Virus record (IMG/VR): IMGVR_UViG_3300019742_000006
Location: 1 to 45,123 of that record
Reading direction: 5' to 3' (one strand)
Origin: a virus
Length of the DNA stretch: 45,123 nucleotides
Under the pieces are notes generated by a model, which made no database searches, was not told the DNA's origin, and saw nothing but the letters and a program-made list of their open reading frames with translations. The translations under genes and the position numbers were made by a program. Each line of letters begins with the position of its first letter. The stretch's first letter is position 1. Below, piece by piece: positions 1 to 45,123 of this stretch.

Positions 1-123
1 GTAACTTCGCTTTGTTGTTAGTTACATAGGAAGCTCGTTACATTGCACGGGTTTAACAATGTGCAGGGGTGCTAAGCGCAGCAAGCACATATATAGTTAT
101 ACTTCTTATTATCTATTGTTTGT
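1..123. repeat. Left inverted terminal repeat (123 bp)
   Basis: Bases 1-123 are the exact reverse complement of 45001-45123; the match stops at base 124 (a here, g implied by 45000). The repeat contains three short hairpins: GTAACT/AGTTAC (1-25), ACATTG/CAATGT (about 39-61) and GTGCT/AGCAC, plus a direct repeat of GTTACAT. It is visibly richer in G+C than what follows. It may be a true linear-genome end, or half of a long palindrome where the assembly stopped. Confidence 0.95.
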
Positions 124-162
124 ATCATTGGAATAGTACTATTTAAAAATAAATTATATTTC

Positions 163-196
163 TTTGTCGGACGTATTAATATAATGTGTATCTTTG
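163..196 (+). promoter_or_regulatory. Bacteroidota-type promoter
   Basis: TTTG at 163-166 and TATCTTTG at 189-196 are separated by 22 bases. This matches the Bacteroidota -33 TTTG / -7 TAnnTTTG pattern. It sits just inside the terminal repeat and about 30 bases before the first gene, so it probably drives the first early transcript. Confidence 0.7.
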
Positions 197-227
197 TGGT
201 ATATTAATAATCTAAAAATAAAATATT

Positions 228-476
228 ATGAATACGGAAATTAAAAATATCATAGTTAACCGCAGTTTATTCAATAGATATTATAAAATCATAGGTTTGA
301 ATAATGCAAAGGAATTGTTTTTCAATATGAATATAGAAAACTTTAACGAATTGTATTTAGACCTTGCTTGGATTGAAAACGGAGTGTTAACCAGCAATAA
401 CGATCTACCTGACTTTATTAATCATATGATTCACATAAGTGCAAATGAATTAGACTTAAGTATAAATTTTCTATAA
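228..476 (+). CDS. Small hypothetical protein, first gene of the left arm
   Basis: 82 residues, not recognised. It has a mixed hydrophobic and acidic composition with no membrane segment or cysteines. It has its own promoter (163-196) and is followed by a strong terminator (494-527), so it appears to be a monocistronic gene transcribed immediately on genome entry. That position suggests an early host-interaction role, which is inference only. Confidence 0.75.
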   Translation: MNTEIKNIIVNRSLFNRYYKIIGLNNAKELFFNMNIENFNELYLDLAWIENGVLTSNNDLPDFINHMIHISANELDLSINFL

Positions 477-493
477 ATTACTTTATATATTCT

Positions 494-527
494 AAAAAAC
501 CTTGTATTAATTTACAAGGTTTTTTTT
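494..527 (+). terminator. Rho-independent terminator
   Basis: ACCTTGTA and TACAAGGT pair across a 6-base loop, flanked by an A run on the left and eight T on the right. It lies 18 bases after the stop of the first gene. The A and T flanks would make it work on either strand. Confidence 0.85.
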
Positions 528-791
528 ATGTCAATACCTTAAACTATTATACAGCTATTCAAGTGTATATATCAATCAGTTATTTTTCTTTATTCATCAA
601 AATAAGACAATAAACAAGCCTAATTAATTTCTCTATCTAACTTACTTACATCTCATAGGTTATTATATAACCTTAGTTAACTATCTATCTATCAATGTAT
701 TAATTTATTTTTGCTATACGTTAAGTTTTATTTGCTTTTGTATGTTTCAATGTAGTATATTAGTATCAGAAACAAACAAACAATTTAAAAC
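528..791. other. AT-rich intergenic region, nothing recognised
   Basis: 264 bases with stops in all frames. I see no canonical TAnnTTTG box and no strong hairpin. It separates the terminated first gene from the next small ORF and presumably contains the promoter for it. Confidence 0.4.
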
Positions 792-875
792 ATGAAAACA
801 TTAATTAAATACTTTGAATACTCTTTATTAATAGCCTTGATAGCTTGTATAGTTGTAATAGCTGCAAACTTGTAA
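792..875 (+). CDS. Single-membrane-span micropeptide (27 aa)
   Basis: A short basic start (MKTLIKYF) is followed by a hydrophobic stretch rich in L, I, A and V to the end. The ATG follows an A-rich leader typical of this genome. Likely a membrane peptide. It is short enough that chance cannot be excluded, but several similar peptides occur in this arm. Confidence 0.5.
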   Translation: MKTLIKYFEYSLLIALIACIVVIAANL

Positions 876-921
876 AAGGTTGTTTAATGGAAACTAATTA
901 CTAAATAATTAAATTAATCCA

Positions 922-950
922 TTGCTATATCAAAATAAATACTATCTTTG
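922..950 (+). promoter_or_regulatory. Bacteroidota-type promoter
   Basis: TTG at 922-924 and TATCTTTG at 943-950 are 18 bases apart, with the next gene starting 38 bases downstream. The -7 octamer is identical to the one at 189-196. Confidence 0.7.
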
Positions 951-987
951 TAATTCAATAATAAAAACAATATAAAAAACTTATAAC

Positions 988-1344
988 ATGGAAACTTTTA
1001 ACATTACCTTAACCCAAAAATCATTTGAAGCGAAAGCAACAAGCGTAAAAGCAAACGACCTATCAGACCTTAGTACTTCAATTGCAACCTTCTGCAAAGA
1101 AACCGTAAATTTACACGAAAAACTAAAAGCTCATAAAGTATTGAATCACAATACTAGAATTAAAGCAGGTCAAGAAATGAATATTACTATTGACTTAGTA
1201 GAAGATGACTTTTCAATCAGTACTTCATTAAGAAACTTTGGTAGATTCGTAAAAAACTCAGAACTACACGAAATAGTAGAAACAATACACGAAACATTGA
1301 AATATCAGAATAATGTGGCGTATTTATTCAATGTAAAGGAATAG
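988..1344 (+). CDS. Hypothetical protein (118 aa)
   Basis: Not recognised. The protein looks soluble and mostly helical, with no cysteine-pair motif or membrane span. It follows a clear promoter, so it is probably the first gene of a left-arm operon. The gap after it contains a strong leader hairpin (1364-1404). Confidence 0.75.
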   Translation: METFNITLTQKSFEAKATSVKANDLSDLSTSIATFCKETVNLHEKLKAHKVLNHNTRIKAGQEMNITIDLVEDDFSISTSLRNFGRFVKNSELHEIVETIHETLKYQNNVAYLFNVKE

Positions 1345-1363
1345 GAGAAAGTAAGTATAAAAG

Positions 1364-1413
1364 CCCTGACAATCCACTCTATTAAATTAGGTGGAATTTC
1401 AGGGTGCAACTAA
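1364..1413 (+). promoter_or_regulatory. Leader hairpin with GGGTGCAACTAA tail, copy 1
   Basis: CCCTGA...TCCAC pairs with GTGGA...TCAGGG around an AT-rich loop (1364-1404). The 3' strand of the stem runs into GGGTGCAACTAA (1402-1413), about 25 bases before the next start codon. There is no T tract, so it is not a standard terminator. The same arrangement recurs at 1738-1790, suggesting a 5' RNA element controlling the following gene. Confidence 0.5.
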
Positions 1414-1437
1414 TTTAATAATATAAAAACAAATAAG

Positions 1438-1728
1438 ATGAAAAAGAGCGAATTAAAACAAGGTGATATTTTTACGCTAAGAGATGGGACTGTTGAGGTT
1501 TTCGTAAGGCTAGATAATGGAAATATCTATTGCAATAAAACCTTTCCGTACACTTCTTATAATCAAGAGTTAACCTCTAGTTATGCGCCTGAGTTTGATA
1601 TAATAAAAGTTGTAAGACCTGAGTACGTTATGTTTGAACGCGAAGAAACAAAGCCACTACTAATACTTGACGGCGTAGAATACTCAGAATCTACACTTCG
1701 AAGCCTAATTAAGAAAGCCACAAGCTAA
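1438..1728 (+). CDS. Small KSEL-GD domain protein, paralogue of 11134
   Basis: 96 residues starting MKKSELKQGDIFTLRDG. The N-terminal half and the segment VVRPEYVMFEREE closely match the product at 11134-11412, so the two genes are paralogues about 10 kb apart. The start resembles the small SH3/KOW-like beta folds common in phage hypothetical proteins. Function unknown. It is preceded by leader hairpin copy 1. Confidence 0.75.
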   Translation: MKKSELKQGDIFTLRDGTVEVFVRLDNGNIYCNKTFPYTSYNQELTSSYAPEFDIIKVVRPEYVMFEREETKPLLILDGVEYSESTLRSLIKKATS

Positions 1729-1737
1729 ACTTAAAAG

Positions 1738-1790
1738 CTCCGTATTGCCTCGCCTCCTTAATTGGTTGCGGGGTTTCGGGGTGCAACTAA
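1738..1790 (+). promoter_or_regulatory. Leader hairpin with GGGTGCAACTAA tail, copy 2
   Basis: CTCCG (1738-1742) pairs with CGGGG (1777-1781), and CCTCGC (1748-1753) with GCGGGG (1768-1773). The 3' strand runs into GGGTGCAACTAA (1779-1790), identical to copy 1 although the stems differ in sequence. That pattern of conserved tail and covarying stem suggests a functional RNA element upstream of 1803. Confidence 0.5.
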
Positions 1791-1802
1791 AAAGCAAATA
1801 AT

Positions 1803-2021
1803 ATGAAAACTTACTTATATATCGGTAAATACAAAATCACAGAGTCAGAAATAAACGAGACCTGTACAAAAGTAGGTAAGACAACAAAAACACAAAGGAT
1901 TATTTCCACCGCTGCAAAACGTGAAAATTTAGAAGATGCTTTTATGATGCAAGCAAAGCAAGCAAAGAAGGACGAAAAGAACACCAAGCGATATAATAAG
2001 AAATACGCAAAAAGAAAATAG
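1803..2021 (+). CDS. Small basic protein (72 aa)
   Basis: Not recognised. The C-terminal half is very rich in K, R and Q and ends in a KRYNKKYAKRK-like tail, suggesting nucleic-acid binding. It is the last gene before the structured-RNA zone at 2040-2296. Confidence 0.7.
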   Translation: MKTYLYIGKYKITESEINETCTKVGKTTKTQRIISTAAKRENLEDAFMMQAKQAKKDEKNTKRYNKKYAKRK

Positions 2022-2043
2022 AAATAATACGCATAAAATATAT

Positions 2044-2162
2044 ATTGGGTGAGCACCAATTAAAAAACGTATTGGATTAAGTTCCGATTAATTAGCAAAA
2101 CAATACATTTGTGTATGTTTATATAATATAAACTATATGTATTATTATGCTTTTTAATCGGA
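2044..2162 (+). ncRNA. Structured RNA: small hairpin plus nested 80-base hairpin
   Basis: A small hairpin ATTGG/CCAAT (2044-2060) precedes a long nested fold. In that fold TCCGATTAA (2083-2091) pairs with TTAATCGGA (2154-2162), AATACAT (2102-2108) with ATGTATT (2137-2143), and GTTTATA (2117-2123) with TATAAAC (2127-2133). All three stems are perfect and correctly nested. No ORF occupies the region. It directly abuts the tRNA-like element at 2165. Confidence 0.5.
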
Positions 2163-2164
2163 TT

Positions 2165-2296
2165 ATATATGCTCTTCTAATGGTTAGGATGTTACGACAT
2201 AGAAATGTAAGTTCGATTCTTACGCTTTTATTAAGTTAGTATAAAGGTTAGTACGCTATTACAGTAAAGATATCGGTTCGATTCCGATGCATATAT
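2165..2296 (+). ncRNA. Double tRNA-like element sharing one acceptor stem
   Basis: Two T-arms are clear: GTAAG-TTCGATT-CTTAC (2207-2223) and ATCGG-TTCGATT-CCGAT (2272-2288). Each is preceded by a tRNA-type D-arm with a GGTTA loop; the second has a full GTAT/GTAC stem at 2239-2254. ATATATGC (2165-2172) pairs perfectly with GCATATAT (2289-2296), closing both units in one fold. The anticodon segment of each unit is 6-7 bases too short, and I cannot draw a normal anticodon stem-loop. These are degenerate tRNAs or an unusual tRNA-mimic RNA. Confidence 0.5.
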
Positions 2297-2321
2297 TTTA
2301 TTTATTTAAAAATTAGAAATC

Positions 2322-2642
2322 ATGAGAAAATCAGAAAAACAGCTAAACCAACTAGTTAAAACATGTGTTCAATTTGGCGATTATATAGATATTCTATCAG
2401 CTATAAAGTCAGGTAATGTAAATTATTATAATAACGTAGGGTTCTGTTGTAATGACAAAATTTGTTTTACAGATGAAACTGGTAATTATGTACACCTTGA
2501 ATCATTGTCAGGCGTTATCTCTAAGAAAAGTGAGAAAACGTTTTTCGCAAATGTGGAAGGTGTAGATTGGTATGCTGTAGAAATGATAGGTTGTTTTTAT
2601 CTTATGTGTGACACGGAATTGATATATTTAACAAGAAACTAA
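2322..2642 (+). CDS. Hypothetical protein (106 aa)
   Basis: Not recognised. The N-terminus is basic and helical, and the rest looks beta-rich with several cysteines and aromatics. It begins 26 bases after the tRNA-like element and may be transcribed with it. Confidence 0.7.
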   Translation: MRKSEKQLNQLVKTCVQFGDYIDILSAIKSGNVNYYNNVGFCCNDKICFTDETGNYVHLESLSGVISKKSEKTFFANVEGVDWYAVEMIGCFYLMCDTELIYLTRN

Positions 2643-2653
2643 AAACTAACACA

Positions 2654-2836
2654 ATGAATTACCTGGTGACATATGACTTCGCTAAGTACAGACCTAGCAA
2701 CTTTGCTGTGTTCAGAATGCAAAGTGAATTTAAGAAAGAGATTACAAGCCTTAATAGCGAGTCAGCTAAAAAACTGGTTGGTGAAGAATACGGAATTAAT
2801 CCGTTTTACTTGAAAGCAGAATTATTAACAAACTAA
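2654..2836 (+). CDS. Hypothetical protein (60 aa)
   Basis: Not recognised. It starts with a hydrophobic MNYLVTY beta-like strand, then is basic and mixed. Gaps of 11-12 bases to both neighbours indicate an operon with 2322 and 2849. Confidence 0.65.
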   Translation: MNYLVTYDFAKYRPSNFAVFRMQSEFKKEITSLNSESAKKLVGEEYGINPFYLKAELLTN

Positions 2837-2848
2837 AAACAAATTAAA

Positions 2849-3112
2849 ATGAAAAGAGAATTTATTTACACAAAAAGAGAAACCTCAATTAGTTTCGTGT
2901 TTTTAAAAAACATGAGTACTGATACTATGCCAAGAATATTAAAGGCTATTGATATTCATAAGCTCATAGATAATGATGTTAGATTTTCTATACAATTCAA
3001 TCCTACCGATATCTACGGAGATACATTAAAAGGAGATTATTACGAGTTGTATTGTACATCATCAGATTTAAGCCTATTCTGGTCTATATACGATAAACTA
3101 GATAAATCATAA
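2849..3112 (+). CDS. Hypothetical protein (87 aa)
   Basis: Not recognised. A mixed alpha/beta composition without cysteines or membrane spans. It follows 2654 by 12 bases after an A-rich leader, and ends just before a second tRNA-like structure. Confidence 0.65.
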   Translation: MKREFIYTKRETSISFVFLKNMSTDTMPRILKAIDIHKLIDNDVRFSIQFNPTDIYGDTLKGDYYELYCTSSDLSLFWSIYDKLDKS

Positions 3113-3134
3113 TAAAAAATTGATGTTGATTTTC

Positions 3135-3187
3135 GCCTGTTATAGTGACATTGGCACTTGTTTAAGGATTCGATTTCTTTAGTAGGC
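3135..3187 (+). ncRNA. Minimal tRNA-like element without an anticodon arm
   Basis: GCCTGTT (3135-3141) pairs over 7 positions (two G-T) with AGTAGGC (3181-3187). Inside are a D-arm-like hairpin AGTG-ACATTGG-CACT (3144-3158), a 5-base linker, and a T-arm AAGGA-TTCGATT-TCTTT (3164-3180) with the standard T-loop. At 53 bases it has no room for an anticodon arm. No CCA is encoded. Confidence 0.4.
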
Positions 3188-3193
3188 ACATTT

Positions 3194-3289
3194 AATAATA
3201 ACGGAGTAAGGCACGGGTTAACATGAGTCCCGTACAAATAGGTGAAATTACGAAAGTGGATAGCCAACTGCAAACCTACCGTTATTATT
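3194..3289 (+). ncRNA. Structured intergenic element closed by an 11-bp inverted repeat
   Basis: AATAATAACGG (3194-3204) is perfectly complementary to CCGTTATTATT (3279-3289). An internal hairpin ACGGG/CCCGT (3213-3233) is nested inside. The TAACGG...CCGTTA ends resemble an attC site, but the cassette rule seen at 4768-8028 does not hold here. A structured RNA or a decayed site are both possible. Confidence 0.4.
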
Positions 3290-3312
3290 TTACTTACTTA
3301 AAAACAGTTATT

Positions 3313-3408
3313 ATGAAAAAACCAGACTTATTTGATATCACAATGATGATATTTATATTATCTATAACGATAACTGGCTGCATTATAGCCTTAATAACTC
3401 TTACTTAA
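3313..3408 (+). CDS. Single-membrane-span micropeptide (31 aa)
   Basis: MKKPDLFD followed by a hydrophobic I/L/T-rich span. A longer reading from 3223 would translate the inverted-repeat element, so the ATG at 3313 is preferred. It is 12 bases upstream of 3421, in one operon. Confidence 0.5.
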   Translation: MKKPDLFDITMMIFILSITITGCIIALITLT

Positions 3409-3420
3409 AAACCAGAAAAA

Positions 3421-3714
3421 ATGACACTAACAGAAAATGAGTATAATGAACTTGTAATAATTGACAAATACGGACTAGATAATACTATCCACTTAATTCA
3501 CTGTTCTGATACTTTAGAAGAAATTAGAGAAGATGTAGCTACACCATACGCTGTTATGGAAGAATGCACGAACTTTGCAAGAGTACATTTAGTGACTGAC
3601 TTTTCAGAAGATGAGGCATTACAGCAAGTAGATGAATATTTGCGTGAAAAAGAAGGATTTGAAGAAACTCACCTTATCGGAGCGTTTGAATTAGAATTAA
3701 TGTCGCAAATATAG
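3421..3714 (+). CDS. Acidic hypothetical protein (97 aa)
   Basis: Not recognised. Strongly acidic (many E and D) and probably helical, with no membrane span. The size and charge resemble small phage host-takeover or DNA-mimic proteins, but no specific similarity is visible. Confidence 0.7.
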   Translation: MTLTENEYNELVIIDKYGLDNTIHLIHCSDTLEEIREDVATPYAVMEECTNFARVHLVTDFSEDEALQQVDEYLREKEGFEETHLIGAFELELMSQI

Positions 3715-3742
3715 TATAAATTGGCGACCAAAACTAGAAATT

Positions 3743-3946
3743 ATGAATACAATTTTATTAAACCTCATAGAAAAGGTTAGTAAACAAACTGGTGTAGAAC
3801 TTAGAGTTGAAAAGCTAAATATAAACGGGCTAGAAGCTATATTTATAGATGGTGAAGCTCACATTATGGTTGGTGATTACGAAAGAGACCTAGCGTTTAT
3901 AGATGGGTTATTTGTAGGATTAACACACATCAAAAAACATGAATAA
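3743..3946 (+). CDS. Hypothetical protein (67 aa)
   Basis: Not recognised. It looks like alternating beta strands with acidic turns. Its last base overlaps the start of 3946 (TAATG), showing translational coupling. Confidence 0.65.
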   Translation: MNTILLNLIEKVSKQTGVELRVEKLNINGLEAIFIDGEAHIMVGDYERDLAFIDGLFVGLTHIKKHE

Positions 3947-4146
3947 TGAAGATAACATTAAAGGATATTATAGAAGATGACTCATGGATTATAACGAAAG
4001 TTATTAATGGTCATAATGGTTCTGTAAGGATAGATGCAATGCGTAGATTCTATAAAGCAGACGAACAGAACAGATTTTCTGACTGGTATCAGAAAGATTA
4101 CGTAAACAGATTGTATAGAGAAAACAAAGGAAGGAATCTAATATGA
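3946..4146 (+). CDS. Basic hypothetical protein (66 aa)
   Basis: Not recognised. The C-terminal half is basic (R, K, N). Coupled to its neighbours on both sides: it shares one base with 3743 and 4 bases (ATGA) with 4143. Confidence 0.65.
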   Translation: MKITLKDIIEDDSWIITKVINGHNGSVRIDAMRRFYKADEQNRFSDWYQKDYVNRLYRENKGRNLI

Positions 4147-4262
4147 AAGCATTACAAAACGGTAACGAATGGTTATGGGCTATAGCTTACATCTTCATTG
4201 TGACATTAGCGGTGATATTATTGTCAGCAGGGGAAAGTATTATAAATAATTTAATAAAATAA
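4143..4262 (+). CDS. Single-membrane-span small protein (39 aa)
   Basis: The hydrophobic segment AIAYIFIVTLAVILLSAG is flanked by polar ends. The ATG overlaps the stop of the previous gene (ATGA), and the TAA lies 2 bases before the next start, so the position fits a tight operon. Confidence 0.6.
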   Translation: MKALQNGNEWLWAIAYIFIVTLAVILLSAGESIINNLIK

Positions 4263-4264
4263 TC

Positions 4265-4468
4265 ATGGAATACAGAACAGAAGAGCAATTCATTGATATA
4301 ATGGAAAATGCAATAAACGGAAATTGGTCAGATGCTTTTAAAGGAGCAGAAGAAGGAGGATTCTTCGCACAAGACCTTATTAGACACTATGAGAATATTG
4401 GTGAAATGTATGGTTTTGAGCTTGAGGATTTAGTATATATCGCTGAAGGAGCACAAAGACTGAGATAA
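4265..4468 (+). CDS. Conserved-type phage hypothetical protein (67 aa)
   Basis: An acidic, aromatic-rich helical protein with a FFAQDLIRHYENIG-like segment. This pattern recalls small helical proteins common in Bacteroidota phages. Function unknown. It shares one base with 4468 (TAATG). Confidence 0.65.
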   Translation: MEYRTEEQFIDIMENAINGNWSDAFKGAEEGGFFAQDLIRHYENIGEMYGFELEDLVYIAEGAQRLR

Positions 4469-4761
4469 TGAAAAGCTACGAAGTAAGAAATTACAGAATG
4501 ATAAAAGTATGTTACGTACCACCAACAAATACTAGAGGTACTATGATTAAGATATTTGAAACCAAAAGGTATAACGACCAAAAAACCCAATCCAAGAAGT
4601 TTAGTTATGATTATCAAATTGGAGATGTTGCAGAACAAGCATTTGATATACTCGTAAGAAACGGATTCAATGTTATAGGTAGAGCTTCTCAATTAGATTA
4701 TTACGTGTTCTTTTGTGATAATTGGAGTAATGAGTTTATTGAAGTTAAAGACTTAAAATAG
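4468..4761 (+). CDS. Hypothetical protein (97 aa)
   Basis: Not recognised. Basic N-terminal half, more acidic C-terminal half, one cysteine. It is the last ordinary operon gene before the cassette array, whose first attC begins 7 bases after its stop. Confidence 0.65.
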   Translation: MKSYEVRNYRMIKVCYVPPTNTRGTMIKIFETKRYNDQKTQSKKFSYDYQIGDVAEQAFDILVRNGFNVIGRASQLDYYVFFCDNWSNEFIEVKDLK

Positions 4762-4767
4762 ATAATA

Positions 4768-4895
4768 TATTAACGGTTTGGCTATGAAACGTAGGCGAAT
4801 CGAAGCACTAAACTTTAAATAATGAATAGATATATAGAAGAAATATAATGTTGAGTTTAGCACTTACTGCCTATATTTTATATTTATTGTTAGGC
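4768..4895 (+). repeat. attC-like site 1 (128 bp)
   Basis: R'' TATTAAC (4768-4774), R' GTTAGGC (4889-4895). The arms pair through TAGGC and GCACTAAA-like blocks. The loop holds GCACTAAACTTT followed by two ATG codons. Its R'' has no matching cassette start upstream, so this is the left border of the array. Confidence 0.7.
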
Positions 4896-4919
4896 GTATG
4901 TGCTTTTAAATATAGTATA

Positions 4920-5108
4920 ATGAAACCGATTGATGCAATAATAGATACGCAAACACAAATACAGAACTTAATAGGTTTGCACAACGATAAACTAAAAGAC
5001 ATAACTGATGAAAAGCAGAAGCAATTTATGAAAGGTATAATTGCTGGATTACAGAGAGCATTGCTTACAATACCTTTAATTGAAACACTTGAAGATTGTA
5101 GTGACTAG
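4920..5108 (+). CDS. Cassette 1 protein, helical hypothetical (62 aa)
   Basis: Starts MKPIDAIIDTQTQIQNL and is predicted all-helical, amphipathic and acidic at the end (a DCSD tail). An in-frame ATG at 4848 inside attC site 1 would add a hydrophobic leader including LYLLLG, encoded by the attC arm itself. I prefer 4920, which lies within the cassette (4890-5237), but the longer form could be a membrane-anchored protein. Function unknown. Confidence 0.6.
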   Translation: MKPIDAIIDTQTQIQNLIGLHNDKLKDITDEKQKQFMKGIIAGLQRALLTIPLIETLEDCSD

Positions 5109-5114
5109 CATTAC

Positions 5115-5243
5115 GCCTAACGTTTTGTATAATATTAGTACGGGAATTAAAGCAGTAACCGCCCGAACTACTCTAAACTTAATTAAATGGTAAGGCTGTA
5201 AAATTAAGCACTAACCCCGTATTAATTTTATACTGTGTTAGCC
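5115..5243 (+). repeat. attC-like site 2 (129 bp)
   Basis: R'' GCCTAAC (5115-5121), R' GTTAGCC (5237-5243). The arms pair strongly: GTATAA.ATTA.TACGGG matches on both sides. R'' with its flank (TACGCCTAAC) mirrors the start of cassette 1 (GTTAGGCGTA). Confidence 0.85.
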
Positions 5244-5260
5244 GCTTTTAAGATTAACAG

Positions 5261-5584
5261 ATGAAAACTTTAAATAGAGCAGAAATAGAAGTAGAAGATT
5301 ACCAAGAGATTTTTAAAAAAGAAGCACACCACAACCATGAAATAATTGAAACTGATAATGGCGTAATAAAATGGAAAGCAAACCCTGATGTAGAACACTT
5401 TTTAAAAAATATCTCACTTAATGATTTATGCCCGCTACTAAATTGCATGGGTTACGATAAAAACAGTGAGGTTTATAGAAAGCTTTATAGAGACATGGGA
5501 TATTCATTAAGCGGTTATTGGGAAATCTTCTACTGGGAAATGAATAATGAAGATGCAGATAGCTACAACCCTAATTGCGGCTAA
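5261..5584 (+). CDS. Cassette 2 hypothetical protein (107 aa)
   Basis: Acidic and aromatic protein starting MKTLNRAEIEVEDYQEIF, with a GYWEIFYWEMNNEDAD stretch near the end. The whole gene lies inside its cassette (5238-5701). It starts 18 bases after R' and its stop TAA is embedded in the R'' box of site 3, a compact integron-style layout. Family not recognised. Confidence 0.75.
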   Translation: MKTLNRAEIEVEDYQEIFKKEAHHNHEIIETDNGVIKWKANPDVEHFLKNISLNDLCPLLNCMGYDKNSEVYRKLYRDMGYSLSGYWEIFYWEMNNEDADSYNPNCG

Positions 5585-5707
5585 CGGCTCGGATAAGCGC
5601 AGTAAATTACTAATAATTAACACCTAAGATTATGGATATTAAAAACTTTGAAAACTTCACAGAGACTGAATATAGAGCAAATTTATTGCGTTTATCTATT
5701 GTTAGCC
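5579..5707 (+). repeat. attC-like site 3 (129 bp)
   Basis: R'' GGCTAAC (5579-5585), R' GTTAGCC (5701-5707), fully complementary. The arms match at GATAA.CGCA.TAAATT. R'' with flank GCGGCTAAC mirrors the cassette 2 start GTTAGCCGC. The site includes the start codon and first 23 codons of the next ORF. Confidence 0.87.
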
Positions 5708-5862
5708 ACTGCGATTTAATTGATAAAGAAGTTTATTACAGTAAGCCCACATACGGTAAGCATAAGGTTTTGCTGTGGGATGAAGACCGCGGAGAATATC
5801 TACTAGCTATTGATGGACACAAATTTTGGACTAATCCATTCCGCATCCATCGTTGTGGCTAA
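5632..5862 (+). CDS. Cassette 3 hypothetical protein starting inside attC 3 (76 aa)
   Basis: The only plausible start (ATG 5632) is in the loop of attC site 3. The frame crosses the recombination point as GTT-AGC-CAC (V-S-H), and the body lies in cassette 3 (5702-5869), which has no in-frame ATG. The body contains an HKVLLWDEDRGEYLLAIDG segment, beta-like. The stop is inside the R'' of site 4. Excising cassette 3 would therefore separate the protein from its first 23 residues. Family not recognised. Confidence 0.65.
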   Translation: MDIKNFENFTETEYRANLLRLSIVSHCDLIDKEVYYSKPTYGKHKVLLWDEDRGEYLLAIDGHKFWTNPFRIHRCG

Positions 5863-5875
5863 CGTATGGTTATAT
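5857..5875 (+). repeat. Collapsed attC-like site 4 (R''-5 nt-R')
   Basis: R'' GGCTAAC (5857-5863) is followed by GTATG and then R' GTTATAT (5869-5875), with no hairpin arms. R'' with flank GTGGCTAAC mirrors the cassette 3 start GTTAGCCAC, and the R' matches the R'' of cassette 4, so the cassette rule identifies it despite the missing centre. Confidence 0.6.
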
Positions 5876-5913
5876 GATTAGTAAAAACTATTTGAAACAC
5901 AAAACTTTAAAAT

Positions 5914-6108
5914 ATGAACTGGATTGACATAAACGAACGGCTGCCAACTTATTATGAGCCTGTACTTATTGTATGCAGCAATAAACACCAAGTAGTTGCA
6001 TGGAGAGCAAGCGATGGAGAAACAGACAGCTACACAATATTAGATACCGACTTTATTGTATGCTATGAAATAACGCACTGGCAGCCACTACCAAAACCAC
6101 CGAAGTAA
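5914..6108 (+). CDS. Cassette 4: DUF551 domain protein (64 aa)
   Basis: Begins MNWIDINERLPTYYEPVLIV and ends ITHWQPLPKPPK. The W-I-x(5)-LP start and the ITHW-x-PLP-x-PP end are the signature of DUF551, a small domain frequent in phages and prophages. The length matches a complete domain. Biochemical function is unknown. It lies in cassette 4 (5870-6131), whose start GTTATATGATTAGTAAAAAC is an imperfect mirror of the bases ending it (6108-6128). Confidence 0.85.
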   Translation: MNWIDINERLPTYYEPVLIVCSNKHQVVAWRASDGETDSYTILDTDFIVCYEITHWQPLPKPPK

Positions 6109-6121
6109 GTTTTTATTAATT

Positions 6122-6137
6122 ATATAACGTGTTATAA
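6122..6137 (+). repeat. Collapsed attC-like site 5
   Basis: R'' ATATAAC (6122-6128), a 2-base spacer GT, and R' GTTATAA (6131-6137). There are no arms. It separates the DUF551 cassette from cassette 5. Called mainly from the cassette-end complementarity rule on both sides. Confidence 0.5.
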
Positions 6138-6230
6138 TACTGGTGGCGGAAATTAAAAAGGCGCAATGTATGGTTCGCAACCATTGCCCGACCGCTGCTG
6201 TGGGAACGAAAACGCAGTTCCGCCACTTGT
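6132..6230 (+). other. Cassette 5 body: ORF-less, G+C-rich foldback
   Basis: No convincing ORF. The start (GTTATAATACTGGTGGCGGAA) and end (TTCCGCCACTTGTTTATAAC) are complementary over about 20 positions. Inside is a second hairpin, GCAATG...GGTT-CGC-AACCATTGC. The G+C content is well above that of its neighbours, suggesting recent arrival from another source. It may encode a structured RNA or be only a recombination module. Confidence 0.5.
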
Positions 6231-6362
6231 TTATAACGGAAATAATAAACACAGTAAAAGATATGAAAGACAAAATTAACAAAGTAGTAGAAGACCTTAA
6301 AAAAGGCACAATAAGTAAAAAAGATGCAGAAACCCTTTTATTGGGTTTATTTAGTGTTAGCA
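6231..6362 (+). repeat. attC-like site 6 (132 bp)
   Basis: R'' TTATAAC (6231-6237), R' GTTAGCA (6356-6362). The arms share AATAAAC.CA.TAAAAG. The length equals that of the other full sites. The start of the next ORF (6263) lies in its loop. Confidence 0.75.
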
Positions 6363-6641
6363 ACTGTTTTATCTGCTCCAAGTGCGGAAAAGAGCTTTAC
6401 AAAGGATGGGAGCAAGCAGCTTGCAACTTTACACTTAACTTAAACATTGATTGCCAAAGCACAAAAGCTCTTTGGGGGGGAAGATGAGAATATAGGATTT
6501 GAACACCCAGCAATCGAAGAAGGTAGCGGATACCAAGGACTAAAAATAGTGAGTGGGGAGGATAAAGATTACAGACTTTGCATAAGCTGCCATCGTAAGT
6601 TTACAAAGATGATTGGCGACTGGCTGAAGAATGGTTGCTAA
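6263..6641 (+). pseudogene. Cassette 6: zinc-ribbon-like protein with a frameshift at G7
   Basis: Reading starts at ATG 6263 inside attC site 6 (MKDKINKVVEDLKKG), crosses the recombination point as GTT-AGC-AAC, and continues to CSKC before stopping at 6487. A +1 shift at the run of seven G (6474-6480) joins it to a frame ending at 6641 with CISC. One G fewer gives a protein of about 125 residues with paired CxxC motifs, a zinc-ribbon pattern. Sequencing error, real inactivation or programmed slippage are all possible. The stop lies in the R'' of site 7. Confidence 0.6.
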
Positions 6642-6732
6642 CGGTTTGTATAAGATTTGAAGGGCAAACCACTAACGATAATTAAGAGAGCAAAAGGCTA
6701 TATTGCCCTTTTAATTTTATACTTTGTTATAG
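6636..6732 (+). repeat. attC-like site 7 (97 bp)
   Basis: R'' TGCTAAC (6636-6642), R' GTTATAG (6726-6732). The arms match over GTATAA.ATT..AAGGGCAA. R'' with flank GTTGCTAAC mirrors the cassette 6 start GTTAGCAAC exactly. Confidence 0.85.
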
Positions 6733-6749
6733 CCAGTTAATTTACTGTA

Positions 6750-6890
6750 ATGAGCAAAAAAGACATAAGGAAAAAGTATAAAAAAGGCGAGTACTTCGAG
6801 AATGGAAAACTTTACAGAGTTGGTAATTGGCTAAAGAGATACTTTGCCACAAAAACCACAAAAGTTAAGCATAAGAATAATTGGCTATAA
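6750..6890 (+). CDS. Cassette 7 basic micro-protein (46 aa)
   Basis: Starts MSKKDIRKKYKKGEYFENG and is strongly basic (many K and R) with an aromatic centre; possibly nucleic-acid binding. It starts 24 bases after R' and its stop TAA overlaps the R'' of site 8. The fully enclosed position in cassette 7 (6727-7008) supports it as real despite its size. Confidence 0.65.
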   Translation: MSKKDIRKKYKKGEYFENGKLYRVGNWLKRYFATKTTKVKHKNNWL

Positions 6891-7014
6891 CGTTGATAAT
6901 ATGGCAAGTAGCCATAAACAGCACAAAACTTTGAATACAGTAAAATGATTATAAACACGCAGATAGTGACAAATACAAGCCTAACTTGGCTATTTGCTAT
7001 ATTTATTGTTAGGC
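6885..7014 (+). repeat. attC-like site 8 (130 bp)
   Basis: R'' CTATAAC (6885-6891), R' GTTAGGC (7008-7014). The arms match at ATAT.GCAA.TAGCCA. R'' with flank GGCTATAAC mirrors the cassette 7 start GTTATAGCC. The loop contains GCACAAAACTTTGAATA. Confidence 0.87.
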
Positions 7015-7023
7015 ACAGTTATT

Positions 7024-7221
7024 ATGGCAAAAAAGACATTATCGTTTGATGCAGAAGGTGTAGCTACTAGTGCAAGAACAAACAACTACCTACACGTAGA
7101 TATTGAAACAGATTACCCCGATGAAATAATAAACGAATTTAACCCAGATGAAATAATAAGCGAATACGCTGACTTGGATGAGTTATATGAGGCACTAAAG
7201 GAACACTTTAACGAAGATTAA
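7024..7221 (+). CDS. Cassette 8 acidic hypothetical protein (65 aa)
   Basis: Starts MAKKTLSFDAEGVATSAR; the second half is highly acidic with a repeated PDEII-x-E pattern (YPDEIINEF, NPDEIISEY). A TTG start at 6994 would add an attC-encoded leader (LLYLLLG), but the ATG at 7024 is inside the cassette and preferred. The DNA-mimic-like charge is only suggestive. Family not recognised. Confidence 0.7.
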   Translation: MAKKTLSFDAEGVATSARTNNYLHVDIETDYPDEIINEFNPDEIISEYADLDELYEALKEHFNED

Positions 7222-7225
7222 TTGT

Positions 7226-7354
7226 GCCTAACGTTTAGCGTATGATACGTTGCTATTAATAGCATGAATTTTAAATAACAAATAAAAGATTATAAGATGA
7301 AGATACTTAATAAATTAGCAGAATGTAAGCAATGGATTATACGCATTGTTATGG
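7226..7354 (+). repeat. attC-like site 9 (129 bp)
   Basis: R'' GCCTAAC (7226-7232), R' GTTATGG (7348-7354). The arms match at GCGTAT.AT.C.TTGCT. R'' with flank TGTGCCTAAC mirrors the cassette 8 start GTTAGGCACA. Contains the ATG of the next ORF. Confidence 0.87.
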
Positions 7355-7584
7355 TGCGTACTTTCTTGCTTAGTAGTGAAAAAAGGCAAAATTATTTGAT
7401 TACAAAAAATGCAAGTATGTTTTTAGGTTTACAAAACGTAGCAAAGCACTGGGATAACTTAGGAGACGTTAGAAGCTCAATGGATATAAGTAGTGAAAGT
7501 TACAAGTACTTAGGTAATTTTGCCTTGTATTGTAATGCAAAAGGAATTGACCAAGTAAAAAGGTTGAAGTTGTATGCACCATAA
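7297..7584 (+). CDS. Cassette 9 hypothetical protein, start inside attC 9 (95 aa)
   Basis: The ATG at 7297 is in the loop of attC site 9, and the frame crosses the cut point as GTT-ATG-GTG, the same codon phase as in cassettes 3 and 6. An alternative in-cassette start is that same ATG at 7351 (MVRTFLLSS, 77 residues). The body is basic and helical. The stop TAA lies in the R'' of site 10. Family not recognised. Confidence 0.65.
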   Translation: MKILNKLAECKQWIIRIVMVRTFLLSSEKRQNYLITKNASMFLGLQNVAKHWDNLGDVRSSMDISSESYKYLGNFALYCNAKGIDQVKRLKLYAP

Positions 7585-7673
7585 CGGTTTGTATATGGTT
7601 TGAAAGCCAACTACAAACGCTGATTAAATGAACGAATATTAACATGGCTTTTTAACTATATACGTTGTTATAA
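7579..7673 (+). repeat. attC-like site 10 (95 bp)
   Basis: R'' CCATAAC (7579-7585), R' GTTATAA (7667-7673). The arms match at GTATAT.GTT..AAAGCCA. R'' with flank GCACCATAAC mirrors the cassette 9 start GTTATGGTGC. Belongs to the shorter size class with site 7. Confidence 0.87.
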
Positions 7674-7691
7674 GCCGTTTTTACTAAAGAT

Positions 7692-8015
7692 ATGATACCA
7701 GAAATAAATAAAGAATACGATTACTTTGATGATGGGAAGATAAACCCAAGCAGGCATGATAAAGTTACAATAACCGAACTTGTGCGTTTTAACAAAATAG
7801 ATAAAGAAATAAAAGCTAACTGGCAAGAAGAAGTTGAGCAATGCCATTGGCTTTACAATAAAGAGACTGACTATTTTGTTAAGGGAAGACTTAAAGAAAC
7901 AAAAGAAGATGTGATATTTGTACGAACCTTAGATAACGGATGGTTTAGTTTAGGATGGTGGGCTGGGCGTTTAGATACAGATGGAAGTTTGATAGCACGA
8001 TTAAATGGCTTATAA
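7692..8015 (+). CDS. Cassette 10 hypothetical protein (107 aa)
   Basis: Starts MIPEINKEYDYFDDGKI and is rich in acidic residues and tryptophan, with segments CHWLYNKETDYFVKG and GWFSLGWWAGRLDTDG that look like beta strands. The gene lies wholly within cassette 10 (7668-8022) and its stop is in the R'' of site 11. A WYL- or SH3-like small beta domain is possible; no family is recognised. Confidence 0.75.
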   Translation: MIPEINKEYDYFDDGKINPSRHDKVTITELVRFNKIDKEIKANWQEEVEQCHWLYNKETDYFVKGRLKETKEDVIFVRTLDNGWFSLGWWAGRLDTDGSLIARLNGL

Positions 8016-8028
8016 CTACGTGTTATAA
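8007..8028 (+). repeat. Collapsed attC-like site 11, right border of the array
   Basis: GGCTTATAAC (8007-8016), spacer TACGT, then GTTATAA (8022-8028). The R'' is the exact 10-base mirror of the cassette 10 start (GTTATAAGCC). No further R'' matching GTTATAAATA follows, so the array ends here. Confidence 0.65.
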
Positions 8029-8050
8029 ATAATTCAAAAAATTGAACCTT

Positions 8051-8281
8051 ATGAAACTATCAAAAGATGAGGAACTTATGTTGTTAAGATTAGAGAAGCG
8101 AATAAATACAAAAGGAGTTTCAAAAGAGTTCTTAGTGCAACTTTTTGAACTATCAGGATTGTATGGTGGATTCGAAACCATAAGTAATTACGGTAAGATT
8201 TACGGAATAAGCTACAACGGTGTAAAGAAAACTCGAAATATAAAAACAATACGAGGTGTAAAGTTCGTTATTGGTAAATAA
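8051..8281 (+). CDS. Hypothetical protein (76 aa)
   Basis: Not recognised. Charged, helical N-terminal half (MKLSKDEELMLLRLEKR) and a basic C-terminal half. A TTG three codons upstream is possible, but ATG 8051 is preferred. First non-cassette gene after the array. Confidence 0.65.
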   Translation: MKLSKDEELMLLRLEKRINTKGVSKEFLVQLFELSGLYGGFETISNYGKIYGISYNGVKKTRNIKTIRGVKFVIGK

Positions 8282-8288
8282 TAACATT

Positions 8289-8423
8289 ATGGCAGGAATA
8301 TACGGAACAGACGATATAGACAGATACTGGGAAACAAGACTAGACGAGTATCTGGACGAAACGTACGAAGAAGAAGAGAAAGAAGAAACCGAGTGTGATG
8401 CTACAGAATCAGACTTATACTAA
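8289..8423 (+). CDS. Very acidic small protein (44 aa)
   Basis: Starts MAGIYGTDDIDRYWE and contains a run of E and D with few basic residues in the second half. Tight spacing to both neighbours supports it. The strong negative charge could indicate a protein-binding or DNA-mimic role, as inference. Confidence 0.55.
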   Translation: MAGIYGTDDIDRYWETRLDEYLDETYEEEEKEETECDATESDLY

Positions 8424-8433
8424 AACAATAATT

Positions 8434-8619
8434 ATGAGTAAAATTAAAAGACAAATAGACGACCTTTCAGAAGGTGAATACATTGAATTATACGGACGAG
8501 CTCCGTTATCAGCAGCTGACGCATTTGTTATTAATGATGAATACGACCCAAGTTACGATGTAAACACGTTGGTTTATGGAATAGAGAGTAGTTTGTACGA
8601 TGAAGATAATATATATTAG
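8434..8619 (+). CDS. Hypothetical protein (61 aa)
   Basis: Starts MSKIKRQIDDLSEGEYIELYG and is acidic towards the C-terminus. An upstream in-frame start at 8395 would overlap the previous gene by 29 bases, so ATG 8434 after an A-rich leader is preferred. Function unknown. Confidence 0.65.
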   Translation: MSKIKRQIDDLSEGEYIELYGRAPLSAADAFVINDEYDPSYDVNTLVYGIESSLYDEDNIY

Positions 8620-8807
8620 ATATAAACTACAAAATAATAGACAACATAGTAATCAGTAATATAAATTTCAAAGATCACCCTGACTTTGTAGATGCCTTTA
8701 TTGATTCAGCTGATTACGATGGTGTTCCTGTGAATGAAGAACAGTTAAATGATATTAACGAGGATAGAGACTTTGTTAATGAGTGTATAATTAAACAAAT
8801 ATACTAA
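8610..8807 (+). CDS. Conserved-looking phage protein with no normal start codon
   Basis: This frame is open for 65 codons from a stop at 8607. It encodes NFKDHPDFVDAFIDSADYDG and DRDFVNEC, a pattern I associate with a small conserved phage protein. There is no ATG, GTG or TTG before the conserved part; ATA or TTA are the only early codons. It overlaps the end of 8434 in another frame and ends with TAATG into 8807. Expression may use an ATA start or a frameshift from the previous gene, or the start may be mutated. Confidence 0.5.
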   Translation, partial: YILDINYKIIDNIVISNINFKDHPDFVDAFIDSADYDGVPVNEEQLNDINEDRDFVNECIIKQIY

Positions 8808-9157
8808 TGAAAACAAAACAAATAGCAGAGCAAATAGCAAACGCCTTAATGGTTAAAAGTCCTATTGTTGTAAGTAGTGATTTAGTCATCATTAAGGACA
8901 AGGTTGCAATACCATTTAGAACGTTACAAATGACCTGTAATGTCAATACGTTACTGGTAAAAGCGGAGATTGAGAGGTTTATTGAGAACAATGAAGTAGA
9001 CTTCTATTCAAAGCATGGGAATAATGTATTAGAAGCTAAATACGATAACTTACGCAATGTTTTAGAGTTAAGACTCCTTACCGTGTTTGATAAGACCGAG
9101 TTGGAGAAGATTAGTTATTTTGCAGATTTAAGAAAAACAGGAATTAAAAACATTTAG
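8807..9157 (+). CDS. Hypothetical protein (116 aa)
   Basis: Not recognised. Mixed alpha/beta, with a helical charged C-terminal part and no motif. It overlaps the preceding stop by one base, and the next gene begins 1 base after its stop, so it sits in a coupled operon. Confidence 0.7.
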   Translation: MKTKQIAEQIANALMVKSPIVVSSDLVIIKDKVAIPFRTLQMTCNVNTLLVKAEIERFIENNEVDFYSKHGNNVLEAKYDNLRNVLELRLLTVFDKTELEKISYFADLRKTGIKNI

Positions 9158-9158
9158 T

Positions 9159-9473
9159 ATGAACCTAATAAAAGACTTAAACATAAGATTCATACAGCAA
9201 GCATCAGCTATTGGAATGAATCACTTAACAGACATTGAAACCTCCACGGCAGACGCAGCCAAAGCAGCTATGATAGTGTACTTAGCTATTAATGAGATAA
9301 GTGAAACAAGCAGAATAGAGTTTATTAAGTATTCTGGCATAAACATAACGCATTATCTTTTAGAGAAGCTAAAGCGTAATATGAACACCATAGAACGGCT
9401 TGCAGTAAAAGAAATAGTTAGTTTGATTAAAGATAAACTACCAGTTAAGGAAATTGATAAAATCATAAAATAA
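9159..9473 (+). CDS. Hypothetical helical protein (104 aa)
   Basis: Not recognised. Mostly alpha-helical, with an alanine-rich stretch around residues 25-45 and a basic C-terminus. It follows 8807 directly. Confidence 0.7.
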   Translation: MNLIKDLNIRFIQQASAIGMNHLTDIETSTADAAKAAMIVYLAINEISETSRIEFIKYSGINITHYLLEKLKRNMNTIERLAVKEIVSLIKDKLPVKEIDKIIK

Positions 9474-9502
9474 GTTTAATACATAAATTTAAACTAAACG
9501 TA

Positions 9503-9760
9503 ATGAGAAAAACAAAACTTCAATACTTGCACGAACTAGCCTTAATTGCTTTTTCGATGGATGAAAAAGCAGCCAAGCAGGAGGCTAAAACAAAGAGATT
9601 ACAGAGAATGGCTGCGCTTGCACGAGCAGGGCAAAAAGAAAGCGAAGAATTTAAGAAACTAGAAATGGATTTTAACCACCCTACCGTAACAGATTACGGT
9701 GAAGATATGTTTGCCTTGCGTAAGGTTGTTAAGCAATTAAGGCGTTATAAGATAGACTAG
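9503..9760 (+). CDS. Basic helical protein (85 aa)
   Basis: Not recognised. Lysine- and arginine-rich with a long probable helix (QEAKTKRLQRMAALARAG region), ending in a basic KQLRRYKID tail. Nucleic-acid binding is plausible but unproven. Confidence 0.65.
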   Translation: MRKTKLQYLHELALIAFSMDEKAAKQEAKTKRLQRMAALARAGQKESEEFKKLEMDFNHPTVTDYGEDMFALRKVVKQLRRYKID

Positions 9761-9829
9761 CCTTGCATACGACGACGGAGATGCGACATGAAGCGGTTGC
9801 ATAATAAGACACTTCAAGTTTAGTAAATA

Positions 9830-9862
9830 GTAACATAGCAACTGATTTATATTGCTTGTTAC
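9830..9862 (+). repeat. Hairpin GTAACATAGCAA / TTGCTTGTTAC
   Basis: A stem of about 10 pairs with one bulge in the 117-base gap before 9878. The ends (GTAAC, GTTAC) look like small R boxes, and GTTGGTTTAAC after the next gene is a loose mirror of GTTACCAAC. A decayed solitary cassette is conceivable, but the match is imperfect. There is no T tract for a terminator. Confidence 0.3.
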
Positions 9863-9877
9863 CAACTTTTAAAAATT

Positions 9878-10126
9878 ATGGACGAATTAAGACAAATAGA
9901 AAGCAGCCAAAGACAACATAATGAACAAGCTGAACACCTAATGCGAGTGGAATTATTAGAAACCGAACAACAGTACAAAAGATTTGCAATGCTTAAACCA
10001 AGAGTGTATATGGATGGTGATAAGTGGTGCGTGGGCTACGGTTCAATGCCAGAGGGGGTATTTGGCTTTGGAGATACACCGCACGATGCTTTATTAGACT
10101 GGGAAGTACAATGGAGCACTAAATAA
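9878..10126 (+). CDS. Conserved phage-type protein with FGDTPHDAL motif (82 aa)
   Basis: The N-terminal helical part is E/Q-rich, followed by RFAMLKPRVYMDGDKWCVGYG and GVFGFGDTPHDALLDWE. The combination of a K-P-x-x-x-DG-x-x-W strand pair and G-x-GDTP-x-x-A occurs in small phage hypothetical proteins (recalled, not searched). Function unknown. Confidence 0.75.
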   Translation: MDELRQIESSQRQHNEQAEHLMRVELLETEQQYKRFAMLKPRVYMDGDKWCVGYGSMPEGVFGFGDTPHDALLDWEVQWSTK

Positions 10127-10191
10127 TTTTTTATTGTTGGTTTAACACTAAATATGTAATTGATAATTATTAAAACAAATAACGAGTTAAA

Positions 10192-10500
10192 ATGATAGAT
10201 TTAGAATTAAACTTAAAAGCTTATAAACACCATATAATGGAAAATATACTAATCCTGTGTAATAACCATTTCGATGCGTCATCCACTAATGGTAGGTATA
10301 TTTATTACAATGTAGTTAATAGGTTTATTAAGGCTTCTTCTGGTGAAGTTGGCGCTATGTTTGGGTTAGATAGAGCTGGTGTTAAACGATATTTAAAACT
10401 CTCAGTGTTGAACGAAAGACGTGTCGATATGATTGTTGAGGATATTAAAGAGCCTATTTATAAGATACTTAGTAGATTTAACAGTTTATTAACTGTATAA
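10192..10500 (+). CDS. Hypothetical protein (102 aa)
   Basis: Not recognised. Helical, with a central AGVKRYLKLSVLNERRVDMI segment that could be a small helix-turn-helix, so a regulatory role is possible. An AT-rich 65-base gap lies upstream. Confidence 0.65.
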   Translation: MIDLELNLKAYKHHIMENILILCNNHFDASSTNGRYIYYNVVNRFIKASSGEVGAMFGLDRAGVKRYLKLSVLNERRVDMIVEDIKEPIYKILSRFNSLLTV

Positions 10501-10503
10501 AAC

Positions 10504-10534
10504 TTGTGTATATCAATAATATTGTCGAACTTTG
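10504..10534 (+). promoter_or_regulatory. Possible Bacteroidota-type promoter
   Basis: TTG (10504-10506) and GAACTTTG (10527-10534) are 20 bases apart. The -7 box keeps the TTTG half but has GA instead of TA. It lies upstream of the DNA-metabolism operon beginning at 10557. Confidence 0.4.
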
Positions 10535-10556
10535 TAAAACCTTAAATAAATAACAC

Positions 10557-10700
10557 ATGACTAAAGAAGAAGTATTAACTAATATAATATATATAAGGAT
10601 GAGTCTAAGAGATAAACATAGCAGTAAATATTTTTCTAAGAACAGAGATTTCGCATTAGATAGACTAATAGAATTAGAATATTATATAAATAACAAATAA
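10557..10700 (+). CDS. Small helical protein (47 aa)
   Basis: Starts MTKEEVLTNIIYIRMS; charged and helical throughout. It starts 22 bases after a possible promoter and ends 17 bases before the next gene. Function unknown. Confidence 0.55.
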   Translation: MTKEEVLTNIIYIRMSLRDKHSSKYFSKNRDFALDRLIELEYYINNK

Positions 10701-10717
10701 ATAATTAAATACACATT

Positions 10718-11134
10718 ATGAAATTAGAAGTAGGAAAAACTTATTTGAATAGAAGAGGTGAGGAGGTAGAAATAGTTGATAAAGTCAGTGGCACTTGGGC
10801 TTTTATTAGCGAATGCTACTCGTACAGAGAGGACGGTAGACAATCCTATGGTGGTGAAGAGTGTGAACTTGACCTTATCAGCGAAGTAGTAACCGAGAGA
10901 ACACTACCACGTAAGGTAATGGTTAGAGACCGCGATACACACCTATGGGAAGAAGCTACGTTATATGCTATTCTTCCAGATAACTTTAGCCAAAGATTCT
11001 CGGCTTATATAGAGGAGGATGGTGATAATGCAGCTAGTTATTACAAGTATATGAAAGAAATAGAATCTATTCCTGAGTTTACAATGGAAGAAGTTATTGA
11101 GAAATTAGGTTATGAATTTAAAATAATTAAATAA
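10718..11134 (+). CDS. Modular small-beta protein, family member 1 (138 aa)
   Basis: Three modules are visible: an N-terminal MKLEVGKTYLNRRGEEVEIV small-barrel module (1-60), a central PRKVMVRDRDTHLWEEATLY...ILPDNF module (about 65-100), and a C-terminal TMEEVIEKLGYEFKIIK helix-strand tail. The first is shared with 11797, the second with 12608, and the third with 11134, 12608 and 13281. Function unknown. It overlaps 11134 by one base. Confidence 0.75.
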   Translation: MKLEVGKTYLNRRGEEVEIVDKVSGTWAFISECYSYREDGRQSYGGEECELDLISEVVTERTLPRKVMVRDRDTHLWEEATLYAILPDNFSQRFSAYIEEDGDNAASYYKYMKEIESIPEFTMEEVIEKLGYEFKIIK

Positions 11135-11412
11135 TGAAAAAGAGTGAATTAAGAAAAGGAGACAAGACTACATTTAGAGATGGTAAAACAAGAACGGTAG
11201 ATTATGTAGATGGTGATAATATTTGGAATAGTAACGGATATCACTACGCTAGATTTAATGAAGATTTAACTTGTACAGAAAATGAAGAATACGATATAGT
11301 AAAAGTCGTAAGACCTGAGTAAATTATGTTTGAACGTGAAGAAGAAGTTGCTGAAATGACATTAGCAGAGATTTGCGAGTTAACAGGTAAGAATATTAAA
11401 ATAATTAAATAA
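11134..11412 (+). pseudogene. KSEL-GD family protein interrupted by a nonsense codon
   Basis: The frame starts MKKSELRKGDKTTFRDGK and stops at TAA 11320-11322 after VVRPE, then continues in frame as MFEREEEVAEMTLAEICELTGKNIKIIK to 11412. The paralogue at 1438 has TAC (Y) at the matching codon, so a single C-to-A change explains the stop. The N-terminal 62 residues may still be made; an ATG at 11326 could express the rest separately. Confidence 0.7.
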
Positions 11413-11423
11413 AACAGTAAATT

Positions 11424-11768
11424 ATGAGTGAAAGTATTGATTTAAAAGGTGTAACAATTCACAGTATTGATGAGATTAAGAGATTCGATAGTGGATTCTA
11501 TTGTGTTAACTTCATTGTAAAGGTTGATGATGGTGAATACCCACAGCATCTAACATTACAGATGAATAAAGACAAGGCTGATAACCTTGTTAAGTTCAAT
11601 AAGGTAGGAGATAAGGTTGACGTCTCGATTAATCTAAGAGGTAGATTATGGACTAATAAAGAAGGTAAGGAGGTGTGCTTCAACACGTTGGAATGCTGGA
11701 AAGTGTTTAAAACTGACGGTAGCGCGGATAAAGAAGCGGCAGCTAAAGAACCAGATTTGCCGTTCTAG
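11424..11768 (+). CDS. DUF3127 / single-stranded-DNA-binding-like protein (114 aa)
   Basis: An OB-fold-like sequence: FIVKVDDGEYPQHLTLQMN followed by FNKVGDKVDVSINLRGRLW and a strand ending NTLECWKVF. This arrangement is typical of DUF3127 proteins, which replace or resemble SSB in Bacteroidota phages. The acidic tail ending EPDLPF resembles the SSB C-terminal protein-interaction peptide. It is located next to the ERF annealing protein, so it probably coats ssDNA during replication and recombination. Confidence 0.8.
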   Translation: MSESIDLKGVTIHSIDEIKRFDSGFYCVNFIVKVDDGEYPQHLTLQMNKDKADNLVKFNKVGDKVDVSINLRGRLWTNKEGKEVCFNTLECWKVFKTDGSADKEAAAKEPDLPF

Positions 11769-11796
11769 TAAGTAGTTAATAACTAAAGACAAACAA

Positions 11797-11991
11797 ATGA
11801 AATTAGAAATAGGAAAAGTATATCTTGATAGAGAAGGTAGGAAAGTTGAGATACTTAAAGAGGATTACTATGACGAACATAGCTTTATCGGAAGTAATGG
11901 GCATAGCTACAAGCAAGACGGTAAATTTGGTTACGGAGAAATTGAGTGGCATTTAGATTTAATTAGTGAAGTAAAAAAATTAAAATTGTAA
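11797..11991 (+). CDS. Modular small-beta protein, family member 2 (64 aa)
   Basis: MKLEIGKVYLDREGRKVEIL through HLDLISEV closely parallels the first 60 residues of 10718, then ends in KKLKL. It is the N-terminal module alone, without the PRKVMVRD or LGYE modules. It is only 6 bases upstream of the ERF gene. Confidence 0.7.
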   Translation: MKLEIGKVYLDREGRKVEILKEDYYDEHSFIGSNGHSYKQDGKFGYGEIEWHLDLISEVKKLKL

Positions 11992-11997
11992 AATAAT

Positions 11998-12621
11998 ATG
12001 AAAAACATAGCGCAAGCTATTGTAAATGTAATGAAAGCTGTTGACGGTGTGGAAAAGAACACAACTGTTGGCAGTGGAAATTACTCTTACAAGGGTGTAT
12101 CAGATAAAGACGTAAAGGTCGTCTATAAAAAAGCAATGCAAGAGAATGGGCTGTCTATTCTTCCTATTGATGTACAACCTAAAGTCACTATAGAAAGGTG
12201 GGAGGCTGAAGAGTACGGGAAGACTAAGCAAAAGCAATCAATATTTACCGAGGTGACAACTAAATACCTTATATTACACACCAGTGGTGAATCACAAGAG
12301 ATTGCAGGATACGGACAAGGTATCGACTCTGGCGATAAAGGAGCTGGCAAAGCCACTACTTATGCTTTAAAGTACGCATTATTATATACCTTTATGACAC
12401 CTACAGGTAGTATAGATGACGCTGATAACACCCATAGCGAGGAGTTAGAAAAGCCAGCTAAGAAAGTTGTCAAGAAAGATATCACAGACGCGATGGTTAT
12501 GAAGCTCATTGATTGGGCTGTATATAACGGTAAGACTATTGATGATATATTAATGTATTACAAAGGAACAGAAGAAATAATTACTAAAATTAAAAAAGGA
12601 ATCGAAGATGGAAAAGTATAA
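11998..12621 (+). CDS. erf: ERF-family single-strand annealing protein (207 aa)
   Basis: The central motif GYGQGIDSGDKGAGKATTYA followed by LKYALLYTF is the hallmark of ERF recombinases, which anneal complementary ssDNA during phage recombination. The length is normal for the family. The N-terminal part contains the usual YSYKGVSDKDV strand. It lies beside an SSB-like protein, with an exonuclease at 16519; together these form a plausible recombination set. The last 14 bases overlap the start of 12608. Confidence 0.88.
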   Translation: MKNIAQAIVNVMKAVDGVEKNTTVGSGNYSYKGVSDKDVKVVYKKAMQENGLSILPIDVQPKVTIERWEAEEYGKTKQKQSIFTEVTTKYLILHTSGESQEIAGYGQGIDSGDKGAGKATTYALKYALLYTFMTPTGSIDDADNTHSEELEKPAKKVVKKDITDAMVMKLIDWAVYNGKTIDDILMYYKGTEEIITKIKKGIEDGKV

Positions 12622-13033
12622 AGTAGGTGACAAAGCAATCGTAATTAATGATAATAATCGCTCAACATTTCAGGATGGAGATGAGATAATTATTAAAGAG
12701 TTCTTGTGGTTTTCTGATGGATTTAAAACTAATGCTTACCGTGCTGTAAATAGATTTAATAAGTGTATGGTTGTGTTAGAATCAGACTTAAAACCAGTAG
12801 AAGAACTACCAATTCCAAGAAAAGTAATGGTTAGAGATTATTACAGCTGGCATGAGCTAACTCTTTATCATATTCTTCCAGATAACTTTGGTAGAAGATT
12901 TGTAACGGATTCACCAATGTCTGACAATCCTGTGTCGTGGAAACACATGAAAGAAATAGAAGAGAAACCAACCGAGCTTACGATGGAACAAATACAAGAG
13001 AAGCTAGGTTACGAAGTAAAGATAGTTAAGTAA
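12608..13033 (+). CDS. Modular small-beta protein, family member 3 (141 aa)
   Basis: The N-terminal YKVGDKAIVINDNNRSTFQDG module resembles 13281; the central PRKVMVRDYYSWHELTLYHI module and the C-terminal TMEQIQEKLGYEVKIVK match 10718. It thus combines modules from two relatives. Overlaps erf by 14 bases and 13033 by one base. Function unknown. Confidence 0.75.
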   Translation: MEKYKVGDKAIVINDNNRSTFQDGDEIIIKEFLWFSDGFKTNAYRAVNRFNKCMVVLESDLKPVEELPIPRKVMVRDYYSWHELTLYHILPDNFGRRFVTDSPMSDNPVSWKHMKEIEEKPTELTMEQIQEKLGYEVKIVK

Positions 13034-13284
13034 TGGGAAAAGCTGAAAATGAAGTCTTAGTCAGTCCTGCAAGATTACGCAGGGCTGATAGACATAGGTG
13101 TTACAAGTATGATTTGGTTAAGGTTGATATTGAATACGAAGATGACAAGGTTGTGCATGAGTTTATCACGTATAAAGACTTACAAAACAAAGCTCATTAT
13201 ATTGTTAGATGTAAACGATTCAAGAAAGCTAAACGATTCAATGGAATGAAGATTGTTAAATTAGAAAGGAAAAACAAGATATGA
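13033..13284 (+). CDS. Basic hypothetical protein (83 aa)
   Basis: Not recognised. Lysine- and arginine-rich, especially at the C-terminus (CKRFKKAKRFNGMKIVKLER). Probably nucleic-acid binding. Overlaps both neighbours by 1-4 bases. Confidence 0.65.
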   Translation: MGKAENEVLVSPARLRRADRHRCYKYDLVKVDIEYEDDKVVHEFITYKDLQNKAHYIVRCKRFKKAKRFNGMKIVKLERKNKI

Positions 13285-13802
13285 AATTTAAAGTAGGTGA
13301 TAAAGTAAGAGTTATTAATGGTGGTGGTGCTGATAGATTTAGTGATGGTCGTGAATGTATAGTTGCACAAACTGATAATGGTAGTTATTATGAGTATTAT
13401 ATTAGTGACGGTAGTTGTTTTGATTGGATGAGGGGATGTAAATTAGAATTAATTAAAGAAAAACAAATGACAAAAGAAGATTTAAAGAGTGGAATGTTAT
13501 TATTAGATAATAACGATATATTAAGATTGTTTATATTTGGTAAAGCTTATAGTGTTAGTAATGGTAGTTATGATTTAAGTATGATACCAGAAGACTTACA
13601 TAGTGGTGGTTGGGGTATTAAAGCTGTTTATGAAGTAACTGAGGAATTTGGTAATGGTGATTTTGATTACTTCTTAGGTGATAAGAATTTCATAAAATAC
13701 TCTACGCTATTATGGGAATATAAAGAACCAATAAAAGAAATGACTGTATCTGAAATAGCTAAAGAGCTTGGTTATGAAATTAAGGTAGTAGCTAATGATT
13801 AA
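13281..13802 (+). CDS. Modular small-beta protein, family member 4 (173 aa)
   Basis: N-terminal KFKVGDKVRVINGGGADRFS module related to 12608, a middle domain starting MTKEDLKSGMLLLDNNDILR that looks like a second small beta fold, and the C-terminal TVSEIAKELGYEIKVV tail shared with the family. G- and S-rich turns are frequent. It overlaps the helicase gene by 8 bases. Confidence 0.75.
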   Translation: MKFKVGDKVRVINGGGADRFSDGRECIVAQTDNGSYYEYYISDGSCFDWMRGCKLELIKEKQMTKEDLKSGMLLLDNNDILRLFIFGKAYSVSNGSYDLSMIPEDLHSGGWGIKAVYEVTEEFGNGDFDYFLGDKNFIKYSTLLWEYKEPIKEMTVSEIAKELGYEIKVVAND

Positions 13803-14703
13803 ATACGGAGATATAGAACCATTTCATAATGGTAAACTAACCGTAGCTAAGGGTTGTGGAATTCCTGAACTTGATAATAATTTCAGGTTCAAAAGGAACT
13901 TCACCATCATTGGTGGAATCGGAAATGTTGGTAAAACAACAGCGTGGATGTATGTGTTGTTCACTTGGGCTTCTCTTCATCCTGATAACCTAAAATTCCT
14001 CATGTTCTTAAACGAGAATGATGAAAAGGAGATGGCTATGCAGATGATTGAATGGAGGAACGCCAAATGGATTACAGACCAATCTAAGAGTGAAATAGAG
14101 CAGGCTATTACTTGGGTGAATGAACACTTCTTATTCTTAGAGAACGACTACAAGAGTAGCTTAGAGACTCTAATGTTTAAGTTTATGAATATTAAGCATG
14201 GTGAAAAAGGAATGGTACAGTTTGATTTCGATGGTGTATTTATCGACCCTTACAACTCTCTTCCTGTTTACAAAGGGTATATAGAACATTATGAGAATGC
14301 TTCTAAGTTTAGAGGTTTTACAAAGAAAATGAACGTAAAGGTTATGGTAAGTATGCACGCTAATACAGAGGCGCAGAGACGTAGAGATGAAGATGGGCGT
14401 GTCAAGGTTCCTCATATAGCAGACCTAGAGATGGGGTCTATGTGGTTTAATAGAGGTGATGATTGCTTTATGATTCATAGACAGATACAGATCGAGGAGT
14501 TAAAGAATATATCTGAGATTCATGTACAGAAGATAAAGCATAAACGTTCAGGTGGAGAACCTACAAACCATGACATGCCAATACAAATTACATGGATGCA
14601 GAGTTTAGCTGGTAGGTTTGTTTTTGAAGAGAGTGGTAACGCTATTCCTGTGCCAAGTAATGTATATAGTAAACAAATTGATTTTGAAACAGAAAAACAA
14701 TAA
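13795..14703 (+). CDS. DnaB/RecA-like replicative helicase ATPase (302 aa)
   Basis: Walker A is GGIGNVGKTT (residues 40-49), Walker B is VFID (148-151), and VMVSMHAN (183-190) fits the sensor/motif 3 segment of DnaB-family RecA folds. It is shorter than DnaB and lacks its N-terminal primase-binding domain, so it is a single-domain phage version. It is the only ATPase in the replication region and the best candidate for the replication or recombination motor. There is no primase or polymerase nearby. Confidence 0.8.
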   Translation: MIKYGDIEPFHNGKLTVAKGCGIPELDNNFRFKRNFTIIGGIGNVGKTTAWMYVLFTWASLHPDNLKFLMFLNENDEKEMAMQMIEWRNAKWITDQSKSEIEQAITWVNEHFLFLENDYKSSLETLMFKFMNIKHGEKGMVQFDFDGVFIDPYNSLPVYKGYIEHYENASKFRGFTKKMNVKVMVSMHANTEAQRRRDEDGRVKVPHIADLEMGSMWFNRGDDCFMIHRQIQIEELKNISEIHVQKIKHKRSGGEPTNHDMPIQITWMQSLAGRFVFEESGNAIPVPSNVYSKQIDFETEKQ

Positions 14704-14705
14704 TT

Positions 14706-14945
14706 ATGATAAAGAATGAAACATTAAAGAAGCTAGGGTTTAAGAATGATTACAATAAAGAATATTATTACCTAAACGTATTAGGCATTGACAGTGAAAA
14801 TACATTTACTATATCATTCAATCCATACGCTCCACACGGATGTATAGCGTTGTTTATTGATGATAATGAACAAGTAACTAGAATATTAGATATAACAACT
14901 GAGAAAGAACTTAAACAACTATTAAAGTTATTAAATGTACAGTAA
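14706..14945 (+). CDS. Hypothetical protein (79 aa)
   Basis: Not recognised. It follows the helicase by 2 bases, with a beta-rich centre (NTFTISFNPYAPHG) and a helical C-terminus. It overlaps 14935 by 11 bases. Confidence 0.65.
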   Translation: MIKNETLKKLGFKNDYNKEYYYLNVLGIDSENTFTISFNPYAPHGCIALFIDDNEQVTRILDITTEKELKQLLKLLNVQ

Positions 14946-15663
14946 GAACGCATTACTCATATCACTCCTAACTGGTGAATCTGTTCGTATAGTTGAATAC
15001 CAAAAGAACGGTTACTACTCAGTGATTGATACAGATGAACCAACAGCCAAACCTTATCTAATACATGAAGCTAACCTATCTGATAAGCCTTTTGTAGATG
15101 ATTGGCTAAACTTCAAATACGGAGAAGGCGAGATATTCTCTAATAAGCTTTATATGTTAGACGTGTATCTGTTTGTGAAATTCACATTAGGCGAAGTATT
15201 TGGCTCTATCGAGTATATATCAGAAGATGAGTTTATCGTTAAGATTGGAGCAGAACGCAAGCAGTTTAAGCTTGAATTATGCGAGTACAACGGAGACTTC
15301 TTTAGATGGAACTCTGATACATTCAAAACTAATGCTGATTACATCTTTCAGGTTGGAGAAGACTTCGTCAGAATATTCAGTGTTAGTTTACGTCAGATGC
15401 TCGGTAGTAATGTCACTATGAGAGACGGTAAGATGTTGTTTTCATTTGAAGAGAATGGCGTATTGAGAACAGGAGCTATAAGTACTAATCCAGAGAAGAC
15501 CAAGTTTGGTTGTCAATTGAGCTTGGTTATGGATTATATTCACGATTCACGAATTGATAAACCAAAGAGTGAAACTGATAGATTGATAGAAGAGAATATT
15601 AAATTAGAAAATATTATTCAAGATGGTGACGGTATGGCTAGAATAGTGTTTGTAGAAGAATAA
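14935..15663 (+). CDS. Hypothetical protein (242 aa)
   Basis: Not recognised. Alpha/beta, acidic, with a helical end (ETDRLIEENIKLENII) likely to form a short coiled coil. It is the largest unknown in the replication operon, placed between the helicase and exonuclease genes, so a replication-associated role is plausible by context only. Confidence 0.7.
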   Translation: MYSKNALLISLLTGESVRIVEYQKNGYYSVIDTDEPTAKPYLIHEANLSDKPFVDDWLNFKYGEGEIFSNKLYMLDVYLFVKFTLGEVFGSIEYISEDEFIVKIGAERKQFKLELCEYNGDFFRWNSDTFKTNADYIFQVGEDFVRIFSVSLRQMLGSNVTMRDGKMLFSFEENGVLRTGAISTNPEKTKFGCQLSLVMDYIHDSRIDKPKSETDRLIEENIKLENIIQDGDGMARIVFVEE

Positions 15664-15679
15664 TAGTTAAGTTTTTATT

Positions 15680-15910
15680 ATGGGAAAATTAGAAAAAATG
15701 TTAGACTGGTTAGTTGAATTAGATATTCAACATTATAAAACCGAAAAACTACTTGATTATATACCAAGTGGTAATTCACACTTTTACTTAAAATGTTCAC
15801 AAGAAAGGTTTACAAGTGATGAAATGATTAAAATTTTCCATAATCAGGCTGATAATGAATTGATGGAACGCTGGAATTACGCTATCGCTGACACTATACG
15901 TGGAAAATGA
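15680..15910 (+). CDS. Hypothetical helical protein (76 aa)
   Basis: Not recognised. Helical with aromatic residues and a single cysteine; last gene before an AT-rich gap holding a promoter box. Confidence 0.65.
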   Translation: MGKLEKMLDWLVELDIQHYKTEKLLDYIPSGNSHFYLKCSQERFTSDEMIKIFHNQADNELMERWNYAIADTIRGK

Positions 15911-15981
15911 TATATATTGTATGTTATAATATTTTAACAAAACATTAACACTTATAATTAGGATAGTAAATAATAAAGTAT

Positions 15982-15989
15982 TAACTTTG
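15982..15989 (+). promoter_or_regulatory. Probable promoter -7 box TAACTTTG
   Basis: A perfect TAnnTTTG octamer lies 20 bases before the start of 16010, in a 99-base AT-rich gap. I see no clear TTG at the -33 distance, so activity may be weak or depend on an activator. Confidence 0.5.
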
Positions 15990-16009
15990 AATTTTTAAAA
16001 TAACAAACT

Positions 16010-16378
16010 ATGAAAGTTTATAATGAAGAAGGAAAACACGTAAAGACAGTACCGAAGAAGTTTGGTGTATTTAGTGATACGTTTATAATATCAAGATGCT
16101 ATAATGATACAAAGAGACCTTCAGAACACGAGAGAGATTTGTTGGAAGTTAAATTAGTTGATTTCTATTTTAGTTTATTCTTATCAGAGCTTAATGACGT
16201 ACTCACTGAAATATACATATCAAGAAATATAGACGACTATTATATTCCAGAACTACGTAAGGTGCAAAGAAACGATGGAACACATGACTTTGAATTATAC
16301 TTTAGCGAAACAAACTCCGTAAGGGTTTCTCGTTCAGATTTTCCAGAGTGTGTTTATACAACAGGATTTAGATACTAA
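16010..16378 (+). CDS. Hypothetical protein (122 aa)
   Basis: Not recognised. Basic start (MKVYNEEGKHVKTVPKKFG), then mixed alpha/beta. First gene after a promoter box and 10 bases from the next, so it probably opens a second early or middle operon. Confidence 0.7.
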   Translation: MKVYNEEGKHVKTVPKKFGVFSDTFIISRCYNDTKRPSEHERDLLEVKLVDFYFSLFLSELNDVLTEIYISRNIDDYYIPELRKVQRNDGTHDFELYFSETNSVRVSRSDFPECVYTTGFRY

Positions 16379-16388
16379 AACAAATATT

Positions 16389-16529
16389 ATGATAAACAAA
16401 GACGAAGAAGTAATTGAAGAAATGATTAAAGAGATTGAGCAAGAGAAGCACCCAGAGTATTACGCTGGTTACGCTCAATGCCTGCAAGATGCTATTAAAG
16501 AACTAACAAAACAACAGGATGATAAGTAG
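16389..16529 (+). CDS. Small acidic helical protein (46 aa)
   Basis: MINKDEEVIEEMIKEIEQEK and a YYAGYAQCLQDAIKEL helix; probably two helices. Overlaps the exonuclease start by 11 bases, indicating coupling. Confidence 0.6.
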   Translation: MINKDEEVIEEMIKEIEQEKHPEYYAGYAQCLQDAIKELTKQQDDK

Positions 16530-17418
16530 AGAAAAAGCAATTGAACGAAAAGAATTTATTGAGTCTTTCGGAGAAAAAGCAGCTTCAATACATTACAATG
16601 TTAAGATATCAACATTAGAAAGACAAATGAGATGGTTGGCTTCTGAAACAAAAGTGTCTAACATAAAAGTGTTGGTATTGGATATAGAAACAGCCCCAGC
16701 GGCAGCTTTTGTATGGCAGTTCTGGAAGGCTAATGTTGGTAAAAATCAAGTTATTAGCGATTGGTTTATGTTAAGCTGGTCAGCTAAATGGTTAAACGAT
16801 TCCAACATTATGAATGATGTTCTTACTAGCGAAGAAGCATTGAAACAAGACGATTCTCGTATATCAATGTCTATTCATACACTTGTAGATGAAGCCGATA
16901 TTGTTATAGCTCATAATGGTAAGAAGTTTGATATGCCTAAGCTTAACACTAGATTCCTTATTAATGGTCTACCAAAGCCAAGCCCATACCAAATTATAGA
17001 TACGTTATTAGTAGCCAGAAAAGAGTTTGGATTCAATAGTAATGCTTTAGATTCGCTATGTAGGCAGCTTGGTTTAGATACCAAAGTAGAGACTGGTGGA
17101 TTTGAATTATGGAGAGCATGTTACAATGGTGATGAAGAAGGATTAACTACTATGTCTATGTACAACGATAATGATGTAGTAATACTTGAAGAGCTTTATC
17201 ATGTTATCAAAGCATGGATTCCGAACCATCCTAGAATGTTCTCAGATACCGATGGAGAAACTTGTGAGGTTTGTGGTGAAAAGCATTTAGTAAGTAATGG
17301 TTTCTACAGGACAACAGTTAATAAATATGAGTCATTCAGTTGCATGAGTTGTGGTGCTAGTCTAAGAATGAGAGTCAATAACGAGAAAAATAATGAGCTA
17401 GTGGTTTGCGCTAGATAG
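16519..17418 (+). CDS. DEDD-family 3'-5' exonuclease with C-terminal zinc finger (299 aa)
   Basis: Exo I is VLDIETAP (D55, E57), Exo II is AHNGKKFD (N133, D138), and Exo III is YNDNDVVILEEL (Y215, D219). This matches the RNase H-like exonuclease domain of family B DNA polymerases and YprB-type proteins. There is no polymerase domain; instead the C-terminus has CEVC (249-252) and CMSC (275-278), a likely zinc finger. The first 40 residues look like a small helix-turn-helix. It may resect DNA for the ERF protein or proofread for a host polymerase. Confidence 0.82.
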   Translation: MISREKAIERKEFIESFGEKAASIHYNVKISTLERQMRWLASETKVSNIKVLVLDIETAPAAAFVWQFWKANVGKNQVISDWFMLSWSAKWLNDSNIMNDVLTSEEALKQDDSRISMSIHTLVDEADIVIAHNGKKFDMPKLNTRFLINGLPKPSPYQIIDTLLVARKEFGFNSNALDSLCRQLGLDTKVETGGFELWRACYNGDEEGLTTMSMYNDNDVVILEELYHVIKAWIPNHPRMFSDTDGETCEVCGEKHLVSNGFYRTTVNKYESFSCMSCGASLRMRVNNEKNNELVVCAR

Positions 17419-17420
17419 AT

Positions 17421-17567
17421 ATGATAGAATTAGTAAACATAATAGCGGATATAATAGGATTTATTTTTGTTTTATTCATGAGTTCAATATTAATACTGGG
17501 AGGTATTTTTTCTATTAGCCTATTATATTCCGCTTGGTTTGCTGTTAAATGGTTAATAAATAAATAA
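17421..17567 (+). CDS. Two-span membrane micro-protein (48 aa)
   Basis: Hydrophobic from residue 5 to 40 with a central MSSIL-GG turn, ending in KWLINK. It starts 2 bases after the exonuclease stop and ends 3 bases before 17571. A membrane peptide of unknown role. Confidence 0.6.
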   Translation: MIELVNIIADIIGFIFVLFMSSILILGGIFSISLLYSAWFAVKWLINK

Positions 17568-17570
17568 GAT

Positions 17571-17810
17571 ATGAGATTTAAAGATAAAAACAATGATGGG
17601 TTTTTTAAAGGATTAGGAGGAGGATTCGAGTTTACTATTTCTTACGCTAGAGATTACGGAAGATATTACGTAGTGGCTTCTCATCGTAAAAAAGATATAA
17701 GATTAAATACCCTATGGATTGGGGTTGTTTTTCCAGACTTCGATAACGCTGTTAGTTTTTGTGAAAACTTTAAATACAAGGATTACAAATGTGTAGGAGG
17801 TGATGTTTAA
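17571..17810 (+). CDS. Hypothetical protein (79 aa)
   Basis: Not recognised. A glycine-rich N-terminus (FFKGLGGGFEF) precedes beta-like strands. It ends in the Shine-Dalgarno region of the next gene. Confidence 0.65.
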   Translation: MRFKDKNNDGFFKGLGGGFEFTISYARDYGRYYVVASHRKKDIRLNTLWIGVVFPDFDNAVSFCENFKYKDYKCVGGDV

Positions 17811-17811
17811 C

Positions 17812-18111
17812 ATGAAAGAATTAGAATTTACAATAGAAGGAAAAGGAAGCACAAAAGGCTATGTTTATACTAGAATGGTAGTAACACCTTCGTGCTACAT
17901 TTACAAAGCTGTTTCACCAATACGTACAGTGAAATATGAGGTGTTTAAGCGTAAGGTTGTTAGAGAATTTACGCTAGACAATAGCGGAAGAAAGAAAGAG
18001 GTTTATCCTAGAGATGAAGACTTTGGAAGAATAGCATTTACATACAATAATATGAATGATGCTTATGTTAAAATGCAAGATATAATTAACAGATACGAAG
18101 ATTATGAATAA
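17812..18111 (+). CDS. Hypothetical protein (99 aa)
   Basis: Not recognised. Beta-rich and basic in the middle. The start ATG at 17812 was chosen because AGGAGG (17795-17800) stands 11 bases upstream; GTG 17800 and ATG 17803 lie on top of or too near that site. Overlaps 18104 by 8 bases. Confidence 0.65.
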   Translation: MKELEFTIEGKGSTKGYVYTRMVVTPSCYIYKAVSPIRTVKYEVFKRKVVREFTLDNSGRKKEVYPRDEDFGRIAFTYNNMNDAYVKMQDIINRYEDYE

Positions 18112-18346
18112 TGAAACACTAGTTACGGATGAGTTCTATTTGCAAGCGATGAACTATAGAAAAATCAATTGGGATTTAGACGGTAGGAGATTGGGTGTTA
18201 TAATGCACTCGGAAACAAGAAGGTATATACTTAATGAGACAAGCGATTTCATTCATAACAATGGTGGAGAATACATGTTTGGATTTAAGATATACCGTAC
18301 TTATGATTTACCAGTTAATCAATTTAGATTCTTTATAGACGAATAA
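18104..18346 (+). CDS. Hypothetical protein (80 aa)
   Basis: Not recognised. Acidic N-terminus and a probable beta sheet with ILNETSDFIHNNGGEYMFGF. Tightly coupled to the neighbouring genes. Confidence 0.65.
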   Translation: MNNETLVTDEFYLQAMNYRKINWDLDGRRLGVIMHSETRRYILNETSDFIHNNGGEYMFGFKIYRTYDLPVNQFRFFIDE

Positions 18347-18347
18347 T

Positions 18348-18533
18348 ATGGAAGAAGACGAAAGGTTTATTAAGCTTTACGAATATTGCTCTAGTGTTTA
18401 TCCTTACGAGGTGACTAAAGAAGACGTTATGAGTGTTATGGATATTAATTCGTTAGACTTTGAGCTGAATAAAACACTAATACAAACTATAATCAGACTA
18501 TCACATGAGGAGAAGAGTGAATTGGAGCAATAA
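18348..18533 (+). CDS. Acidic hypothetical protein (61 aa)
   Basis: Not recognised. E- and D-rich helices. It overlaps the sigma-like gene by 29 bases, so translation of the two is likely coupled. Confidence 0.65.
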   Translation: MEEDERFIKLYEYCSSVYPYEVTKEDVMSVMDINSLDFELNKTLIQTIIRLSHEEKSELEQ

Positions 18534-19002
18534 GCATTTGGATTACGAGACAACGTATATTCAAAAGGAAGAGATGGAGTATGAGTTTTATCAGAGCTGG
18601 AAGCAGGGGTGTTTTACAGAAAGAGCTGGTGAGCTTATACTTATTCTTGTGGAGAATATATGTTTTAGTCGTAGCTTCAGGTTAAAGAACAGTGAGTTTA
18701 TAATAAGAGAAGCAATGATAGATCATGTTATCATGTATATCTTAGAGAACGGACTACGTTTGTATAAACCTGAGAAGAGTGCTTTTGCTTATTTCAGCAT
18801 GACAACGTTTAGTAAGGCTTTCGACTTCCTCCGTTCTCGTTATGGCGTAGCTAAGAGAATGGATTTATATGGCGAGCGTATTAAGTTCAAAATAGCTCAT
18901 AACGAGTGGATAATATACGACATACATTCGTTAGAAGAGTTTGAAGAATCAAATAAAGAACATATATTGAATAGTGATAATTATTATAAAAACATAGAAT
19001 AA
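18505..19002 (+). CDS. Probable phage late sigma factor (165 aa)
   Basis: The sequence YKPEKSAFAYFSMTTFSKAFDFLR resembles the region 2 signature of small phage sigma factors (T4 gp55-like and Bacteroidota phage relatives), where FAYF-x(6)-A-F contacts core polymerase and the -10 element. The N-terminal RRRVNWSNKHLDYE start is also typical of that phage group (recalled). It would redirect host RNA polymerase to late - strand genes. The alternative is a sigma-like protein without function. Confidence 0.55.
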   Translation: MRRRVNWSNKHLDYETTYIQKEEMEYEFYQSWKQGCFTERAGELILILVENICFSRSFRLKNSEFIIREAMIDHVIMYILENGLRLYKPEKSAFAYFSMTTFSKAFDFLRSRYGVAKRMDLYGERIKFKIAHNEWIIYDIHSLEEFEESNKEHILNSDNYYKNIE

Positions 19003-19151
19003 TGAAAGATGAATTGAATTTCTTATCTTCGTTAATACAAGACCTTGGTGAAGATAGAGGTTGGGATAACTTTATAGAGATACACGACTCTAAGTATGAA
19101 TTATTAGAGAATATACTTAATTATATTACAATTAACGAGTTAAACAAATAG
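19002..19151 (+). CDS. Small acidic protein (49 aa)
   Basis: MKDELNFLSSLIQDLGEDRG followed by a second helix. It overlaps the sigma-like gene by one base (TAATG). Possibly a partner or anti-factor by position, without direct evidence. Confidence 0.6.
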   Translation: MKDELNFLSSLIQDLGEDRGWDNFIEIHDSKYELLENILNYITINELNK

Positions 19152-19155
19152 AATA

Positions 19156-19347
19156 ATGAGTAAAGAAAAAAGTAAAAGTAGTGGTGTTGGATTTCTTAGT
19201 TTGTTAACATTATTATTTATAGGACTAAAACTAGGTAAAGTAATAACTTGGAGTTGGTGGTTAGTATTGCTTCCAATGTATGGATGGTTAGCTGTAGTAT
19301 TGTTTTTATTAGTAGTAGCTGGAATTGTAACTTTATTAGATAAATAA
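19156..19347 (+). CDS. Two-span membrane protein (63 aa)
   Basis: A K/S-rich N-terminus followed by two hydrophobic segments with the WSWWLVLLP turn. The pattern LTLLFIGLKL-x-x-VI-x-WSWW is that of small phage proteins often labelled transmembrane Fragile-X-F protein. Role unknown. Confidence 0.7.
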   Translation: MSKEKSKSSGVGFLSLLTLLFIGLKLGKVITWSWWLVLLPMYGWLAVVLFLLVVAGIVTLLDK

Positions 19348-19348
19348 T

Positions 19349-19675
19349 ATGAAAGACCCAATAGTACAAAGTGTAATAGACCAATACTTAGAGCGTTCAA
19401 GTGGTGGCATTAAGAAATACGGAAAAACATTGAAGCTAAATGAAGACGGAGGTGTAAGATTCTTGCAGCATTTACAGGAAGAATTGATGGACGCTACATT
19501 GTATATAGAGAAGATTAAGCAAGACTTGAAGGATTCTATAGACTTAGAAATGACTAAGCTTTACCATGCGTTATTGCTAGCTCAGGAAGCTGCTTACGAT
19601 AAGCCTTTAGCCCCTTGCGATGTTGAAGATGTATTCTTTCAGTTAGGACATAATATAGATAAATTACCATTTTAA
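19349..19675 (+). CDS. Conserved phage protein with KYG / HLQEELMDATLYIEK motif (108 aa)
   Basis: The ERSSGGIKKYGKTL and FLQHLQEELMDATLYIEKI segments resemble a widely spread phage family related in pattern to MazG-like or DUF5664 nucleotide pyrophosphohydrolases, where E-x-x-D residues bind metal. The homology is recalled, not tested. The last 35 residues contain LAPCDVEDVF. Confidence 0.6.
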   Translation: MKDPIVQSVIDQYLERSSGGIKKYGKTLKLNEDGGVRFLQHLQEELMDATLYIEKIKQDLKDSIDLEMTKLYHALLLAQEAAYDKPLAPCDVEDVFFQLGHNIDKLPF

Positions 19676-19686
19676 AACAAATAGAC

Positions 19687-19968
19687 ATGGAAAAGATTTT
19701 AATAGTTAAGCATAAGAGTTTAGAAGATTTTTATAATAAATATATTCTTAAAGAAGATAAACGAAGAGATAGTAGGGTTGTTATTCCTCAGCAGTTTTAT
19801 GTTGATAAGGAGTTACTAAAAGGTGTTGGGCAAATAGAATTTCATTATATGGAATATGAATATATTAACTTCAACTGTAGAAGCAACTCTAATATCATTT
19901 ACAAAGTAGAGGAATACGATGATGTAAATGTAGTCTGTAACTTCGTTCTAACAGAAAGCCCATTTTAA
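19687..19968 (+). CDS. Hypothetical protein (93 aa)
   Basis: Not recognised. Basic helical first half and a beta-rich second half with three cysteines. Operon gene between 19349 and 19970. Confidence 0.65.
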   Translation: MEKILIVKHKSLEDFYNKYILKEDKRRDSRVVIPQQFYVDKELLKGVGQIEFHYMEYEYINFNCRSNSNIIYKVEEYDDVNVVCNFVLTESPF

Positions 19969-19969
19969 T

Positions 19970-20158
19970 ATGGCTGATATAGCAATGTGTACAGGGTACA
20001 AATGTAAAAAGAAAAGAAGATGCTATAGGCATACAGCACCAGTCGGTATGTGGCAAGCTTGGAGTCCTTTCTATACAGAATCAGATTGTGAATATTTCAT
20101 AGATAACAAAGAATATGAACGAAATAACATTAGAAGAGATAGAGAAGACGATAAGTGA
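19970..20158 (+). CDS. Conserved cysteine-rich phage protein (62 aa)
   Basis: MADIAMCTGYKCKKKRRCYR with C-x(4)-C-x(5)-C and a later SDCEYF. This start and the DCEYF end are typical of a small cysteine-containing protein found in many Bacteroidota phages; it probably binds a metal. It overlaps 20115 by 44 bases in another frame. Confidence 0.7.
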   Translation: MADIAMCTGYKCKKKRRCYRHTAPVGMWQAWSPFYTESDCEYFIDNKEYERNNIRRDREDDK

Positions 20159-20330
20159 TTATATATTCTCGCATAAGCAACAAAGAGTTGATGTTAATGT
20201 ATTAAAATATGTTCCAAAGAATAATCCATTCACTGTTATGTTAGCACAGAATGAGATACATAAAGCAACAGAGGTATATAACTGGATTAAATACAAAGAA
20301 AATGAAAACGAAACTATTAAAGAAGATTAG
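20115..20330 (+). CDS. Hypothetical helical protein (71 aa)
   Basis: Not recognised. MNEITLEEIEKTISDYIF and a KATEVYNWIKYKENE helix. The 44-base overlap upstream and 29-base overlap downstream are unusually long for this operon. Confidence 0.6.
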   Translation: MNEITLEEIEKTISDYIFSHKQQRVDVNVLKYVPKNNPFTVMLAQNEIHKATEVYNWIKYKENENETIKED

Positions 20331-20562
20331 AAAGAGGTATAGCGTTAATATGGTAACTAATATGCCACCAGAGAACGATTGGTATTATTATTTTGTACAA
20401 AACGGCAGGGTTTTATTTTTTATAGAAGGAATTGCTTTTGCACCGCCAGTAACAACTAAGGAGCACGCATTAAATAAAATACTTATGCATATAAGGGATA
20501 ATTACACATATAAAAGACGTAAATCATCTTGGGTAGAAAAGAAAGTCTGGTACAATGGGTAG
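20302..20562 (+). CDS. Basic hypothetical protein (86 aa)
   Basis: Starts MKTKLLKKIRKRYSVNMVTN; basic, with an aromatic DWYYYF strand. An upstream in-frame start at 20251 would overlap 20115 by 80 bases, so 20302 is preferred. Overlaps the HNH gene by 8 bases. Confidence 0.6.
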   Translation: MKTKLLKKIRKRYSVNMVTNMPPENDWYYYFVQNGRVLFFIEGIAFAPPVTTKEHALNKILMHIRDNYTYKRRKSSWVEKKVWYNG

Positions 20563-20932
20563 AAGAGTAGAGAGAACACGAAACTTAGGAACATGGACAG
20601 AAGCTATGTACTTCGGTAGAATAAGAAGCGTACTTAGAACTATATGGATGCGTGAATGGGAACCTCGTAAACAAGCTATAGAGAACGCTAAAAGACCATA
20701 TAAAGGTAGTGATAAGCGTAGGAAGTGGGAATATCAATGCGGGGTAACTAAGGAGTGGTTTAGATTAAACGAAGTTGAGGTTCATCACTTAGAAGAAGCT
20801 GGAAGCTTGAATAATGAAGATGATTTAGTTTCTTTTATACGTAGATTACTTTGTGAAGACGTAAATAAACTAATGGTTATATCGAAAGCGGAGCATAAGA
20901 AAATAACTAACAACGAAAAGAAAAACAAATGA
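20555..20932 (+). CDS. HNH-like endonuclease (125 aa)
   Basis: WEYQCGVTKEWFRLNEVEVHHLEEAGSL...CEDVNKLMVISKAEHKKIT fits the HNH pattern: VHHLE carries the catalytic histidine pair, N is in VNKLMVI, and a final H lies in KAEHKKI. The usual first zinc cysteine pair is reduced to one C. The N-terminus is basic for DNA binding. It may act in packaging or host DNA attack. Confidence 0.7.
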   Translation: MGRRVERTRNLGTWTEAMYFGRIRSVLRTIWMREWEPRKQAIENAKRPYKGSDKRRKWEYQCGVTKEWFRLNEVEVHHLEEAGSLNNEDDLVSFIRRLLCEDVNKLMVISKAEHKKITNNEKKNK

Positions 20933-21156
20933 CACGAGAACAAATAACTAAATTCGAGTATTGTAGTAAACATTTATTAATGATTCAAGAATGGAAAGAG
21001 AAACTTCCTTTTAGTGTCAAACAATACGGGTGCGGAACAGGTAGACCAAATATTGAATACACATTAGAACACACGCATAATGATATGTATTCAGATGTAA
21101 TAGCTGCTATATCAAAAGCAGAATATATAGTAAATAATATTATAGAAAATATTTAA
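20929..21156 (+). CDS. Hypothetical protein (75 aa)
   Basis: Not recognised. Overlaps the HNH gene by 4 bases (ATGA). Contains two cysteines and a histidine-rich EYTLEHTHNDMYSD segment, which may bind metal. Confidence 0.65.
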   Translation: MTREQITKFEYCSKHLLMIQEWKEKLPFSVKQYGCGTGRPNIEYTLEHTHNDMYSDVIAAISKAEYIVNNIIENI

Positions 21157-21158
21157 AA

Positions 21159-21530
21159 ATGAAAGCAGAAGGATTTATAAAAGAATTAGAAGATGCTGGA
21201 TACAGAATGTTTAAAGATAATTTCAAGAGTTCAACTGCAGCTTACCAAAAAAGATTTAAAGATAAGCTTGGAACTAAATACTTTATAACAATCTATTATT
21301 ACGCAGAACGTTATTACAACAAAGAGCAGAAAGCACCAGCTTCATTTGACGTTGACCTACAATTAATAAAGATTTTCAAAGGAAAAGAGTTCGTTGTAGA
21401 CCTAGGAGTTTTCGGATTATTCGATTGGATTGATGGTGCTTCTGAATTTTATTCATTAGAACTAATAGAGGACTTTATAGAAGAAATGTTTACACACAAT
21501 AAATTTGAGTATTACGAATTAAACAATTAA
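21159..21530 (+). CDS. Hypothetical protein (123 aa)
   Basis: Not recognised. Alpha/beta, with aromatic strands (YFITIYYYAERYY) and an acidic C-terminal helix. Follows 20929 by 2 bases. Confidence 0.7.
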   Translation: MKAEGFIKELEDAGYRMFKDNFKSSTAAYQKRFKDKLGTKYFITIYYYAERYYNKEQKAPASFDVDLQLIKIFKGKEFVVDLGVFGLFDWIDGASEFYSLELIEDFIEEMFTHNKFEYYELNN

Positions 21531-21531
21531 T

Positions 21532-21837
21532 ATGACAAAGAACAAGAGAGCAAAAGAGATAATTAAATCTCACGAAGAACCAAGAAAACCAGACGGAGAT
21601 TACATTCTTAACCTAATTAAGTTACAGCTCGAATATGCTGGTACGTATTGCGCATTTGAAGACTTTATTAATGATTATGAAGACTTATATCAAAAGACCA
21701 CGATAACGCAAGAACAAGCAAATTTATTCAAAGCTAAAGTGTTCGAGATGCTAATGGATGACTTCGGTTACAGTATTCAGAAGTGTAATTCAGAGTTCGC
21801 TGCGTTTAAAGCATACTATCCACTCAAAGTGAAATGA
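21532..21837 (+). CDS. Hypothetical protein (101 aa)
   Basis: Not recognised. Charged and helical, with a basic start (MTKNKRAKEIIKSHEEPRK). Follows the previous gene by 1 base. Confidence 0.65.
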   Translation: MTKNKRAKEIIKSHEEPRKPDGDYILNLIKLQLEYAGTYCAFEDFINDYEDLYQKTTITQEQANLFKAKVFEMLMDDFGYSIQKCNSEFAAFKAYYPLKVK

Positions 21838-21839
21838 TA

Positions 21840-21935
21840 ATGAAAAAACTAGCAAGTAAAATATTTATATTCTTTGTAGCGTTATATTATGTGATACTAC
21901 TTAGAATTAAAAAGAGACGACATGAAAGTATTTAA
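21840..21935 (+). CDS. Single-membrane-span micropeptide (31 aa)
   Basis: MKKLASK, then a span IFIFFVALYYVILL, and a basic RIKKRRHE end, giving clear membrane topology with a cytoplasmic tail. Overlaps the next gene by 14 bases. Confidence 0.6.
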   Translation: MKKLASKIFIFFVALYYVILLRIKKRRHESI

Positions 21936-22116
21936 GTGTGGGGAACAGGTTAAGATGAAGGTTGGAGGAGGTTACGGAATGATAACGGCTAGTATTAACA
22001 GGTTTGATTCTATTCGTTATGAGATAACAAAGCATGATGGAGAGATAGTTAACAAGCATGAGGACGAGTTCTTAACACAAGCAAATAAAGTAGAAATAGG
22101 TTTTAAAAGAAAATAG
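21922..22116 (+). CDS. Small KOW/SH3-like protein (64 aa)
   Basis: KCGEQVKMKVGGGYGMITAS followed by strands to the end resembles DUF2158-like small beta barrels of phages. Function unknown; the fold assignment is by pattern only. Confidence 0.55.
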   Translation: MKVFKCGEQVKMKVGGGYGMITASINRFDSIRYEITKHDGEIVNKHEDEFLTQANKVEIGFKRK

Positions 22117-22118
22117 AT

Positions 22119-22349
22119 ATGGCAGATATGAATCCAGATGACGCAATGTTCACAACTATACAGAATGTACCTACATTTATGGTTGAGAACGCCATAGAGT
22201 GGCACAATAAAGTAACAGGAGATGAATGGAATTTAACCTACGAGAAACATCCAGATATTCAGCATAGGATAGGTCAGCTTATTGATATGTGTGATGAATA
22301 CGAAGTTGTTAATTATAAAGTTATTTACACAGAAGCAGACTTATTTTAA
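22119..22349 (+). CDS. Hypothetical protein (76 aa)
   Basis: Not recognised. Acidic, with a tryptophan- and histidine-containing centre (NAIEWHNKVTGDEWNLTYEKH). Starts 2 bases after 21922. Confidence 0.65.
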   Translation: MADMNPDDAMFTTIQNVPTFMVENAIEWHNKVTGDEWNLTYEKHPDIQHRIGQLIDMCDEYEVVNYKVIYTEADLF

Positions 22350-22538
22350 TTGACAAGTATAATAGATATAATAGGAGACGTTGAAGACGACAAGTTCCAC
22401 GATGTTAATGACATTATGATATATCAACATGAGTGGCAATGGCATGAGGTAGGCGTTTCCTGTGTATCTGTACTTACAGGAGAATTGAAATACATTAAAG
22501 ATTTAGAAAAACGAATATATAAAGACAAGAACAAATGA
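22350..22538 (+). CDS. Acidic hypothetical protein with TTG start (62 aa)
   Basis: The frame begins at TTG immediately after the previous stop; no ATG occurs until MIYQHEW. Acidic first half (DVEDDKFHDVNDI) and basic end. It overlaps 22535 by 4 bases (ATGA), so expression as part of the operon is likely. Confidence 0.55.
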   Translation: MTSIIDIIGDVEDDKFHDVNDIMIYQHEWQWHEVGVSCVSVLTGELKYIKDLEKRIYKDKNK

Positions 22539-22618
22539 CAGTATTATCAGCAGTAATATTTTGCACATGCTTAGGATTAGTATTAGTAGTAATAAGTTCT
22601 GATTTGGAAAACAATTAA
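22535..22618 (+). CDS. Single-membrane-span micropeptide (27 aa)
   Basis: MTVLSAVIFCTCLGLVLVVIS followed by SDLENN. The ATGA overlap with the preceding gene and the 1-base gap to the next support it. Confidence 0.5.
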   Translation: MTVLSAVIFCTCLGLVLVVISSDLENN

Positions 22619-22619
22619 T

Positions 22620-22862
22620 ATGAAAAATAAAATAATTAAACTAGGAGACTTCCTTATAAATAGCTTACCGCTAATAGGTTTTATATTAGTGTTATTAGCT
22701 ATGGTATTTCAGGTGTTGTTCGTTAAGTTTATGTGGGCTGCTATTGCTGTACACTTTATTAACGAAGGTGTAAAAGCTATTAAGGAAAAGAATAAATGGA
22801 AAGATAATGTAGCTTTCATGGAGTATATGTTAAAAGCCGCTGGTTACAACTTAAAAGAATAG
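22620..22862 (+). CDS. Two-span membrane protein (80 aa)
   Basis: Hydrophobic segments at about residues 14-35 and 37-50, followed by a basic and amphipathic C-terminal half (KAIKEKNKWKDN). Could be holin-like or a superinfection-related membrane protein; the lysis genes themselves are on the other strand. Confidence 0.6.
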   Translation: MKNKIIKLGDFLINSLPLIGFILVLLAMVFQVLFVKFMWAAIAVHFINEGVKAIKEKNKWKDNVAFMEYMLKAAGYNLKE

Positions 22863-22864
22863 AT

Positions 22865-23086
22865 ATGAAAGTAAATATAGAAGCAGAAAGTGAATACGAA
22901 GCACGTAGAATAGTGAAGTCATTAGACTTAGCGTTGTGTATATTTGAACTGGAGAACAAGCTTAGAGCTGCGCTGAAGCATGGAGATAACAGCTTCGAGT
23001 TTGATGAAGGATTAGAGAAGGCTCAATCGTTATTGATTGAAGCTAAAGAAGAATATGGTATTAACCTAGAAGACTTAATTACCTAA
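22865..23086 (+). CDS. Last gene of the left arm, helical (73 aa)
   Basis: Not recognised. MKVNIEAESEYEARRIVKSL and further charged helices. Its last 8 bases overlap the end of the convergent gene 23079. No intrinsic terminator is visible at the junction. Confidence 0.65.
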   Translation: MKVNIEAESEYEARRIVKSLDLALCIFELENKLRAALKHGDNSFEFDEGLEKAQSLLIEAKEEYGINLEDLIT

Positions 23087-23516
23087 GATATGTTATAGGA
23101 GAGTAGTTATAGGTTTCGCTAGAGAACGAACTTCCAGTACTGGTAAAATCTGTCTTATCAATAAAGTCTATAAGTTTCTTTTGTGTGTATTTAAGTTTTC
23201 CGTAGATGTTTGAGATATTATATTCTCTTACGTCTTCGGATTCTTTTTTGTTATAGAATGAATATAATCCTTTAACTGTAAGAAACACCATGTGACTTTG
23301 GCATTTAGCTAGTAATTCTGCGTAAGCTTCATCTAATACCTCACCAGCTTCTAGCTTACCAATTAAATCAGCGTATAACTCTTCTGTCATATCTGAAGCT
23401 AATGAAGTTTCTTGTTCCATTAATATCACAGTAAGGATATCATTATTGTCATATGTTGACATTGAAGGGTATTTCTTCTTAAAATATTGGTCGTCTATTA
23501 AATATGTGTTAGTCAT
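23079..23516 (-). CDS. Probable head-tail connector (145 aa)
   Basis: Helical N-terminal two thirds with an acidic centre, and a flexible S/T-rich C-terminal tail ending YSPITYLR. It is coupled to the portal gene by a one-base overlap. The size, position and helical character match the small adaptor proteins next to portals in Bacteroidota phages (DUF6712-like, from memory). Confidence 0.55.
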   Translation of the reverse strand: MTNTYLIDDQYFKKKYPSMSTYDNNDILTVILMEQETSLASDMTEELYADLIGKLEAGEVLDEAYAELLAKCQSHMVFLTVKGLYSFYNKKESEDVREYNISNIYGKLKYTQKKLIDFIDKTDFTSTGSSFSSETYNYSPITYLR

Positions 23517-24754
23517 TATTCAGCCTCCTCTGTTGTTTCTGCTTCTGTTTCTGTTGTCTCTCCACCATTAATTAAGAAACTCATATCTGCATCAACTATC
23601 TCTATCTCTATGTCTTTAAATGCTGAGTTCTTTAATACAGTTTCAAATCCACCCATAACAATCTTTCTTGATGGAATAGTCTCCATTGCTTTAAATAATT
23701 CATAAGAACTTAACATCTCTGTTCCTGTCCCACCAAGCTTACCAGCTATAGCAATACCAAATAAAGCAGGGTTAGTGACTGCGTGGGCTGTTAATATCTT
23801 ACTATCATTCAGTTTAGCCATTACGTCAATAGTCTTATCTAGATTCTGAATGTTTAACATATCAAACTCAGGCTTCTCTTCTGCTCTGCGTACAAATGAT
23901 ATAATCACATTCTCGCTATCAGCACCATTAAAGTTAGTTTTGAATTTCTCAGCTTCTTCACGTTTCTGTTCATCATTCATATTCCTACCGATAAATGTAG
24001 CAAGCACTCTAGGTGCAAAACCATTACGAGCGGAGTTCTTGATAGTCCTACCAAACTCAAAGTCACCTTCAATAAAGTCAAATGCTGAGATATAGTTAGG
24101 TGTTCCGTAGAATGGATTAGTTGAGAAAGGATTCTTTACATACAATCCGTATCTACTCTGTTTAGCCGCAGGGTCAAAGTTTGGAAGCTGCTCTTCATCG
24201 TTACTGAATACAGTTCCACTTACACGCTTAAATATGTCTCTAAGGATAAAGTTCTCTACAACACCATTGTTTGGTGCGCCAAGCCTAAATGTCTTATGAC
24301 TTCTTATTTCTAGTTTAATAGGTTGCCCTGTATCTGTATCTGTGTCAACAACTATTAAAAACCCACCGTCTGCTGTGTAGTTAAATGCAGCCTTGTTAAT
24401 TAATTCATATAAGGAAACATTAAACCCTCCTGCGTTCTCTATGAAAGCTTTCCACTTCTTGTCATCTAAGTCAGAATCAATACCAATACCACTAATCATA
24501 TTAGCTTTCTTACGTACAATACCTGAGTGTGTAGTAGACTTATCTAATAGTGTAGCTAATATACTCGGCATATCATCGTTATCACCAAATCTAATATAAT
24601 CATACGTCTGAATCTTCTTTAGTCTAGGATTCTCTGTAAGGTTAATTATATTATTGCTGATAGCATTCTTTATAAGACTTGATGATGATATAGTCTCGGT
24701 TGCTGCTACATCAAAATTATCTACAACGTTATTTATTCTATCTCTTAGTTTCAT
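23516..24754 (-). CDS. Portal protein (412 aa)
   Basis: Segments YDYIRFGDNDDMPSILATLL, HSGIVRKKANMISGIG, and an acidic, threonine-rich C-terminus are typical of phage portal proteins of the PBSX-like group: N-terminal strand cluster, central stem and clip regions. The dodecameric portal forms the DNA entry channel. The gene is at the far end of the late operon, 19 kb from the terminase, which is unusual. Confidence 0.75.
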   Translation of the reverse strand: MKLRDRINNVVDNFDVAATETISSSSLIKNAISNNIINLTENPRLKKIQTYDYIRFGDNDDMPSILATLLDKSTTHSGIVRKKANMISGIGIDSDLDDKKWKAFIENAGGFNVSLYELINKAAFNYTADGGFLIVVDTDTDTGQPIKLEIRSHKTFRLGAPNNGVVENFILRDIFKRVSGTVFSNDEEQLPNFDPAAKQSRYGLYVKNPFSTNPFYGTPNYISAFDFIEGDFEFGRTIKNSARNGFAPRVLATFIGRNMNDEQKREEAEKFKTNFNGADSENVIISFVRRAEEKPEFDMLNIQNLDKTIDVMAKLNDSKILTAHAVTNPALFGIAIAGKLGGTGTEMLSSYELFKAMETIPSRKIVMGGFETVLKNSAFKDIEIEIVDADMSFLINGGETTETEAETTEEAE

Positions 24755-25077
24755 TAGCTTATTATTTTAACTCCTTCGTAGTTACTTACGCTTTCTACTC
24801 CTTCTGTAACCATAACTATCTCTTCTATAGTAGAGCTAACGCCATTAACAAATAACGAAACATCATAACTACCATCTTGTATTAAAGTGGTGTCTATAAC
24901 TATACGTAATGACCATTTACAGCATTCTACAGAGAAATCGTCTATTACCCCATCAATCCAAGAATCAGTGACATTTGCTCTATATCTAAACAACAAAATA
25001 TCGCCAGTATTGTATTCCATTGGCAATATTACTACTAATTCCGAAAGCTCATTATCGTTTCTATTAACTAATTGCAT
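24754..25077 (-). CDS. Hypothetical beta-rich protein (107 aa)
   Basis: Not recognised. The start MQLVNRNDNE was chosen because a strong GGAGGAG site precedes ATG 25077; a TTG at 25107 would overlap the upstream gene more. Beta strands dominate (DILLFRYRANV, SYDVSLFVNGV). It may be a virion or baseplate accessory. Confidence 0.65.
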   Translation of the reverse strand: MQLVNRNDNELSELVVILPMEYNTGDILLFRYRANVTDSWIDGVIDDFSVECCKWSLRIVIDTTLIQDGSYDVSLFVNGVSSTIEEIVMVTEGVESVSNYEGVKIIS

Positions 25078-25261
25078 TATCTCCTCCTTCTTTTCCGAAT
25101 CTACCAACGCTTAACATACCAGCGCCAAAACCAAATATTGTAGTAAATATACCAGTATTAACTTCGCCATAACCTAGAAATCCAGCAGTTCCTATAACTA
25201 AGCCCCAAGCTATACAGAATGTAGCTATGTTGGTTCTGAATTTCTTAGTTGCTGTATTCAT
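25064..25261 (-). CDS. Two-span membrane protein, holin candidate (65 aa)
   Basis: Basic N-terminus, membrane spans FCIAWGLVIGTAGFLGYG and IFTTIFGFGAGML, and a charged C-terminus. A small two-span protein in a cluster of membrane proteins near the lysis genes fits a holin, but position is the only support. Confidence 0.55.
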   Translation of the reverse strand: MNTATKKFRTNIATFCIAWGLVIGTAGFLGYGEVNTGIFTTIFGFGAGMLSVGRFGKEGGDNAIS

Positions 25262-25544
25262 CTGTATGTTTAGGTTCTAATTTGTTTATACGTTGCTCAT
25301 TATCCTTTGCTAATCTCTGCGTTGGGATTATAACAAACTCATTAACGCTATGCGCCCAATCGTACAATTCCTTAAATTCTAACATTCTTTCGCTCTGTAC
25401 CTTTTCGTATTTATCCATCTTATAGATTATAGTGTCCTTAAAGTCTACAGCTTGATAAGCTATAAAACCTATCAGTCCTATAATTATACTTACCGCTAAT
25501 TTATTAAAAGCGTTATCTAGTTTATTCTTGCCTACCTGTGTCAT
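25245..25544 (-). CDS. Membrane-anchored coiled-coil protein (99 aa)
   Basis: One span near the N-terminus (VSIIIGLIGFIAYQAV) followed by a charged helical domain (KYEKVQSERMLEFKELYDW). The topology resembles hemolysin-XhlA-like or holin-associated proteins. It overlaps both neighbours by 4-17 bases. Confidence 0.55.
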   Translation of the reverse strand: MTQVGKNKLDNAFNKLAVSIIIGLIGFIAYQAVDFKDTIIYKMDKYEKVQSERMLEFKELYDWAHSVNEFVIIPTQRLAKDNEQRINKLEPKHTDEYSN

Positions 25545-25945
25545 AATGCAAACGAAATCAATGTTAATAAAAAACTAAACCATAATAACCAGCTACGCTG
25601 ATTGTAATCAAAATCTAACATAGCTGTACTTGTTTCACTATGTGCTGTCCATCTCCATTCGTATACACAGTCTAATATATCTCTAACTGTATAATAAACG
25701 CCATTGTGAAACCAACTAAACATAGCCATTAATGCTATTCCGATAAGTAATGCCTTCCATGTAATTCCTAATGTAAAATACAATAATGTAGCAGCTATAA
25801 TGCCACGTATTCCAGTAAGTAGCTCATGTATATATTTAAACTTCTTTATACGTTTGTTATACACAGCACTAAAGTAATAAGCTTCTGTTAATCCACAGAT
25901 AAGTGCGAACACTATCCAAATCGGGTATATGATTAATAGCTCCAT
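25541..25945 (-). CDS. Multi-span membrane protein (134 aa)
   Basis: Three to four hydrophobic segments: LLIIYPIWIVFALICGL, IRGIIAATLLYFTLGI, WKALLIGIALMAMFSW and a C-terminal WLLWFSFLLTLISFAL. The connecting loops are basic or aromatic. A holin or other envelope-acting role is possible. Shares one base with 25945. Confidence 0.6.
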   Translation of the reverse strand: MELLIIYPIWIVFALICGLTEAYYFSAVYNKRIKKFKYIHELLTGIRGIIAATLLYFTLGITWKALLIGIALMAMFSWFHNGVYYTVRDILDCVYEWRWTAHSETSTAMLDFDYNQRSWLLWFSFLLTLISFAL

Positions 25946-26271
25946 TATAATTCTTCCTCTATATCGTAAGTTCCTTTACGGTCTTTATAAAAGAAGTCGC
26001 TATAATAATCCATATAGTTGTGTTCATTTATCCTTATCTCTTTTTCTCCGTCATCAATCCATAACAGAAGATTTGCAATTATATTCATTGGTCTACCATC
26101 TGCAATCCTAAAGATGTATTCGTCGTAAGTTTCAAGCCAAATAACAGGACGTTCACCTCTTAATAAAGCCTCCTTAGTGGCTTCTATATTGTAGATCTCA
26201 ACTAGCTGCATAAGCTCAGAGCCTAGCATCCATTCTTCTAGATGTATTTCAAGTGCTTGCTTGCGGTTCAT
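25945..26271 (-). CDS. Acidic hypothetical protein (108 aa)
   Basis: Not recognised. Helical first half and an acidic, aromatic C-terminal half ending DIEEEL. It sits between virion and membrane genes. No motif. Confidence 0.65.
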   Translation of the reverse strand: MNRKQALEIHLEEWMLGSELMQLVEIYNIEATKEALLRGERPVIWLETYDEYIFRIADGRPMNIIANLLLWIDDGEKEIRINEHNYMDYYSDFFYKDRKGTYDIEEEL

Positions 26272-26273
26272 GA

Positions 26274-26762
26274 CTATTCTGTTATATGAGTGACTGGGAA
26301 TATATTTGCTTGCACCTTAGTAAATTCAATTTCAGCGCCTGCCTTATCGCTCAGCACCATTAATTGTACTTCTTGATTAGTAGATAGCGTTACCTCTCCT
26401 TGAGTCACCCAAGACCCTATGTCTGTCGTTAGTTTAATCAACCTATCTGTAACAAGTCTTTCTGAAGGGTCTGCTCCATCTATACCAATACCTATATCTA
26501 CTGTCGTCGCAGCCGTATCTGTTGATGCCGAAACATTTAAAATAATCTTAAATGTACGCGTTTCAGTTCCTTTATATTTAAGCTTATCTACATTCAATTC
26601 AAAATTTTCTAACGGTGAATTGGTGAATGTTCCAGCTATCGGATACCATGTTCCTGCTGCTGTCGTTGTTGTCGGTGTCGCTGTGTCTAACGTTCCAAAT
26701 ACGCTTGATTTTTCTAAGCTTATTTTCAATGATTGCAATGCTGCTGATAATTCTATACTCAT
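26274..26762 (-). CDS. Probable virion decoration or fibre protein (162 aa)
   Basis: T-, S- and G-rich beta sequence (GTLDTATPTTTTAAGTWYPI, ATTVDIGIGIDGADPS) with no cysteine and low complexity. It is typical of trimeric fibre heads or capsid decoration proteins. It lies directly after the large LamG-like protein 26774. Confidence 0.55.
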   Translation of the reverse strand: MSIELSAALQSLKISLEKSSVFGTLDTATPTTTTAAGTWYPIAGTFTNSPLENFELNVDKLKYKGTETRTFKIILNVSASTDTAATTVDIGIGIDGADPSERLVTDRLIKLTTDIGSWVTQGEVTLSTNQEVQLMVLSDKAGAEIEFTKVQANIFPVTHITE

Positions 26763-26773
26763 AATATCTTTAT

Positions 26774-28528
26774 TTATAATTTATAAACTAAACTTCCATT
26801 TAAATAAACTTGCTCACCATCTTTTACAACAGCTTCCGCACCATCTGGTAAATAATTATAATTAATGTAGTTCAATACCTTAATTAAGTCGTCGCCTGTT
26901 TTCTGATTTTCATAAACAAATACCTCAAAGTTTTCTAGCTTATCACCGTAATTTGTGTTGAAGCCTACGAACACCTTGTTTTGGTCTGATGGTTCAAAGA
27001 AAGTTTGTAAAACATCGTAGTCAAGCTCTGAAATATGATATGTACTTCTAGTAATCCTATCAGTGCTATCATAGTAAACCGAATCCGTACTTGCTGCTGT
27101 TTGGTTAATCCTGTCTAAGATGTCATACTTGGAATCTGTGCTTCCTGTTGGGTTTAAGCAAACATAGCTGTTAACTAGGTTGTGCATTGCCCCGCCCTCA
27201 TGCTCAGTCCATCCAGTAGTATTACTTAGTCCTGTTGTGTTTAGGGCTTTGTTTATTACCTGTTCGCCTTGGTCAATTGTGTAAGTTCCTGTCGAGTCAA
27301 CAAAAGAATCCATACTAATAAATTCGGAATCTACATGTACTTTAAATCTATCATCGGTTAAAAAATCAAAATCAATATTAGATATATCCTCACTGAATAT
27401 AATTGCAGTGGGGTTGCTACCTGTTGCTGCTGGCACTAACTCAAAACCGTTACCGTCCAATTTATCACAATATATATATAAGGATTTGTCTATATCGATA
27501 ATTAACTTAATCCTATAATCTGAAATATTATCAAGGTAGTCACTTGCGCTTTTAAACTTAAATCCAATCGGATTATTATCTATTATCCTAATCTCATTTA
27601 TTGACCTTCCGAATGTAAACTCAGTAATTGAATCACTATTGTATCTAATCGAACATGATAGTGATTTTTGACTAATTGTAAATACATACTCCGCTAAATA
27701 ATCACCTATCTCTAAATTAGTATTGCCGCTTGCTGTGCATCGTAGCCAATCCTTGTTCTGCCAATACCCTAAATCTAAAGCATCCTGTGTGCTTTGCGGG
27801 GTGTAATCTGTTACTGGTGCGAATGTTACCCCGTTGTTTGTGGCTTCTGCTCCGTCTACTGAGTTTATGGCGTGTCCGTTATTAAAAAACTGATTAACCT
27901 TCACCCCGTTTTTATATAATGTAAAGCATCCGAGAACCCCCTCCCATGAATTAGTAATATAACCTTGTCCAAAATCCTTGAATGTTATGCTTCCAACTGC
28001 CGCACTACCTACTGTGTTTAAATCTGGGTAGGTGATCAATATATTAGTTCCATCATATTCAAATATATATTGTCCAGATAAAAAGCTTTTATTAAATGTA
28101 TATAATAATCCTGCTGTATTTCTAAATCGTACCTGCGTTGTAGATATTGCCAATAGGTCATTTGAATTGGAGTTATCTCCTATAAAGGCGTTTGCTATGT
28201 TTGTATTTGTTGTGCTTACTATATATATTTCTAATCTCCAAGTATCTGTTGACAACATTGTAACTTCTGGAAAAGTGTAATATGTTCCAGCTGTGATATT
28301 CGCTACCTTCCCACCAACCACAGCCGCATCATCACCGCTTACCCGCTCGTCTAATACCAGCGTTCCTGATTCTCGGTCCCACCAGTCGAATGTTAGGTCT
28401 GATTTTAATGGTGGCACTGGAATATCATGTAACGTTGTTCCTTTATCAAATAATGGAATCCATTTTCTTATCTGACTCCTTGTGTAATATTGCTTTGGAG
28501 GTTTTCTCCTGATTCTTTTGATAGCCAT
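26774..28528 (-). CDS. LamG-like receptor-binding or fibre protein (584 aa)
   Basis: A basic N-terminus (MAIKRIRRKPPKQYYTR) precedes repeated beta-sandwich segments such as FEYDGTNILITY and WEGVLGCFTLYKNGVKV, which resemble concanavalin/LamG lectin folds. It may bind host glycans. The position after the spanin and the unusually basic N-terminus are noteworthy. Confidence 0.6.
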   Translation of the reverse strand: MAIKRIRRKPPKQYYTRSQIRKWIPLFDKGTTLHDIPVPPLKSDLTFDWWDRESGTLVLDERVSGDDAAVVGGKVANITAGTYYTFPEVTMLSTDTWRLEIYIVSTTNTNIANAFIGDNSNSNDLLAISTTQVRFRNTAGLLYTFNKSFLSGQYIFEYDGTNILITYPDLNTVGSAAVGSITFKDFGQGYITNSWEGVLGCFTLYKNGVKVNQFFNNGHAINSVDGAEATNNGVTFAPVTDYTPQSTQDALDLGYWQNKDWLRCTASGNTNLEIGDYLAEYVFTISQKSLSCSIRYNSDSITEFTFGRSINEIRIIDNNPIGFKFKSASDYLDNISDYRIKLIIDIDKSLYIYCDKLDGNGFELVPAATGSNPTAIIFSEDISNIDFDFLTDDRFKVHVDSEFISMDSFVDSTGTYTIDQGEQVINKALNTTGLSNTTGWTEHEGGAMHNLVNSYVCLNPTGSTDSKYDILDRINQTAASTDSVYYDSTDRITRSTYHISELDYDVLQTFFEPSDQNKVFVGFNTNYGDKLENFEVFVYENQKTGDDLIKVLNYINYNYLPDGAEAVVKDGEQVYLNGSLVYKL

Positions 28529-28981
28529 CTATATGATAAATTTAATAACCAAAAATAATATAATTAACACCGCACATATAATACCAAATATAAAGAAGAA
28601 GTTTTTAATAGGGTTATCGTTCTGCTTTACCTTGTGTTTTTCTACTATACGTTTCTTTATAACAACGTCTTTCTTCTTAATCTTTATATCTACTACCAGT
28701 TTGCTTTTTAAACGCTCTAATTGCTGTTTTTCACATGTATCATTTGTATAGAGCTTTACTTCTGCTTCTGGTGTATTAAACACTATTGAATCTAATCTCG
28801 TAGTGTCAGCGATAATTTCTTTGTTCACCACTTGTGGAATAATGAACGTCGTGTCTATAGTTGTAATCCTTGTGGTCTTCTCTAAGCTTCTACACCCATT
28901 TGTTGTAATTAGCAGAGAGATAAACACAAGACTCAGCATTACGCCTCTTGATAAGACCTTTGTTTGCTTTTTTAACGCCAT
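28529..28981 (-). CDS. Unimolecular spanin (u-spanin), outer-membrane lipoprotein with C-terminal span (150 aa)
   Basis: N-terminal signal VMLSLVFISLLITTNGC ends in a lipobox-type cysteine (residue 30). A charged periplasmic part rich in K, E and V follows, and a final span NFFFIFGIICAVLIILFLVI ends at the C-terminus. Lipid anchor at one end and inner-membrane span at the other is the layout of T1 gp11-type u-spanins, which fuse the two membranes at lysis. It overlaps the lysozyme by 92 bases. An inner start at 28939 would keep the signal. Confidence 0.72.
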   Translation of the reverse strand: MALKKQTKVLSRGVMLSLVFISLLITTNGCRSLEKTTRITTIDTTFIIPQVVNKEIIADTTRLDSIVFNTPEAEVKLYTNDTCEKQQLERLKSKLVVDIKIKKKDVVIKKRIVEKHKVKQNDNPIKNFFFIFGIICAVLIILFLVIKFII

Positions 28982-29354
28982 CGACTGTTTCGTATTTCCA
29001 TTTCTTTAACCACAATACAACATCTAAGTCAGAACCTTTCCCTTTAGCTTTAGCTAGTGCTGTAGAGGACTTAAAGCCACCTACGCCAACATTGAAAGCA
29101 AATATAACCCAAGCATCAAACCTGTTCTGCTTAATTCCTTTAGGAAACTCTTTATTAACAGCACGTTCAAATCTTGCCAAATCTTTCTTTAATAACTCAT
29201 TAACCTCACCGTCTGTTATTTCCGTTCCTTCATGTACATCATCACCAGTGTGACCAATTCCAATCGTCCAAACACCAGCACTACACCTATATGCCTTTAG
29301 TCTTTTAGCTTCTAATCTCTCTAATAATGCTAATCCTTTTTCACTAAGCTTCAT
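28890..29354 (-). CDS. GH24 lysozyme endolysin (154 aa)
   Basis: The catalytic triad E15, C24, T30 follows E-x(8)-C-x(5)-T in LKAYRCSAGVWTIGIGHT, as in T4/P22-type phage muramidases. LIKRRNAE near the C-terminus is also typical. It cleaves the peptidoglycan glycan backbone. Length is normal for the family. There is no N-terminal signal, so it requires a holin. The gene starts right after an intrinsic terminator. Confidence 0.92.
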   Translation of the reverse strand: MKLSEKGLALLERLEAKRLKAYRCSAGVWTIGIGHTGDDVHEGTEITDGEVNELLKKDLARFERAVNKEFPKGIKQNRFDAWVIFAFNVGVGGFKSSTALAKAKGKGSDLDVVLWLKKWKYETVDGVKKANKGLIKRRNAESCVYLSANYNKWV

Positions 29355-29364
29355 AATGTTGTAT

Positions 29365-29397
29365 AAAAAAGAGGGGCAGGATTACGCCTAACCCCTC
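29365..29397 (-). terminator. Rho-independent terminator before the lysis genes
   Basis: On the - strand GAGGGG and CCCCTC (29371-29376 and 29392-29397) form the stem and six T follow (29365-29370). It lies between tail tube and lysozyme, so it would limit lysis gene transcription from upstream. No separate promoter is visible after it. Confidence 0.8.
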
Positions 29398-29414
29398 AAT
29401 ATTATTAATTACTA

Positions 29415-29954
29415 TTATACTACTAAAGCAGCTTCTAACACAGCCCAACTTGTATCTGAAAGAACACGTTCCATAGAATCCTCGTCACCAGTAAAGGTAA
29501 GTTGCATCATATTCTTCTCAGTGTTATTTCCAGTTGTACTTGATACAGCGCTAATAAACACACCATTATCATATCCGTAAGCAGTCTCAATTCCTGTTCT
29601 AGCTCTAACGAAAACAACTAATTCATTGAATCCACCAAGCATAGGAATTACAGCCTGTAACTTATCTAGTGTTACTCTTGGAATTTCAACTGAAACAGTT
29701 GGTACAAAAGCATCAGTTCCATCCTCTTCACCAGTATATTCAGTACCAGCATAAGAGAACCCATCTTTCTTATTAAAATCAATCATAGCTACACTTGTAG
29801 CTTCAACAGCAGTGATATCTAACTCTCCGTCTACGTCTGTAGCTGTTGTGATATCACCAGCTCTCATAACGTAAATCTTATCCAATCCACCCTTAGGCTT
29901 ATCTGTACAATCGAAGGTTATATTTTCTAATGCTGTACTATTTGAACATCCCAT
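29415..29954 (-). CDS. Major tail tube protein (179 aa)
   Basis: Beta-rich, with VSVEIPRVTLDKLQAVIPML and a short T-rich central loop, directly after the capsid gene. The length and composition fit a siphovirus tail tube. AAGGAA lies upstream on the coding strand. The order capsid-tube with no connector genes between is unusual, and a head protein is the alternative. Confidence 0.6.
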   Translation of the reverse strand: MGCSNSTALENITFDCTDKPKGGLDKIYVMRAGDITTATDVDGELDITAVEATSVAMIDFNKKDGFSYAGTEYTGEEDGTDAFVPTVSVEIPRVTLDKLQAVIPMLGGFNELVVFVRARTGIETAYGYDNGVFISAVSSTTGNNTEKNMMQLTFTGDEDSMERVLSDTSWAVLEAALVV

Positions 29955-29969
29955 ATATTTTCCTTTCTA

Positions 29970-30968
29970 TTAAGCGTCAAGCTCTGTTAAATAATGTGTA
30001 ATATTCTCAGGCTTCTTATAAGAGAATCCAACCATGTATTGACCCCAAATGTTATCAGAGTTTGTGTAGTCATCATACTTAGCTTGAATAGCGTCCGCGT
30101 CAGAATACTCATCAACTGCTAATACTAGGTTAGAAAGAGGTGTAATAAAGATTTCAGTATCAGCTAGCGCTGGATAATGAACAACTTCCATTCCTAAGAA
30201 TGTCTTTAACAATCCTTTTTCAATACCAGCATATTCTACACCATAATCAGCAATAGCTAATTGGTAAGCTTGATATACATTTGTGTTACATGCAATAACT
30301 GGCTTAAACTCTCTGTCAGCACCATTGAATAAAGCTGCTTTGTTTGCGGCACTAATACCTTTATAAGCTGCTCTAAAGTGTGTTAACACCTCTGTCTCAT
30401 CAGTCATGTCATGTGTAGTTCCAACAGCAGTACCATCAACTAGAATATCAGTTGCATAAGTAGACTCTAGCACCAACTCAGCTCTAATACCGTCAATAAC
30501 TTCACCAGCGTCAGTTCCAGAACCAACCATTGTGCTACCGTCCCAGATACCACCAGCGTTACCATTCCAAGACCAATCTAACAACTCTTGTCCGTTAAGC
30601 TTAACAAAATAATCAAACACCCACTCTTGGAATTGACCATCTAATGTCTCAGCATTTAGCTGACCTTTTTTAAGCATTGTACTTCTATAAGAATCCTCTA
30701 AAGCGTTCTTACAGTTCTGATAACCCCAACGTCTAAACGATGTATAGAATGTTTTCTCTGAAATATCAGATGTACTTCTTGGTGTATACGCACATTTACT
30801 GTTATCAAAAATCAATGTTGCTTCAAAAATAGGAACCTGCTTCTGGCTCTTAATTCCATCATACAACGTAAATCTATTAAGAATTTCGTTAGTTTTTACA
30901 ACGCTATCGAAAAACTCATTAGGGTCTCTGTTATACCAATCTAAATTACCTAATTTAGTCCAACTCAT
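29970..30968 (-). CDS. Major capsid protein (332 aa)
   Basis: An HK97-like capsid protein by size and place: directly downstream of the prohead protease and upstream of the tail tube. Segments such as YGVEYAGIEKGLLKTFLGMEVVHYP and MVGFSYKKPENI fit the C-terminal P- and A-domain pattern. No catalytic motif. The assignment rests on context and composition. Confidence 0.75.
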   Translation of the reverse strand: MSWTKLGNLDWYNRDPNEFFDSVVKTNEILNRFTLYDGIKSQKQVPIFEATLIFDNSKCAYTPRSTSDISEKTFYTSFRRWGYQNCKNALEDSYRSTMLKKGQLNAETLDGQFQEWVFDYFVKLNGQELLDWSWNGNAGGIWDGSTMVGSGTDAGEVIDGIRAELVLESTYATDILVDGTAVGTTHDMTDETEVLTHFRAAYKGISAANKAALFNGADREFKPVIACNTNVYQAYQLAIADYGVEYAGIEKGLLKTFLGMEVVHYPALADTEIFITPLSNLVLAVDEYSDADAIQAKYDDYTNSDNIWGQYMVGFSYKKPENITHYLTELDA

Positions 30969-31001
30969 CTTTTCTAATTTTAATTTTTATTATTATTAAT
31001 A

Positions 31002-32051
31002 TTATCTGCCAAATTTGGCTCTCCACTCGTTAAGAACTTTCCCGTTTCCGATAACGTCAACAACTGCTTCTTCGAATGTATCTTTAATTTCTTCTTTAAC
31101 TATTTGCTTCTGTTTTGTCAAAAGCTTTACGTCTTCAATACCTTGTGAAAACTCCTCGTTCTTTGTATCAATATCTTCTAGTTTTGCTGTGATTGGCGCT
31201 AACCTTTCATCAATAGCTTTGTTAATACCTTCTAGTAGTTCGTCAATAGAAAACTTCTCAGTTTCCACTGGCTTCTCTACCTCTTTTTCAGTGATTGTAA
31301 CTACTCCATTCTCTGCATTATACACCTTGCCTTCCAACTCGAAATTACCAGAGAACCTAGAACGCTTTTCAACTTCTTTTTCGTCTACCGTTTCTTTTTC
31401 GATATGGAACAAAACTGTACTCTCAGAGATAGCTTCGTCACCCATCCATGCTAATTGATTTTCACCAACCACTAGACTTTGTTCAAACATTTCTATCATG
31501 CTCATCTCTTGTGTATTTGTTAATTCCTCATTTAATTTATAACTAGCGTTTAGCTCAATGCTAAATCCATTCAATTTCTTTTCTTTAACCATATTCCATA
31601 AAGTGTCTTCCGTAATCTTTACCTTCATAAACATAGTTCCTATAGGTAGATCGAAGCCATAAGCGTTACTCTTGTCCTCATCAAATTCCTTAATCCAACT
31701 CTCTAGCAACGTAACATTACCTTGCGCTGAATAAGCGTGAGCAAACGTGAAACTCTTATCGTAGCCTATTTCTTTCATTCTCTCGTTCAATCCTTCGATG
31801 ACATCTTTAGAGAATCTTACGTAATAAATCTCTCCACTATATTCGTCTTTTCTAGGAATAAGAACGTCTGGTATCATAATAGCTCCAACAACCTCTCTTT
31901 TCTCTTCGTTAGCAAAAAACATAATTTGCTTGTCATCTGAGAAGAATACGAAGTCTGAACCTATTGCTGGTTTATCAACTAAAGATGTAGCAAAAACTCC
32001 TTCTTGCCAATCCTCTAATTGTACGTCATATATCTTGATATTATCTTCCAT
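31002..32051 (-). CDS. XkdF-like prohead protease with C-terminal scaffold (349 aa)
   Basis: FTFAHAYSAQGNVTLLESWI holds a conserved-type histidine (H105), with E118; NGFSIELNASY holds a candidate serine (S164) in a GFSIE context. This is the pattern of XkdF-like phage serine proteases. The last 100 residues are charged and helical (EGINKAIDERLAPITAKLED), resembling a scaffold for capsid assembly. Protease and scaffold in one gene followed by the capsid gene is standard. Confidence 0.75.
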   Translation of the reverse strand: MEDNIKIYDVQLEDWQEGVFATSLVDKPAIGSDFVFFSDDKQIMFFANEEKREVVGAIMIPDVLIPRKDEYSGEIYYVRFSKDVIEGLNERMKEIGYDKSFTFAHAYSAQGNVTLLESWIKEFDEDKSNAYGFDLPIGTMFMKVKITEDTLWNMVKEKKLNGFSIELNASYKLNEELTNTQEMSMIEMFEQSLVVGENQLAWMGDEAISESTVLFHIEKETVDEKEVEKRSRFSGNFELEGKVYNAENGVVTITEKEVEKPVETEKFSIDELLEGINKAIDERLAPITAKLEDIDTKNEEFSQGIEDVKLLTKQKQIVKEEIKDTFEEAVVDVIGNGKVLNEWRAKFGR

Positions 32052-32070
32052 AATGTTATATACGTTTTGC

Positions 32071-32844
32071 CTATCCTGTCACTTTAAACTTAAACTTACC
32101 CTTATACCTACCTCTATCCCAAATGAACTCATTATCTATCATTGTAGCTCTATACCATTCATTGTTTTGTAATCCACCGAAGTATGGCTGATCAATTATA
32201 TTTGCTGTATCACCAGATATACCTATTACACGAGGAAGATCATCTAATGCGCCAGCCCTTATGTATGATGTGTCTTCTGATTTTATCACAAAAGAAGAAG
32301 CTCTTATTATATCGTCAATCTGTGATAAATCACGAAGAACTATGTTTTTCGTTTCTATCTCGTAATAAAAGTCTTTATTATAGTTAAATCCAAATGGTGA
32401 ATATGAATAATAGTTGTTTATGCGTTTCTTGGTATTAATCATAAGATTTGATAATACAGCGTTTACTGGTGCGTCAGTTTCATTATAATATATCAGAACT
32501 TCGAAGTTATATGTTATACTATTATGTTTTGTTATAAAGTCAGTTAATGCTGTTGCTGTTACAAAAGAATCCTTATTTACTTTCACAGTTATCGTGGTGT
32601 TATTATCGTTAGATTCAACTTCTCCGCTTATTATACCAGAAGAGAATATAGCTCCAGCTGGACACCATCCACTGAACTCAGTTATTGTTAAATCTAAAAG
32701 AATATAACCTATATCTCCAGAAGTACCCTCAGCTATACCTTTATATACTCCTTTTGCTATAGGCTCGGAATAATACAGAGTCATACAGCTTCCGTTAGAG
32801 AACCTTCCTAGTTTTTGTGGATATTGTAAATTTATATCTGCCAT
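32071..32844 (-). CDS. Hypothetical virion protein (257 aa)
   Basis: Not recognised. Beta-rich, with a conserved-looking CPAGAIFSSG segment and many aromatic residues. Its position between fibre protein 32856 and the protease, plus the lack of coiled coil, suggests a tail-tip or fibre-associated protein. Confidence 0.55.
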   Translation of the reverse strand: MADINLQYPQKLGRFSNGSCMTLYYSEPIAKGVYKGIAEGTSGDIGYILLDLTITEFSGWCPAGAIFSSGIISGEVESNDNNTTITVKVNKDSFVTATALTDFITKHNSITYNFEVLIYYNETDAPVNAVLSNLMINTKKRINNYYSYSPFGFNYNKDFYYEIETKNIVLRDLSQIDDIIRASSFVIKSEDTSYIRAGALDDLPRVIGISGDTANIIDQPYFGGLQNNEWYRATMIDNEFIWDRGRYKGKFKFKVTG

Positions 32845-32855
32845 AGTTAGTATTA

Positions 32856-34283
32856 TTAATATAGGTTATTCCAAGCGCTGCCATCCCAATACTTAAGTCT
32901 ATTAGAATCGCTTGAGTCTGCCATTATTCTTATAGATTGACCAGTAGTTAAACTAGGTAGTGTTCCTGCTGTTAAATTCAACTCTAACCCGTTATTAGCT
33001 ATATTAACCCTAGCTTTAACAACATTATCTACCCAAGTTGTCGGGTAGTTTCTTTCTGCTAACCATATTACGTTTTCCATTGGTTCTTTACTTATTCCCT
33101 GACCAGTATACCCTATGTTTATCTGATCTATTCTTCTAACCATATCGAAACCAGTACCGTTCCATTTGTAAACATCTATAGTCTGTGGTACTGACCCAGC
33201 GTGAATAGGGGTTAATATATAATCATCAAACCATACTATACCTTGATACATGTGTGTTCCTGTTATTGTGTAATCTAATGTATACGTATCTATTAAATTA
33301 AAATCTATATCGTATTTATCAACAATCATTAAATCACTATATAAACACCAAAAATATCCATCATGCCAAGTTGCTGCTTCTGATATCGCGTCTCTTATCC
33401 GATACTCTCTTATATAAGATAAATCCCTTTTATCAAAAACCTTAACGTAAGATAACTTTGGAGTTGTGCTATAATTATTTGAAGATACATATAATTCATC
33501 TCCTACAACATCTAAAGAATTTACTTGGTTCATTGGTGTTCCAGATGTCATTGCTCCAGAATTTGAAGACACTAATGTACCATCCTTTTTGAATTTTCTT
33601 ATCCAATTATGTGTACCAAGTGTTGTATCTCTTCCTGTTGTATACAAGAACTCACCGTCACTATATACCCCTTGTGAAGCGCCAGTATCTGTTATCCTGT
33701 CTAAAAAAGTAAACGATAGCGGTTCTCCACCTCCATCATCCTCCCTTAAATCTACAAATGGTATAGACTGAAACGCTACGTGGTATCTAGAATCTGTAGA
33801 TAGAGTAGTTACCGTATCGTGTCTTACGTAAACACTAGCCTTATAGTATGAATCATTTTCAACAACATCATACATCTCAAATATAACTTTTTTGCTTGTA
33901 AAAACATCAGTTATCATAACATATTTAACATCACCTATGAGTTCATTATTAGAGCTATCAAAAGATGTCTTATGTATTTTTATGAAAGCAGATGAAGATA
34001 TAGTATTTGTATCTAAACTAAAATATCCACTATCTGGAACAGACCCCTCTATACCAAGTATATAATCTATAAAAAAACCACCACCTTTATTTGGATCGAT
34101 CTCCCATGCGCTATCGTTTCTTACGTAATAATTTCCATCGTTTGGTGCTTCCTCTACCCTAGCTTTAATCTGCGTTTCAGCTTCTGCAAAGTTTTCATTT
34201 ACTGTATTTCCACCAGTCCTTATTGGGTCTCCATTACCGTCATTGGCAGTAGCCCCTAAATTTATTTTGTTAAAATAATCCAT
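32856..34283 (-). CDS. Tail fibre / receptor-binding protein with beta-propeller-like domain (475 aa)
   Basis: N-terminal INLGATANDGNGDPIRTGG and VNENFAE are the attachment motif found in many tail-fibre proteins. The central part contains repeated four-strand segments (GVYSDGEFLYTTGRDTT, NSLDVVGDELYVSS) like a beta-propeller. The C-terminus ends RLKYWDGSAWNNLY. Probably host-recognition. Confidence 0.7.
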   Translation of the reverse strand: MDYFNKINLGATANDGNGDPIRTGGNTVNENFAEAETQIKARVEEAPNDGNYYVRNDSAWEIDPNKGGGFFIDYILGIEGSVPDSGYFSLDTNTISSSAFIKIHKTSFDSSNNELIGDVKYVMITDVFTSKKVIFEMYDVVENDSYYKASVYVRHDTVTTLSTDSRYHVAFQSIPFVDLREDDGGGEPLSFTFLDRITDTGASQGVYSDGEFLYTTGRDTTLGTHNWIRKFKKDGTLVSSNSGAMTSGTPMNQVNSLDVVGDELYVSSNNYSTTPKLSYVKVFDKRDLSYIREYRIRDAISEAATWHDGYFWCLYSDLMIVDKYDIDFNLIDTYTLDYTITGTHMYQGIVWFDDYILTPIHAGSVPQTIDVYKWNGTGFDMVRRIDQINIGYTGQGISKEPMENVIWLAERNYPTTWVDNVVKARVNIANNGLELNLTAGTLPSLTTGQSIRIMADSSDSNRLKYWDGSAWNNLY

Positions 34284-34286
34284 TTA

Positions 34287-37200
34287 TTAATAATTATCAA
34301 ATGTTATTGTGTCAATATCCCAAGTATTCAATGTAGAATCAAATGTCAATGGTAATTCATCAGCTCTTGGTTCTCTAGTCATCTCTATAGTGCAAATACT
34401 ACCATCCTTCTCAAACTCTATATCGGAAATGCTTATTGGTTTATATGTGTCACCAAATAGATAAACCTTGTATCCGTTTCTTATATTCAGTATCTCTTCA
34501 TTAGTTAAATACGCATTACACTCTACGTTTACAGCTATATTCCCGTTCCTCCAAAAGTAGTCTTCAAAGTTCTCGTATATCACACTTGTCTTATCTAATC
34601 CACCTTCCTTGTTAGATAAATTAAAGTCATCTTCGTAGTTAAGTTGTTTAAATTCAGATGAAGCATCAAATAATGTATGCTCTACAACCATTATGTTAAA
34701 ATCTTCTTCAGAAGTGTTGTCAGGATAATTATTCTCATCAGCATAAACAGATCTTGGTATCCTGAATGAATCCATTAAAGAACGTTCTAACGTTCCAAAG
34801 CTTATAGGTAACTTATCAGTCTCTATCTTCTCATTTACGTTAGTATTCCATAACGCAGAATTATTCTCTAGCTTCAAGAAGCTCCAACCAGCTATATCAT
34901 CAGAAGTTAATCGTTCACCATATACTAGATTGTTTTGTAATGTTGAATTAAACGATAATTCTATCTCTTCAAATTTAGACTCATCTAATACCCAAGAATC
35001 AATATCGTATATCAGCATCTCGTCACTATCATCAAGTGTATCTATCCTATCATTTATATTTCCATATTCTTCGTTAGTTATAGATATACTCTTTACGTCA
35101 TTTCTATTGTACATTTTACCGATTCGCTTCGATACTCTGTTATCTAATATGATTACATCATCTGTGTAAAAATCTGGTTCTTTGATGAATTTCACCGAGC
35201 CGTCTAATTGGTCTTTAATTGATAGGTTAAATCTTTTTACGATAGTATCTATCACATCGTACATCTTAAGTTCTTTATTCTCGTAAGATTTTTCTAATAG
35301 TACTTTATCACCATATCTAGCTTCTACGTAATCATCACTCTTTATTAGGTTTATCTGATTACCAGCATTACCACCAAACTCAAAATACATCCTAGTCGTT
35401 CCGTTCTCAGTTATTTCTACAGCAGGGTCACCAGCTATCACATTGAAATCATCTATAGTCCAAAACTCTCCTCTATGAAATCCATCTGTCATATCGTAAG
35501 TCTGTGAACCTGAAAACGCTCCTGTATCATGACTGTACTCATCAGGAAGTGTTAATACTAATCTATTAACGAAAACTCCAAGTTCCATTGTTATAGCATC
35601 TCCATAAGTAACCGACATGTTGCCAGCTAAATCAGATAAATCAGCAACTAAGTTATTATATAAACAATCTTCAGGAGTCTCAAAGTGATATACCAAATCA
35701 TCATAGTAATAAATACCGACAGATGGTTTTACTGTTCCTTTCCATGTAACTAACGTATCTGGAATCTGTACTATAGCTTCTTGTTCTGGATTATTCGGGT
35801 CTTGTATATCATCATCATATTTATACCTAACTTTTAATTCCGCATAATAATCACTCCTCTTGCCGTACCCTGAAACATCGTAAGAGCAAGTATGTTGCGG
35901 TGTTAAGTAAGCTCTTGTTGTTTCAATACCTATCTCGTCTTCAGTTGTTATAAGCCTCTTGTATGGAAACAATTCAGCATCTTGCGTGCTACCAGTTATG
36001 CTAATAGCTTCTGGAGCCTCAATAAACAATACCACGCCATCTCCATCTAACGCCACGTAATGATTTCTATCTTCATCTCCATCCTTACCTTCGGATAAGA
36101 AGTTAGTAGGAATCTTAACATAACAATCATCATACCCGAATGTTCCAGTAATAAAATCTGTTGTATCCACATCCACATCGTAATAATCAAATATAGCTTC
36201 TATAAGTTTTTCTACATTGTACGTAGGTTGTGCGCTTCGTGAACCTTCTTGACTATCTAACAAATACACTGGATAATCCGTCTCTGAGTATTGGTCGCTA
36301 ACTTGGTTATTAACAGCTAAAGACATAAATGAATCTATATGTGGCATATTGGATTCGTCTAATATAAAACCATAGTTTCCATCGTTTATATAAGAAATTT
36401 CATACGCGTTAACAGTAGAAAATCCTCCATAATCAATAGTGTATGATGATGGGTAGTTGTAAAGACTTATTTCTTCTGTACAGTACCAGTGAATTATATC
36501 ACTAGTTGTTAGGTTTGAGTCGGTTAATGGATTAGTTCCAACCGTTGCTGTGCTATCATCAATAAGAATATCATCAATATAAAAAGCAAACGCATCAGCG
36601 TCGCCTGTAAAATATTGATCTAATGTCTCATTCCTTTTTATTGTTACTTTTACTATGCGTGACGTGGTTACTAAATTATTAGGTATGCTAAATAATTGCG
36701 TGGTATTAAAACGAAACAATATAGCACCTGAATCTATTCTAAAATAATATTGTCCACCTCCTAATAATTCTAATGGATTTATTTCAATTACTCCTCCAGA
36801 TATATAATCGAACTCAAATGTCCATGTTCCGTATGCCTGTGTGCTAGGATAGTTTAAATAATTACCAGTATCAGTACCTTCCAATTTAGTTCCTACCATG
36901 CGCTCTCCTGCCTGAAATAAATTAGCTCCTGTTTCCGTATATGGTTTAAACAAATAAGAAAAAGGTGTCTCTTTCATCTTATCAACAACATATTTTACTA
37001 TAGATATAAAGTTTAAGCTTATAGTTGCGTCTGGCGTATATTCTTCAATATTAGAAACTGAAAAGAATCCATTAATGATATTATCACCATTCTTCATCCT
37101 TCCTTTAAACCTCTCTGTTTCTAACTTATCCAATAATGCTAGATTGTGTTCTGTAGCTGGAATATCAAATGTATCAGTGTAATCTATTAATCTCTCACTT

Positions 37201-37835
37201 AAATCAGAGCTTGGGAATAATGGTATTGTTAAGTCTACTCCTTCGTCTTCGAATATATCTAATGTGTTATATGTCTTAACACTTTCTGTTTCTATTTGCT
37301 GTATCTCGAATGTATTTGAGGTTATTGTGAAATCCTCAGGTAGAAATTCATTAATACTCCTAATCCCTACACCTTCCCCTGCTTGCCACTGAATAAATGA
37401 TAAATCGTCCGATAAGGAATAATTAAACGAAGTTTCGCTAGTCACATCATCAAAAATAACTACATCATTTATAGTTATTTGAGTCTCCCCAATCCCTCCA
37501 GTCACGTACTCATTTACGGAACTATTACGCTTTACCGATAACTTATAATTACCGTCCGCACTCATTGGGTAGTTAACCGCATCCATAACTGTGCTTGAGT
37601 TTTTAGTAGTAACCTCAACAGAATTACTATCTATATAAATAGATATGAAATCAGAATAAGCGGCTGTTATTAACTCAAAATAAAAGAATTTACCATCAAC
37701 AAAATCCACATCTACATCAAATACTCCGTATTGATCGGTATAATCAATCTTTGCTATACTATTAAATGAAGTTGAGACTAAGCTTGCTACAGTACTTACC
37801 GACTGGTCTTCGTTTAGTAATTGTAATTCTAACAT
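34287..37835 (-). CDS. Large tail tip / baseplate protein (1182 aa)
   Basis: Residues 1-180 look like a beta-sandwich carbohydrate-binding module. From about 185 the sequence TYNTLDIFEDEGVDLTIPLF and DIPATEHNLALLDKLE resembles Bacteroidota phage baseplate hub proteins. The rest is beta-rich with few cysteines. Its place after the tape measure matches distal tail proteins. The N-terminal lectin-like module seems fused to the usual hub. Confidence 0.65.
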   Translation of the reverse strand: MLELQLLNEDQSVSTVASLVSTSFNSIAKIDYTDQYGVFDVDVDFVDGKFFYFELITAAYSDFISIYIDSNSVEVTTKNSSTVMDAVNYPMSADGNYKLSVKRNSSVNEYVTGGIGETQITINDVVIFDDVTSETSFNYSLSDDLSFIQWQAGEGVGIRSINEFLPEDFTITSNTFEIQQIETESVKTYNTLDIFEDEGVDLTIPLFPSSDLSERLIDYTDTFDIPATEHNLALLDKLETERFKGRMKNGDNIINGFFSVSNIEEYTPDATISLNFISIVKYVVDKMKETPFSYLFKPYTETGANLFQAGERMVGTKLEGTDTGNYLNYPSTQAYGTWTFEFDYISGGVIEINPLELLGGGQYYFRIDSGAILFRFNTTQLFSIPNNLVTTSRIVKVTIKRNETLDQYFTGDADAFAFYIDDILIDDSTATVGTNPLTDSNLTTSDIIHWYCTEEISLYNYPSSYTIDYGGFSTVNAYEISYINDGNYGFILDESNMPHIDSFMSLAVNNQVSDQYSETDYPVYLLDSQEGSRSAQPTYNVEKLIEAIFDYYDVDVDTTDFITGTFGYDDCYVKIPTNFLSEGKDGDEDRNHYVALDGDGVVLFIEAPEAISITGSTQDAELFPYKRLITTEDEIGIETTRAYLTPQHTCSYDVSGYGKRSDYYAELKVRYKYDDDIQDPNNPEQEAIVQIPDTLVTWKGTVKPSVGIYYYDDLVYHFETPEDCLYNNLVADLSDLAGNMSVTYGDAITMELGVFVNRLVLTLPDEYSHDTGAFSGSQTYDMTDGFHRGEFWTIDDFNVIAGDPAVEITENGTTRMYFEFGGNAGNQINLIKSDDYVEARYGDKVLLEKSYENKELKMYDVIDTIVKRFNLSIKDQLDGSVKFIKEPDFYTDDVIILDNRVSKRIGKMYNRNDVKSISITNEEYGNINDRIDTLDDSDEMLIYDIDSWVLDESKFEEIELSFNSTLQNNLVYGERLTSDDIAGWSFLKLENNSALWNTNVNEKIETDKLPISFGTLERSLMDSFRIPRSVYADENNYPDNTSEEDFNIMVVEHTLFDASSEFKQLNYEDDFNLSNKEGGLDKTSVIYENFEDYFWRNGNIAVNVECNAYLTNEEILNIRNGYKVYLFGDTYKPISISDIEFEKDGSICTIEMTREPRADELPLTFDSTLNTWDIDTITFDNY

Positions 37836-40800
37836 TATAGTTTTCTTATTTTGCTATTTCTACTTTCGTTATCTGTGTAGTCTCGTAAGTCTCTTTTCGT
37901 TATATAAGCTCTTATTACTTGTTCCTTACTTGCTGTTTCGCTTGCTCCATTGACAGCTCCGACACTACCTCCGTTAGCAAAGAACTTACTATCACTGTAT
38001 TTTTTATCTTTGAAGTTAATAGCGTCTAGTAACGCTTTGTTTCTAGCTGTAGCTTCCTTATTCACGATATATTCTCCACCTTCCATCTCGTAACCACCTT
38101 GTCCAGCAACACTAAAAGGAATACCTCCTTCAGCGTGAGAAGCTCCAACCACCTCGCCACCATCTGCGTATTTTACAGGATAGAATTTACGCTGACTAAT
38201 AGCAGCAACCTCAGCTCCAGACTTAGCAGCTACAATACCACTAGCCGCCAAAGCTACACCCAATCCTGCTGGCAACGGGTAAGTAGCTATTGATTGTATA
38301 AAAGCCTGTGCTGCTCCAGCTACACCATTAGCTATAGCTGAACTAATATCAGACTTCTTCTGTGCCTCAAACGCTGCTTTATTCAGTGCATTCTTCTGCT
38401 CTATTTCACGCTTCTCTAACTCTTCACGCTTCTTAGCGTAAGCTTCTGCTGTGATTATGTTATTATCAAACTGAGAGCTTAATATATCACTTTCTACATC
38501 AGACCTTGATTGTACAGCTTCTAACTCTGCTGCTATAGAATCTAGTCTGTTATTTAGGTTTTCTTGCGCGAATTTACCATATATATCAGCCAATGCTGCT
38601 ATACCATCAGACACCAGTTTTAGATACTGCTTTTGTTTATCCTCTTGGTCTTTAATTTCATTATCAGTTATTCCTGTTATACCAACTATTAACGATTGCT
38701 CTTTTTTATTTACATCGCCCTTAGCTTTATTAGCCTTATCTGTTGTTTCTTTAAGCATATCAGCCAATTCCTTTTGTAACTCTATAGCGTTAGCTTTATA
38801 TGTTTTTATTTGCTCTAAATACCTATCTTTATTTTTAGGGTCGCTAATAACTAAAGCTTCTAAAACACGAATAGTATCAGCTTCTATTTCTATAGCCCTA
38901 GTGTAAAAACCAGCTATTTTGATTTTATTATCAGATAGCGCTTTATCAATAGCATCAGTTGTATTATCTGCTGCCTCACTTATAGCTTTAATTACAGAAT
39001 ATTCATCTGCGCCTTCACTTATAGCTTTCTTTAGTGCTGAAGTGTTTAATCCTAGCTTATTATACATATCTAAGTCCAAACCACCTAAGTTAGCTTTATC
39101 TATACCATAGTCACCTCTAACATCTGTAATTTGTGATTTGCCTTTATCAAACTGAGAACACAGCCCCATAGCATGAACAGTTGGTTCGTTGCTTTCACAA
39201 AGACTTTTAATTATTTCTAGCTTCTTCTTTGCTTTAGCCTCGTAATCTATCCACTCTTTAGTATTATTGGTTGATATCTTTATTATCTCACCAGTTGAGT
39301 CGTAGTATTTTTTATAATCAGCTATCGTCTCATCTACTGTTTGCGATATAGATGTTATTGTTGATGCTGTAGCGTTTATTGATTGATATTCGTTTCTTAA
39401 TGCTCTTAGTAGCAAATTATCTGGGCTAGCATCTAAAGCATCAGAAGCTCCTTGATATAAAGAACCAATCTTTGTTATCGCGTCAACACCAGAACCTTCA
39501 CTTTTAATGTATTTATCTAGTAATGTATTTATAGTATCTTTCTCACTATAACCGACATTTAAAACCTTAGCAACCTCCTGCATTGCAGCTTTTTTTGCTG
39601 TTTTTACAGCATCTGCCTCATCTTGTTGCTTTTTATACATATCATAAAGTACAGATAATCCACCAGTACCACCTCTTAATCCGAACTTATTAGAGATGCC
39701 AGCTATAGCTTGTTGCTTATCGAACCCTTTAGTAACAGATTCATTTATGTCTTTATATATATCCTGAGCCTCTATATTGTATTCTTTTAAATACTCTCTA
39801 AAACTCCTTAACGAATTATTCTTAGACCACTCTATAAACGCATCTGTTCCAGCAAAAGGAAGCTTTACAGATTCCCATGCCCTTCCAAAAGTGTCAAGCT
39901 CATTGGTTGTAGCTATTAAAGCTGCATCTAATATATCAAAAGATGTAGGCAAATCCTCTGCCATTAAATTCTTTAACTCTCCAAAATTCTGAACTAATAA
40001 AGTTGCTGCAATAGCTCCTCTTTTTCCGAATTGGTCTACAGCATCAGAGAAGCTAAAACCAGCCTTAGACATATCCTCTAAAACTTCCATCACATCACTT
40101 CCACTTTCGGATATCTCAGCAAACATATTCCTCAATCCAGTACCAACCTTTGAAGCTTTTAGTCCTCTATTGAATAACAACTCCATCATTTTACCAGCAT
40201 CTTTAAGTGATACCCCTACAGCGTTAGCTGCTGGGGCTACATATTGCATTGCTGTCTTTAATTCATTTATTCCAGCAGGTGTTTTTCTAATCAAATCAAA
40301 GAATACAGCGGTAACTTCCGATGATTCTTCCATTGTCATGTTAAACGCTTTAAGTGTCGTTACTATAAGCTTACCAGATTCAGACATATCTTCTCCTAAT
40401 ATCTTTGATAATGTTATAGCTTCTTTAGATAATACACCAACCTCATCAGCAGAAAGACCTAGTTTAGATGCTGTTATAACAAATTTACCAAGCTCATCAG
40501 TTCCTACATTGAAACTTGCTGCCGTTGATATTACTATAGACTTTAATTTAGCTATAGCCTCTGATGAAGAGCCCGTTATAGCAGCTGCCTTTGCCAAATC
40601 TCTATTAAGCTCTAGTACCTCACTAGCCATCTTTTTAATAGCAGCTATAGTGCCATATATAGCAGTTCCAATACCAGCGTACATTGTTATAGTTGTAGCT
40701 ACCTGCTTTAATCTACTTTTACCAGATCGCTTCTCTGTCTTTTCTAACGTCTTAGCTGCTTTATCTGTCTTCTTTAAAGCGCTAGTTACCTTATTAAAAC

Positions 40801-40948
40801 CATTAACCGTAGCTGTTGTTTGCTTCTTTACTGACTCCTCTATGCTTTTAATCTTCTTTAGAATCTTACCTAATTGACCATCAGCTTCTTTTCCTTTGTC
40901 CTTTAGTGATATATCTACTTCACTTTGTATCGTTAACTTATCAGCCAT
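37835..40948 (-). CDS. Tape measure protein (1037 aa)
   Basis: Long helical protein with an N-terminal coiled coil (KKIKSIEESVKKQTTATVNG), membrane-like spans near residues 88-105 and 880-915, and a GGIPFSVAGQGG...GGEYIVNKEATARNKALLDAI end, which is the classic C-terminal tape measure motif. It sets tail length; 1037 residues predicts a tail of roughly 150 nm by the usual 1.5 angstrom per residue rule. Confidence 0.9.
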   Translation of the reverse strand: MADKLTIQSEVDISLKDKGKEADGQLGKILKKIKSIEESVKKQTTATVNGFNKVTSALKKTDKAAKTLEKTEKRSGKSRLKQVATTITMYAGIGTAIYGTIAAIKKMASEVLELNRDLAKAAAITGSSSEAIAKLKSIVISTAASFNVGTDELGKFVITASKLGLSADEVGVLSKEAITLSKILGEDMSESGKLIVTTLKAFNMTMEESSEVTAVFFDLIRKTPAGINELKTAMQYVAPAANAVGVSLKDAGKMMELLFNRGLKASKVGTGLRNMFAEISESGSDVMEVLEDMSKAGFSFSDAVDQFGKRGAIAATLLVQNFGELKNLMAEDLPTSFDILDAALIATTNELDTFGRAWESVKLPFAGTDAFIEWSKNNSLRSFREYLKEYNIEAQDIYKDINESVTKGFDKQQAIAGISNKFGLRGGTGGLSVLYDMYKKQQDEADAVKTAKKAAMQEVAKVLNVGYSEKDTINTLLDKYIKSEGSGVDAITKIGSLYQGASDALDASPDNLLLRALRNEYQSINATASTITSISQTVDETIADYKKYYDSTGEIIKISTNNTKEWIDYEAKAKKKLEIIKSLCESNEPTVHAMGLCSQFDKGKSQITDVRGDYGIDKANLGGLDLDMYNKLGLNTSALKKAISEGADEYSVIKAISEAADNTTDAIDKALSDNKIKIAGFYTRAIEIEADTIRVLEALVISDPKNKDRYLEQIKTYKANAIELQKELADMLKETTDKANKAKGDVNKKEQSLIVGITGITDNEIKDQEDKQKQYLKLVSDGIAALADIYGKFAQENLNNRLDSIAAELEAVQSRSDVESDILSSQFDNNIITAEAYAKKREELEKREIEQKNALNKAAFEAQKKSDISSAIANGVAGAAQAFIQSIATYPLPAGLGVALAASGIVAAKSGAEVAAISQRKFYPVKYADGGEVVGASHAEGGIPFSVAGQGGYEMEGGEYIVNKEATARNKALLDAINFKDKKYSDSKFFANGGSVGAVNGASETASKEQVIRAYITKRDLRDYTDNESRNSKIRKL

Positions 40949-41564
40949 TACTCAATAGTTTTTTTATATTCGTTTCTAAACATCCTTTATTATTATATAA
41001 TTGGTTTAACGCTTCCGTACCACCATCTTTAAATACATCATACCATTTAGGAAGTACAATTGTTCGTGTTCCAGTTTGTCTCCAACTGTACAATATAGCT
41101 TTTGCTATAGCTTTAGACCTTCCTTCTGGTTTTCCTTTATACCAATCAGCACTAAAGTTACTAGCTCCTCTAGTATGTATCCAAGATGTCAATCTTCCAA
41201 CAGCGTCATTAGTCTTTGTACTAAATGGATATTTATTTCCACCTATATACCATCCTGAATTATCATAGTCTTTTGTGTGAATCATTGTGATTCTTACTGT
41301 ATGTTTTCCTATATTTGCAGATGAAGCTGATTGTTTCTTTATCTTTATAGAGTTAATCAAAGATTCGGTTGCTATACCAGACTTATACCCACTAGCTCCC
41401 GTCTTGCCAAGCCTAGAAGATAAAACAACCCTGTAAGCATCTCCAAAACAATCAGGAAGCTTGCTAGAACCTATATTCTTCTTTACTCTTTTAGCGTAAA
41501 CATCGAAAATGCCTGTTCCAACATTCGTTATACTTATTTTCTTTCCATTAAAACTAACTTCCAT
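40941..41564 (-). CDS. Probable tail completion or neck protein (207 aa)
   Basis: Basic, alpha/beta, with GDAYRVVLSSRLGKTGASGY and a glycine-rich centre. HK97 gp10-like neck proteins have similar length and basic charge. It lies next to the tail terminator-like gene and overlaps both neighbours. Confidence 0.45.
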   Translation of the reverse strand: MEVSFNGKKISITNVGTGIFDVYAKRVKKNIGSSKLPDCFGDAYRVVLSSRLGKTGASGYKSGIATESLINSIKIKKQSASSANIGKHTVRITMIHTKDYDNSGWYIGGNKYPFSTKTNDAVGRLTSWIHTRGASNFSADWYKGKPEGRSKAIAKAILYSWRQTGTRTIVLPKWYDVFKDGGTEALNQLYNNKGCLETNIKKLLSNG

Positions 41565-41976
41565 AAGCTTGTTTCATATCAATCTCTATATCTGTGTAAA
41601 TGTAAGATATAACACTATCACCGTTAAGCTCACTATCTACTACTGGATTCATTGTTTCTACATCCTCATCTTTAATATAAGACGTATAAATCAAAGCATT
41701 CTTTAATGTCGCCAAACATTTAGACACAACCTGTAAATAATCATCATCATCAGTAGAGCTTAACCCACTAATACCAATTGTTATGTTTAAGGAATCAGTT
41801 CCACTCGTATCAAAAGGACTTCCAGTGATAACAAGCCAACCTATATAGTCCTCTATATTATCACGAAACATCGGAAATTCCTTTACTGCATCCTTTATAA
41901 CTTGTATATCAGATGTAATAACACCACTATCCTTTAACCCAGCTTTTAATTCATTCACTATCTTAATGAGTTCCAT
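41554..41976 (-). CDS. Probable tail terminator-like protein (140 aa)
   Basis: Helical N-terminal part and beta strands (LNITIGISGLSSTD) in the middle, similar in plan to tail completion/terminator proteins. It precedes the 40941 gene. Identity is inferred from size and context. Confidence 0.45.
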   Translation of the reverse strand: MELIKIVNELKAGLKDSGVITSDIQVIKDAVKEFPMFRDNIEDYIGWLVITGSPFDTSGTDSLNITIGISGLSSTDDDDYLQVVSKCLATLKNALIYTSYIKDEDVETMNPVVDSELNGDSVISYIYTDIEIDMKQAYGS

Positions 41977-42649
41977 GCGCTCTCCTTTTCATTTCTTCTA
42001 TTTTTCGTTCGCGTTCTGCTTTCTGCTCTTCTTTTCTTAGATAATAAACCTCTGGTGCAACGTCCATCATAGATGCCATTCTAGTCTTTCCATAATCGTG
42101 AAACACCTCGTTAGAAAGTATCCTGACTAAACTATACCAGTAAAGGTTATCGTCTTCGTTATCTACGTTTTCACTATCGTCTTCATCGTCATCTTCCTCG
42201 TCTCTAACTTTATAAAATACACCTTTATACTTTACATTTATGTATTCATTGCGTTCTTCTGTATAGTTGTTAACTACACGTAATACATTCTCACAAGGTT
42301 CAGATAGGACGTTGCTAATATGCGATTCCTCCTTGTCCATATCTTCATTATCGAACACTTTATCGTTAATAGGTCGCAATACATAGGAAGCTATGTTTAG
42401 TAGCTTATTTGCTGTTTCAACATTAGAAGTTATCTGCTGCTCGATGTACATAAACTGTCCAAACACTAATTCGTCTGGATTTCTATACACTTTAAATCTG
42501 CTTATCGGACATTCGCCTTCTGATAAAGCTTTACGCAATATTGTGTTAGCTTTGTATTTAGCAAACTTATTACCGTTAGTAAGGTTATTGAGCACCCATC
42601 CTTCTAGGTTTCCAGACTGTATAGCTTGTAAATATTGTTTAAATGTCAT
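41963..42649 (-). CDS. Hypothetical protein with acidic linker, chaperone-like position (228 aa)
   Basis: Helical N-terminal domain, an acidic linker (EEDDDEDDSENVDNEDDN), then a WYSLVRILSNEVFHDYGKT domain and a basic C-terminal helix. In related phages a WY-x-L-V-R segment occurs in tail assembly chaperones or virion proteins. No frameshift signal was noticed. Confidence 0.45.
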   Translation of the reverse strand: MTFKQYLQAIQSGNLEGWVLNNLTNGNKFAKYKANTILRKALSEGECPISRFKVYRNPDELVFGQFMYIEQQITSNVETANKLLNIASYVLRPINDKVFDNEDMDKEESHISNVLSEPCENVLRVVNNYTEERNEYINVKYKGVFYKVRDEEDDDEDDSENVDNEDDNLYWYSLVRILSNEVFHDYGKTRMASMMDVAPEVYYLRKEEQKAERERKIEEMKRRAHGTH

Positions 42650-43250
42650 ATTTATCTCTTTTAATCTCCCTATTCACTTTACTACATAAAGGCTGTAGAT
42701 TAGTATAATGGTTTAGTTTCATTGTTTCTTCATAAGTTGTAGCTAATGATAATGGTTTTATGTGGTCTATATCCCATCCGTAGTTATAATTACCATTGTA
42801 AAGCCCTTTGTTCTCCCAATCCATCCACTCTTCAAATTTACTTTCTAAGTAATTCTTAAAATATTCTATACTGCAACCTAATATATCCTCTGTTTTACAA
42901 TCTTTAGTGTACCCGTTTCTTTTTATTGAGTTATTTATAAACATTCTTGCTTGTTTCTTAGCTTTATAAACATCATCAGTAGCCATTCTTTTTTCGTGAT
43001 TCGCTTTGCGCATTCCTGATTCCTCATATAGTTTATTATATATTTTATGTCTTTTAGATATAGCTTCTTTATTATCTATATAGTTACTCTTAGACCTATT
43101 GTTGTATGATTCTTTATTTAATATATAATTTTCTTTGGCTTTCTTATTGCAACATTTCTTACATGTAGACCTTCTAAGCTCTTTATTCCTTGATGATTTA
43201 TAAAACTCACTTTCATCTTTATATTCCTCGCAGGATTTACATTTTTTCAT
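42639..43250 (-). CDS. HNH endonuclease with N-terminal zinc finger (203 aa)
   Basis: KKCKSCEEYKDESEFYKSS and CKKCC form a zinc finger (C4, C7, C30, C33). The C-terminal WDIDHIKPLSLATTYEE and NLQPLCSKVNREIK segments form the HNH active site (DHIKP histidine, N in NLQPL). Free-standing HNH enzymes of this kind often stay next to terminase genes, either as homing nucleases or helping packaging cleavage. It ends overlapping the next gene by 11 bases. Confidence 0.85.
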   Translation of the reverse strand: MKKCKSCEEYKDESEFYKSSRNKELRRSTCKKCCNKKAKENYILNKESYNNRSKSNYIDNKEAISKRHKIYNKLYEESGMRKANHEKRMATDDVYKAKKQARMFINNSIKRNGYTKDCKTEDILGCSIEYFKNYLESKFEEWMDWENKGLYNGNYNYGWDIDHIKPLSLATTYEETMKLNHYTNLQPLCSKVNREIKRDKYDI

Positions 43251-43253
43251 AAT

Positions 43254-44525
43254 TTAATATATTTGTGTTACTCCGCCCTCTAGCTCATTTAATACGCAAT
43301 AAGCGTATATCGCTAAAGACATTACGCAATCATCTTTAGTGCCATCCTTATCGTTTGCGTAAATAACCTTACCACTTACAGGACTTATTTTACGAGTAAA
43401 CCCATAGAGTTCCGTCTTTAATTGATTATTATCTATTATCTTTATCACACCCTCCTCGAATAACTTCATTAAGTGAACTATCATTTTAGGCTTATTTGTA
43501 GTTGTAGTTAAGTGGTCATAAAGTTTATATCCATCACTAAGGCTTTCTAATTCCTCAAATAACAACTGGTTATTATTGACTTCAAAATAAACCAACACTA
43601 AGTTATGAAAATACTTCCTATAAGCTTCTAATAGTCTAGCTTTAAACTCAGCAGGGTCTAACCCATCTTCCTTCATATTAAACCTGTCAATACATATAAC
43701 CTCATAATCCTCAGTTCCAATAGTTACAACGCTGTAATCGTTAGTTGTAGCCACATCAATTCCTCCATAAAGTTGTTTAGTTGACAATACTTCAAGCTCT
43801 TCTTTAGTGAATCTTGTCATTGCCTCCTCTACGTTATGGAATAAAGCTTCCGAGTTAACATCTTTATTTAATACCTCTTGGTCGAATTGGTCTTTAGTTA
43901 ACCTTTTCCTTAGTGTTCCTTCAACAAATGACGTTACCATCGGGTCGTTAAGGTCTTTATATGTCCTTTGCAGTGTTATTACGTCTTTTTCATTAGCTTT
44001 ATCAAACCCTTCTTTCTTTAGCTTACGAAACCATGCAACGTGATTAGATGTACTTCCCATTATAGTTTGCCCACCAGTTCGTACAAGCATTGGTAATAAA
44101 ACCTCGTTTAATACCCACTCCTGTATGAAAGCAGTCTCGTCAATATATAGCCTATGCAATGTAGCACCACGTAAGTTATCACCCATCTCAGCACTACGGA
44201 ACCTTAATACACTTCCATTAACAAAATGTACCTCTTGTTCCTTTATCTTAATCTGCTTAATAATAAAGTCTTTAACATCCTTCCTGCTATCAAACAAATC
44301 TATTATATCCTTTATAATCCTAGAGTTATTGTCATATACAGGAGAAACAAACATAACGCGTTGGTCTGGATTATTCACACACCAATTTAACGCATCTCTA
44401 TACATCATAAATGTTTTTCCTGTTTGCCTTCCGAAGTTACAAATAGTTATAGCTGGCTTCTTTCCATATATAATATCAAGAGCATCTCTCTGTGGAGCTG
44501 TTGGTTCAAATAATTTAATCTGCAT
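43254..44525 (-). CDS. terL: Terminase large subunit (423 aa)
   Basis: Walker A is GRQTGKT (32-38), Walker B is LYIDE (126-130), and the coupling motif GSTS follows (157-160). Nuclease acidic residues are in GGIDVATTNDYS (D257), YFEVNN (E315) and KDDCVMSLAI (D398, D399). The enzyme cuts concatemers and pumps DNA into proheads. The length is typical. It overlaps the small subunit gene by 11 bases. Confidence 0.95.
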   Translation of the reverse strand: MQIKLFEPTAPQRDALDIIYGKKPAITICNFGRQTGKTFMMYRDALNWCVNNPDQRVMFVSPVYDNNSRIIKDIIDLFDSRKDVKDFIIKQIKIKEQEVHFVNGSVLRFRSAEMGDNLRGATLHRLYIDETAFIQEWVLNEVLLPMLVRTGGQTIMGSTSNHVAWFRKLKKEGFDKANEKDVITLQRTYKDLNDPMVTSFVEGTLRKRLTKDQFDQEVLNKDVNSEALFHNVEEAMTRFTKEELEVLSTKQLYGGIDVATTNDYSVVTIGTEDYEVICIDRFNMKEDGLDPAEFKARLLEAYRKYFHNLVLVYFEVNNNQLLFEELESLSDGYKLYDHLTTTTNKPKMIVHLMKLFEEGVIKIIDNNQLKTELYGFTRKISPVSGKVIYANDKDGTKDDCVMSLAIYAYCVLNELEGGVTQIY

Positions 44526-44961
44526 CTTCTGGTGTTATATCAATTACTTCTTGCTCTATCTGCTTAGGTTGAGTAAAGTCTATAATAGCTTTAACATCTA
44601 TATTGGTTCTCTCCTCTGTGCGTTTAACAGTTGCTAAATGGTCTTCCTGCATCTTAGATATTTCCTTTATAGCATTTATAGCTAAACCGTAATCATCCTT
44701 ATTCTTTAAGCACTCATCTCTAATCTTAACTAAAGCATTTAAGCTACTAAGTTTTGAGAACTCGTAACGTTTTAATGTATCAGACATCATTACCCTAAAC
44801 TGTAATCCAAACGGTGTATCCTTAACACTATCTCTATTAAAATTACCTTTAGTCATTCCTGATTCCTTTAATGCTGCCTGAATATCATTTGACTTAGCGT
44901 AAGCATCTAGGAATGAGGATTGTATCTCAGATAAATTAGCTGTTGTTATCTTCTTTGTCAT
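44515..44961 (-). CDS. terS: Probable terminase small subunit (148 aa)
   Basis: Starts MTKKITTANLSEIQSSFLDAY with a likely helix-turn-helix (KSNDIQAALKESGMTKGNF) for binding packaging DNA, then a long helical part and an acidic tail. Adjacent and overlapping upstream of terL. It is the first gene of the right arm, 39 bases from the terminal repeat. Confidence 0.75.
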   Translation of the reverse strand: MTKKITTANLSEIQSSFLDAYAKSNDIQAALKESGMTKGNFNRDSVKDTPFGLQFRVMMSDTLKRYEFSKLSSLNALVKIRDECLKNKDDYGLAINAIKEISKMQEDHLATVKRTEERTNIDVKAIIDFTQPKQIEQEVIDITPEDAD

Positions 44962-45000
44962 ATCATTTACTTAATCACATTGTTAAATACGCCCCCTATC

Positions 45001-45123
45001 ACAAACAATAGATAATAAGAAGTATAACTATATATGTGCTTGCTGCGCTTAGCACCCCTGCACATTGTTAAACCCGTGCAATGTAACGAGCTTCCTATGT
45101 AACTAACAACAAAGCGAAGTTAC
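45001..45123. repeat. Right inverted terminal repeat (123 bp)
   Basis: Exact reverse complement of bases 1-123. The 39-base gap to the first right-arm gene (44961) contains no canonical promoter box, so transcription of the late operon may start within the repeat or need the phage sigma factor. Confidence 0.95.

Follow-up and report, generated by a model that had tools for sequence, protein, structure and literature searches.

RESULTS

A cassette array in a tailed phage

We found that a tailed phage carries what is very probably (about 85%) an integrase-less cassette array belonging to an integron family of phages. The array occupies positions 4764–8028 of the window, by which we mean the whole 45,123-nucleotide stretch analyzed (IMG/VR virus record IMGVR_UViG_3300019742_000006), and consists of nine attC sites, nine cassettes and one terminal attI-like site. 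The window has matches to terminase, portal, tape measure, primase and Erf, and our search of it found no integrase of the relevant kind; with at least two attC sites and no integrase nearby, the array is a CALIN. The proposal of the first-pass annotation, an integron-type cassette array in a phage without an integrase, is thus borne out by the phage genes, by the structure and covariation of the attC sites and by the lack of a relevant integrase. Its inventory is revised, since it listed eleven attC sites and ten cassettes, some of them without an ORF, and we count nine attC sites plus a terminal attI-like element at 8011–8030, and nine cassettes with supported boundaries and exactly one ORF in each.

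The host is probably a member of the Bacteroidota, judging by the relatives of the window exonuclease in Bacteroides and Cellulophaga phages (41–46%); the terminase, with one distant relative only, is uninformative. We found no close relative of the window, no relatives of the gene neighboring the array (4468–4761) and no direct terminal repeat of 12–200 bp.

The distant ends of each cassette pair with one another well beyond chance, as the first-pass annotation had also claimed. A scan of 4700–8100 yielded eight GTT..AAC pairs of at least 9 bases spaced 90–420 bp apart, whereas 500 dinucleotide shuffles averaged 0.17 such pairs and never exceeded 3. Cognate ends were complementary in 9/9 window cassettes, a result equalled by 0 of 200,000 permutations; the optimal assignment of the nine starts to the nine ends was the cognate pairing, and the run of pairing beyond the core averaged 6.3 for cognate and 1.7 for non-cognate ends. 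The complementarity therefore holds, but the extent first given for it (7–11 bases) does not, as pairing across 91 cassettes of the family is longer, running 9–10 bp, failing at position 11 and resuming at positions 12–14. Position 11 is a near-invariant mismatch, with a T in R'' in 89 of the 91 cassettes and a pair in 3 of them.

Our attC calls rest on covariance models built in this analysis: R2, trained solely on sites from outside the window, and R1, which included window sites in its training set, though not the attC at 5853–6140. R2 identified eight full sites between 4764 and 7676 (E 8e-13 to 8e-5) and half of a ninth at 6038–6140 (E 0.04), and gave no further match below E 0.8. R1 found the entire ninth site at 5853–6140 (E 1.6e-4), the loop of which is occupied by a DUF551 ORF.

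The nine cassettes, all on the plus strand and 249–464 bp in size, are joined head to tail at YAAC. Cassette 1 (4775–5121) has its attC hairpin at 4772–4896, R' at 4889, an ORF at 4848–5108 and the AAC of R'' at 5119 (R2 E 6.5e-7; 10-bp cognate pair). It is followed by cassette 2 (5122–5585; attC 5111–5246, ORF 5261–5584, R'' AAC 5583; R2 E 3e-11, 9-bp pair) and by cassette 3 (5586–5863; attC 5575–5710; R2 E 5.6e-9, 9-bp pair), whose ORF (5632–5862) starts within the attC loop. In cassette 4 (5864–6237), the loop of the attC at 5853–6140 holds the whole DUF551 ORF (5914–6108; DUF551 E 6e-13), with R' at 6131 and the AAC of R'' at 6235; this cassette is based on the R1 match, the R2 half-site and a 7-bp L''/L' pairing. 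Cassette 5 (6238–6642; attC 6227–6365; R2 E 8e-5, 9-bp pair) has an ORF that is broken at a run of G (6473–6480) into frames at 6263–6487 and 6447–6641, which would hold two CxxC pairs if joined; the break is a frameshift, phase variation or a sequencing error. Cassette 6 (6643–6891; attC 6632–6735, R2 E 8e-13) has an ORF at 6750–6890 with its stop codon within R'', and its attC body and R' are 97–99% identical to sequences in three viral loci (L016, L020 and L033) that bear other ORFs. Cassettes 7 (6892–7232; attC 6881–7017, ORF 7024–7221; R2 E 7e-12), 8 (7233–7585; attC 7222–7357, ORF 7297–7584; R2 E 3e-10) and 9 (7586–8016; attC 7575–7676, ORF 7692–8015; R2 E 9e-12) each have a 10-bp pair.

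The last R'' leads to AACTAC, not AACG, within TTATAACTACGTG at 8011–8030 (plus strand). By comparison with the YAACTAYTATAT of relatives, we regard this terminus as a putative attI-like site, although it may instead be a collapsed attC.

Among the cassette ORFs of the window, only DUF551 exceeded its Pfam cut-off, and none had a tblastn match in the loci that we fetched. An Rfam search gave no match, nor did exact DNA patterns from the loop of the second attC in viral or genome contigs.

One family of attC sites

Sites from the window, from other viral contigs and from bacterial contigs align as one family, composed of AACG, a short spacer, a stem and a variable loop. AAC..GTT cores flank an imperfect hairpin stem, as captured by R1, R2 and the covariation analysis, and the stem has conserved mismatch columns, mostly G opposite T. 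We observed covariation in 13 of 15 stem pairs with the window sites and in 14 of 15 without them, compared to 0 of 500 shuffles, which argues for folding of the attC.

With a single pattern for this site type, we obtained matches in 32 IMG/VR contigs and, from the genomes of 84,980 species of bacteria and archaea, in 10 contigs; half of the latter are labeled as Bacteroidota genera or orders. In the pattern-matched contigs and one related locus, the model found 158 sites at E ≤ 0.05, 22 of them in one contig. The window array is one instance of a system found widely among phages of Bacteroidota, where it is often accompanied by a recombinase of its own.

We also note that a hairpin body 91% identical to that of the second window attC occurs in a phage labeled Rhodobacteraceae (L002, OP947161.1, 13257–13369), pointing to either a doubtful host label or cross-phylum transfer.

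The cassette begins with its hairpin

Comparisons between arrays located the ends of the cassette unit. The left ends of homologous segments fell at AAC (within 6 bp) in 69 cases, at GTT in 0 and elsewhere in 32, a count that partly reflects conserved hairpin bodies, so that we placed weight on the ORF-bearing matches; the right ends of these fell at AAC in 6 cases, at GTT in 0 and elsewhere in 8. Segments shared by related arrays start at TAACG (YAAC↓G). For instance, a 1111-bp unit running exactly TAACG..AAC is 100% identical in two contigs with unrelated flanks (L010 and L018), units of 369 bp and 310 bp are common to L020 and L033 and to L022 and L037, respectively, and a 394-bp cassette is duplicated at 100% in the L135 array. 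Since the ORF-bearing matches run TAACG..AAC, the cassette unit is the attC hairpin, R', ORF and R'' in that order, with the hairpin 5' of its own ORF and crossover at the AAC of R'', rather than R', ORF, R'' and hairpin as had been claimed. This unit also explains how ORFs can start inside attC loops, since such a loop and its ORF are parts of one cassette. Canonical polarity, which was our own first reading, was dropped on this boundary test and on the occurrence of a common hairpin and R' with differing ORFs to either side.

This last arrangement is seen at 6639–6744 of the window, where the attC body, R' and about 15 nucleotides also precede differing ORFs in L016, L020 and L033, with matching R'' at the far ends; such a common hairpin and R' may bear on the making of new cassettes. 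The contig L016 also holds minimal cassettes (12920–12955 and 13507–13531) with only TCGTTTTAATG between R' and R'', and this linker recurs as an attC loop in L020.

A short tyrosine recombinase beside an attI-like site in relatives

We searched the site-bearing records for an integron integrase and found no canonical IntI; 0 of 34 viral records exceeded the TIGR02249 cut-off. Short tyrosine recombinases were present in or beside arrays in four viral records and several bacterial MAGs. Using an alignment of five recombinases from bacterial genomes, we fetched 80 viral loci, which were thus selected by protein and not by attC. In these loci, 106 of 106 attC sites lay upstream of the recombinase on the same strand and none downstream, even though more downstream sequence was searched. 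Among 47 recombinase loci with at least 2.5 kb upstream, 21 had no R1 site; some of these were GC-rich and apparently belong to other lineages. Nine records carrying both integrase and attC sites also have terminase genes and are therefore phages.

In 23 of 31 attC-bearing loci, an attI-like site was present, and the last R'' leads into YAACTAYTATAT, usually 54–55 bp before the recombinase start codon. The reverse complement of YAACTAYTATAT is an attI-type core, G↓TTRRRY, which in relatives stands beside the integrase; the window has just an attI-like end. Two loci (L095 and L099) are identical from the attI-like site through the integrase and different before it, and two other arrays (L108 and L117) likewise diverge exactly at this site.

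The recombinase itself (about 260–290 aa) is XerA/IntI-like, co-directional with the array, and retains the tyrosine-recombinase catalytic residues. A stretch that spans 82 aa in VchIntIA takes up 34 aa in this enzyme, such that the I2 insertion is absent, and an AlphaFold2 model (pLDDT 86) has no extra helix at this position. Its best family model is NF040815 XerA, at scores under the cut-off of that model, and its best folds are XerA (Z 20.6) and VchIntIA (Z 19.6), which are tied, followed by XerH (Z 18.7).

Family attC sites also lie near I2-less recombinases in three bacterial MAG contigs (L070, L072 and L069), and in the Tenacibaculum case the orientation of attC and recombinase is convergent. 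Near the attC-linked recombinases of Bacteroidota chromosomes, we did not observe the attI-like motif known from the phages.

These comparisons bear on whether the window array is a piece of an ordinary chromosomal integron captured by a phage, which would have normal polarity and rely on an IntI of the host. CALINs of bacterial type have been reported in phages (PMC9892861), and the window has no integrase, which would fit such a piece. We nevertheless consider this explanation unlikely, since homology boundaries fall at the AAC of R'' and not at the GTT of R', since the site type is found in many viral contigs and in so few among the species genomes, the ten of which had no match above the IntI cut-off, and since many phages have their own recombinase beside the array.

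Cassettes are gained and lost among cultured phages

Homologues of the recombinase are encoded by cultured phages, namely the Polaribacter phages Freya_1–10, Danklef and Leef and the Cellulophaga phage Ingeline, and R2 sites are present in Freya, Leef, Danklef and the Polaribacter phage P12002L (one Freya site is in the R2 training set). The first-pass annotation had looked to variation of cassettes among related phages; relatives of the array family do show changes of content at exact unit boundaries, but the window lacks a close relative with which to compare it. The genome of Freya_10 includes all of Freya_1, with 43,978 identical bp and 0 mismatches, and the sole difference is a 4.9-kb array, absent from Freya_1, at the attI-like site. 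With letters for blocks of one or more cassettes, the array is a in Freya_2; a,b in Freya_5; a,b,e in Freya_6; a,c,d,f in Freya_8; a,b,c,d in Freya_9; and a,b,c,d,f in Freya_10. All joins across these seven isolates, which would appear to come from one lineage, are at AAC↓. Similarly, a methylase cassette of 778 bp is present in Danklef_1 but missing from Danklef_2, 3 and 4, which have the join CTCTAAC↓TAAAAAG. Thus, cassettes are gained and lost at exact sites among isolates, although the activity in Freya could be supplied by the host instead.

In Danklef_1 (L172, 40940–41491), the integrase is missing about 95 N-terminal residues, and ...CACAAC↓ stands before the break, the pattern expected had the end of the array recombined into this gene. 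Such truncation is one way for an array to lose its integrase.

Could the shuffling result from homologous recombination, of the Erf/RecT annealing type, at repeated hairpins? Genes for an Erf-like annealing protein and for RecT are present in the window and in Freya, respectively, and the hairpin bodies are repeated. We find this very improbable, however, as the Freya joins, exact in each of seven isolates, have only about 3–5 bases (YAAC) in common, the array-free genome has otherwise identical flanks, and homologous recombination gives no reason to keep the R'/R'' pairing and the stem covariation. A fixed, immobile operon of small genes with hairpins as RNA signals (terminators or regulatory stems) would fit hairpins lying between genes, co-directional ORFs and a window that has no relative for comparison, but it can practically be dismissed, given pairing that joins distant cassette ends (for which a local RNA hairpin has no need), identical units in unrelated contexts and whole units missing from some isolates.

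DISCUSSION

We propose that the window array belongs to a phage integron family whose full form, present in other phages of the family, ends at the attI-like YAACTAYTATAT, directly upstream of a co-directional, I2-less recombinase. The recombinase would release cassettes in circular form and insert them into the attI-like site, which would make arrays grow beside the integrase and allow cassettes to pass from one phage to another. Viewed as the reverse complement, this is ordinary integron geometry, with attI G↓TTRRRY by a divergent integrase, and the one exception is the direction of the cassette genes, which read toward that integrase. The phage of the window retains the array and an apparent attI-like end but not the integrase, and because of this its cassettes, which may be mobile, would need enzyme in trans, from the host or another phage; they may be served in this way or be stranded. 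The sites, their pairing, the unit boundaries, the association of integrase and array and the gain or loss of cassettes among isolates are shown by sequence, whereas supply in trans, the recombinase as agent and folded single strands as its substrate are inferred. Against such a substrate, the family recombinase lacks the I2 helix, a helix that recombination of single strands is believed to require.

Integrase-less phage arrays are already known. Qi et al. 2023 (PMC9892861) report 17 such attC arrays (CALINs) among 10,705 genomes, in virulent phages, and tests of P12002L attC sites with IntI1, in which one of its two sites worked. The window array shares with these its attC sites, its lack of an integrase and its setting in a tailed phage, and we find nine model sites of the window family in P12002L at E ≤ 0.04, a likeness at the level of the phage rather than of single sites. 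The parts of Qi et al. considered here describe no dedicated phage integrase, reversed polarity or isolate-level turnover. Freya, Danklef and Leef have the integrase, array and attI-like end or remnant of the phage integron family; their integrase was taken as a sign of temperate lifestyle or potential (Bartlau 2021, PMC8776804), in a paper whose main text does not contain the word integron. A paper on Epsilon crAss phages (PMC11054128) mentions integrons solely as a search tool. Our search, which covered open-access papers in PMC, found no account of reversed polarity, of an integrase lacking I2 or of live turnover in the papers examined.

The phage family resembles sedentary chromosomal integrons with IntI (e.g. 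Vibrio) in its R''/L''/L'/R' attC, in having about one ORF per cassette, in growth at attI and, in the reverse-complement view, in attI G↓TTRRRY. In contrast to these, its integrase is about 45–50 aa shorter, the I2 insertion included, its genes point to the integrase with the hairpin 5' of the ORF, and its R stem is extended to some 14 bp, interrupted by a fixed mismatch at position 11. Among known enzymes, the recombinase is closest to the XerA, XerH and XerC group of tyrosine recombinases, with NF040815 XerA as its best family model and XerA and XerH among its best folds, but its gene, unlike theirs, lies next to cassette arrays and an attI-like site. Canonical integrons have the I2 insertion and attC 3' of genes that point away from attI; because the phage family, although integron-like in architecture, has neither the insertion nor this polarity, we assign the window to the CALINs of a variant integron family and do not treat it as a piece of a canonical integron.

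More generally, we think it likely that Bacteroidota phages have an integron class of their own, in which an I2-less integrase acts on folded attC sites, cassettes with a 5' attC point toward the integrase, and recombination is frequent enough for accessory genes to be shuffled between phages within one bloom or enrichment. If so, phages own a gene-capture platform for accessory genes, among them methylases and many unknown small proteins, and this platform is already active in cultured isolates in which it can be tested. How cassettes are made is an open question that could be approached through those cassettes whose ends are conserved but whose ORFs differ. According to the abstract of PMC7790495, the I2 helix is regarded as the step that led to single-strand recombination, and a phage integrase of this kind would therefore bear on the origin of integron integrases. 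Finally, an "integrase" in such phages need not signal lysogeny.
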